Source: an uncultured Pedosphaera sp.
GTDB lineage: Bacteria > Verrucomicrobiota > Verrucomicrobiia > Limisphaerales > Pedosphaeraceae
DNA length: 47,632 bases
Reading direction: 5' to 3'
Assembly (NCBI GenBank): GCA_903930565.1
Contig: CAIYZC010000464.1
Coordinates: forward strand, 1-47,632
Below are positions 1 through 47,632 of this stretch, one piece after another (the first letter of the stretch is position 1; the number at the start of each line of letters is the position of its first letter). Made by a program: the position numbers and the translations under genes. Under the pieces are notes generated by a model. The model searched no databases, was not told where the DNA came from, and was given only the letters and a program-made list of their open reading frames with translations.

Positions 1-833
1 AGGGCGGCGACCATCTTGATGTTTTGGGCGTGCCAATCCCAATTGGGATCATACTCCGCCCCATTGCGCCGCGTGCCGCGGTTGTCGTTGAGGCCGTCCT
101 GGAGGTAAATGCGCAAGGGCTTGTGGTCGGCCTGCCGGATGAGCTCGGGATACTTGTGCCCGCCGCGGATGTTGGTGAAGCTGCCGATGGTGCTGATCAC
201 CTTGCGGAATTGGTCGGGACGGTGCCAGGCGACGGTGAAGGCGCAGATGGCGCCGGAACTGGCGCCGCCGATGCCGCGATCGTCGGGGTTCTTGGAGAGG
301 TTGTAGTCCTTGGTGACGGCGGGGAGGAGCTCGTCCACAATCATCCGGGTGTAAAGGTCGTTGAGATCGTTGTACTCCAGCCCGCGGTTGTTGATGCTGT
401 CGCCCCAGTTGGAGCCGGAGGATTCCTGTTGGTCGGGACGATGGCCGGGATTGATGAAGACGGCGATGGTGACCGGCATTTCGCGGCGGTAAATCAGGTT
501 GTCGAAGACGTTCGGGATACGGTATTCGCCGTTCGTACTCACGAATGCGTGGCCGTCTTGGAACACCATGAGGGACGCCGGGGTCTTGGCGTCATATTGG
601 GCCGGAACGTAGATCCAGTAGTGCCGGGTGGTGTTGGTGAAGACTTGGCTGGCCAACGTGAGCGGGCCGATCACCGTGCCTTTCGGCACGCCGGGGTGGG
701 GGAGGGAATCCGGGCCAAGTTGGTAAACATTGTCGAGCTCGGCGGCGGCCGCGCGCGGGGCGGCGGCGGTCCCGGCGAGCAGGAGCAGCAGGCTCAGGCC
801 AATTTGGGGCAGGCGGTGTTTGAGGGGGTTCAT
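1..833 (-). CDS. Enterochelin esterase-like (alpha/beta hydrolase) protein, secreted, C-terminus truncated by window edge
   Basis: My reverse-strand reading gives MNPLKHRLPQIGLSLLLLLAGTAAAARA...YWIYVPAQYDAKTPASLMVFQDGHAF...GIGGASSGAICAFTVAWHRPDQF, with signal peptide and GxSxG-like nucleophile elbow typical of the esterase family. The plus-strand 1337-aa ORF over it is antisense. Confidence 0.8.
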   Translation of the reverse strand, partial: MNPLKHRLPQIGLSLLLLLAGTAAAPRAAAAELDNVYQLGPDSLPHPGVPKGTVIGPLTLASQVFTNTTRHYWIYVPAQYDAKTPASLMVFQDGHAFVSTNGEYRIPNVFDNLIYRREMPVTIAVFINPGHRPDQQESSGSNWGDSINNRGLEYNDLNDLYTRMIVDELLPAVTKDYNLSKNPDDRGIGGASSGAICAFTVAWHRPDQFRKVISTIGSFTNIRGGHKYPELIRQADHKPLRIYLQDGLNDNRGTRRNGAEYDPNWDWHAQNIKMVAA

Positions 834-875
834 CTGGGATTGAGGATGGCAGGTTCGCGGTTGGTTGGACGGGTG

Positions 876-3800
876 CTATTTGGCTTCGGGCAGGGCCGAC
901 TGGGTTGGGCGGGTGAGATAGAAAACGAGGTCGTGGACTTCTTGTGGGGTGAGGGCTTGGAGCAGGCCTTCGGGCATCATGGAAAGCGCGCTGAGTTGAA
1001 GGCTCGCCAGATCACCGCGGGGCAGCACCAGAACTTCGTTGGCCGTAACCACGGTCACCGATTGGGCGTCCTGTTTGGTGACGATGCCGGTGATGCTCCG
1101 GCCGTCCTTGGTTTCGAGGTTGGAGGCGCGGTAATCGTTGGGAATGACGGCGTTTGGATCGAGGATGTTTTCGAGCAGGTAATCAAGGTCGCCGCGGTTG
1201 GATCCGGTGAGGTCGGGGCCCACTTTGCCGCCGGTGCCGAACAACGTATGGCATTGCTGGCAGGTGCGCACGAAGAGGGCGCGGCCGAGGGAGGCGCTCA
1301 CGGGCAAGTTCGCCCCGGTGCGGTAAATTTCCTTGTACTTGGCGATCTCGGCCTTCTTATCCGCCGAGCTGTCGCGCGCCACGCCCCAGACTTTGGCGAC
1401 GGCTTGTTCCACGGCCGGGTTTTTAAGGCCGCGCAATTGCCGGACCAGGTCGGCGGTGAGGTCGCGGGCGGGCACGGTCCCCTCGCCGATGGCGGCCAGC
1501 AACGGCTGGGCGAACGCCACGCGGGAAACGAGGGTGCTCAACGCATCGCGCCGGGCGGGCGCGCCCAGCGCGGGATACGCCGCCAGAATGGCGCCGGGAA
1601 TCGCCGGTTCGTCAAACGCCGCCAGTGCGCGCAACGCCGCGCCTTGGAACTGGGTGTCCGGGAGCAGGGATTGCAGCACCGGGACGAGGCTGCGGTCGCG
1701 GGCGGCGAGCAGGGCGTCCAAGGCGATCTGGCGCGCGGCGCCGTCCGCCTGCGCGTCGCGCAACGTGGTTTGCAGGGCTTCGCGGGCGCCGGCCTGGCCG
1801 AACTTGAGGGACAAGGCTTCCACCCGGGCGCGGAGCGTGGCGTTCGCCCCGGCGGTGAGCTTGGTAGCGGCGGCTTCCCAGCCGGCGGGCAGCGGCACGG
1901 AGCGGCGGCCTTGCAGCGCCAGCGCCAGCGCGTCCAGCAACTCGCGGCGGACATTCTCCGTGCCGGCACGGACGAGGGCTTCCGTGATGGCCGCGAAGGC
2001 CGCGGGCGTACCCAGCGCGGCGGCGCGGCGCACGGTGAAGGCCCGGAAGTGCGGCGTCGCCGCCGTTTCCGCCAGGGCCAGGGCGCGCGGTGTGTCCAGC
2101 GCGGCCAGGGGCTCGGCGGCGTACCAATACATGAGCGGGAGATTGTGGTCGTGGGCGTCCTCGATGTGCGCGATCAAGGCGGCCACCGTGTCCCAGCGTT
2201 GGCCGGGCGGCAGGCGCTGGAGCAGGGAGGCGAGATACAAGCGCACCACGGGCGAAGGGTCGCCTTGCGCCAGGGCTTCCATACCGCTCAACATGCCGTT
2301 GGGCACGGTGCCGCTCTCACCGAGCAATTGGAGCGTCCAAGCCCGGACATATTCGTCCCGGGCGTGGAGTTGGCGCCGGGCGATTTCCTCGGTGAGCCCG
2401 CCTGTGACGTGCAAGGCCCAGAGGGCGTTCAGTTGATGCTCGGGATTGGGATCGGTGTCGAGGATTTGGGTCAGCGCGCGATGCACCGCCGGATCGGGGC
2501 CGCGCTCCTGCAATGCCCGGCGGGCGTGGCGCACCTGCCATTCGTTCGGGTGCCGGGTCAGTTGCACCAATTCGGCGCTGGTGAGCTTTTCCAAGTTGAC
2601 GCGCACGGTTTTCGGCGTTCCGTAAACGATCTTGAAGATGCGGCCGTTGGATCGGTCGTGGCCGTTGGGATCGTTGTGGTGGCACTGATTCTGGTCGTAC
2701 CAATCGATCAAATAGACCGAGCCGTCCGGCGCGGTTTGCAGGTTCAAGACCTGCGACCAACTGTCATTGAAATTGATGAAATCCGGGCCGTGATGGCCCA
2801 CGAAGCCCGAACCCTGGCGTTCCGGCACATCCATGTTGATGCGGGAGCCGTGGATGTTGTTCATGAAGAACCGGCCGCGGTAGGCCTCCGGCCAACTGTC
2901 GCCTTGATAGACCAACAACCCCGCGTGCGCATGGCCGCCGCCGAGGGCGTCGCTGTTCAGCCGGTCCGCGTCGTTCCACTGGTTGCCGAGGTAATGCCGG
3001 TGGTCGGCGATGGTTTTGATGTCCTCGAAAATGTAGGGGTTCACGTGCTGCCCGCCCTGCCGCTCGAAGCGTCCGCCTTGGACCATGTGGAACAGGTGCG
3101 GGATGACGCAGGCCTCAATGATGCATTGCCCATGGGCGTCGAAATCCACGCCCCACGGATTGCTGGTGCCTTCGGCAAAGCGCTCCAGGACATGCCGGGT
3201 GGGATGGTAGCGCCAGACCGCGGCCGTGATGTTCAGGCGGTCCGCGGCCGGCGTGCCGGGCTTGCCGACGTTCGAGTGGGTGAAGACGCCATGGCAACCG
3301 TACAGCCAGCCGTCGGGCCCCCAGGTGAAGGTGTTGAGCGTCTCGTGGGTGTCCTCATAGCCCCAGCCGTCGAGGAGGATTTGGGGCGGACCCGCGGGTT
3401 TGGGCGAGTCGCCGTCCTTGATGGGGATGAACACCAGGTTGGGCGCGGCGCCGACCCAGACGCCGCCGAACCCGACCTCCAAGCCGCTGATGAGGTTCAA
3501 TCCCTCCATGAACACCGTGCGTTTGTCGAACCGGCCGTCCCCGTTGGTGTCCTCGAAGACGAGAATGCGGTCCTTGCCCTGGCCTTCGGCGGCGCGCTTG
3601 GGGTAGGTGTAGGCCTCGGCCACCCAGAGTCGGCCGCGGTGATCCTGGGCGAACGCGATGGGCTGTTTCACGTCCGGTTCACCCGCGAACAGGGTGGCGT
3701 GGAAACCGGGGGGCAGGATCATCGCTTTGGCCGCGGCTTCCGGATCCAAGCCCGCGTATTGCGGCTTTCCGGGAACGGGAACGCCGGTAGCGGCGGGGGC

Positions 3801-3899
3801 GGCAGGAGCAACCTTGGGCAGCAGCAGGCCGGCGGCCAGCAATCCCAAAGGCAAAACCCGGGCCAAGGCCCGGCCGAACGAGGTGGTGTGCGGCATCAT
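876..3899 (-). CDS. PVC-type heme-binding CxxCH protein / membrane-bound dehydrogenase domain protein (beta-propeller, HEAT-like repeats, cytochrome c domain)
   Basis: 1007-aa ORF; signal peptide; propeller start 'GFHATLFAGEPDVKQPIAFAQDHRGRLWVAEAYTYP'; C-terminal 'GRALFVRTCQQCHTLFGTGGKVGPDLTGSNRGDLDYLLENILDPNAVIPNDYRAS'. Confidence 0.9.
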   Translation of the reverse strand: MMPHTTSFGRALARVLPLGLLAAGLLLPKVAPAAPAATGVPVPGKPQYAGLDPEAAAKAMILPPGFHATLFAGEPDVKQPIAFAQDHRGRLWVAEAYTYPKRAAEGQGKDRILVFEDTNGDGRFDKRTVFMEGLNLISGLEVGFGGVWVGAAPNLVFIPIKDGDSPKPAGPPQILLDGWGYEDTHETLNTFTWGPDGWLYGCHGVFTHSNVGKPGTPAADRLNITAAVWRYHPTRHVLERFAEGTSNPWGVDFDAHGQCIIEACVIPHLFHMVQGGRFERQGGQHVNPYIFEDIKTIADHRHYLGNQWNDADRLNSDALGGGHAHAGLLVYQGDSWPEAYRGRFFMNNIHGSRINMDVPERQGSGFVGHHGPDFINFNDSWSQVLNLQTAPDGSVYLIDWYDQNQCHHNDPNGHDRSNGRIFKIVYGTPKTVRVNLEKLTSAELVQLTRHPNEWQVRHARRALQERGPDPAVHRALTQILDTDPNPEHQLNALWALHVTGGLTEEIARRQLHARDEYVRAWTLQLLGESGTVPNGMLSGMEALAQGDPSPVVRLYLASLLQRLPPGQRWDTVAALIAHIEDAHDHNLPLMYWYAAEPLAALDTPRALALAETAATPHFRAFTVRRAAALGTPAAFAAITEALVRAGTENVRRELLDALALALQGRRSVPLPAGWEAAATKLTAGANATLRARVEALSLKFGQAGAREALQTTLRDAQADGAARQIALDALLAARDRSLVPVLQSLLPDTQFQGAALRALAAFDEPAIPGAILAAYPALGAPARRDALSTLVSRVAFAQPLLAAIGEGTVPARDLTADLVRQLRGLKNPAVEQAVAKVWGVARDSSADKKAEIAKYKEIYRTGANLPVSASLGRALFVRTCQQCHTLFGTGGKVGPDLTGSNRGDLDYLLENILDPNAVIPNDYRASNLETKDGRSITGIVTKQDAQSVTVVTANEVLVLPRGDLASLQLSALSMMPEGLLQALTPQEVHDLVFYLTRPTQSALPEAK

Positions 3900-4056
3900 A
3901 TGAGGCCCATGGCGCGGGGAGCGATGGGGGCCGGCGCCACCTTACAAAGGCCCCGGCACGGCGGGCAACCTTTTGTTTGCGGTTGCGGTTGCGCCGCCGG
4001 CCCGCCCCGCCGGCGCTTGACTTGCGGGCGGGTCTGAAGAACCATGGAAACGACGT

Positions 4057-4482
4057 ATGAGTGGAAAGAAGACCGTCCGCAAGAAACTGAGCCGCACCCA
4101 GCAGCGCGATTTGGATGTCCAAATCGCGTTTATGGAGGGCTTGGTGCGCCGTGATCCCGGCTACGTGGACGCCCTGCAAATCCTCGGGGACAATTACACC
4201 CGCCGGGGGCAATACGCCGAAGGCCTGCGGATCGACGAGCAATTGGCCAACCTCCGACCCGAGGACGCCCTGGTCCATTACAACCTGGCCTGCAGCCTGT
4301 CCCTGACGAGCCGCTATGACGAAGCCGCCGTCGCGCTGGAGCGTGCTTTGGAACTCGGCTACCGCGATTTCCGCTGGCTGGCCCGCGACCCCGACCTGGC
4401 CGCCCTGCGCAAAGCCCCGGTGTACAAGCGCCTCCGCGCCCAAATCCGACTGCTCCGCGCGCAGGAATCCACCCCGCGCTGA
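4057..4482 (+). CDS. TPR-repeat protein
   Basis: 141 aa; 'YVDALQILGDNYTRRGQYAEGLRIDEQLANLRPEDALVHYNLACSLSLTSRYDEAAVALERALELGY' fits TPR periodicity. Confidence 0.8.
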   Translation: MSGKKTVRKKLSRTQQRDLDVQIAFMEGLVRRDPGYVDALQILGDNYTRRGQYAEGLRIDEQLANLRPEDALVHYNLACSLSLTSRYDEAAVALERALELGYRDFRWLARDPDLAALRKAPVYKRLRAQIRLLRAQESTPR

Positions 4483-4876
4483 CGGCATCGCTGACCGGGG
4501 CAGAAGTTGCCGTCGCCGCTTTCCACTCCCCGAGCCGGCACAGTGCGCGAGGCAACCTCATACCGCAACCGCAGATGGGTCCGAAGAACTTCTGCCAAGC
4601 GTCAACCTGACGTTCCAAGCTTTTTGCCCTGCCGCACCCGATGCTGCCGGTGGGCGTCAGTGCGGCGGTCGGTAGTTGGCCTGGAGGTCAGGGATCAAGA
4701 TTCGTCGTCGAAATTTGGATTGTTGGTAATCCGGCTGCGGCGTTCGCGAGTGTATTAGTTGCCGAACGTTAGCGCCGCAGGAACCGGCGGCGCACCGCCG
4801 GCAAGCCGGTCATTCACTTGGTGAACCCACCGGCCGAATTACACTGTCAGTTAGGTTCGCAAACCAACAAACACAT

Positions 4877-5212
4877 ATGAGCAACCTCGCAACTGTCCTC
4901 GTCCTTAATTCCACCAACCCGCCCCTGACCTTGAGCGCCGCCCAAAGCGGTGATGTCATCCTGACCCAGAACAGCGGTTTGCCGGTGTTTCCCACCAACT
5001 TGCCGGTGGGTTTCAGCTGCACCATCATCAACTACTCGTTGTTTCCTTGGACTCCCAACACCCTGCCCACGCCCATGTTTGTCCTGGCGGGGATGAATTT
5101 TCAGACCGCCGCCACCACGTTCACGCTGAAGCCCGGGCAAAGCTGCGTGGTCACGGTTGCCTCCGTGAACAACAATCTCCGCTATTTCGTCGCCCTCGGC
5201 AGCGCGAGTTGA
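4877..5212 (+). CDS. Small beta-rich protein, resembles phage tail-fibre/structural-type domains; function unknown
   Basis: 111-aa ORF followed by a strong terminator hairpin (5247-5292). 'LPVGFSCTIINYS...FTLKPGQSCVVTVASVNNNLRYFVALGSAS' is beta-rich with no obvious signal peptide. Confidence 0.65.
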   Translation: MSNLATVLVLNSTNPPLTLSAAQSGDVILTQNSGLPVFPTNLPVGFSCTIINYSLFPWTPNTLPTPMFVLAGMNFQTAATTFTLKPGQSCVVTVASVNNNLRYFVALGSAS

Positions 5213-5246
5213 GTCGGCGGAGGAGCTTGGATTGAACCGCTTCATC

Positions 5247-5293
5247 ACCGGCCGGGAAGGACGCAGTCGAATGCGCCTCCCGGCCGGTTTTTG
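5247..5293 (+). terminator. Rho-independent terminator
   Basis: Perfect 11-bp inverted repeat ACCGGCCGGGA/TCCCGGCCGGT (5247-5257 / 5278-5288) running into TTTTTG. Confidence 0.8.
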
Positions 5294-5355
5294 TGTTGCG
5301 CCCGCCGCCCGCTCAAATCCACGGGGGCGCTGAACGTCGTGGAGGATCGACGGAA

Positions 5356-6105
5356 CTAATGTTGGTGCGGTTGGTGGCGGGCGTGTTGGAGGGCGTGGAG
5401 GATGTGGGCGGAAATTTCGGGGACGCCGATGCCGTGTTTCACCTGGGCGAAGAGGAAGGGGCCGGCGCCCCGCATGGCGCGGGCGTCGCGGTCCATGACG
5501 CCGAGATCGGCGCCGACGGCGGCGGCGAGGTCGGTTTTGTTGATGACCAAGAGATCGGCCTGGGTGATGCCGGGGCCGCCCTTGCGGGGGATTTTATCGC
5601 CGCCCGCCACATCGATCACGTAGATCGTGTAGTCGGCGAGTTCGCGGCTGAAGTGGGCGGCGAGGTTGTCACCGCCCGATTCCAACAGGAGGAGGTCGGG
5701 GTGGTGCAACTGTTGGAGGTCTTCCAGGGCGAGGAGGTTGGCGGAGATGTCCTCACGGATCGCGGCATGGGGGCAGCCGCCCGTCTCCACCGCGCGGATG
5801 CGGTCGGCCGGAAGCGCTTCGTGGCGCAGGAGGAATTCGCCGTCTTCCCGCGTGAAGATGTCGTTGGTGACGGCGGCGAGGTTCACTTTTGCGCGGAGGT
5901 CGCGGCAAAGGGCGAGCATGAGCGCGGTCTTGCCGCTGCCCACGGGGCCGCCGACGCCGACCGTGAAAGCGCGTTGGGAGTAGTCACGACCGAGGGGTTC
6001 GGCGCGTTCATGGAAATGGCCCGGGTGGTCCAGGTGCTCATGGGTGTGGCCGTGGTCGTGGTCGTGGCCATGATCATGGTCGTGAGAATGGGAAGGCATA
6101 CGCAA
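5356..6105 (-). CDS. ureG: Urease accessory GTPase UreG with His-rich N-terminal extension
   Basis: 249 aa; '[22 protein letters not shown]' P-loop, '[16 protein letters not shown]', '[42 protein letters not shown]'; N-terminus [34 protein letters not shown]. Confidence 0.97.
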
Positions 6106-6126
6106 TGGGGTTGGTTCCGGGCGGGG

Positions 6127-6846
6127 TCAGCTTTGGAAAAGGCGGGAGTAGAGGCGGTCTTGGGCGCCCTGCCAGAGGTCGAGCAAGGGTGCGGTTTGGG
6201 CGGCGGCGGCCACCGGCACATCGCGGCCCGCGAGCCAAACGGTTTCCAGCAGCGGGGTGAGTTGATACTGGATGGCCTGGGCCTCCAGGGGGCCGACGAC
6301 GCCCAAACGCACGGCCCCGCTCGTCAGGCCGCGAAGCTGCCAGAACAGAAAAAGCCGACCGGCGGCGGCCTGGGTGAGCTCCAGCACGCGGGTCACCACG
6401 CCAAAGACCGGGGCGAGATGCCCGCAGGGCGGGGCGTCGGCGCCGCCGGGGCGGAGGGCGCGCAGCGCGGGGAGCGCAAACACCCGGTCGGCCGTGGCAA
6501 TCAGGGCCCGGCCCTGCAAGCGGCTGGCGCGGTTGGCCACATGGTTGTTCGTGAACGCGTCGCAACGGTGGTCGAGGGCGGGCAGCCCGGCGGGTTCGCG
6601 GTGCCCGGCGGTGACAAAGCACAAGGGGCCGGCGGCGATTTGATGGAGGGCGGCGGCCAGGAAACTCTGCAAATCAGCGGCATTCCGCACCTCCCCGTGT
6701 TGCCAGGCCGCCTCCAGCCCGCCGCCATGGGCGAAGCCCCCGGTGGGAAAGGCGGAGTCCGCCAGCTGCCACAGCAGCCAGTCCGCGGCGGCCGTTGGCT
6801 CGACGGCGGGCGTCACTGCGGGAGTTGAAATATCCGGTGGTGCCAC
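6127..6846 (-). CDS. ureF: Urease accessory protein UreF
   Basis: 'WLLWQLADSAFPTGGFAHGGGLEAAWQHGEV' UreF signature. Track ORF extends to 6900; GTG at 6846, just after the ureC stop, is the likely start. Confidence 0.92.
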   Translation of the reverse strand: MAPPDISTPAVTPAVEPTAAADWLLWQLADSAFPTGGFAHGGGLEAAWQHGEVRNAADLQSFLAAALHQIAAGPLCFVTAGHREPAGLPALDHRCDAFTNNHVANRASRLQGRALIATADRVFALPALRALRPGGADAPPCGHLAPVFGVVTRVLELTQAAAGRLFLFWQLRGLTSGAVRLGVVGPLEAQAIQYQLTPLLETVWLAGRDVPVAAAAQTAPLLDLWQGAQDRLYSRLFQS

Positions 6847-6848
6847 CG

Positions 6849-8564
6849 CTAAAAAAGGGAATAGCGTTGGGCTAGGGGCAGGACGCAGGCGGGGGTGCAA
6901 ACCAGCAGTTCGCCATCGGCCCGGACTTCGTAGGTTTCAGGATCGACCGTGATGCGGGGCAGGGCGTCGTTCCATTTCATGTCCCGCTTGCCCAGGTGGC
7001 GGCAGCCGCGGACCGGCTCCACGCGCTTGGTCAGACCGTAAGCCGCGCCAATGCCGTGTTCGTGGGCGAGACGGCTGACAAAGTTGATGCCCAAGGGACC
7101 GGGGGCGCGGCCGAAGGCGCCAAACATCGGGCGCATATACACCGGCTGCGGGGTGGGGATGGAGGCGTTGGGATCGCCCATCTGCGACCAGGCGATGGCG
7201 CCGCCCTTGTGGACCATTTCGGGTTTGGCGCCGAAGAACGCGGGCTTCCAGAGGACGAGATCGGCCAGCTTGCCGACTTCGACGGAGCCGACCAAGTGCG
7301 AGATGCCGTGGGCGATGGCCGGATTGATGGTGTATTTGGCGAGGTAGCGTTTGATGCGGAAGTTGTCGTTCGCCCCCTGCTCCCCGGACAAGCGCCCGCG
7401 TTGTTGGCGCATTTTATCGGCGGTTTGCCAGGTGCGCGTGATGACTTCGCCGATGCGGCCCATGGCCTGGGAATCGGAGCTGATCATGCTGATCGCGCCC
7501 AAATCGTGGAGGATGTCCTCGGCGGCGATGGTCTCCCCGCGGATGCGGCTTTCCGCGAAAGCGACGTCCTCGGGCAAACCCGCGTCCAGGTGATGGCACA
7601 CCATGAGCATGTCGAGGTGCTCGTCGATCGTGTTGATGGTATAGGGCCGGGTGGGGTTGGTGGAGCTGGGCAGGACGTTGGGTTCGCCGCAGACGCGGAT
7701 GATGTCGGGGGCGTGGCCGCCGCCGGCTCCTTCCGCGTGGTAGGCGTGAATCGTCCGGCCGGCGAGGGCGGCGATGGTGGCGTCCACGAAGCCGGACTCG
7801 TTCAATGTGTCCGTATGGATGGTCACCGCGACATCCTCGGCGTCCGCGACGCGCAGGCAGCAATCGATGGCGGCGGGGGTGGTGCCCCAGTCCTCGTGCA
7901 ATTTGAGGCCGCAGGCGCCGCCTTGGATCTGTTCGCGCAGACCGGCGGGGTGGGGGGTGTTGCCCTTGCCGGTGAAGCCGAAATTCAGGGGCAAACCGTC
8001 CGTGGCCTGGAGCATCATGCGGAGGTGCCCGGCCCCCGGGGTGCAGGTGGTCGCGCAGGTGCCCGTGGCCGGGCCGGTGCCGCCACCCACCATGGTGGTC
8101 AAGCCCGCGGCGACCGCTTCGAAGGCCTGCTGCGGGCAGATGTAATGGATGTGGGTGTCCAAGCCGCCCGCGGTGAGGAGCAGCCCTTCGCCTGCGATGA
8201 CCTCGGTGGTCACGCCGAAAATCATGCCGGGGGTGACCCCGGCCATGACATCCGGGTTGCCTGCTTTGCCGATCCCGGCGATGAGGCCGTTCTTGATGCC
8301 GATGTCGGCTTTGTAAATCCCGGTGTAATCCAGGACGAGCGCGTTCGTGATGACGCAATCCAGCGCCTCGGCCTGACCGACCCCGGCGGCCTGGCCCAAG
8401 CCCTCGCGGAGCACCTTGCCGCCGCCGAATTTGCATTCGTCGCCGTAGACGGTGTAATCGTGTTCCACCTCCAGCACCAGGCAGGTGTCGCCGAGCCGCA
8501 CCCGGTCGCCCGTGGTGGGGCCGAACATTTCGGCGTAGTGGGACCGCAGCATCCGGTGGGCCAT
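6849..8564 (-). CDS. ureC: Urease subunit alpha
   Basis: '[27 protein letters not shown]', '[14 protein letters not shown]', '[19 protein letters not shown]', '[22 protein letters not shown]'. Start set to MAHRM; the track ORF over-extends to 8927. Confidence 0.98.
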
Positions 8565-8566
8565 GG

Positions 8567-9334
8567 CTATTTCTCCTCCTCGTGGGCGAAGCCGCGTTCC
8601 CGGACCCGGGCCAGAGTGGCCGCGGCGTTGGCCGGGGTGACGGGGCCATCCGCCAAATTGTTGCCGCCGCGGATCACCCGCGCGCCGGCGATGTCCACCA
8701 AGGGCACCGTTTTCGTTTCGCCCGGCTCGAAGCGGACGGCGGTGCCGGCCGGGATGTCCAGGCGGCGGCCATAGGCGCGGGCGCGGTCGAAGCGGAGGTG
8801 GGCGTTGGTCTCGACAAAATGGTAATGGCTGCCCACTTGAATCGGGCGGTCCCCCAGGTTGGTGACGGTAAGGGTGACTCCGGGGCGGCCGGCGTTGAGT
8901 TCCAGCTCGCCGGGCAAGGGGAGGCATTGCCCGGGCTCGCAGTCCGGTTCCCCGGCGGGGGCGGTGAAGTGGGTCAAATCGGGCACCGGCAAAAAGCTGC
9001 CGTAGAGCGCGAGGGACAAATCGCCGTCGAGGGAAGCGATGGGATGGTGGACCGTGACCAGTTTGGTGCCGTCGGGAAAGGTGCCTTCGACTTGGACTTC
9101 GGCGACCATGGCGGGAACGCCCGGCATGACTTGGCGGCGGCCCAGGAATTGCCGGCCGAGATTCATGAGCTCGGCGACGCCGCGGCCGTCCCGGATGAAT
9201 TCCAGCAGTTGCGTGGCGATGAGGGCGACGGCCTCGGGGTGGTTGAGGCGCACGCCGCGGGCCAGGCGTTTTTGCGCGAGGAAGCCCGCGTTGTGCAGCA
9301 GCAGCTTGTCAATGTCTCGGGGGGAAAGATGCAT
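8567..9334 (-). CDS. ureAB: Fused urease gamma/beta subunit (UreA-UreB)
   Basis: 255 aa; gamma part '[39 protein letters not shown]', beta part '[63 protein letters not shown]' in one ORF. Confidence 0.96.
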
Positions 9335-9361
9335 GGCGAGTATTCATTTCGAGGCGGCGGG

Positions 9362-10204
9362 CTACCATTTCCGTCGCCAAGGGTCATCGTGCAACAGAAC
9401 GGGCACAAAGGCAAGCAGGCGCTGGATTTCCGCCGCCACCGCCGCCAGGCTTTCGCCCGCCAGGCGGACGATCACTCCGTGGGGCAGGGGACTGGCCGTG
9501 ACCAGCAGAGGTTCCCGCCGGCGCACGGGGCGGGCGGCGGTTTCGGCCAGCAGGTTGGTGGTCGCGGCGGCCAAGGGCTCGCCCAAAAGCGCGAGCATGG
9601 CCAGGCAATTAAACCGGCCCAGGCGGTGCGCGCCCGTCAACGGGCCGCCGAGCGCGTCCAAACGCACCGCGTCGAGCAGCCGGCACTCGGCGCCGCACCG
9701 GACTTCATTCCGGCTTTCGAAGTGGTCGAAGGCCCACCGTTCCCCGCGCGCGGTGCGGCCGGCGGAGAGCCAGTCCACGAGCACCAGACCGCTGCCGGGG
9801 CCCAGCTCGAAGGTCTGGCGTTGGTGGTAGCGCGAACCGGCGAAAGCCTGGACCGGATCGGGCGCGAGGACGAGCAGGCTGCCCGCGCCGAGGGTTGCGT
9901 CGAGGCGGTGGCCGCAGGGGCGGCCGGCGGGGTTGCGGTAAACCTTGGTGGCGGCTTGAGTGCCGAGAAAACAGCGGGCGCCGGGTTCGAGGGTGACGTC
10001 CACGCGGGTCTCGTCCCCCGCCACCAAACCGCCCCCGAAACTGCTCAGGTAAGCCCACACGCTCGGGCCGCGCGGACGGGGAACGAGGATTTTCAACGGG
10101 CTGGCGGCGGCAAGGGAGGTCAAGGCGCTGGCGCCGGCCACCACGCCCACCGTCAGGGCGCCCGCGCCGGGCGCCGGGGAGCCGGCCGGCCGCGGCCAAA
10201 TCAT
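9362..10204 (-). CDS. ureD: Urease accessory protein UreD (UreH)
   Basis: 'ARCFLGTQAATKVYRNPAGRPCGHRLDATLGAGSLLVLAPDPVQAFAGSRYHQRQTFELGPGSGLVLVDWLSAGR' is UreD-like. ATG at 10204 overlaps the urtE stop. Confidence 0.9.
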   Translation of the reverse strand: MIWPRPAGSPAPGAGALTVGVVAGASALTSLAAASPLKILVPRPRGPSVWAYLSSFGGGLVAGDETRVDVTLEPGARCFLGTQAATKVYRNPAGRPCGHRLDATLGAGSLLVLAPDPVQAFAGSRYHQRQTFELGPGSGLVLVDWLSAGRTARGERWAFDHFESRNEVRCGAECRLLDAVRLDALGGPLTGAHRLGRFNCLAMLALLGEPLAAATTNLLAETAARPVRRREPLLVTASPLPHGVIVRLAGESLAAVAAEIQRLLAFVPVLLHDDPWRRKW

Positions 10205-10917
10205 ACCGTGAGGTACTGCTTCACAATGGTGTCGTTCAGTTGCGCGATGGGGCCGCCCGCCACTATGGCGCCGCGGTCCATCACGTAAAAGCTGTCCGCC
10301 ACCTCCAAACAAAAGTCAAGGTATTGCTCCACCAGCAGAATGCTCACTTTGCCTTCGGCCCGGATCTTCACCAACGTGTCGCCGATCTGGTCGATGATGT
10401 TGGGTTGAATGCCCTCGGTGGGTTCGTCGAGCAGCAACACCTGGGGGTTGGTGAGCAAGGCGCGGGCGATGGCCAGTTGCTGTTGTTGCCCGCCGCTGAG
10501 CACTCCGCCCTTGCGCTTGAGCATTTCCTTGAGGACGGGGAAGAGTTCCAGCACCCGGGCCATTTCGCTGCCCGCGGCGCGCCCGTGGACGACGAGGCTC
10601 AATTCCAAGTTTTCGGCGACCGTCAGGTTGGGGAAAATGTCCCGGCCCTGGGGCACGTAGCCGATCCCCCCGCGGGCGCGTTCGTCCGGGCGCAGCCCGT
10701 TCAAGGGCCGGCCCGCGAGTTGGATGCTCCCGGCCGTGGGTTTGACCAAGCCCATGATGCACTTCAGGGTGGTGGTCTTGCCGACGCCGTTGCGGCCCAT
10801 GAGGGCGACCACCTGGCGGGGGGGCAGGGTGAGGCTGATATTGCGCAGGATTTGCGAGCCGTCGTAGGCGGCGTGCAGACCGGTGATGCTGAGGGCGGGG
10901 GGCGGGGCTGCGCTCAC
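10201..10917 (-). CDS. urtE: Urea ABC transporter ATP-binding subunit UrtE
   Basis: 'LSITGLHAAYDGSQILRNISLTLPPRQVVALMGRNGVGKTTTLKCIMG', 'LSGGQQQQLAIARALLTNPQVLLLDEPTEGIQPNIIDQIG'; GTG start at 10917 overlaps the urtD stop. Confidence 0.94.
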   Translation of the reverse strand: MSAAPPPALSITGLHAAYDGSQILRNISLTLPPRQVVALMGRNGVGKTTTLKCIMGLVKPTAGSIQLAGRPLNGLRPDERARGGIGYVPQGRDIFPNLTVAENLELSLVVHGRAAGSEMARVLELFPVLKEMLKRKGGVLSGGQQQQLAIARALLTNPQVLLLDEPTEGIQPNIIDQIGDTLVKIRAEGKVSILLVEQYLDFCLEVADSFYVMDRGAIVAGGPIAQLNDTIVKQYLTV

Positions 10918-11723
10918 GTCGTTTTCTTTTCGTGCTTGCGCCCGAGATAGACCTCGACGACGCGCTCGTTGTTTTGGACCTCGTCCACCGTGCCCTCGCA
11001 CAGGACGGTGCCTTGGTGGAGGACGGTGACCTTCCGGGCGATCTGGCGCACGAACACCATGTCGTGCTCGATCACAATAATACTGTGTTTGCCCGCGAGG
11101 CTCAGCAGCAGTTCGCCGGTGCGGGCGGTCTCCTCATCCGTCATGCCGGCGGCGGGTTCATCCACCAGCAGGAGCTTGGGATCCTGGGCGAGCAACATGC
11201 CGATCTCCAACCATTGCTTTTGGCCATGGGCCAGCACCCCGGCCTTGCGGTGGGCGTGGTCGGTGAGGCGGATGAGGGTGAGCAGTTCGTCGATGCGCGC
11301 CCGTTGGCCGGCGGTCACCCGCGAGAACAGCGCCTCCCACACACTGCGGGTGCCGGGCAGGGAGAGCAAAAGGTTTTCAAACACTGTATGGTCGGTGTAC
11401 ACCGACGGGGTTTGAAACTTGCGGCCCACCCCGAGGCGGTTGATTTGGTATTCGTTCAGGCGGGTCAAATCCGTGTCTTTGCCGAACTCCACCCGGCCGG
11501 TGTCCGGGCGGGTGCGGCCGGTGATAATGTCCATCATCGTGCTCTTGCCCGCGCCGTTGGGGCCGATGATGGTCCGCAACTCCCCGTGGTCCATGTAGAA
11601 GTTCAGATTGGAAATGGCCTTGAAGCCGTCGAAGGCCTTGTTCACTCCTTCCAGCGTGAGGATGAATTCCTTGAGGGGAGGGTGCGTGGTGGCGTGGGGA
11701 TGGGTGGCGGCGGGGGCGCTCAT
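10914..11723 (-). CDS. urtD: Urea ABC transporter ATP-binding protein UrtD
   Basis: '[76 protein letters not shown]'; start set inside the 611-aa ORF. Confidence 0.94.
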
Positions 11724-12883
11724 GGTTTTTCCTCCGTGGCGCCGGCGGGCGCGAGGGCGGCGGCGGCGGGTGCCGGGCCGGCGCGGCGGGCGCGCCAGAC
11801 GCGGAATTGCTCCGGAATCCCGACAATGCCTTTGGGGAAGAAAAGCGTCATGACGATGAATAGTGCGCCGAGGATGAACAGCCAATACTCGGGGAAGGCG
11901 TGGGTGGCGTAGCTCTTGAGCCAGTTGACCCCGATGGCACCGAGGATCGGGCCGACCAAGGTGCCACGGCCGCCGACCGCGACCCACACCACCGCCTCCA
12001 GTGATTTGTCCGTGGCCATTTCGCTGGGGTTGATGATGCCCACCTGCGGAACGAACAAGGCGCCGCCGAGGCTGGCAATGATCGCGGCGACCACAAAGAC
12101 GAAGATCTTGAAGTTCGCCGTGGCGTAGCCGGAGAACAGGACGCGGTTCTCGCTGTCGCGAATGGCGCGTTGGATCTTGCCGAACCGGCAGGTCGTCAGC
12201 CAGCGGCACAGCCCGTAGGTGGCCAGCAGGAGGACCGCGGTGGCGATGAAGAGGCCGCGGCGCGTGCCCGCGGCGTTGAGATCGAAGCCGAGGATTTCCT
12301 TGAAATCCGTCAGCCCGTTGTTCCCGCCAAACGTGAAGTCGTTGCGGAAAAACATGAGGCAGGCGGCGTAGGTCAAGGCCTGGGTGAGGATGGAGAAATA
12401 GACGCCCTTGATGCGCGAACGAAAAGCGAGGAATCCGAAAATGGCGGCCACGACGGCGGGCACCCAGACCACGGCCGCGGCGGCAAACCAAAAGCTTTTG
12501 AAGGGAAGCCAGTGGGGCGGCAGGCCGCCGGTGTCGGGGTAGCGTTTGATGAACTCCAGAAACACCATGAAGTCGGGAATGTCCGCATGGTACTGGCCGC
12601 GCGTGCCGATCTTGAGCATCAAATACATGCCCAGGGCGTAACCGCCGAGGGAGAAAAACAGGCATTGCCCGAGGCTCAACAAACCGGTGTAGCCCCAGAG
12701 GAGGTCGACGCTCAAGGCGAGGACGGCGTAGCAAAGATACTTGCCGCACAGGCTGAGCGTGAACGTGGTCAGGTGGAGCGGATGGCTTTCCGGCAACGCG
12801 TTCAGGGCCGGCAGCACCAGGAAGAACAGCAAGCCGGCCACGGCCAGGAAGCCGAGCTCGGTTTTGGAAATCGCACGTTTCAT
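11720..12883 (-). CDS. urtC: Urea ABC transporter permease UrtC
   Basis: '[28 protein letters not shown]...[32 protein letters not shown]' LivM-type permease; 4-nt overlap with urtD. Confidence 0.94.
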
Positions 12884-12885
12884 GG

Positions 12886-14580
12886 TCAGCTCTCCAACCC
12901 CCGTCCGCGCGTGGCGAACAATCCGGCGGGACGCCATTGCAGGAACAAGATAATCGCCGCCAGCACGGTGATTTTGCCGAGCACGGCGCCCAGGTGGGGT
13001 TGGAGGATTTGATCGGTCACCCCGATGCCCAGGGCGGCTGAAACCGTGCCTTGCAGGTTCCCGACGCCGCCGAGCACGACGACCATGAAGCAATCCACGA
13101 TATGGCTTTGGCCCAGGCCCGGGCCGATGTTGCCGATCTGCGAGAGGCAGGCGCCCGCCATACCCGCCAGGCCGGACCCGAAGGCGAACGTCGCCATGTT
13201 GACGCGGTCGGTGCGCACGCCCATGCAGGCGGCCATTTGCCGGTTTTGCATCAGCGCCCGCACCTGGAGTCCGAGGGAAGTTTTGGTGAGCAGCAGCCAA
13301 GTGAACACCACGATTGACACGGCGAATCCGATCACAAACATACGGTTATAAGCGAACACCACGTCCCAGGCGTTCAGATTGCCCGTCAGCCAACTGGGGG
13401 AATAAACCTGCACATTGGCAGCCCCGAAGAGGGTGCGCATGCCTTGTTGCAGGACCAAACTCACCCCCCACGTCGCCAGGAGGGATTCGAGCGGGCGTTT
13501 GTACAGGTGCCGAATGATGCCGCGCTCCAAGATCACGCCGATGCACCCGGCGCTGAGAAAGGAAAGCGGCAGGGCGACGGGGAAATACCAATTGAAGCCG
13601 GGCGTCCCCTGGCCGAACCAGTGGATGAAGAGGTTCTGCGTCAAATAGGCGGTGTAAGCGCCAAGCATGATCATCTCGCCGTGGGCCATGTTGATGATGC
13701 CCATCAAACCGAAGGTGATGGCCAGGCCCAGGGCGGCGATCAGCAAGACGGCGCTCAAGCTCAGCCCGTGAAAGGCGGTTTCGATGAAATTGCTCGTCGC
13801 CACATGGCGTTCGATGCGGCCGCGGGCTTGGAGGATGGCGGCGGACATTTCGGGGGAGTAGGCGGTTTGGTTGGTGCGGGCCTCGGCGGCCATGCGCACC
13901 AGGAAATCCAGGGCGGCGATCGAGCGCTGCGCATCCAGGGCGCGCACCGCGGCCAGCCGGACGGCGGGCTTTTCATCCACCAATTCGGTCAGGGCGATCG
14001 CTTCCGCGAGGGCTTTGCGCACCTCGGGAAATTGCTCGTTGGTCAGGCGGTCGCGAAAGTGGGGCAAGTAATCCGGGTTTTGCTCCTGGCCCAGTTTGGT
14101 GGCCGCGTCCCGCCGCACATTCGGGTTCGCATTGGAGAGGGCCAGCACGTCCAAAGTCGTTTTGATCGCGCGGCGCAGCTTGGCCGAGGTGTCCGCGGCG
14201 GTGAGTTCGGCGGCCGTGAACAGGAGTGGTTTGCCGTCCGGGTCCTTGAGCACTTCGCCGGTGGCGATGGCCACCCCCCGGGCCTGGCCGGTGGCGTCCG
14301 TGGCGGCTTCCAGCAAAAAGGGAATCTTGGGTTTGTCTTCCGGTTCCAAAATATAAACCGCCCCCTGCCGCCAGGCGGTGAGGGTCTGCTCCACCACCGG
14401 GTCGGGCTGGTTCGCCAGGGTGACAATGAGCGTCGCCTGCGCCGCCACGTCGTTGTTCGTGATTGCCTGCACCAGGATGTCACGGTGGCCCGCGCCCCGC
14501 GACTGCAATGCGGTGGCAACCAGGGCGGCGAGAATCATCAGAAATACCACGGGGTGGCGGAACAGGTGGGTGGGCATCAT
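12886..14580 (-). CDS. urtB: Urea ABC transporter permease UrtB
   Basis: Long N-terminal soluble region plus LivH-type permease '[34 protein letters not shown]'. Start at MMPTHLF (14580) preferred. Confidence 0.93.
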
Positions 14581-14615
14581 GGTAAAGGGGAAAAAGTGCG
14601 GACCCGAAAACACCA

Positions 14616-14648
14616 AGGAGGCGGAGGAATGGACTACCCCCGCCTCCT
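14616..14648 (-). terminator. Intercistronic hairpin between urtA and urtB (attenuator or mRNA-stabilising)
   Basis: 9-bp perfect inverted repeat AGGAGGCGG/CCGCCTCCT (14616-14624 / 14640-14648), extendable by 3 bp, in the 113-nt urtA-urtB gap. Confidence 0.55.
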
Positions 14649-14693
14649 CGTATGCATAGTTCTAACCAGGACTGCGAGACAAATTGCGGGCGA

Positions 14694-15896
14694 CTATTTC
14701 AGGAACTTGTCGCTGAAGGGTTCCCCGGCCACGGGCCCGAGGGACTTGACGATCTTGAACTGGCCGTTGGCCATGGTTTCGCCGATGAACACCGGGTTGA
14801 TCAGGTGGTGGTTCTCCTGCATGGTGACTTCGCCTTCGGGGGCCTTGAACTTCTGGCCGGGCAGGGCGGCGCGGACTTTGTCCACGTCAAACGAACCGGC
14901 CTTTTCGACCGCTTGCTTCCAGAGATAAACCCCGGTGCGGGAGAGGTTCATGGGGCTGCAGGTCACGCGTTTGTTTTTGTCCACGCCGGCCGGGGCGGTC
15001 TTAAGCCACTTTTGGAAGTCGGCCACGAATTTTTTGTTCTCCTTGCTGGGCAGGGACATGAAGTAGGTCCAGCAGCCCAGGTGGCCGACGAGGTCCTTGG
15101 TGGGCAGGCTGCGGAATTCATCTTCCGAGAGGCTGAAGGAAACCACCGGGCAGTTTTCGGAGGTGAGACCCGCGTTGGCGAATTCCTTGAAGAAGGGCAC
15201 GTTGGTGTCGCCGTTCAGGGTGCTGATCACGCAGGCCTTGCCGCCTTGGGAGAACTTCTTGATCTCCGCGACGATGGTCTGGTAGTCGGTGTGGCCGAAG
15301 GGCGTGTAGATTTCGATGATGTCGGCATCAGGAATGCCCTTGGACTTGAGATATTTCTTGAGGATTTTGTTCGTCGTGCGCGGATAGACGTAGTCCGAAC
15401 CAAGCAGGTAGAACTTCTTCTTGCCGTCCGCGAGCATGTAATCCACGGCGGGGATGGCCTGCTGGTTCACGGCTTCGGCGGTGTAGAAGATGTTCTTGGA
15501 GAGTTCTTCGCCCTCGTACTGCACGGGGTAAAAGAGCAGACCATTGTACTTCTCAAAAACGGGCAGCACGGATTTGCGGCTGACCGAGGTCCAGCAGCCG
15601 AAAACCACGGCGACCTTGTCCTTGACGAGCAGGCCTTCGGCCTTTTCGGCGAAGAGCGGCCAGTTGGAGGCGGGGTCGACGATCACTGGTTCGATCTTTT
15701 TGCCGAGCACGCCGCCCTTGGCGTTGATTTCATCAAAGGTGAACAGCAGCACATCCTTGAGGGAGGTCTCGCTGATCGCCATGGTTCCGCTCAGGGAGTG
15801 GAGAATGCCGACTTTGACGGTGTCCTGCGCGGCGGCCGTGAAGGCCAGCAGGAGGGCGGCGGTGCCGCCCAGGATTTTGGGGAATAAGGATTTCAT
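14694..15896 (-). CDS. urtA: Urea ABC transporter substrate-binding protein UrtA
   Basis: '[110 protein letters not shown]' is UrtA-like. Confidence 0.96.
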
Positions 15897-15946
15897 GTTG
15901 GATTGATTGCGGAGGGGATGGATGGTTGGTTGGGTGGGTGGTTGGT

Positions 15947-17242
15947 TTAGAACAGGTACGAGGCGGCCGCGCCGAAGAGGAAGCGGTTTTCCTTGCCATT
16001 CACAAAGCCCCCCGCATAGGAGGTGTGGTCGAAGCGGATTTCGGGCTGCAGTTTCAAGTTGGGGAGAGGTTTGTAGTTCAGCGTGAACGCCGCGCTCGTC
16101 AGATCCTGGCCGACGCCGGCGGGATTCTGAAAGCCCAACCCGCCGCCCGACGCGTCCGCCCCATGGCTGTCGCTCAGGAATTCGGTGCGGAGCGTCACGC
16201 CGACTTGCTTGGAGAAATCATACGTGGTCCACAGGCCCATGGAGTACACCGGGCAATGCCCCTTCGGGGTCGCCGTGTTGGGATTGTAGAATTCGAAGAA
16301 ATCGAGTTCCGTGCCGAAGCCCAATTCCGGTGTGGCCTGCCAGCCGCCCAGCAGCGAGCCGCCTTTGACGGATTGGATAAAGGCATCTTCCCGGCCGGCA
16401 AAACCGATCAAGCTGAACCAAACTTTGTCGAAGGGTTTGAGACCCAACGCCGCCATGAGCGTCTTGGAGCTGTTGTTGTCGATCGGGCCGGCATAGAGGC
16501 CGTTCTGCGCGCGAACTTTGAGGTCCACGCCGTCGGTGAGCGTGTAACCCAACTGCACGCCCGTGGAAGGGGCGTTGCCGGTGAAGAACCATTGGTAGCC
16601 CTGCGAGGCGTTGCCGTTGGCGGAGCCGCCGTCCCCGGATTCATAATTGAGCAGGGAAATCAGTTCGCCCGCCTTCACATTGAGGCCGGTGCCGATGGGC
16701 ACGTTCATTTCCACGAAGGCTTCGCGGACGTTCGAAAAGCCCTGGGTGCCACCCAGCGATTTGCTGATGGGATCGACGATGGGCGCGTCCTGGCCGAAGA
16801 TCAGCGAGGTGCGGAAGGCCACGTCGAACTTGTCGCCGCTCCGTTCCACCGGGGCGCTGGCCAGGGTGAGCTTGAATTTGTTGAGGGTGAAGGAATCATT
16901 CTGCCGGTTCCACAGGTAGCCGGGAATGGTGCCGCCCTTGGGTTCGTTGGAATCGTGGAAGTAGGAGGCCGTGACAAAGCCGCTGATGGTGATGTCCGAC
17001 ATCGCGCTCACGGGTTTGCTGGAGGATTCGCCGCTGGGCAGCAGCCCTTCCTTTTGCGCCATGGATTCCAGCGCGGCCAGGCGCTGCTGCATGATCTGAT
17101 TTTCCTTCTCCAGTTGGGCGACCCGGGAATCCGCCGGGGAGGCGGTGTCGTCGGCGCGCAGGACCGTCGCGCCACCCATGGCCAAGCCGAGCAGGGCACC
17201 GGCCATGCCCAGCCGCCGGGAGTTCAAACTTTGTTTCTTCAT
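15947..17242 (-). CDS. Outer-membrane beta-barrel porin (OmpL/BBP2-like)
   Basis: Signal peptide [30 protein letters not shown], coiled coil '[20 protein letters not shown]', alternating beta strands, C-terminal '...[11 protein letters not shown]'. Start moved from 17455 to ATG at 17242. Confidence 0.85.
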
Positions 17243-17686
17243 CAGTATTGGTTTGGTTTTCGTTTGGTAGGTTGACCCGCGCCGCCCCCGGGCGCACTGG
17301 CGCCGGAGCGTTGGTCCTCGCCGGAAACCGGCCTGGGTAAATATGCCCACAACCCGTAACCGACGACGCCACGCAGACCCTTCGACCGAAAGCAGCCGGG
17401 ATACCATGCCGCTCCGCGCGGCTGACAAAATGCTCCGCGAAAAATGCACCGTCACGGTTAGTTTAATTCACAGCGCGTCGCCGCCGTCCGGCTTGAAACG
17501 ATTTGAGCGCCCTGTTTGCACCGGGGAATTCCCCAGCTTGCCGGCCAGTTTGGAGGCGCAGGGGCGACCGGCGGCCAGGGTGGGGGTGGCGACTTTTGCC
17601 CAGCATGGTCCAAAATTTGACCGGTGGGGCGGCCGCAGCCGGGGAATTGGCGTGGACTTCGCGGCGGGTTGTGGCTTATTGCGGGG

Positions 17687-17902
17687 ATGAAGTTGTTCTA
17701 CACCGGTCCCGCCGTGAACGCCGATCTGCTGGTCATGATGCTCGAAAAGCACGGCATCGCGGCCGCGCAGGAGCCGGTGGCGCCGCCGGCCGAGGGGGAG
17801 GATCCGGAGGACTTGAACCGGCTGTTCAACGTGCTGGTGCCGGTGGCGGAATACGACCGGGCGCACGGGCTGTTTTACGCCGAACGTCAGGACGAATTGT
17901 GA
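17687..17902 (+). CDS. DUF2007-like small protein (putative signal-transducing protein)
   Basis: 71 aa 'MKLFYTGPAVNADLLVMMLEKHGIAAAQEPVAPPAEGEDPEDLNRLFNVLVPVAEYDRAHGLFYAERQDEL'; ATG inside track ORF 17624-17902. Confidence 0.65.
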   Translation: MKLFYTGPAVNADLLVMMLEKHGIAAAQEPVAPPAEGEDPEDLNRLFNVLVPVAEYDRAHGLFYAERQDEL

Positions 17903-17921
17903 CCGCAATGCGGGGAATTAT

Positions 17922-18115
17922 TTAACCGCAAAGATCACAAAGATCACAAAAAGGAAGGGGATCGGAACGGGAGGTGGAACCGCAGATGGCGCAGATGCGC
18001 GCAGATGGGGCAGGCCGGGTGCATGGAACGGGGCGGGTCGGTGGATGCGGGGGAAAGTCCCCGGCGTTGTTCCCCTCTGAAATCCGGTCCATCCTGTTAA
18101 TCATGTCAAAAAACT
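17922..18115. repeat. Composite intergenic repeat: 'AACCGCAAAGATCACAAAGATCACAAAAAGGA', 'AACCGCAGATGGCGCAGATGCGCGCAGAT', 'ATCCTGTTAATCATGTCAAAAA'
   Basis: Short-period degenerate units at 17924-17957 and 17978-18007, plus 'CATCCTGTTAATCATGTCAAAAA' at about 18090-18112. Confidence 0.6.
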
Positions 18116-18189
18116 CGGTTTCCCCCGCTTTTCACGCCGTGCAAAGAACACTGGATTTGCCGGCCCCGCCGGCGTAACCTCCGCCCCCT

Positions 18190-19333
18190 ATGTTCGATGT
18201 GATCAATGCCCAGTTGTCGTCCGTGGTGGATAAAGTGCGTCACCTACGGAGGTTTCTTTGACGTCCCAGGCGTACAAAAACGACTGGCGGAGTTGGACGC
18301 CCTGATGGCGGCCGAGGGCTTTTGGAACCACCGGGAGCAGGCGCAAAAGTTGATCGACGAGTCGAACACGCTGCGCAAGAAGATCGACCCCCTCCTCCGG
18401 GCGGAGAAGCAGTTGGAGGATTTTCCCGTGATGCTCGAACTCGCGGCCGCCGAGCCCGAGGCCGCGCAGGCGCGCTTGGAAAAGGAAATGGAGCGCGACT
18501 TCGCGCTGTTCGCCAAGAACCTGGAAGATCTGGAGCTGCGGGTGTTCCTCAACGGCCCGCACGACAAGAACAACTGCATCCTCAGCATCAACGCCGGCGC
18601 CGGCGGCACGGAGTCGTGCGACTGGGCGGGCATGTTGCTGCGCATGTACCAGCGCTGGGGCGAATCCCGCGGCTGGCAGATCGAAGTCAACGACGCGCTG
18701 GAGGGCGAAACCGCCGGCATCAAGAGCGTCACCCTGCTCGTCACCGGGGAAAACGCCTACGGCTTTTGCAAGGCCGAGCGCGGGGTGCACCGGTTGGTGC
18801 GCATTTCCCCGTTTGACTCCAACAAGCGGCGGCACACCAGCTTCGCCAGCGTGGACGCCATCGCGGAAATCGAAGAGGAGGGCGAAGTCGCCATTCCGCC
18901 CAACGAATTCCACGTGGACACCTTCCGCTCCGGCGGCAAGGGCGGCCAGAACGTCAACAAGGTGGAAACCGCCGTGCGCATCACGCACATCCCCACGGGC
19001 CTCGTCGTGGCCTCCCAGAGCCAGCGGTCGCAGCACCAAAACCGCGCCACCGCCATGAAACTGCTGCTCTCCCGCATCTACGCCCAGCGTTTGGATGCCC
19101 AGAAGCAGGAAATGGAACGGTTTTACGGCGAAAAAGGCAGCGTGTCCTGGGGCAACCAGATCCGCAGCTACGTCTTCCAACCCTACCGCATGGTCAAGGA
19201 CCTGCGCACCGGCGTCGAAACCAGCGACGTTCAAGGCGTCATGGACGGCAATCTGGATCCCTTCGTGAACGCCTGGCTCCGCGCCGGCGGGCCGAGCAAA
19301 CGCATGGCCAACATCAAGGACGAGGAGGACTAA
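18190..19333 (+). CDS. prfB: Peptide chain release factor 2, +1 programmed frameshift at CTT-TGA-C (18256-18262)
   Basis: Frame 1 from ATG 18190: MFDVINAQLSSVVDKVRHLRRFL-TGA; +1 shift continues DVPGVQKRLAELDALMAAEGFW...; 'GGKGGQNVNKVETAVRITHIPTGLVV' catalytic GGQ loop and 'SQRSQHQNRATAMKLL'. Confidence 0.95.
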
Positions 19334-19359
19334 ACCTTCCGCCCGCCTCGGCCGCCATC

Positions 19360-20166
19360 GTGAACATCCTGGACACCATCGTCGAAGAGAAGCATCGCGA
19401 AGTGGCGCGGCTGCCCGTGCAGCCCGTCACCGCGGAACTTTTGCGGGACAAGATCCGCGCCCGCGGCGGCGTCCGGGACTTCGCCGGCACCCTGCGCCAC
19501 CCCCGCCGGGGCGGGTCGGTGGGTTTGATCGCCGAGATCAAAAAGGCTTCGCCTTCGGCCGGCTTGATCCGGCCGGATTTTGACGCCGTGCGCATCGCCC
19601 GCGATTATGAATCGGCCGGGGCGGACTGCCTCTCGGTGTTGACGGACGAGCGGTTCTTCCAAGGCTCGCTGGCGTACCTGCGCGCCGTCCGCGAAGTCGT
19701 CGGTCTGCCCCTGTTGCGCAAGGATTTCATCATCGACGCGCGCCAGATTCTCGAAGCGGTCGAGCACGGCGCGGACGCGATTTTGCTGATTGTCGCGATC
19801 TTGGATGACGCCCGGCTGCGGGAATTCCAAGCCCTGGCCCTGGCCGCCGGGTTGTCCGTGCTGGTGGAGGTCCACGATGAGGCGGAACTCGCCCGCGCGC
19901 TCGCGGTGGACGCCCGTTTGCTGGGGGTGAACAACCGGAACCTGAAGACCTTCAAGGTGGATTTGGCCACGACCGAGCGCCTGGCCACGGAAGCGCGGAC
20001 CGCCGCGCCCCGGCCGGATCGCCTCTTGGTCGCCGAGAGTGGCATCCACACCAGGGCGGACGTCCAGCGCGTGGCCGCCGCCGGGGCGGGCGCCATTTTG
20101 GTCGGCGAATCCCTCATGCGCCACGCCGACATCCCCGCGAAAGTCGCCGAATTGCTGGCGCCGTAA
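19360..20166 (+). CDS. trpC: Indole-3-glycerol phosphate synthase
   Basis: 'MNILDTIVEEKHREVARLP', 'LIAEIKKASPSAGLIRPDFD', 'LLRKDFIIDARQILEA', 'LLGVNNRNLKTFKVDLATTERL', 'VAESGIHTRADVQRVAAAGAGAILVGESLMR'. Confidence 0.97.
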   Translation: MNILDTIVEEKHREVARLPVQPVTAELLRDKIRARGGVRDFAGTLRHPRRGGSVGLIAEIKKASPSAGLIRPDFDAVRIARDYESAGADCLSVLTDERFFQGSLAYLRAVREVVGLPLLRKDFIIDARQILEAVEHGADAILLIVAILDDARLREFQALALAAGLSVLVEVHDEAELARALAVDARLLGVNNRNLKTFKVDLATTERLATEARTAAPRPDRLLVAESGIHTRADVQRVAAAGAGAILVGESLMRHADIPAKVAELLAP

Positions 20167-20262
20167 CGTTGGTCCTTCCCCTTCGCCCCCGGCGCGGTTT
20201 CGCGGCTTCGCGCGGGGCTCCCCCTTGGGCCGAATCCTCCCGCCAAAAAGTGTTTTGCGCGC

Positions 20263-20290
20263 TTGACCGCGAATTTGTTTGGGCTAGGCT
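20263..20290 (+). promoter_or_regulatory. Candidate sigma70-type promoter TTGACC-N16-TAGGCT upstream of the oxidoreductase
   Basis: GCTTGACCGCGAATTTGTTTGGGCTAGGCT; -35 20263-20268, -10 20285-20290; about 50 nt upstream of the CDS. Confidence 0.45.
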
Positions 20291-20343
20291 CCGTCCAACA
20301 CTCGGCATCGAAAACGAACCGAAGCTTTAGCTAGCACCATTTT

Positions 20344-21723
20344 ATGACCAAGCCAAATACCCAGCCGGCCACCGGCGCCGGCACCCGCCGCGAATTCATC
20401 AAAAAGGCCACCACCGCCGCCGCGGTCGTTGCCTCCACCAACCTCTTCAAGACCCCCGTTTACGGCCAGAACCAGGCGCCCTCGCCCGGTCGCGTCATCG
20501 GCGCCAATGACCGCATCGTCGTCGGCTTCATCGGCGTCGGCAAGCAGGGCATGGCCCACGTCAACAGCCAGAAGGAAAACGCCGCGGACAACAACATCTC
20601 CATGGCGGCCGTCTGCGATCTGTCCAAGTACCGCGTGGCCGAGGCCCAAAAGACCATCGGCGGCGGCTGCAAGGGCTACGATGACCATCGCAAGCTGCTC
20701 GAAAACAAGGACATCGACGCCGTCACTATCGCCACCGTGGACCACTGGCACGCGGGCTGCGGCATCGACGCCGTCAACGCCGGCAAGCACGTCTATGGCG
20801 AGAAGCCCATGACCCGCTATTTGGGAGAAGCCTTCGCCTACGCCGAAGCCGTCCGCAACAACAAGCGCATCTTCCAGATCGGCGCCCAGATTTGCTCCGA
20901 CGCGAGCTGGCAAAAGGCCGCCGAACTCATCAAGGGCGGCAAAATCGGCCCCGTGATCCTCGCGCAGGACAGCTACCCCCGCAACGCCCCCAAGGGCGAG
21001 TGGAATTACGACATCGAAGCCTGGGCCACGGCCGACGACGTGAACTGGGACATGTGGCAGAAGCCCGTCCACCACAAGACCGCCTTTGACAAGGACGCCT
21101 ATTTCCGCTGGCGCAAATACTATCCGTATTGCGCGGGCACCCTGGGCGACCTCGTGCCGCACCGCCTCCATCCCCTGATGCTGGCCACCGGCATGCCCGA
21201 ATTCCCCACCCGCGTTGTGGCGCTGGGCAACAACCCCATCCACACCGACAAGAACACCCCCGGCACCCCCGAGCGCGACGTGCCCGAGCAGATCGAGATC
21301 ATCGCCGAATTCCCCAGCGGCCTCCACATCCTCGTCACCACCAGCACGATCAACTGGAACGGTCTCCCCTCCGTCATCCGCGGCCACAAGGCCGTTTTGG
21401 AAATGGGCGTGGACAGCGTGGACCTCAAGCCCCAGAAAGAATTCTCCGAGGAAATCGATCCCGAGAGCTACACCCACTTGGTGCCCAGCGGCCAGAAGAT
21501 TCCCGAGATGGAAAAGAACTGGTTCAACTGTATCCGCACCAACACGCAGCCCTACGGCAACATTGAACTCGCCGTCCGCGTCCAGACCGTCATCGCCCTG
21601 GCGGAAATGTCCCAGCGCCTGAACGTGATGTGCCTCTTCGACGAGAAGTCCAAGAAGATCACCACGGGCGACGGCAAGGTCCTCGAAGCCCTCACCTACG
21701 GCAGCATGGGCGAAAAGTCCTGA
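20344..21723 (+). CDS. Gfo/Idh/MocA family oxidoreductase with Tat signal
   Basis: 'TRREFIKKATTAAAVVASTNLF' twin-arginine start; 'RIVVGFIGVGKQGMAHV', 'AVTIATVDHWHAGCGIDAVNAGKHVYGEKPMT'. Confidence 0.93.
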   Translation: MTKPNTQPATGAGTRREFIKKATTAAAVVASTNLFKTPVYGQNQAPSPGRVIGANDRIVVGFIGVGKQGMAHVNSQKENAADNNISMAAVCDLSKYRVAEAQKTIGGGCKGYDDHRKLLENKDIDAVTIATVDHWHAGCGIDAVNAGKHVYGEKPMTRYLGEAFAYAEAVRNNKRIFQIGAQICSDASWQKAAELIKGGKIGPVILAQDSYPRNAPKGEWNYDIEAWATADDVNWDMWQKPVHHKTAFDKDAYFRWRKYYPYCAGTLGDLVPHRLHPLMLATGMPEFPTRVVALGNNPIHTDKNTPGTPERDVPEQIEIIAEFPSGLHILVTTSTINWNGLPSVIRGHKAVLEMGVDSVDLKPQKEFSEEIDPESYTHLVPSGQKIPEMEKNWFNCIRTNTQPYGNIELAVRVQTVIALAEMSQRLNVMCLFDEKSKKITTGDGKVLEALTYGSMGEKS

Positions 21724-21747
21724 GCTGAGTAGACAACAGTTTCCGGC

Positions 21748-21786
21748 AACGGGTTTCGCGGCTGCAAGGCTGCGAAACCCGTTTTG
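21748..21786 (+). terminator. Terminator hairpin after oxidoreductase
   Basis: 12-bp perfect inverted repeat AACGGGTTTCGC / GCGAAACCCGTT (21748-21759 / 21772-21783), short T-run. Confidence 0.65.
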
Positions 21787-21791
21787 GCTCT

Positions 21792-22006
21792 GTGACAAGG
21801 GTTGTTGCTCGCGTCTCCTTCAAAATCACTGCCGACGGCGTCAACGTGGTCCTGACTTGCTCCGATCCCACCTTGGCCATCCAGTCGGCGACCAAAGTGG
21901 CCGGGCCGTACAACCTCATCTCGGCGTCCACCCCGTTCACCAACAGCGAGACCCCAACGCCGCGATCTTCTATCGCTTCGCCCGTCAAGGCGAACTGGCT
22001 TCCTGA
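21792..22006 (+). pseudogene. Frameshifted remnant of a C-terminal beta-sandwich-type domain of a secreted protein
   Basis: Frame A: VSFKITADGVNVVLTCSDPTLAIQSATKVAGPYNLISASTPFTNSET; frame B continues DPNAAIFYRFARQGELAS-stop at 22004-22006. Together they resemble the 'LQSA..V.GPY..I..ASSPYTN....FYRL' domain seen in verrucomicrobial secreted proteins. Confidence 0.55.
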
Positions 22007-22010
22007 TCGT

Positions 22011-22042
22011 GCGCGGGACCACCGAGGTTCCGCGCCTTTTTT
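22011..22042 (+). terminator. Rho-independent terminator following the gene remnant
   Basis: GCGCGGGA...TTCCGCGC stem followed by CTTTTTTG. Confidence 0.65.
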
Positions 22043-22215
22043 GTACCCGGTGCGCGCCGGGACGAACACCGGCGGCGTGCCGCCACGTCCCCGCAGAATT
22101 CTGCTTTTGCCCCCGCCGGGATTCGTGTTCAGTGTGGCCCGAGGGCACGAGCCGAACCCACGCTCCGCCCCACCACTTTGCTCCGCCTGATTTTGCTTCC
22201 GGCGGCTAAACCCGG

Positions 22216-23532
22216 ATGACCACTGAAAACATGAAATCATTTTTGCGTCGGACCTTGAAACTGGCGGCCGCCTGCTGCGGGCTGCTGCTGGCCGGTTCAC
22301 AGTTCTGCCCCGCCGCCGAGGAACCCGCCGTGGCCCCCGATGCGGCCTCGGGGCACGCGGCTTTTTACGACATGCACCTCGGGCTCTTCGTCCACTACAT
22401 GTTTCCCGGCAAGGATTACCAGTACGGGGCGACGGTTTGGGCGGACGGCACGCACGTGGGCAGCCTGGATGAACTGGCGGACAACCTCGACGCGGATGAT
22501 CTCGCCCGCACCGCCAAGCGGATGCACGCCCAATACCTGATTTTCACCACCTCCCACGCGAACATGAATGTGCTGTTTCCCAGCGCGGTCATGGCCCGTT
22601 ATTTGCCCGGGCACACCGCCCGGCGCGACGTATTGCGGGACGTGGTTCGGGCGGCCCGCGCGGAGCACCTGCGCGTGGTGTTTTACATTCATCCCTCGGA
22701 TGGTCATGATTTCACCAAAGCGGACCAAGACCGCGTGGGCTACAATGACGGCCCGCCGTACCGGCGCTACAACGATTTCCTCAATGATTATGTCGCCGAG
22801 TTGGTGGACCGTTACGGGAAGGACGTGGCGGGCTATTTCATGGACGGCGGGGTGCCCAAGCGCATCGTGGACGGGCCGCGGTTGCGGTCCACCATCCTGC
22901 GCCGGCAACCGGGGGCGTGGTTGGTGCAGAACGGCGGCTTGAACAAATCGGTGAATGATTTTGGGGCCTACGAAATGCTGGAACGTCCCTTCCCGGCGGC
23001 GAATTGGGCGGTGAACAAACCCATCACCGGTGAATGGTGGGCGTTGACCAACTCGGTCGTGCTCGGCCCCGAGTTGTGCTACCAATACACGGTGCTCCAA
23101 GCGGCGGTGCGGGACCGGCAGGGCGGCGGGGTGGGGTGGTCGTTCGGACCGCATCCCGGTGGTCACTGGGAGTTGGGAGTGCGCTCCTTCTGCGACCGGT
23201 TGGGGACGTTGGTCGAACAGGCCGGGCCATCGCTTTTTGGCTCCCGGCCGAGCCGGGCGTACCTCACCCTGAATCGCCAACCCCTCATCGGCACGCCGTA
23301 CGCGGCCACCGAGTCCCGCGACGGGAGCAAGACCTACCTCCATGTGTTTCTCCCACCCCGCACCCGGACTTTGTCCCTGCCCGCCCCGGCCGACCACCGC
23401 GCTTTTTCCTTCGCCCGCCTCTTGACGTCCCGCCACCGGTTGGGGCTCGCCACCACCGCCCAGGGCGTGGAATTGACCCTGGGGCAGGGCGACCGTTGGG
23501 ACGACGTGGACACCATTGTTGTGCTGGAATAG
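22216..23532 (+). CDS. Alpha-L-fucosidase-like (GH29-related) secreted protein
   Basis: Signal peptide; '[13 protein letters not shown]' resembles the GH29 'FGLFIHWG' start; '[23 protein letters not shown]'; '[21 protein letters not shown]' is positioned like the nucleophile region. Confidence 0.65.
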
Positions 23533-23627
23533 GCGGGGCGGCCGCCGCCCGGGCGCGGTGGCGCGGTCGGGCGCCCAAAATTAAGCTTCTGCCCCCGCCG
23601 GGATTGTTGTTGGATCGTTGCGGCTTT

Positions 23628-23969
23628 ATGAACAACACGCACGCTTTGACCACCACCGGGTTTGAAATCCCCGGGTATCGCGTTACGCGCTCCTACGGGG
23701 TGGTCCGGGGCATCATTGTGCGTTCGCGGTCCGTGGTCGGCAACCTGGGGGCCAGCATCCAAAGCTTGTTTGGGGGCAATATCTCGATCTACACCGAATT
23801 GTGCGAGCAGGCGCGGGGCGAGGCCTTTCAGTTGATGCTGGCCCATGCCGGGCAGTTGGGGGCCAACGCGGTGCTGGGCGTGCGGTACGACGCGACGGAG
23901 CTCGCCCCGGGCATCACCGAGGTCCTGTGCTACGGCACCGCCGTCGCGGTGGTCGAAAGCGCGGGTTGA
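23628..23969 (+). CDS. YbjQ family protein (UPF0145, heavy-metal-binding domain)
   Basis: '[85 protein letters not shown]...[11 protein letters not shown]'. Confidence 0.93.
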
Positions 23970-24004
23970 GTTTTTCCCGCCGGCGGTTATAGATAAGAGG
24001 AATT

Positions 24005-24736
24005 ATGGCAGGCCACAGCAAATGGGCGAAAGTTAAGACTTTCAAGGGCGCGATTGACGCCAAACGCGGCAAGATTTTCGCCAAACTGGCGAAGGAAATC
24101 GCCATTGCCGCCAAATTGGGCGGGGCGGATCCGGACATGAACCCCCGCCTGCGCATGTGCCTGTTCAAGTGCCGCGGGGCGAACATGCCCAATGAAAACA
24201 TTGAGCGCGCCATCAAAAAGGGCACCGGCGGCGGCGAAACCGGCTCTTTCGAGGACCTCACGTACGAGGTGTACGGCCCCCACGGGGTCGCGCTCCTGGT
24301 CGAATTGAGCACGGACAACCGGAACCGCACCGCCGCGGAAATCCGCAGCATCATGACCAAAAACGGGGGCAGCATCGCGACCGCGGGGGCGGTGGCCCGC
24401 CTGTTCGAGCGCAAAGGCCAGATGATCATCGCCCGCGAGGGCGTCAACGAGGACCAGGTCATGGAAGCCGCTTTGGAAGCCGGCGCCGAGGATTTCAAGG
24501 CCGAACCCGAGGGGTTCGAAATCCTCACCGATCCCGGCCACTTTGAGGCCGTGCACAAGCAAATTGAAGCGAAAGGCGTCAAGTGCGCCTCGGCCGAAAT
24601 CACGTATCTGCCCACCCTTTTGGTCCCGGTGGACGCGGCCGCCGCCCCCGCCGTGCACCGCCTCATCGAGCAGTTGGAGGATCACGACGACGTCAAGGAA
24701 TTGTATTCGAATGCCGATTTCACTCCCGCGGCCTAA
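24005..24736 (+). CDS. yebC: YebC/PmpR family transcriptional/translational regulator
   Basis: 'MAGHSKWAKVKTFKGAIDAKRGKIFAKLAKEIAIAAKLGGADPDMNPRLRMCLFKCRGANMPNENIERAIKKGTG'. Confidence 0.96.
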   Translation: MAGHSKWAKVKTFKGAIDAKRGKIFAKLAKEIAIAAKLGGADPDMNPRLRMCLFKCRGANMPNENIERAIKKGTGGGETGSFEDLTYEVYGPHGVALLVELSTDNRNRTAAEIRSIMTKNGGSIATAGAVARLFERKGQMIIAREGVNEDQVMEAALEAGAEDFKAEPEGFEILTDPGHFEAVHKQIEAKGVKCASAEITYLPTLLVPVDAAAAPAVHRLIEQLEDHDDVKELYSNADFTPAA

Positions 24737-24805
24737 CAGCCCCGGCGGCCCCCACCAAGCGGACGAACCCCTGACCGGCGGCCACGGGGCGGCCCGCGTT
24801 CCGGC

Positions 24806-27712
24806 ATGAAGACGTTGGACCAAACCATTTTCGGCCGCGCGCTGGGCTGGTTGGCGCGGCAGGTCTGCCGCCATCCCGCGTGGTTCCTGTGGCCGCAGCT
24901 GCTCCTTTTCATCGGCTCGGTGGTGTACACCGCCAAGTATCTGCAGTTCGACCCCAGCCGCGACAACTTGGTGGGCTCGGGGAAGAAGTACCATCAGAAT
25001 TTCCTCAAGTTCAAGGCGGAGTTTCCCGAGCAGGACGACTTGGTGGTGATCGTCGAGAGCGACGACTTGGAGAAGAACCGCCAATTTGTCGAGCGGTTGG
25101 GCGCCAAGCTGGAGGTCGACAAATACCGCCAGACCAACGTGGTCAAAGGCGTCCAGCAGGTGGTCGAAACCAATCTCTTCGTGGACGTCTTCTACAAGGG
25201 CGACCTCAAGATGATGGGGCCGAAGGCGCTGCTCTTCGTCCCCGAGGAGGATCTGAAGCAACTGCGTGACACGCTCGGGGACTTTGTGCCCGCCATCGAG
25301 AAGTTCACCCAGGCCACGAACCTGAATTCCTTGATGGCGACCATCAATTCGCAGTTCTTGCACGCCAAACGCGAGCAGAACAAGGAGACGGACGCCCTCA
25401 TGAAGGCGCTGCCGATGGTCGGCCGCATTCTGACCCAGGCCACGGCCAGCCTGCACCGGACGGGCGTGCCGCCTTCCCCGGGGGTGGAGGCGCTGTTCAG
25501 TGCCGGCGAGGAGGCGCAGGAACAGATTTACATCACCTTCGCCCACGGTCGGCTGTTCCTGGTCACCGCCCACGCCCCCACCGAGGACCTCAATGACCAA
25601 GCGGTCGAGCGGATGCGGGAATTGGTCGCCGAAACCCAGCGGGAAGTCCCCGGGCTGAATGTGGGGTTGACGGGGGAATCGGTGCTGGAACACGACGAAA
25701 TGGCGCAATCCCAGGCGGATTCCACCCTGGCGAGCATCGTTTCGCTGGTGGTGTGCGCCTTGATTTTCATTTACGGCTACCAGGAAATCGGGCGTCCGCT
25801 CAAAGCGACCTTGTGCCTTTTGGTGGGCTTGGGCTACACGATGGCGTTCACGACCTTCACGGTGGGCCACCTGAACATCCTGACCATTACCTTCGTCCCG
25901 ATTCTGATCGGCTTGGCGATTGATTTTGGCGTCCACGTGATCACGCGTTACGAGGAGGAATTGCGCCTGGGCAAAACCGAGGAAGTGGCCATTGGTCTGG
26001 CCATTGTCTTCACCGGGCAGGGGGTTTTTACCGGGGCGTTGACCACGGCGGCGGCCTTTTTGGCGATGTGTTTGACGGATTTTCGCGGGATTCAGGAGAT
26101 GGGGATCATTTGCGGCGGCGGCATGTTGATCTGCCTCGTGCCCATGCTCACGCTGCTGCCGGTGCTGCTCCTCCGCAGTCGGCGGAATCAGGCCGGGGAG
26201 CGGCCCACCGCCCATGCCGCCGCCGCTCCGGTCTCGTTTCGGGCGCGGTTGGAAAGCCTGTGGCTCGACCGCCCCCGCTTGATCTGCTGCCTGACCGTCA
26301 TCCTGAGTGGTCTGGCCGTGACCCAATTCCACAAGGTCTTTTTCGATTACAATTTGCTGAATATGCAGTCGGCCGGGTTGCCGGCGGTCAAGTATGAGAA
26401 GAAGTTGATCGACTCCACCTCGCAGTCCGTCCTCTTCGCCGCCGTGGTCGCCGACTCGGCGCAGGAGGCTGTGGAGTTGGAAAAGAAGCTGCGGGCCCTG
26501 CCCGCCGTCTCGACCAACTTCATGATGGCGAGCTATCTGACCGAGGATCAGACGGAGAAGCTCCGGCTCATCGGGCAGATCAAACAGCAAGTTGCCGGCC
26601 TGCATTTCGCCCCGGTTGCCCCGCCGCCGTCACCGCGGGTGGAAACGGCCCGGCCGCCCTTGGGACCGAAACCGGAGGTGCCCGCCGCGGACCCGGCCGC
26701 GGGTCAGGCCGAGGAATACCTGGCTGCCTTGGGAGGCACGTTGTTCAGCACGAAGGGCTATTTCGGCGCCGCGGCCGCGGAAACCGCGCGGGAGCCGGAC
26801 CAAGCGGTGTTAACCAAGCAATTGCGGGAATTGCGCGACTCCGTGCGGGAGCTGCACCGCCAGCTCAACGCCGGGCCACCGGAATTGATGGCCCAAAAGC
26901 TCGCGGCGTTTGAGCGTGCTTTGTTCGATGATGTCCGCGAAACGTTTGACTCCTTCCGCAATCAGGACAACCGCGCGCCCCTCCGCGCCGAAGACCTGCC
27001 GGCGGCGTTCCGCCATCGGTTCATTGGCATCACCGGCAAATACTTGATCCAAGTTTATCCCCGCGAAAACATTTGGAACCGGGAGCAACAAACTGAATTC
27101 ATCCGCCAGGTCCGCACCGTGGCCCCGTTGGTCACCGGCACGCCCGTGCAGCTCTACGAATACACCACGCTTCTCAAGGAGAGCTATCAACTGGCCGCCT
27201 GGTACGCGCTTTTGGCCATCATCCTCATGGTGTGGGTGCATTTCCGCAACTTTAAGTCCGTCGTGCTGGCGCTCCTTCCGGTGGGCATCGGGGTGGTCTG
27301 GCTCGGCGGTTTTATGGGGCTGACCGCCATCCCGTTCAACCCCGCCAACATCATGACCCTGCCGTTGGTCATCGGCATCGGCGTGACCAATGGCATCCAC
27401 ATCCTGAACCGCTACGCCGAAGAGGGAAACCCCAACCTGCTCTCCAAGAGCACGGGCAAAGCCGTGTTTGTCTCGGGTTTGACCACGATTTCCGGGTTTG
27501 GCAGCCTGATGTTGGCCAAGCACCAAGGCATTCAGAGCTTGGGTTACGTGATGTCCCTAGGGGTAACGGCGTGCATGCTGGCGGCTTTGACCTTTCTGCC
27601 CGCCATCCTCAACTTGTTTCCGAGCCAGTCTCCGGCCCAACGACCCGGTGCCGACAATGCACGGTCGGCACCGGGACCGGAGGAACCGAGGTCACAACCT
27701 CGTGATGCCTAA
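24806..27712 (+). CDS. MMPL/RND family exporter, HpnN-like
   Basis: 968 aa with two RND-type membrane blocks: 'FVPILIGLAIDFGVHVITRYEEEL' and 'MTLPLVIGIGVTNGIHILNRYAEEG'. Confidence 0.85.
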   Translation: MKTLDQTIFGRALGWLARQVCRHPAWFLWPQLLLFIGSVVYTAKYLQFDPSRDNLVGSGKKYHQNFLKFKAEFPEQDDLVVIVESDDLEKNRQFVERLGAKLEVDKYRQTNVVKGVQQVVETNLFVDVFYKGDLKMMGPKALLFVPEEDLKQLRDTLGDFVPAIEKFTQATNLNSLMATINSQFLHAKREQNKETDALMKALPMVGRILTQATASLHRTGVPPSPGVEALFSAGEEAQEQIYITFAHGRLFLVTAHAPTEDLNDQAVERMRELVAETQREVPGLNVGLTGESVLEHDEMAQSQADSTLASIVSLVVCALIFIYGYQEIGRPLKATLCLLVGLGYTMAFTTFTVGHLNILTITFVPILIGLAIDFGVHVITRYEEELRLGKTEEVAIGLAIVFTGQGVFTGALTTAAAFLAMCLTDFRGIQEMGIICGGGMLICLVPMLTLLPVLLLRSRRNQAGERPTAHAAAAPVSFRARLESLWLDRPRLICCLTVILSGLAVTQFHKVFFDYNLLNMQSAGLPAVKYEKKLIDSTSQSVLFAAVVADSAQEAVELEKKLRALPAVSTNFMMASYLTEDQTEKLRLIGQIKQQVAGLHFAPVAPPPSPRVETARPPLGPKPEVPAADPAAGQAEEYLAALGGTLFSTKGYFGAAAAETAREPDQAVLTKQLRELRDSVRELHRQLNAGPPELMAQKLAAFERALFDDVRETFDSFRNQDNRAPLRAEDLPAAFRHRFIGITGKYLIQVYPRENIWNREQQTEFIRQVRTVAPLVTGTPVQLYEYTTLLKESYQLAAWYALLAIILMVWVHFRNFKSVVLALLPVGIGVVWLGGFMGLTAIPFNPANIMTLPLVIGIGVTNGIHILNRYAEEGNPNLLSKSTGKAVFVSGLTTISGFGSLMLAKHQGIQSLGYVMSLGVTACMLAALTFLPAILNLFPSQSPAQRPGADNARSAPGPEEPRSQPRDA

Positions 27713-27866
27713 TCCATACTCGACGCTGGCCTCTAAATCAATGTTTTTGTTGAATTGATGTGGATATTTAACCATAGTCGATAGATATATCGTTAAAGTT
27801 ACGATGGGGGATTCCCCCCCGCCAACCTTTGGCCTCCAGTTATTCTCCCGGCCGCTGGCGCCGCCC

Positions 27867-27894
27867 TTGACCGGATTAGTCCATCGCTTATGCT
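27867..27894 (+). promoter_or_regulatory. Candidate sigma70-type promoter TTGACC-N16-TATGCT for the WPFY/MCE operon
   Basis: CCCTTGACCGGATTAGTCCATCGCTTATGCT; -35 27867-27872, -10 27889-27894; CDS starts 27920. Confidence 0.55.
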
Positions 27895-27919
27895 CTTGCC
27901 TTGCTGAAGGGCGCCAACC

Positions 27920-29392
27920 ATGGCCATTGCTAAATACCTAAGCCTCTTGGGAGTTGTGAGCTGCCTCCCCTGCGCCGCCTCCGCGGCCGGGGGGCCGCGG
28001 CTGGGGCCCTTGTACGACGATTTTTCGCTGACGCTGGAGTCGGGGCGCCGGACGGAAATCCTCGGCCCGCTGTATTACTCCGAAGAGCGCGAGACCCGCC
28101 ACACTTGGGCCATCCCCCCCTTGACCCTGGCGCACACGTGGGATCCGGCAACGGATTCCGAGGAATGGGATTTCGCCTATCCGCTGTTGACCTACGACCG
28201 TTTTGGCAAGGAAGTCCATTGGCAGATCATGCAGTTGTGGAACGTGGCCGGCGGGAAGAACCAGGACGCCTCGGAGGATCATCGTTTCACGCTGTTCCCA
28301 TTTTACTTTCAACAGCGCTCCACGATTCCGAGCCACAATTATACGGCCATGGTTCCGTTCTATGGCCACTTGGACCACCGTTTGTTCCGCGACGAGACTG
28401 ATTTCGTGCTCTTCCCCTGCTACGTCAAGACGCGCAAAGGGGATGTGGTGACGCGGAACATGCCGTATCCGTTCTTCCACCTCCGCCGCGGCGACGGCCT
28501 GGTCGGTTGGCAGTTGTGGCCCCTCATGGGGCATGAGCACAAGGAGCCCACCTCCCGCACGAACAGCTTCGGGGAGGTTCAAATCGTGGGTGGTCACGAC
28601 AAGCGCTTTCTGCTGTGGCCGTTTTATACCCAGGCGGACACGGACTTGGGCACGGACCATACCAACCACCTGCAGACGTTGCTCTTCGTGTATTCCCTGG
28701 AGCGTTCGGAGGCGCGCACCGCCACCTCCTTCGGTTGGCCGCTGGGTGTCACGCACACCATCGACCGGACCAATGGCTACACCGAGTGGGACGCGCCGTT
28801 TCCGATGGTGGAATTCGCCCATGGCCCGGGCAAAACCACCCGCCGGGTTTGGCCGTTCTTCAGCGAGGCGCACAACGCCAGTGTGGAGAGCGATTTTTAC
28901 GGCTGGCCGGTGTACAAATTCAACGGCTACCACACGGAAACCTACGCCCGTGAGCGTGAGCGGATTCTGTTCTTCCTCTATTCCGACACCCGGGAGCATG
29001 ATCTGGGCCGCCACAAGGACCGGGTGCGGGTGGACTGCTTTCCCCTGTACACGCGCACCAAGGAATTCGACGGCCGGGTGCGTTTCCAAGCCCTGTCCAT
29101 TTTGGAACCCATCTTCCCCAACAACAAGACCTTGGAGCGGGATCTTTCCCCCCTCTACGCCTTTTGGCGGGCGGAGCGGAATCCCAAAACCCGGGCCCGG
29201 AGCGAGTCCTTGTTGTGGAACCTCTACCGCCGCGACGAAACCCCCGAGACCAAGCGCTGTTCGCTGTTGTTCGGGCTGGTGCAATACCAAACCGGCGCGC
29301 CCGGTCCCCGCTGGCGGATCGCCTACCTGCCCCTCGGACCGAAGGCGGCCGCGCCGCCCGTCGCCGCCCCCGCCCCCCCGGCCCAACCTTGA
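27920..29392 (+). CDS. Secreted aromatic-repeat ('WPFY/FPLY') protein of unknown function, first gene of MCE operon
   Basis: 490 aa; signal peptide MAIAKYLSLLGVVSCLPCAASAAGG; about 15 copies of a W/F/Y-P-h-Y/F motif (LFPFYFQ, MVPFYGH, LFPCYVK, LWPFYTQ, VWPFFSE, GWPVYKF, CFPLYTR, LSPLYAF). Confidence 0.85.
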   Translation: MAIAKYLSLLGVVSCLPCAASAAGGPRLGPLYDDFSLTLESGRRTEILGPLYYSEERETRHTWAIPPLTLAHTWDPATDSEEWDFAYPLLTYDRFGKEVHWQIMQLWNVAGGKNQDASEDHRFTLFPFYFQQRSTIPSHNYTAMVPFYGHLDHRLFRDETDFVLFPCYVKTRKGDVVTRNMPYPFFHLRRGDGLVGWQLWPLMGHEHKEPTSRTNSFGEVQIVGGHDKRFLLWPFYTQADTDLGTDHTNHLQTLLFVYSLERSEARTATSFGWPLGVTHTIDRTNGYTEWDAPFPMVEFAHGPGKTTRRVWPFFSEAHNASVESDFYGWPVYKFNGYHTETYARERERILFFLYSDTREHDLGRHKDRVRVDCFPLYTRTKEFDGRVRFQALSILEPIFPNNKTLERDLSPLYAFWRAERNPKTRARSESLLWNLYRRDETPETKRCSLLFGLVQYQTGAPGPRWRIAYLPLGPKAAAPPVAAPAPPAQP

Positions 29393-29410
29393 ACCACGAC
29401 GCAATCGATT

Positions 29411-30145
29411 ATGTTTGAAAGCATTGGTGAAATGGCGTTGCTCTTTTTCCGGACCCTGGGCTCCCTGCCGCAGGTCTGGCGGCAGCGGCACAAGGTTTGT
29501 GAGCAGTTTTTTGAAATTGGCAACGCCAGCCTGCTCATGGTTTGCATCCTGTCCTTTTTCATCGGCGGCGTGATCTGTCTCCTGACCGGGCCGGTCTTGG
29601 TGGAGCGCGGGCTCGCCTCCTCCATTGGCGGCTTGGTGGGCATCTCCATGTGCAAGGAGCTGGCCCCGGTGATGATGTCCATCCTGATCGCCGGCCGCAT
29701 TGGCTCCGCCATGGCGGCGGAAATCGGTTCCATGCAGGTGTACCAGGAAATCGACGCCCTCCGCACCATGAACATCAACCCCATCCACTATTTGGTGCTG
29801 CCCCGGTTGGTGGCGATCGCGGTCGCCCTGCCGCTGCTGGTGGTCTTTGCGATCCTGATCGGTTGGGGCGGCGGCTCCTTGGTGGCGGCTTTGAATCACC
29901 AAATCTCCATTTCCTTCCAATCCTTCTTCGCCAACCTCCGGGATTTCGTCACGGTGGGCAATGTGGCCAACGGCTTGCTGAAAAGTTTCGTCTTCGCCCT
30001 CGTCATCGCGGTGGTTTCCTGCCACCAGGGCTTGAAAACCATTGGCGGACCCCGCGGCATCGGCCGCTCGGTCACCAAGGCGGTCGTCAATTGCATCGTG
30101 ATGATCGTCATCCTCGATTATTTCCTGACCCGTCTGACGCTGTGA
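29411..30145 (+). CDS. mlaE: MlaE family ABC transporter permease (MCE/lipid transport)
   Basis: 'LVGISMCKELAPVMMSILIAGRIGSAMAAEIGSMQVYQEIDALRTMNINPIHYLVLPRLVAIAVALPLLVVF' MlaE signature. Confidence 0.95.
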   Translation: MFESIGEMALLFFRTLGSLPQVWRQRHKVCEQFFEIGNASLLMVCILSFFIGGVICLLTGPVLVERGLASSIGGLVGISMCKELAPVMMSILIAGRIGSAMAAEIGSMQVYQEIDALRTMNINPIHYLVLPRLVAIAVALPLLVVFAILIGWGGGSLVAALNHQISISFQSFFANLRDFVTVGNVANGLLKSFVFALVIAVVSCHQGLKTIGGPRGIGRSVTKAVVNCIVMIVILDYFLTRLTL

Positions 30146-30152
30146 GCCGATC

Positions 30153-30935
30153 ATGAACGAATCTCCCTCCAATCCCGCGACGCAACGCGGCGTGGCTGTC
30201 CGGGTGCGCGGGCTCTGCAAGCGGCTGCAGGGGACCCCCGTGCTCCAGGACATCGATCTTGACGTCGCGCCCGGTGAGATCTTTGTCATCATGGGCCCGA
30301 GCGGCAGCGGCAAGAGCGTCCTGTTGCGCCACCTCAGCGGCTTGATGGAACCGGACGCCGGCGAGGTGCTCGTGGGCGGCCAACCCGTGCGCGCCCCCGA
30401 ACTCATGCCGGATTACCGGCTGGCCATGGTTTTCCAATCCGGCGCGCTCCTAAATTCCCTCACCGTGGGCGAAAACGTCGGGTTGTTCCTCCGGGAGCAC
30501 CGCCTCAAACCACCCGCCGAAATCGCCCGGATCGTCGCCGAAAAGCTGGCCGTGGTCGGCCTCAAGGGCCAGGAGCACAAACTCCCCGCGGAACTCTCCG
30601 GCGGCATGAAAAAGCGCGCCGCCATCGCCCGCGCCCTGGTCATCGATCCCCAACTCATTCTGTACGATGAACCGACCAGCGAACTCGACCCCGTCTCCGC
30701 CTCGGTCATCGCCGAGGAAATCGTGCGCCTGCAACGGCGCATCGGCGTGACTTCCATCGTGGTGTCCCATGACCGCGACTTGGTCTTCGGTATCGCCGAC
30801 CGGCTCGCCGTGATCTCCGGCGGGCGCATCCTGGCGGTGGGCACCCCGGCCCGAATCCGCGCCCATCCCAACGCCGAGCTGCAAGCCTTTCTCAACGTCG
30901 ATTTTCAGTTCCCCTCCCTCAAGCAAACCGTATGA
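30153..30935 (+). CDS. mlaF: MlaF-like ABC transporter ATP-binding protein
   Basis: 'VIMGPSGSGKSVLLRHLSGLMEPDAGEV', 'LPAELSGGMKKRAAIARALVIDPQLILYDEPTSELDPVSA'. Confidence 0.94.
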   Translation: MNESPSNPATQRGVAVRVRGLCKRLQGTPVLQDIDLDVAPGEIFVIMGPSGSGKSVLLRHLSGLMEPDAGEVLVGGQPVRAPELMPDYRLAMVFQSGALLNSLTVGENVGLFLREHRLKPPAEIARIVAEKLAVVGLKGQEHKLPAELSGGMKKRAAIARALVIDPQLILYDEPTSELDPVSASVIAEEIVRLQRRIGVTSIVVSHDRDLVFGIADRLAVISGGRILAVGTPARIRAHPNAELQAFLNVDFQFPSLKQTV

Positions 30936-31909
30936 AAAACTCCTTGGAAACCCTGCTCGGCATGTTCATCGCCCTCGCGATGATCGCCGCCTTTTTCATT
31001 CTTGAAATCATCGGCGGGCTCAACGTCTTCAAATCCGCCATCCACGTCAAAGCCGCCTTCGCCAATATCCAGGAGCTCAAGGTGGGCGATCCCGTGAAAA
31101 TCTCCGGCGTTCAGGTCGGCCAGGTGGAGCATGTGGGCCTCGACCCCGAGAACGGCAAAGTCGAGCTGACCCTGCGTCTGGACAAGGATGCCCCAGTCCA
31201 CACCGACAGCATCGCCACCGTGAAATACGCCGGCTTGCTGGGGGCCAATTATGTGGCCCTCTCCTTCGGCAAGCCCACCTCCCCGAAGGCGGACAACGCC
31301 ACCCACCTGCTCACCCAGGAGCAACCGGACCTCAGCGCGCTCATGGCCAAGCTCGACGAGGCCGCGACCGGCGTCCAAACCATCACACGGAGCTTCAGCG
31401 GCGAAAAAATCGACAACCTCCTGGGCCCGTTCACCGATTTCATGAGGGTGAACAACCCCAAGATCACCGCCATCATTGCCAATGTGAACGGCATCACCAC
31501 CGAGATCGCCCAGGGCAAGGGCACGGTCGGCCGCCTGATTCGTGACGACACGCTCTATACTTCCGCCCTCGGCGCTGTCACCAACCTCCAGGACACCTCG
31601 CTGGAAATCAAACACACCGTCGCCCAAGCCCGCGGCATTGTGGACCAGGTCAACTCGGGGCAGGGCACCGTCGGCAAGCTCATCAAGGATGACGCCCTCT
31701 ACAAGGAAACCACCTCCGGCATGACGAACCTCCGGGAAATCCTGCAAAAGGTGAACCAAGGCCAGGGCAGCGTGGGCAAGCTGCTCAACGACCAGGAATT
31801 CTACAACAACGCCAAGCTCTCCCTCCAAAAGCTGGACAAGGCGACCGAGAGCCTCGAAGACACCGGCCCGCTGAGCATCCTGGGGTCGGTGATGAACAGT
31901 TTGCTGTAA
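30932..31909 (+). CDS. mlaD: MlaD/MCE domain protein
   Basis: 'ETLLGMFIALAMIAAFFILEIIGG', 'VKAAFANIQELKVGDPVKISGVQVGQVEHVGLDP'; ATGA overlap with mlaF; C-terminal G-x-G-T-V-G-K-L repeats. Confidence 0.93.
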   Translation: MKNSLETLLGMFIALAMIAAFFILEIIGGLNVFKSAIHVKAAFANIQELKVGDPVKISGVQVGQVEHVGLDPENGKVELTLRLDKDAPVHTDSIATVKYAGLLGANYVALSFGKPTSPKADNATHLLTQEQPDLSALMAKLDEAATGVQTITRSFSGEKIDNLLGPFTDFMRVNNPKITAIIANVNGITTEIAQGKGTVGRLIRDDTLYTSALGAVTNLQDTSLEIKHTVAQARGIVDQVNSGQGTVGKLIKDDALYKETTSGMTNLREILQKVNQGQGSVGKLLNDQEFYNNAKLSLQKLDKATESLEDTGPLSILGSVMNSLL

Positions 31910-31940
31910 ACCGAACGACGATCTCCGCTCCACCACGCGT

Positions 31941-33257
31941 ATGAACCGTCGCACTTTTCTCCAAAACGCGGCCGCGGCAGGCCTCGCGCTCCAAGCCCCT
32001 TATATCCTGGCGCAGGGCGCCCCCAACCGCAAATGGCGCACCGCGTTGATCGGTTCGGGTTGGTGGGGCAAAAACCTGCTCCACGAGGGGCTCAAGTCGG
32101 GCCGCTGCCAGGCCGTGGCCTTGTGCGATGTGGATCCGACCACGCTCGAGATCGCGGGGGACCAAATCACGGATTTGAGCGGCGACCAGCCCAAGCTGTA
32201 TTCCGATTACCGCGAGCTGCTGGCCAAGGAAAAGCCCGAGATCGTCATCATCGCCACCCCGGACCATTGGCACGCGTTGCAAACCATCGCCGCCCTCCAG
32301 GCGGGCGCGCATGTGTTCGTGGAAAAACCGACCGGGCACACCATCAATGAGAGCCGCGCCATCGTGGCCGCCGCGCGCGCCACCGACCGCGTGGTCCAGG
32401 CGGGCCTGCACCGCCGCATCGGGCCGCACCATGTCAGCGCGATGAAGTTCCTCCGTTCCGGCGCCGTCGGCGACGTCGGCATGGTCCGGCTCTTCGCCCA
32501 CGGCGGCGGCGGCCATGAAACTCCCACCGCCAACAGCGCCCCGCCCAAGGGCATGAACTGGGACCTCTGGTGCGGCCCGGCTCCGCTCCGCCCCTTCAAC
32601 CGCAAGCTGCATCCCGGCGGTTGGCGGAATTTCCTCGATTACGCCAACGGCACCTTGGGGGATTGGGGCGTGCATTGGCTCGACCAAGTCCTCTGGTGGT
32701 CCGGCGAAGCCGGTCCGAAACGGGTCTTCTGCAGCGGCGCCCGCCCCGTCGCCGGCCCCGCCGTCCTCAACGAAAAGGAGCAAACCACCGACACGCCCGA
32801 CCATCAGGCCGCGGTCTTTGAGTTTGAGAATTTCACCTGCACTTGGGAGCACCGCCGCTTCGCCGGCAACGAGGCTGAGAAACACAAGATCGGCGCTTAT
32901 TTTTACGGCACCAAAGGCACCCTGCACATCGGCTGGCGGGATGGTTGGACCTTTTATCCCGCCTCCAACCGGGACCAGAAAGTGCACGAAGATTCCCAAT
33001 TGCAGGAGCCGGACGGGCACAACCTCCAGCTCCTCTGGGCCGACTTCCTCACCGCCATTGCGGAAAAGAAAACGCCGGTCGCGAACATCGAAGTGGCCCA
33101 CCGGGCCACCGTGTTGCCGCTCTTGGGGATGATCTCCTGGCGCCTCGGTCGGAGTGTGGCTTGGGATGCCACCAAGGAACAATTCCTGAACGATCCCCAA
33201 GCGACCGCGCTGATGAGCCGCCCCTACCGGGCACCTTGGGAATACCCGAAAATCTGA
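31941..33257 (+). CDS. Gfo/Idh/MocA family oxidoreductase with signal
   Basis: 'MNRRTFLQNAAAAGLALQAPYILAQ', 'WRTALIGSGWWGKNLLHEGLKSGRCQAVALCDVD', 'IIATPDHWHALQTIAALQAGAHVFVEKPTGHTINESRAIV'. Confidence 0.93.
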   Translation: MNRRTFLQNAAAAGLALQAPYILAQGAPNRKWRTALIGSGWWGKNLLHEGLKSGRCQAVALCDVDPTTLEIAGDQITDLSGDQPKLYSDYRELLAKEKPEIVIIATPDHWHALQTIAALQAGAHVFVEKPTGHTINESRAIVAAARATDRVVQAGLHRRIGPHHVSAMKFLRSGAVGDVGMVRLFAHGGGGHETPTANSAPPKGMNWDLWCGPAPLRPFNRKLHPGGWRNFLDYANGTLGDWGVHWLDQVLWWSGEAGPKRVFCSGARPVAGPAVLNEKEQTTDTPDHQAAVFEFENFTCTWEHRRFAGNEAEKHKIGAYFYGTKGTLHIGWRDGWTFYPASNRDQKVHEDSQLQEPDGHNLQLLWADFLTAIAEKKTPVANIEVAHRATVLPLLGMISWRLGRSVAWDATKEQFLNDPQATALMSRPYRAPWEYPKI

Positions 33258-33347
33258 GGCCCGACGCCAGCCTCTCCGATCCCTGGGGAATCACGCCTTC
33301 CAGCCCAAGTTTGCGCGGCTTCGCGTGCCGCCCCGGTCGACACCGCC

Positions 33348-33800
33348 TCAATCCACGCCGATCGCCAGCACCTTCAAACCCACCACCCGGTCGGTTCCGA
33401 TGTCCCGCGCCGCGTTGTCCCAGCCCGACCCATATTCCGCCGGGGCGAATGGGTTGATCAATTGCCAGGGACTCTTTGTTTTCACCACCTGCACGGCGAT
33501 GCCGCTGTAGGTTTTTGTCCGCCCCTTGATTTCGTTGGGTTTGCCCGGCTTGGCGAGCGTGGGGCCGGACCGGGAGGAGGGGCCGGTGGGGCCTTGAAAA
33601 CTGGGGGCCAAAAATCCGCCCGCTTCAGTGACCACGGAGACCGTGGGCGCGCTGACGACTGGTGCCGGGGTGGCGGTGGCGGCAGGGCTGGCGACCACGA
33701 CGGGCGCGTTGGTGGACGCCGCCGTTTTCGGTGTTTGGGCGGAGGCACCGGAGGCTAGGCAGCCGACTGAAAAAGCCATCAAGAGGGCGAGGCGCTTCAT
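33348..33800 (-). CDS. Secreted hypothetical protein with C-terminal 'QLINPFAPxxYG' motif
   Basis: 150 aa; signal peptide MKRLALLMAFSVGCLASGASA, Ala/Pro/Thr linker, conserved-looking tail 'VQVVKTKSPWQLINPFAPAEYGSGWDNAARD...VGLKVLAIGVD'. Confidence 0.7.
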   Translation of the reverse strand: MKRLALLMAFSVGCLASGASAQTPKTAASTNAPVVVASPAATATPAPVVSAPTVSVVTEAGGFLAPSFQGPTGPSSRSGPTLAKPGKPNEIKGRTKTYSGIAVQVVKTKSPWQLINPFAPAEYGSGWDNAARDIGTDRVVGLKVLAIGVD

Positions 33801-33939
33801 ATTATTTCCCGTTCTTTGTCACGCTGGAAGCTTCGCCGCGCCGGGGGCGGAAGTCAAGCTTGGACGGCCTTGACCGGGGCCCAAAGCATACGGTATTTTC
33901 CCCGCACGGACCCGCCGTCATCCCCAATCCTATCCAACC

Positions 33940-34374
33940 ATGACTACATTCAACACCTCCCGGGAAATCCCGGCCGCCCCGGACCTGGTTTTTGCCGCGA
34001 TCCGCAATCCCCAACGGCTGGCGCGGTGGTGGGGGCCGGCCGGATTCACCAATACGATCACGGGGTTTGACTTCACGCCGGGCGGGCGTTGGTCCTTGAC
34101 CATGCACGGCCCGAATGGCGCCAACTATCCCAACGAGCTCGTGTTTGCCGTGATAGATGCGCCGGGTCGGGTGGCGGTGCAACACGTCTCGGAGCCCAAG
34201 TTTTTGCTGACCATCACGCTGGCGGCGACCGCGGCGGGCACGCTGGTGTCCTGGGCGCAGACTTTTGAGAGTGCGGAAGTTGCCGCCCGCCTGGAACCCA
34301 TCGTCGTTCCCGCGAACGACCAAAACCTGGAACGTCTGGCGGCGGAGGTTTTGCAACCACCCAGCGTCGGGTAA
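33940..34374 (+). CDS. SRPBCC / AHSA1-like domain protein
   Basis: 'TTFNTSREIPAAPDLVFAAIRNPQRLARWWGPAGFTNTITGFDFTPGGRWSLTMHGPNGANYPNE' typical AHSA1. Confidence 0.92.
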   Translation: MTTFNTSREIPAAPDLVFAAIRNPQRLARWWGPAGFTNTITGFDFTPGGRWSLTMHGPNGANYPNELVFAVIDAPGRVAVQHVSEPKFLLTITLAATAAGTLVSWAQTFESAEVAARLEPIVVPANDQNLERLAAEVLQPPSVG

Positions 34375-34411
34375 TCGGTGGGGCTCGCGGCGGATTCGCC
34401 GGGCCCGCCCC

Positions 34412-35749
34412 TCATCCCGGCTTCCGGAACACCACAATGCGGTTGGTGTTCGTGCCCTTGTCGTTGTTGTCCACCCCCCAGCAATTGGCCGTCTTGGTGA
34501 ACTCCTGGGCGTTGATGAGCACGAAACGCGGCTCCAACCCGGCGGCCAAGCCGCACGGCAGCACACTCTCCTCCAAGCGGATGGAGCCTTGAGCGACTTC
34601 CCCCACCTCGAAAGCCACATGCCCGCCCGGCCGCAGCACGCGGTGCAACTCCGCCATCACGGCGGTCATCTCCGCCGCCCATTCCTCCAATTTTCGGGCC
34701 ATGGTTATTTTCACGGTTTTGGCGTCGATGCCCAAAAACCAGCACCGTAACCAATTGTCTCCGGCGTAATCCACCACCGCCATGAACGGTGGCGAGGTCA
34801 CCACCAGCGCCACGGAACCGTCCGGCAACTCCGGCGTCGCCGCGGAGCGACTCGTCACCAACCGCGCCTGCGGGGCAACCTTGGCCAGGGTTGCCCGCAC
34901 GTGGGCGTCGCAATCCCCCAGCAGATTCTTTGACTTCTTGAGAAGGATTGGGCGCACGTCCCGGTTCGGCGGCGTTTGATTGCGTTTGGCGTTGATCTTC
35001 CGCTGCGCCACCACCGAGGTCGCCTGATTGGGCGGCAGGGTGTAAACCGAGAAAAACCCCGGGGAATGCCCCGTCAGGCGGTTCAGCGCGACGAGGCAGA
35101 GCCATTCATCCACCTGGTCCAAAGCGCCTTGGGCGCGCCGGGTGATGAAGTAATGCTTGAGCGATGAAATTTGGCGCAGGGTGGCCGGGTGGAAAAACAC
35201 CTGCAAATCCTCCGGCTCGTCGGCGGGATCGTCCAAATTAATCTCCGCCAAGCGCCGCTTCACTTGTTCCAACGTGGGCGGGTTCAGCCGGCCGCGCACC
35301 AACACTTGGCTGAGCGGATTGATATCGCAACCAAACGGTATCCGCCCCATGAGCGCCGCTTCGATCAAAGTCGTGCCCCGTCCCATGAACGGGTCGTAAA
35401 CCACCTCCCCGGGTCGGGTCAGGCGCTCGATAAAAAAGCGCGGCAGTTGCGGTTTGAAACAAGCCCGGTAGGAGATTTCCTGGAGCGAACTCGCGGCCCG
35501 TTGCTTCGCGGTCCAGAACTCGTTGACGTAGCCCTTGGTTTCCACCTTTTCACCCAACTTCCGATGGGGAATGGCAATGACCTGGGTGGCGGTTCCGAAC
35601 TCGTTGAATTCCGCCACCTCGGTTTCAAACGCCACGGGCGCTTTCACCGCCGCCGCTGGCGCCGGTTTGGGCGGCATGGCGCTGGGCGGCCCGTCAAACA
35701 GGGGCAATACGTCCGCACTTTCGGTTCGCTTTCGCTTTGCAATCGGCAC
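34412..35749 (-). CDS. Orphan DNA methyltransferase (predicted amino-methyltransferase, N4-cytosine or N6-adenine)
   Basis: 'VVYDPFMGRGTTLIEAALMGRIPFGCDINP' (SAM motif) and 'VALVVTSPPFMAVVDYAGDNWLRCWFLGID' (catalytic SPPF). Start uncertain: GTG 35749 or ATG 35677; the 36166 start overlaps DUF309. Confidence 0.9.
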   Translation of the reverse strand: MPIAKRKRTESADVLPLFDGPPSAMPPKPAPAAAVKAPVAFETEVAEFNEFGTATQVIAIPHRKLGEKVETKGYVNEFWTAKQRAASSLQEISYRACFKPQLPRFFIERLTRPGEVVYDPFMGRGTTLIEAALMGRIPFGCDINPLSQVLVRGRLNPPTLEQVKRRLAEINLDDPADEPEDLQVFFHPATLRQISSLKHYFITRRAQGALDQVDEWLCLVALNRLTGHSPGFFSVYTLPPNQATSVVAQRKINAKRNQTPPNRDVRPILLKKSKNLLGDCDAHVRATLAKVAPQARLVTSRSAATPELPDGSVALVVTSPPFMAVVDYAGDNWLRCWFLGIDAKTVKITMARKLEEWAAEMTAVMAELHRVLRPGGHVAFEVGEVAQGSIRLEESVLPCGLAAGLEPRFVLINAQEFTKTANCWGVDNNDKGTNTNRIVVFRKPG

Positions 35750-35856
35750 TCCCCTAAGAAACGTGGATGCGGCGGCCGTGCAAGCAAATAAGCAACCGGC
35801 GGGAGAGGGCCTTGCCGTTCCACGAACGGGCGGGCGAAAGGAAGTCTGGAGCTCCC

Positions 35857-36303
35857 TTACGCCACCCCGGCCGAGGTAGGCGGAGCCACCGGCGTCTTCA
35901 GCCGGGGGGCGCTGTCGGGGGTGAGCGGGTTGACGGAGTAGTCGGATTGGATCAAGCGGCCGAGCCACTCGGTGATCAGGGCGTGGACGGGGAGCAGGTC
36001 GAAGTGTTCGTGGCGGGCGGGGTATTTTTGCAGGTTGGTTTGGGCGAGCAAAAACAACGCTCCCGCGGGGCGGAGGCGGTTCTTTTGAAGATGCACGAAG
36101 GCGCCCGCCAGTTGGATCAAACCCTTGTAATAGGCGTAGTTGGGGCTCTGTCGGTCGGCCAGCCAAAGTTCCTCCAACACGTCGTGGGCCTCGTAGAAGA
36201 GGCCCTGGTTGAAGCAGGCGAAATAGCCCAAGTAATGGGCGTCGAGCGCCGCCCCCTGGCAGCCGGTGATGAGGGCCGCAATGTGGGCGCTCTTTTTGCT
36301 CAT
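35857..36303 (-). CDS. DUF309 domain-containing protein
   Basis: 'YFACFNQGLFYEAHDVLEELWLADRQSPNYAYYKGLIQLAGAFVHLQKNRLRPAGALFLLAQTNLQKY'. Confidence 0.9.
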   Translation of the reverse strand: MSKKSAHIAALITGCQGAALDAHYLGYFACFNQGLFYEAHDVLEELWLADRQSPNYAYYKGLIQLAGAFVHLQKNRLRPAGALFLLAQTNLQKYPARHEHFDLLPVHALITEWLGRLIQSDYSVNPLTPDSAPRLKTPVAPPTSAGVA

Positions 36304-36338
36304 GTCAGTGCCGGGGGGCGGCCGTGGGCGCGGAACGA

Positions 36339-36893
36339 TTATTTGCCCTTGAGACCGCTTTCCACCATCTTGCGGAACTCGGGTTGGGCGGACTTGGCCA
36401 GGGCCTTGGGGGCGGTGAGGCGGATGAAGATGTTGCCCTCACTGGTTTCGACGATCGCGCCGAGGAGACCGAAATTGGGCACCGGTGCGGGGGCGGAGCC
36501 GGGCATGGAGGTGTCGTAGGTGCCTTCGGCCTGCACGTAGGTGACCTTGGATTTGCCCACGGTCAGGGATTCGGTCTTGGCGTTGATCTTTTCGCGGGGT
36601 TCCGTGAATTTGCCGAGCCAGCGGTCCACATTCGCCGCGACGCTGCCCGCTTCCCCGGCGGGAAACAGGAAAAACACCACATCGCCGGATTCCTTGCCGG
36701 CGGCGTCTTTAATGCGGTATTGGGCCTTGCGCATGGCGGAGGCCGTGGGCGCGGTTTCCCACGCTGCGGGTACGGTGAACGAAATGCCGGCGACTTCCAG
36801 CTTGGCGGCGGTTTGGGCGTGGAGCCGGGCGTCGCCCACGCAGGCAAGCGCGGCGCAGAGCAGACTCAAACGGAGGAAGGAGGTGAGTTTCAT
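36339..36893 (-). CDS. Secreted hypothetical protein
   Basis: 184 aa; signal peptide MKLTSFLRLSLLCAALACVGDARLHA; 'LEVAGISFTVPAAWETAPTASAMRKAQYRI...GDVVFFLFPAGEAGSVAANVDRWLGKF'. Confidence 0.8.
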   Translation of the reverse strand: MKLTSFLRLSLLCAALACVGDARLHAQTAAKLEVAGISFTVPAAWETAPTASAMRKAQYRIKDAAGKESGDVVFFLFPAGEAGSVAANVDRWLGKFTEPREKINAKTESLTVGKSKVTYVQAEGTYDTSMPGSAPAPVPNFGLLGAIVETSEGNIFIRLTAPKALAKSAQPEFRKMVESGLKGK

Positions 36894-37158
36894 AATTGAT
36901 TCTTTCGTGCCCTCACTTCACCAAGCCGCGCCGCGAAACGCAAGCCGCAAAAGGGCGCCGCAAGCGGCGGCTGGCGTCTTCAGAGGTGGAGAAACCCGTT
37001 CGGGGGACGCGGTCCCGGCGGTCGATAGCCCCCCGCAAGGTGGGCTGGTGGCCTTGACCGTCAGCAGAAAGCGATCTTAACCCTATTTTTCGGGCATCAG
37101 GTCACTTGCATTCATTGGCGCTGGGCTGGGGAAAACCGGCGGGTGGGACTTGGTCGCC

Positions 37159-37821
37159 TCAATTCAAGTGCGCGAGCCGGGCGAGGGCGGTCAGAATGGC
37201 CAGCGTGTCGCGCCACCACCAAATGAAGGCTTCGGCCACTGCCGTGCGGCCGGCCAGCAAGGGGATGGCGAGGAGGAGCCCGGCGCCGTTCCCGAGGAAA
37301 ATGATGACCGCCGAAAAGAACCATCCGTGTTGGGTGATGTCCGACTGGCGGGATTGGAGCACGTAGGCGGTGAGGGTGACGTGGAAAGCGTACGCCGCAC
37401 CCAGCAGGACATGGAAGACCGCCAGGTATGCCGACCAATCCCACCGCCAATCACCAACGAGATAAACCAAGACGACCCCGACCGCGTACAGTGGGAAGAA
37501 ATAGGGCGCCAGCGAGATCAGAAAGTTGTTCTTGCTCACCACGACGTGGCCGCCGCGCGCGGTGACTTTGAATTGGTGAACTTCGCCACCGAACAGCCAC
37601 GTCCAAAGGGCGTGCGTCAGTTCATGGCCGAAGACATACACCCACATGGGTTTGGGAAGCAGCCAGTAAATCACCCCCCAGGCGGCGGCCCCGGCGCCCA
37701 AAGCCACCCAGACCGTGTCGGCCGTGGAACTGGAGCGCAACACCCGCCCGAGGCTGCCCGCCAAGCCGACGCAAGCCGGAAGGAGGAGGACGGCGAGGAT
37801 GGTTTTAAACCACTTGGGCAT
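37159..37821 (-). CDS. Integral membrane protein with HELTH motif (M50-like putative metalloprotease)
   Basis: 220 aa, multiple TM segments; 'MWVYVFGHELTHALWTWLFGGEVHQFKVTARGGHVVVSKNNFLISLAPYFFPLYAVGVVLVYL'. Confidence 0.7.
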   Translation of the reverse strand: MPKWFKTILAVLLLPACVGLAGSLGRVLRSSSTADTVWVALGAGAAAWGVIYWLLPKPMWVYVFGHELTHALWTWLFGGEVHQFKVTARGGHVVVSKNNFLISLAPYFFPLYAVGVVLVYLVGDWRWDWSAYLAVFHVLLGAAYAFHVTLTAYVLQSRQSDITQHGWFFSAVIIFLGNGAGLLLAIPLLAGRTAVAEAFIWWWRDTLAILTALARLAHLN

Positions 37822-37854
37822 GGCGCGGGGCAGCGCCCGGGGCGGGGTGGGGGA

Positions 37855-38475
37855 CTAAACCGCGGTCGGCCGCTTCATGTGGCGGTGGACAAAGAAATAG
37901 TAGATTCCCCCCAAAATGACCATGGCCCCGGCCACCCACAAGGTGACCCGGCGCAACTCGCCGCGCATCAACTGCTCGTCCTGGCCCATCTTGATGCCCA
38001 CCCAGCACAGCACCCCGCTCCAGATGGCGGAGCCCAAAAGGGTGAAGATGGAGAACATCCGGAAATCCATGCGAACAATGCCGGCGGGAATCCCGATCAA
38101 GTGGCGCACCACGGGGAGGAGACGGGAGATGAAAATGCCCATGGAGCCATATTCCGCGGCCCAGCGCTCGGCCCCGGCGATTTTGGCCGGAGGCAGCAGC
38201 ACGTAGGAGCCATAGCGCTCCAACAAGCGGCGGCCGCCCAAGCGCGCCGCCCAATACATGATGGCCGCGCCCAACCAGGAGCCGATCGTCCCGGCGATCA
38301 CGATGCCCGTGACACTGAATTTGCCGGAGGCGGCAGCCGGTGGAATCACAAACTCGCTGGGCAGCGGCACGATGGAGCTCTCCGCCGCCATCAGCAGGGC
38401 GATCAGGGCATAGCCCCCCGTGTCCAGGGCCTTCATGTACCATTGGAAGAGCGGTTCGAACAAATGTCGCAGCAT
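37855..38475 (-). CDS. DedA family membrane protein
   Basis: 'YALIALLMAAESSIVPLPSEFVIPPAAA', 'IVIAGTIGSWLGAAIMYWAARLGGRRLLERYG', 'FISRLLPVVRHLIGIPAGIVRMDFRMF'. Confidence 0.93.
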   Translation of the reverse strand: MLRHLFEPLFQWYMKALDTGGYALIALLMAAESSIVPLPSEFVIPPAAASGKFSVTGIVIAGTIGSWLGAAIMYWAARLGGRRLLERYGSYVLLPPAKIAGAERWAAEYGSMGIFISRLLPVVRHLIGIPAGIVRMDFRMFSIFTLLGSAIWSGVLCWVGIKMGQDEQLMRGELRRVTLWVAGAMVILGGIYYFFVHRHMKRPTAV

Positions 38476-38550
38476 GGCCAGTGCTTAACGTGAAACCACC
38501 CCGCGAAGCAAGCCGGCAAACCGCTCTGGTGACCTGCCGGCCGCTCTTTT

Positions 38551-38617
38551 GAGATACGTGGTGAGACAAACTATGGTCTGACCCAATCAGGGGCTCAAAC
38601 CATAGTTTGTCCATCTC
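38551..38617. repeat. Long imperfect palindrome between divergent dedA and kdsD
   Basis: Perfect 13-bp arms GACAAACTATGGT (38565-38577) / ACCATAGTTTGTC (38599-38611), flanked by GAGAT (38551) and ATCTC. Confidence 0.75.
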
Positions 38618-38705
38618 AAATCGTCTCGCGGTGGCTCCGCCACGCGGCGAGCCATCCGAGCGATCCGCATTGAAACCGCCGCGCGGGGATGGCAGATTGC
38701 GGGGG

Positions 38706-39680
38706 ATGAGTCATTTGGCCCGGGCGCGGGAAGTTTTTGCGGTGGAAATGGCGGCGCTGCGAAGCGTCCGCGGCTTGTTGGACGAAAATTTCGACCGGGC
38801 GGTCGAGCGTGTCGTCGCCGCTTTGGCGGAACGGGGCAAAATTGTGGTGGTGGGCATTGGCAAGTCAGGCAACGTGGGGGGCAAAATCGCCGCAACCCTG
38901 ACCAGCACCGGATCCACCAGCGTGATCATGAACAGCGTCGACGCGTTGCACGGCGATCTGGGCGTGGTGAACGACGGCGATGTCATTTTGGCGTTGAGCT
39001 ATTCCGGGGAATCTGAAGAATTGGTTTCCTTGATTCCCGCCTTGAAACGCTTTCGCGTGGTGATTGTCACTATGACGGGATCGTTAAAATCCTCGCTCGC
39101 CCGGCATAGTGATGTGGTTTTAAACGTTAAAGTGCCCAAGGAGGCCTGCCCCTTCAATTTGGCGCCCACGGCCAGTACGACGGCCATGCTGGTGATGGGG
39201 GACGCGCTGGCGATGGCGGTGATGGAGGCCCGGGGCTTTCGGGCCTCGGATTTCGCGCGGCATCATCCCGCCGGGGCGATTGGGCGGGCTTTGCTGCTCA
39301 AGGTGGGGGACATCATGCGCCAAGGGGAACGGAACGCGGTGGCGCCGGAGGATTTGACCGTGGAAGCGGCCTTGTTGGTGATGACGCGCGCCAAATCCGG
39401 CAGTTTGAGCATTGTCAACGCCCGCGGACGCTTGGTCGGGGTGTTCACGGACGGTGATTTGCGGCGTTTGATGGCGGCGGATCGGCAAGGTTGCTTCGAC
39501 CGGCCGTTGCGCACAGTCATGACCCGCCGTCCGGTGGCCATCCGGGAGGACGCCTTGGCGGTCGCGGCCTTGAAACTGTTCGATGAACGCAACATCGATG
39601 ATTTGATCGTGGTGAACGCCCGAAACGAGCCCGTGGGTTTGATCGATTCGCAGGATTTGCCCAAGCTCAAAATGGTCTGA
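38706..39680 (+). CDS. kdsD: KpsF/GutQ family arabinose-5-phosphate isomerase (SIS + CBS domains)
   Basis: 'GKIVVVGIGKSGNVGGKIAATLTSTGSTSVIMNSVDALHGDLGVVNDGDVILALSYSGESEEL', CBS pair 'SLSIVNARGRLVGVFTDGDLRRLM...'. Start ATG 38706 preferred over 38607. Confidence 0.94.
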   Translation: MSHLARAREVFAVEMAALRSVRGLLDENFDRAVERVVAALAERGKIVVVGIGKSGNVGGKIAATLTSTGSTSVIMNSVDALHGDLGVVNDGDVILALSYSGESEELVSLIPALKRFRVVIVTMTGSLKSSLARHSDVVLNVKVPKEACPFNLAPTASTTAMLVMGDALAMAVMEARGFRASDFARHHPAGAIGRALLLKVGDIMRQGERNAVAPEDLTVEAALLVMTRAKSGSLSIVNARGRLVGVFTDGDLRRLMAADRQGCFDRPLRTVMTRRPVAIREDALAVAALKLFDERNIDDLIVVNARNEPVGLIDSQDLPKLKMV

Positions 39681-39700
39681 ACCTCCCCCCTCCCTTAGCG

Positions 39701-40522
39701 ATGCGCCCAATTGTCCTGATTCTGCTTGCCGTGGCCGGCCTATTCGGTTTAACCGGTTGTGCCACGATGTCCGAACCCAACCCGGCCAACCCTGCGCCCG
39801 CCACCGCCCGTCCGGCGGTGCCGCCCGCCCCTCCGGGCATGGCGGCCCGGACGTTCCAACGCACCCTTCCGGCGGGGGCGAAAACGGAATACCTGCTGCA
39901 ATTGCCCCCGGGTTATGCCGCCGCCGCCAACCGGCGGTGGCCGTTGATCCTGTTTCTCCACGGGGCGGGGGAACGGGGCAACGAGGTGGCGCGGGTCGCG
40001 CAGCATGGTCCGATGAAGTTTCTGGCGCAACACCCCGAAATGCCGTTCATCGTGGTGGCCCCGCAATGTGTGCCCGGAGAGCATTGGTCCACGGAAGCCC
40101 TGCTGGCTTTGTTGGACGATGTGACCCAGCGTTACGCGGTGGACGCGCGGCGGGTTTATCTGACGGGCTTGAGCATGGGCGGCTACGGGACTTGGAACTT
40201 GGGCACCTCGCATCCCGAGCGGTTTGCGGCCATCGCGCCTATCTGTGGGGGTGGGGAATTGATTTCAGTCCTGTTGACCCGGGATTTCGACGGGCGGCGG
40301 GAGGCTTTGCAAAGGCTGCCGATCTGGGCGTTTCACGGGGCGAAGGACTTGACGGTGCCGTTGGCGGAATCCGAGCGGATGGTCAAGCTGGCCCGGGAAT
40401 CGGGCGGTCGGGAAGTGGAATTAACCGTGTACCCGAACGCGGGCCACGATTCTTGGACGGAAACGTACGGCCACCCGCGCTTGTACGAGTGGTTTTTGCG
40501 GCATCAATTGGGCGGCCTGTGA
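39701..40522 (+). CDS. Lipoprotein alpha/beta hydrolase (esterase / prolyl oligopeptidase-like)
   Basis: Lipobox 'LFGLTGCA'; 'WPLILFLHGAGERGNE', 'VYLTGLSMGGYGTWNLGTSHPERFAAIAPICGGG'. Confidence 0.88.
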   Translation: MRPIVLILLAVAGLFGLTGCATMSEPNPANPAPATARPAVPPAPPGMAARTFQRTLPAGAKTEYLLQLPPGYAAAANRRWPLILFLHGAGERGNEVARVAQHGPMKFLAQHPEMPFIVVAPQCVPGEHWSTEALLALLDDVTQRYAVDARRVYLTGLSMGGYGTWNLGTSHPERFAAIAPICGGGELISVLLTRDFDGRREALQRLPIWAFHGAKDLTVPLAESERMVKLARESGGREVELTVYPNAGHDSWTETYGHPRLYEWFLRHQLGGL

Positions 40523-40547
40523 GCCCTCCGGGCGCCGACCAATCCGC

Positions 40548-40682
40548 TTAGTCGCGGGGTTTGCCGCGCAGCGTCACGTCGGGGCCGTCGGCCGAGCCGA
40601 ATGCCGCCACCCACAGGGCGGGGCCGAAGAAGAACAAAATTCCGATGGGGACACACAGCACACCCCAGATATTCGAATCCAT
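40548..40682 (-). CDS. Small membrane protein (44 aa), putative
   Basis: MDSNIWGVLCVPIGILFFFGPALWVAAFGSADGPDVTLRGKPRD: a single TM helix in an otherwise empty intergenic gap. Confidence 0.4.
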   Translation of the reverse strand: MDSNIWGVLCVPIGILFFFGPALWVAAFGSADGPDVTLRGKPRD

Positions 40683-40849
40683 ATGCCTTGGGAGCATAGG
40701 CCGACGCCGGGGTTTGGCAAGGAAAAGAAAAGCGCCGCGGGGGGCGGCCTCGGTTTGGCCCCGGTTGCCAATCACTTGCGGCCGGGAAGGGCATCGGCCA
40801 TAGTTTTAGCTGCCGTCCAAACGATTAAACGGGCGGGAGCAAGGCAAAC

Positions 40850-41920
40850 TTGGTGACTGGAAAAGAATTCAGCGGACGTTGGCAAAATCTGGCCGCGCTG
40901 TCGATGGCGCAGCGGGTGGCTTTGTGCCTCTTCATGGTCTTCGTGGTCGGCGTGTTCGATTTCCTGACCGGCTTTGAATTGAATTTTTTCGCTTTTTACC
41001 TGATCCCCGTGTTTCTGGCGGTTTGGTGTGTGAGCCGGGGGTTCGGCATGGTGATTTCGATCCTGTGCGTGGGGGCCTCCATCGCGGGGGATTTGAACGC
41101 GGGCGTGCGCTATTCCAGTTCCCTGGTGCCCATCTGGAATGTGGCCATCTCCATGATTTTTTACCTGGTGGTGGTTTGGATTTTGGCCACCCTCCGCTCG
41201 CTGCACCAGCGCTTGGAGGAGCGGGTGCGGCAACGGACCGCCGCGTTGAACAGCGAAATGCAGGAGCGGTTGCGGTTGGAGGAGGAGATTCTGAACGTGA
41301 GCGAGCGGGAGCAGCGCCGCATCGGCCACGATCTGCACGACAGCCTGTGCCAGCACCTGACCGGGGTGGCGCTGGCGGGCGAGGTCCTGCGGGAACAATT
41401 GGCCGCGCAGGGCCGGGCGGAGGCGCCGGCGCTGGGGCGGATTGTGGGCATGATCGAAAAGGCGATTGAATTGACGCGCACCTTGGCGCGGGGATTGCAC
41501 CCTTTCGAGCTGAAGGGGGAGGGTTTCCCCGACGCGCTGCGCGAGCTCACCAACACCATCACCCTCGGTTTTAAAATACCCTGTTATTTCGCCGGGGACC
41601 GCCAAGCCGTAAACTTGGCCCCGGGCGTCGGCGTCCATTTGTACCGGATCGCCCAGGAAGCCATCAACAACGCTTTGAAACACAGCAAGGCGCGGGAAAT
41701 CCGCGTGGGGCTGGAAACCGACGCCGACTTCGTGACTCTCACCGTGGCCGATGACGGGGTGGGGGTTCCCCGGAATCCACCGGGTGGCAAGGGCATGGGC
41801 CTGCGGATCATGGCCTACCGGGCCAGTGTCATCGGCGCCCAATTTGACCTCGAGCGGCTCCACCCGCAGGGCACCCGTATCCGCTGCCGCGTGCCCCTGG
41901 TGGCGCCGGCCGTCGCCTGA
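40850..41920 (+). CDS. Sensor histidine kinase, NarL-family (HisKA_3 type)
   Basis: N-terminal TM domain; 'EREQRRIGHDLHDSLCQHLTGVALAGEVL' H-box; 'YRIAQEAINNALKHSKAREIRV' N-box; 'GKGMGLRIMAYRASVIGA'. Start is TTG 40850 or GTG 40853. Confidence 0.92.
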   Translation: MVTGKEFSGRWQNLAALSMAQRVALCLFMVFVVGVFDFLTGFELNFFAFYLIPVFLAVWCVSRGFGMVISILCVGASIAGDLNAGVRYSSSLVPIWNVAISMIFYLVVVWILATLRSLHQRLEERVRQRTAALNSEMQERLRLEEEILNVSEREQRRIGHDLHDSLCQHLTGVALAGEVLREQLAAQGRAEAPALGRIVGMIEKAIELTRTLARGLHPFELKGEGFPDALRELTNTITLGFKIPCYFAGDRQAVNLAPGVGVHLYRIAQEAINNALKHSKAREIRVGLETDADFVTLTVADDGVGVPRNPPGGKGMGLRIMAYRASVIGAQFDLERLHPQGTRIRCRVPLVAPAVA

Positions 41921-42579
41921 TGCAACCCAAGGCAAAAGTTTTGTTGGTGGACGACCACCCGCTCGTGCGGGAATGGCTCGGCACCTTGATCAACCAGCAA
42001 CCCGACCTGGAGGTGTGCGGGGAGGTGGCGAATGCCCCGCAGGCGCTCGGCCACCTGGCCGCCCACCCGGCGGACATCGCGATTGTGGATATTTCGATGG
42101 ATGGCGGGTCCGGTCTGGAGCTCATCAAGAGCGTCAAGATCGCCCACCCGCACCTGCGCGTCATTGTGCTCTCGATGCACGACGAGGAAATGTATGCCGA
42201 GCGGGCCCTCCGCGCGGGTGCCCGCGGCTACATCATGAAACGCGAAGCCACCAAGCGGGTGCTGGAGGCAATCCGCGCCGTGCTGGCGGGGCGGCTGTAC
42301 CTGAGCGACAAAATGACCGCGGCCATGGCGGAGCGGTTCGTGGAGCGCGGGCCCCGGCCCGCCGGCTCACGGATCGCGGAGTTGAGCGACCGGGAACTCG
42401 AAGTGTTCGAGCTGCTCGGCCGCGGCCAGAGCACCCGCCAGATTGCGGATGACCTGCATGTGAGTTTCAAGACCGTCCAGGCCTTCTGCGCCCGGATCAA
42501 GGAGAAGTTGCAAGTGGCCAATGCCACGGAATTGCTCGTCGAGGCCGTCCGCTGGCACGACCGCCGCGAGCGGCCCTGA
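41920..42579 (+). CDS. LuxR/NarL-family response regulator
   Basis: 'KVLLVDDHPLVREWLGTLINQQPDLEVCGE' receiver; 'LSDRELEVFELLGRGQSTRQIADDLHVSFKTVQAFCARIKEKLQVANATELLVEAV' HTH; TGATG overlap with kinase. Confidence 0.95.
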   Translation: MQPKAKVLLVDDHPLVREWLGTLINQQPDLEVCGEVANAPQALGHLAAHPADIAIVDISMDGGSGLELIKSVKIAHPHLRVIVLSMHDEEMYAERALRAGARGYIMKREATKRVLEAIRAVLAGRLYLSDKMTAAMAERFVERGPRPAGSRIAELSDRELEVFELLGRGQSTRQIADDLHVSFKTVQAFCARIKEKLQVANATELLVEAVRWHDRRERP

Positions 42580-42596
42580 GGCGCCCCCCGCGCCGC

Positions 42597-42615
42597 TGTA
42601 CGGTCCCGCCGTACA
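42597..42615. promoter_or_regulatory. Short perfect inverted repeat TGTACGG-N5-CCGTACA downstream of response regulator / upstream of efflux genes
   Basis: Arms 42597-42603 / 42609-42615; no T-run follows, so operator is possible. Confidence 0.4.
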
Positions 42616-42775
42616 CGAAGTATAGGCCCCGCCCCACAGACAGGCATGGCGGCCGCGCTTTATGGTTTAAGGCGTGAGCGCGAAGATCGCAATCCTACCG
42701 GGGGCCACCCGGCGCCCATGGCGAGGGGCGCCGCCGCCCCCTTGGATTGTCCGCGTACCGCAACTTTAAACTACG

Positions 42776-44002
42776 ATGAAAAACTACACCCCGACGGGCC
42801 GGTCTCCGGCCAAGTTGGCGGGACTGCTGGCCGTGGCCGCCACCGCCGGACTCCTGCTGCGCACCGGCTTCGGCGAGCCGTCCGTCCCCAAGTCCCCCGC
42901 CCCGGCTCCGGTCCCGGCCGGCCAGACCTCCTCGGCGCCGACGCCGGACGCCGCGGCCGTCACCCTCACCGCCGACCAATTGGCCGCCATCAAGCTCGCC
43001 CCCGTGGGCACCCACGAATTCCCCTTGGAGAAGGACGCGGTGGGGAGCATCGATTACGATGAGGATCTCGCGGTGCCGGTGTCCACGCCCTATCCGGGGA
43101 AAATCATCGCCACCTTCGCCAAGCTGGGGGACGACGTCCGGAAAGGCCAGCCGCTCTACACGATCGACAGTCCGGATTTGGTGCAAGCCGAGTCCACGCT
43201 GATCGGCGCGGCGGCGGCCTTCGCGCTGACCAGCAAAGAATTGGCGCGGGCCAGGAGTCTCTTCGGCACCAACGGGGTTTCGGAACGCGAGGTGGAGCAG
43301 GCCACCGCCGACGCCCAGACGGCGGAAGGGGCGCTGAAGGCGGCGCGGGATTCCGTGCGGGTGTTCGGTAAAAGCGAGCCGGAGATCGACGCGGCGATCG
43401 CCACCCGGCAGATCGACCACACACTGCTTGTTTCCAGCCCGATCAACGGGCGGATCACCGCGCGCAACGCGCAGCCCGGCTTGCTCGTCCAGCCCGGCAT
43501 AACCCCCGCGCCCTATTCCGTCGCGGATCTGAGCAGCAAATGGATGTTGGCCAGCGTGACGGAGACGGACAGCGCGATGTTCCGGCCGGGGCAGCGCGCC
43601 CGGGCGACATTGATGGCCCATCCGGGGCGCACTTTCGAAGGCCAAATCGCCCGCTTGGGATCGTCCGTCGATCCCACCACCCACCGGCTCACGCTCCGCG
43701 TGGAATTGCCGGACCCGCAGGACGAACTGCGACCGGGAATGCTGGCCAATTTCACCATCGTGGTGAAGGAGCCGGCGACCGCGACCGCCGTGCCGCTGGC
43801 CGCGGTGGTGCGGAACGGCGACGGCACCATGAATGCCTGGGTGACCACGGACCACAAAAGGTTTGTGCAACGGCCGGTCAAGGTGGGGCTGCAACACGCC
43901 GGGAATTATCAGATTCTCGAAGGTTTAAAGCCCGGGGAGCAGGCGGTGACGGAAGGGGCGGTGTTCCTCGCCAACATCCTGTTTGGGCCGCCCGCGGACT
44001 AA
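42776..44002 (+). CDS. RND efflux periplasmic adaptor (CzcB/CusB-like)
   Basis: 'VGSIDYDEDLAVPVSTPYPGKIIATFAKLGDDVRKGQPLYTIDSPDLVQAESTLI', 'INGRITARNAQPGLLVQPG'. Confidence 0.92.
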   Translation: MKNYTPTGRSPAKLAGLLAVAATAGLLLRTGFGEPSVPKSPAPAPVPAGQTSSAPTPDAAAVTLTADQLAAIKLAPVGTHEFPLEKDAVGSIDYDEDLAVPVSTPYPGKIIATFAKLGDDVRKGQPLYTIDSPDLVQAESTLIGAAAAFALTSKELARARSLFGTNGVSEREVEQATADAQTAEGALKAARDSVRVFGKSEPEIDAAIATRQIDHTLLVSSPINGRITARNAQPGLLVQPGITPAPYSVADLSSKWMLASVTETDSAMFRPGQRARATLMAHPGRTFEGQIARLGSSVDPTTHRLTLRVELPDPQDELRPGMLANFTIVVKEPATATAVPLAAVVRNGDGTMNAWVTTDHKRFVQRPVKVGLQHAGNYQILEGLKPGEQAVTEGAVFLANILFGPPAD

Positions 44003-44044
44003 ACTCCCGTCGCCACCACCGCATTCCACGAACCCATATTCTCC

Positions 44045-47000
44045 ATGCTAAAATCCATCATTGCCGCCTGTCTCAGCCGGCGCGCGATCGTGCTCATGGC
44101 CCTGCTCGCGTTCAGCGGCGCCGGGTACGCCGCCTTCAAAATCCTGAACATTGAAGCGTATCCCAACCCCACGCCGGTGATTCTGGAAATCACCGCCCAA
44201 GCGCCGGGGTTGTCGGCCGAAGAAATGGAGCGCTATTACACGACACCCATTGAAATCGGACTTTACAGCACGCCGGGAATCGACGTCATCCGCTCCTCCT
44301 CTTTCTACGGACTGTCCTTCGTGCGGGTGGTCTTCAAATACGGGGTGGATTACCACTTCGCGTATGCGCAGGCGGATATCGCGCTGCAGCAGAATGTCAC
44401 TCTGCCGGGCGGGCAAACCCCGCAGATTCAGCAAAACAGCACGACCGGGGAGATCTACCGCTACCAAGTCAAGGGGCCGAAGAATTTCGGTCTTACCAAC
44501 CTCCGCACGGTGGAGGATTGGATTGTTCTGCGCCGGTTGTCCACCATTCCCGGAATTGTCCAAATCAACAGTTGGGGCGGGACCACCAAGCAATTCGATG
44601 TGGACGTGGATCCCAACAAATTGGAGGCGTATGGCGTCACGGTTCCCCAAATTATCACCGCCTTGGGCAACGCTAACATCAATGTCGGCGGGCGCGAAAT
44701 CCGGGTCGGGCAACAATCCATCAACATCCGGGGCGTGGGCCTCATCGACGATGGCGGGACGGATGATTTGACCCAGGGCTACAAGGTGGACGACATCGAA
44801 AACGTGGTTTTGAACCAGGTCAACGGCGTGCCGGTGCTGGTCAAGGATGTGGCCAGTGTGAAGGTGGGCTTCGTGCCACGACTGGGCATCTGCGGCCGGG
44901 ACGACGACGATGATGTGGCCGCGGGCGTGGTCGTGATGAGCCGGATCCAACAGACGGCCAAGATGTTGCCGAAAGTCAAAGCCGAACTGGACAAGTTGAA
45001 CACCGACGGTTCCCTCCCGCCCGGGGTGAAAGTGGACCCTTTTTACGACCGTGGCGCCCTCATTGGCGTCACCACGCACACGGTGCTCCACAATTTGGTG
45101 TTCGGGTGCGTCCTGGTCTTCCTGATCCAATGGATCTTCCTGGGCGATCTGCGGAGCGCGATCATCGTCGGGGTGAACATCCCGTTCGCCCTGTTCTTCG
45201 CCATCATGGTGTTGGTCGCCCAGGGGGAAAGCGGCAACCTGCTCTCCGTCGGCGCGGTGGACTTCGGCATCATCGTCGATTCGGCGGTGATCCTCGTGGA
45301 AAATGTCTTTCGCAACTTCCAACGGAACAAGGAAGAGCGGGCCGTCCTGCTCGGCCGCCTGGGCAACGGGTTTTTTGGCTCCGATCCGACCCGTCCCTTG
45401 GCGGAATCCGGCTCGCCCAGCCACCATTGGAACGACCGACTCCGCTTGATTTTGATCAGCGCGCTGCAAGTGGACAAGGCGATCATTTTCTCCGGGCTGA
45501 TCACCGTGGCGGGTTTTGTGCCCCTCTTCACCATGCAAGGCGTCGAAGGGCAAATCTTCGGCCCCATGGCCCGCACTTATGGCTATGCACTGCTGGGCGC
45601 CTTGATTGCCAGCTTCACCATCACGCCGGTGCTCGCCTCGCTCTTCCTGCCGGAGCACGTGGAGGAAAAGGAAACGATTGTGGTGCGCATCCTGCACCGG
45701 CTCTACACCCCGATGCTGCGGTTTGGTTTGGCCAACCGCGGGGTGATGGTCGGGGTGGCCCTGGCTTTTCTCGCGGGTTCGGCCTGGATTGCCCAACGCT
45801 TGGGCAGCGAGTTTCTGCCGCAATTGGAAGAAGGCAACTTTTGGATTCGGGCCTCCATGCCGCTCACGCTCTCCCTCCAGGACGGGGAGGAGGCCACCCA
45901 CAAAATGCGCAAGATTCTCATGGGCCACCCGGAAGTGGCCACGGTGATCTCCCAACATGGCCGCCCGGACAACGGCAGCGACGCCTCGCCCTTCTCCAAT
46001 GTGGAACTGTTCGTGCCCCTCAAACCCTTTGACGAATGGCCCAAGGGCCTCACCAAGGAGGGCTTGACCGAAACCGTGCAGAAGGAATTCCAAGCGGCCT
46101 TGCCCGGCGTCACCTTCAACTTCTCCCAATACATTCAGGATAACATCGAAGAAGCGATCTCCGGTGTGAAAGGCGCCAATTCGATCAAAATCATCGGCCC
46201 AAATCTGGAGAAACTGACTGATTTCGCCAACCAAGTGCAGGATCAGATGCGCAAAGTGCGCGGGGTTGAAGATCTGGGCATCTTCCCCGTCCTTGGCCAG
46301 CCCAACTTGAACATCAAGGTGGACCGCGCCAAGGCGGCGCGCTACGGCTTGAACGCCGGCGACGTGGCCAGCGTGATCCAAGCCGCCCTGGGTGGCGCGG
46401 CCGCCACGACGGTGTTGGAAAACGAACGGCAGTTTGGTGTGGTGGTCCGGTACGCCAAGGAATACCGGGATACCACCAACCATATCGGCGACATCAAAGT
46501 CGGCTACCCAACCGCGGGCGGGACCAATGCCTATATCCCGCTCAAAGAATTGGCCAACATTTCGGTGGATACCGGGGCTTCGCTCATTTACCACGAAAGC
46601 ACTCGGCGGTTCATCCCGGTGAAATTCAGCGTGCGGGGGCGCGACCTGGGCAGCACGGTGGCGGAGGCGCAGGAATTGATCCGCAAGCACGTGATCATGC
46701 CCACCGGTTACCGGATGATTTGGTCGGGTGAATTCGAAGACTTGCAGCAGGCCAAGGAGCGATTGGAGTTGATCGTGCCAATCGCCCTGCTGCTGATCAT
46801 TGGGCTGCTGTATTGCCTGTTCAATTCGCTGCTGGAATGTTGCCTCACCTTGCTGGGGATTCCCTTCGCCATCGCCGGCGGCGTTCTGGCGCTGTATGTC
46901 TCGGGCCTGGCTTTCAGCATCTCCGCGGCGATCGGCTTTGTTTCGTTGTTCGGGGTGTCCGTCATGAACGGCATTCTGCTCATCACCTATTACAACCAGG

Positions 47001-47293
47001 CCAAACTCCGGGGCGGCACGCCGACGGAGGCCATGTTCCACGCGGCTTCCACCCGCATGCGCCCGCTGCTCATGACCAGTCTCTCGGCCTGTATCGGCCT
47101 GCTCCCCGCCGCGGTTTCGCATGGCGTGGGGAGCCAGGTCCAACGCCCCCTGGCCACCGTGATTGTGGGCGGCATGTTGGTCGGTCCGATCATGCTCCTG
47201 GTGGTCGTACCGGCCATCAAAATGGTCATTCTGGGCCGCGGCGGCAAATCCGGTGGTGACGGCGTGCCCGCCGCCGCCCCCACCGGCCATTAA
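44045..47293 (+). CDS. RND efflux permease, heavy-metal (CzcA/CusA) type
   Basis: 1082 aa; 'VGAVDFGIIVDSAVILVENVFRNF' HME-type TM4; 'GRDDDDDVAAGVVVMSR'; 'EVATVISQHGRPDNGSDASPFSNVELFVPLKPFDEWP'. Confidence 0.94.
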   Translation: MLKSIIAACLSRRAIVLMALLAFSGAGYAAFKILNIEAYPNPTPVILEITAQAPGLSAEEMERYYTTPIEIGLYSTPGIDVIRSSSFYGLSFVRVVFKYGVDYHFAYAQADIALQQNVTLPGGQTPQIQQNSTTGEIYRYQVKGPKNFGLTNLRTVEDWIVLRRLSTIPGIVQINSWGGTTKQFDVDVDPNKLEAYGVTVPQIITALGNANINVGGREIRVGQQSINIRGVGLIDDGGTDDLTQGYKVDDIENVVLNQVNGVPVLVKDVASVKVGFVPRLGICGRDDDDDVAAGVVVMSRIQQTAKMLPKVKAELDKLNTDGSLPPGVKVDPFYDRGALIGVTTHTVLHNLVFGCVLVFLIQWIFLGDLRSAIIVGVNIPFALFFAIMVLVAQGESGNLLSVGAVDFGIIVDSAVILVENVFRNFQRNKEERAVLLGRLGNGFFGSDPTRPLAESGSPSHHWNDRLRLILISALQVDKAIIFSGLITVAGFVPLFTMQGVEGQIFGPMARTYGYALLGALIASFTITPVLASLFLPEHVEEKETIVVRILHRLYTPMLRFGLANRGVMVGVALAFLAGSAWIAQRLGSEFLPQLEEGNFWIRASMPLTLSLQDGEEATHKMRKILMGHPEVATVISQHGRPDNGSDASPFSNVELFVPLKPFDEWPKGLTKEGLTETVQKEFQAALPGVTFNFSQYIQDNIEEAISGVKGANSIKIIGPNLEKLTDFANQVQDQMRKVRGVEDLGIFPVLGQPNLNIKVDRAKAARYGLNAGDVASVIQAALGGAAATTVLENERQFGVVVRYAKEYRDTTNHIGDIKVGYPTAGGTNAYIPLKELANISVDTGASLIYHESTRRFIPVKFSVRGRDLGSTVAEAQELIRKHVIMPTGYRMIWSGEFEDLQQAKERLELIVPIALLLIIGLLYCLFNSLLECCLTLLGIPFAIAGGVLALYVSGLAFSISAAIGFVSLFGVSVMNGILLITYYNQAKLRGGTPTEAMFHAASTRMRPLLMTSLSACIGLLPAAVSHGVGSQVQRPLATVIVGGMLVGPIMLLVVVPAIKMVILGRGGKSGGDGVPAAAPTGH

Positions 47294-47301
47294 GGAAACT
47301 T

Positions 47302-47632
47302 ATGCGCACTCTGTTCCCATGGATCGTGCTGGCGGTTTGGGCCGCAGGCCTGGCCCGCCCCGCGGCGGCGCAGGAAGCGGCTCCGCCCGCCCAAGCGAAC
47401 GGCACCGCGGAAGCGGCCGCGACTTCCAACGGAGGTCGCAAACCGCGGAAACCGGAAACCGGCCGCCCCGCAAAAACGCATTCCACCACGGGCGCCGGTG
47501 CGGCAGCCCTGGGCAAATCGTCGCCCGCCAAATCCCCGCCCGCGAAACCGCCCACCGCCGCCCAGCCCGCCGGGGCCGGCCCCGGCGTGGCCGCGCCCAA
47601 AACCGGCGGGGCCCCGGCCCCCGCCGCCGCGA
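47302..47632 (+). CDS. Secreted Ala/Pro-rich protein, partial (runs off window)
   Basis: MRTLFPWIVLAVWAAGLARPAAAQEAAPPAQANGTAEAAATSNGGRKPRKPETGRPAKTHSTTG...; signal peptide then low-complexity region. Confidence 0.55.
   Translation, partial: MRTLFPWIVLAVWAAGLARPAAAQEAAPPAQANGTAEAAATSNGGRKPRKPETGRPAKTHSTTGAGAAALGKSSPAKSPPAKPPTAAQPAGAGPGVAAPKTGGAPAPAAA

Follow-up and report, generated by a model that had tools for sequence, protein, structure and literature searches.

Organization of the locus

The stretch of DNA analyzed here, hereafter the window (47,632 nucleotides), belongs to a 6.6 Mb genome related to Pedosphaera (Verrucomicrobiota). Its features relevant to this work are listed below.

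24005-24736, forward strand: YebC (PF01709, E 8e-55), often encoded upstream of the WPFY gene in the window's order
24806-27712, forward strand: HpnN-like RND (MMPL) transporter, an order-specific neighbor (TIGR03480, 566.6 bits, under the cut-off of 751.85)
27920-29392, forward strand: WPFY-repeat exported protein, 490 residues, first gene of the operon (ORF; all-β AF2 model; homologues phylum-wide)
27920-27988, forward strand: residues 1-23 of the WPFY protein, a candidate signal peptide (judged from the sequence; pLDDT low for residues 1-20)
28004-29155, forward strand: residues 29-412, repeated strand-turn-strand units with aromatic-Pro-aromatic motifs (12 strict motifs against 1.4 expected; invariant turn prolines)
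29102-29158, forward strand: helical element (residues 395-413) of the mature WPFY protein, also present in a distant homologue (DSSP on the models)
29411-30145, forward strand: mlaE, MCE-type ABC permease (PF02405, E 3e-69; TIGR00056 over its cut-off; tree position)
30153-30935, forward strand: mlaF, ATPase (PF00005, ABC_tran, E 1e-31)
30932-31909, forward strand: mlaD, one MCE domain (residues 37-113) and a long tail (PF02470, E 8e-21)
31865-31906, forward strand: conserved hydrophobic C-terminal motif of MlaD (GPLSILGSVMNSLL), a candidate docking site or membrane tip (75/78 linked and 0/31 unlinked MlaD)

The 490-residue ORF ends 18 nt upstream of mlaE, exactly where the initial annotation had placed it, and the three mla genes follow as tightly as it reported, with 7 nt between mlaE and mlaF and a 4-nt overlap of mlaF and mlaD. 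Beyond these four genes, the ORF list reports no additional ORF in the operon. A permease, an ATPase and a single-MCE MlaD share one operon, as judged from ORFs and Pfam matches, which identifies an MlaEFD-type MCE ABC transporter.

The WPFY protein and its family

The WPFY protein contains 12 strict matches to the pattern hydrophobic-Pro-hydrophobic-aromatic/Leu (mean 1.4, maximum 6 in 2000 shuffled sequences) and 17 matches to a looser pattern, making the figure of about 15 repeats first given for it a fair one. In 28 diverse homologues from across the phylum, prolines account for 13 of the 16 invariant columns and lie mostly in the aromatic-Pro turns. The N-terminus, read by eye, resembles an ordinary signal peptide (MAIAKYLSLLGVVSCLPCAASAA followed by GG). 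In a few homologues (L038, L039, L123, and L126) a plausible lipobox takes its place, and these appear to be lipoproteins, which would fit a membrane-facing role.

Searches of Pfam, NCBIfam, PHROGs and PDB sequences return no match for the WPFY protein, nor do family-level searches. The initial annotation, which could name no existing family, had given a match to a well-characterized unrelated family as grounds for refutation, and none emerged. Matches to Peptidase_C21, TbpB and DUF6421 were rejected as sub-threshold noise. No description of the family was found in the open-access literature, tblastn against plasmids returned no match, and a scan of genome contigs with the single protein reached close relatives only. 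A WPFY homologue is found in 169/196 genomes of the window's order, nearly always in single copy, and the profile matches 64/236 genomes of the class and 119/289 of the phylum Verrucomicrobiota, these being evenly drawn samples that overlap.

Linkage to one lineage of MlaEFD

Neighborhoods were examined for 83 WPFY genes, those outside the window's order being taken mostly from higher-scoring matches. In 74 of them, mlaE lies directly 3' of the WPFY gene on the same strand (36/43 in the window's order, 20/20 in other orders of the class, and 18/20 in other classes), and in 73 the complete mlaEFD set is present; the gap between WPFY and mlaE has a median of 14 nt in the window's order. The homologues are therefore regularly, not rarely, found beside mce genes, the second point on which the initial annotation had made its proposal depend. 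One of the nine remaining neighborhoods is cut by a contig end, and in the other eight the WPFY gene is detached from the mla genes. All eight of these genomes carry an MlaE of the linked clades elsewhere, sharing 65-76% identity with that of the window in the window's order (6/6) and 35% in other classes (2/2); a quick tree places all eight proteins within the linked clades, in some cases with weak support. The WPFY-lacking genomes examined possess other MlaE types only, and those checked in the window's order have only MlaE proteins of at most 39% identity to that of the window.

The main MlaE tree, built on 73 linked and 30 unlinked sequences, requires 2 label changes, as compared with 26 in shuffles. 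The linked sequences form two clades, one from the class and a second from other classes, and neither contains an unlinked paralogue; these sequences are compatible with a single origin of both. Since there are only two such clades, the counts of co-occurrence, as well as those of the MlaD motif described below, represent few independent events. Together, the exceptions and the tree indicate that WPFY travels with one kind of MlaEFD and not with MCE genes in general.

A C-terminal motif of the linked MlaD

The long tail of the linked MlaD ends in a hydrophobic motif that runs to the last residue; in the class it reads GP(L/I)SxxG...LF, while other classes have an (A/S)PITTFSSIFFGAF-like form. 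A pattern derived from these sequences is matched by 70/73 adjacent and 5/5 detached MlaD, as against 0/31 unlinked MlaD, a set including 11 paralogues from genomes that themselves encode WPFY (0/11). The contrast between linked and unlinked proteins is sharp (Fisher p 4e-24, for a pattern defined after the fact and in related sequences), and it sets lineages apart, the 78 sequences not being independent of one another. The retention of this motif in linked MlaD and its absence from the others suggest that the tip of linked MlaD meets something that other MlaD proteins do not, either the WPFY protein or a membrane.

Adjacency in 74 of 83 neighborhoods, co-occurrence with the same MlaE clades when the genes lie apart, and the matching signature on MlaD all support the earlier proposal of an MCE partner, and it is very likely that the WPFY protein partners this transporter. 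MlaEFD itself is already known; the WPFY protein would be an undescribed subunit.

Other lipid-transport components and known MCE systems

MlaC (PF05494) returned no match in the window genome and none in the 16 WPFY genomes tested, while E. coli and the WPFY-lacking genome G224 were positive. MlaA was found in 3 of the 16 and is absent from 13. The window genome has two MlaA-family matches, both on other contigs and none in the operon. PqiA/LetA (PF04403) occurs in 4/16 WPFY genomes and not in that of the window. The initial statement that no MlaA, MlaC or LetA is encoded nearby holds, and for MlaC and PqiA/LetA it extends to the whole genome. The lack of MlaC, and usually of MlaA, in WPFY genomes suggests that a lipid-handling step calls for a replacement.

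As in the E. coli Mla system (MlaA-MlaC-MlaFEDB), mlaE, mlaF and mlaD here form one operon. However, the genome lacks MlaC, the operon lacks MlaA and is headed by an unrelated β-repeat protein, and the long MlaD tail carries its own C-terminal motif. G224, devoid of WPFY, instead has the canonical set, mlaE-mlaF-mlaD being followed by MlaC and MlaA. The minimal MlaEFD of the Veillonella type shares with the present one a long MlaD tail and an operon core devoid of MlaA and MlaC, but the Veillonella MlaD ends in a β-barrel (PMC10665443), whereas here, with the MlaD tail read from sequence, a separate, predicted all-β protein is encoded in the operon. The same 2023 study that described this barrel-tipped MlaD reported PVC-group MlaD without a β-barrel, and raised the possibility of unidentified proteins (PMC10665443). 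The Pqi/Let systems likewise perform MCE-based intermembrane transport, yet they combine several MCE domains with PqiA/LetA, as compared with one MCE domain and no PqiA/LetA in the window genome.

Predicted fold of the WPFY protein

The AlphaFold (AF2) model of the WPFY protein (mean pLDDT 91.6, pTM 0.79) comprises ~45 strands with a mean length of 5.8 residues and, according to DSSP, one small helical region at residues 395-413. The predicted strands follow one another in a long antiparallel meander, connected by the aromatic-Pro turns. A second model, of a member from another class (pLDDT 88.1, built from a 28-row alignment sharing some members with the first), exhibits the same all-β pattern with helices in the corresponding place. 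These two confident models of distant members, along with the signal-peptide-like N-terminus, agree with the β-rich exported protein first envisaged. Foldseek searches against the PDB and viral libraries report local resemblance only: probabilities reach 0.99, while the global TM-score is at most about 0.33 among the matches listed, and the PDB chains among them do not exceed 0.32, short of the 0.5 expected for a shared fold. The strands may thus be arranged as an open ribbon, a spiral shell or a propeller. The local matches are single-layer sheets (OspA, CPAP TCP10), MORN repeats, β-propellers, OmpU, and Tom40. The WPFY protein resembles free-standing single-layer β-sheets (OspA mutants, the CPAP TCP10 domain 4bxr, and MORN-repeat proteins) in its local antiparallel meander geometry, but it differs from them globally and their sequences are dissimilar. 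Its strands display no clear alternation of hydrophobic and polar faces (0.69 as compared with 0.61 in shuffles), and a lipid groove is therefore not visible in the sequence.

This fold bears on two other roles for the protein. WPFY may scaffold the MCE complex, help to assemble it or regulate it, as a BamB-like β platform that makes no contact with lipid. The same linkage evidence would be explained, and the locally propeller-like and single-layer-sheet-like fold, having no visible lipid-binding face, fits; the absence of MlaC and usual absence of MlaA nevertheless point to a lipid-handling step in need of replacement, which leaves this role doubtful. Alternatively, WPFY could be an outer-membrane transmembrane β-barrel that passes lipids, like LptD or the barrel fused to MlaD. 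It is predicted to be exported and all-β and is linked to a transporter, and the terminal strands of some distant members are rich in aromatic residues. A transmembrane β-barrel, however, is defined by a closed barrel with amphipathic strands of ~9 or more residues. The predicted strands are ~45 in number, short and devoid of amphipathic alternation, which disfavors a classical barrel, and Foldseek returned no good barrel match, only the local ones with OmpU and Tom40. We consider a barrel improbable.

The upstream RND gene and hopanoids

The gene upstream of WPFY encodes a transporter that resembles the lipid RND transporters HpnN and BstA, although it scores below the curated NCBIfam cut-offs of both HpnN (TIGR03480) and BstA, and its position next to WPFY is not kept in other orders. 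An RND gene occupies this position in 29/43 loci of the window's order and in 0/40 elsewhere. Squalene-hopene cyclase is present in 10/10 genomes tested in the order and in 0/6 WPFY genomes tested outside it. One could thus imagine that WPFY mainly serves the HpnN-like transporter and hopanoid traffic, with its link to MCE being secondary, all the more as 4 of the 8 detached WPFY genes keep the RND gene beside them instead of the mla genes. Outside the order, however, where no RND gene accompanies WPFY, mlaE does so at 38/40 loci. Such a primary role is quite improbable, and a hopanoid-specific function fails to explain WPFY in general, given that neither the RND gene (0/40 loci) nor the cyclase (0/6 genomes) accompanies it in other orders. 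Since both occur in the window's order only, among the loci and genomes tested, the RND link is better seen as an order-level addition, perhaps for hopanoids, the association of WPFY with MlaEFD persisting without it. Lastly, it is very improbable that WPFY has some unrelated function in the envelope and is merely co-transcribed with mlaEFD: regulation alone can conserve adjacency, but it accounts neither for the co-occurrence of WPFY and MlaE when their genes are far apart nor for the matching signature on MlaD.

A putative outer-membrane subunit of MlaEFD

In its full form, the partnership of WPFY with MlaEFD would make the WPFY protein a dedicated envelope subunit of one MlaEFD lineage, located at the outer-membrane end of MlaD and replacing MlaC and MlaA, a reading towards which we lean slightly. 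Its location, its direct binding to MlaD and its handling of lipid are what we infer from the results above. The inner-membrane MlaEFD would extend the tail of its MlaD hexamer across the periplasm, and the hydrophobic tip of MlaD would either dock on WPFY, at the periplasmic side of the outer membrane, or insert into the membrane next to it. Lipid may be taken up or released there by the rows of Trp/Phe/Tyr-Pro turns. WPFY would hence stand in for MlaC and the MlaA-porin of E. coli, as well as for the role proposed for the MlaD β-barrel of Veillonella. Counting against this reading are the eight genomes that lack adjacency, four of them having the RND gene beside WPFY, the MlaA-family proteins encoded elsewhere in the window genome, the strands devoid of a clear hydrophobic face, and the small number of independent events behind the counts.

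A bolder version, which we regard as rather unlikely, is that a free-standing antiparallel β-meander of ~45 strands, conserved across Verrucomicrobiota, lines the periplasm or bridges it where the MCE hexamer ends, its aromatic-Pro turns serving as the path for lipid. Laid flat, ~45 strands at ~4.8 Angstrom per strand would measure some 200 Angstrom. If this were true, a periplasmic β-meander would represent a third way of moving lipid between bacterial membranes.

These results address the question of how, in the numerous bacteria devoid of MlaA, MlaC or a barrel-tipped MlaD, MCE transporters reach the outer membrane. The WPFY family is a concrete candidate that spans the phylum; its predicted fold has no match, a signature on MlaD corresponds to it, and it thereby opens this question to direct interaction and mutant assays.

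Mla genes within and beyond WPFY genomes

In two class members lacking the predicted exported protein WPFY (loci L168 and L170), a pair of small genes for exported proteins comes after mlaE-mlaF-mlaD:

L168:4689-8074, mlaE-mlaF-mlaD and the two small genes
L170:2474-6080, mlaE-mlaF-mlaD and the two small genes

In L168 these two are MlaC and MlaA, and the set is the same as canonical Mla. Those of L170 resemble them in order and size. MlaA-family domains also occur in the window's own genome, G000, and in G001, in both of which MlaC was not found; they sit in open frames of unusual length, about 660-906 aa:

G000, C560:7449-8057 and C590:9700-10236
G001, contigs C90 and C93

Neighbours of WPFY and an Rfam match

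Where mlaEFD is detached, other genes come after WPFY, namely an M14 carboxypeptidase-like gene (L067:9562-11364) and, next to WPFY in both L049 and L070, a similar predicted exported protein of ~320-340 aa.

In the window:

8117-8411, plus strand, 5_ureB_sRNA match (Rfam, 98 bits)
6849-8927, minus strand, putative urease ORF
24806-27712, HpnN-like RND transporter gene, scoring under the HpnN cut-off

The Rfam match, opposite in strand to the urease ORF, probably stems from conserved urease coding sequence and not from an sRNA. The HpnN-like gene lies upstream of WPFY only within the window's order, a restriction matching squalene-hopene cyclase presence among the genomes tested.
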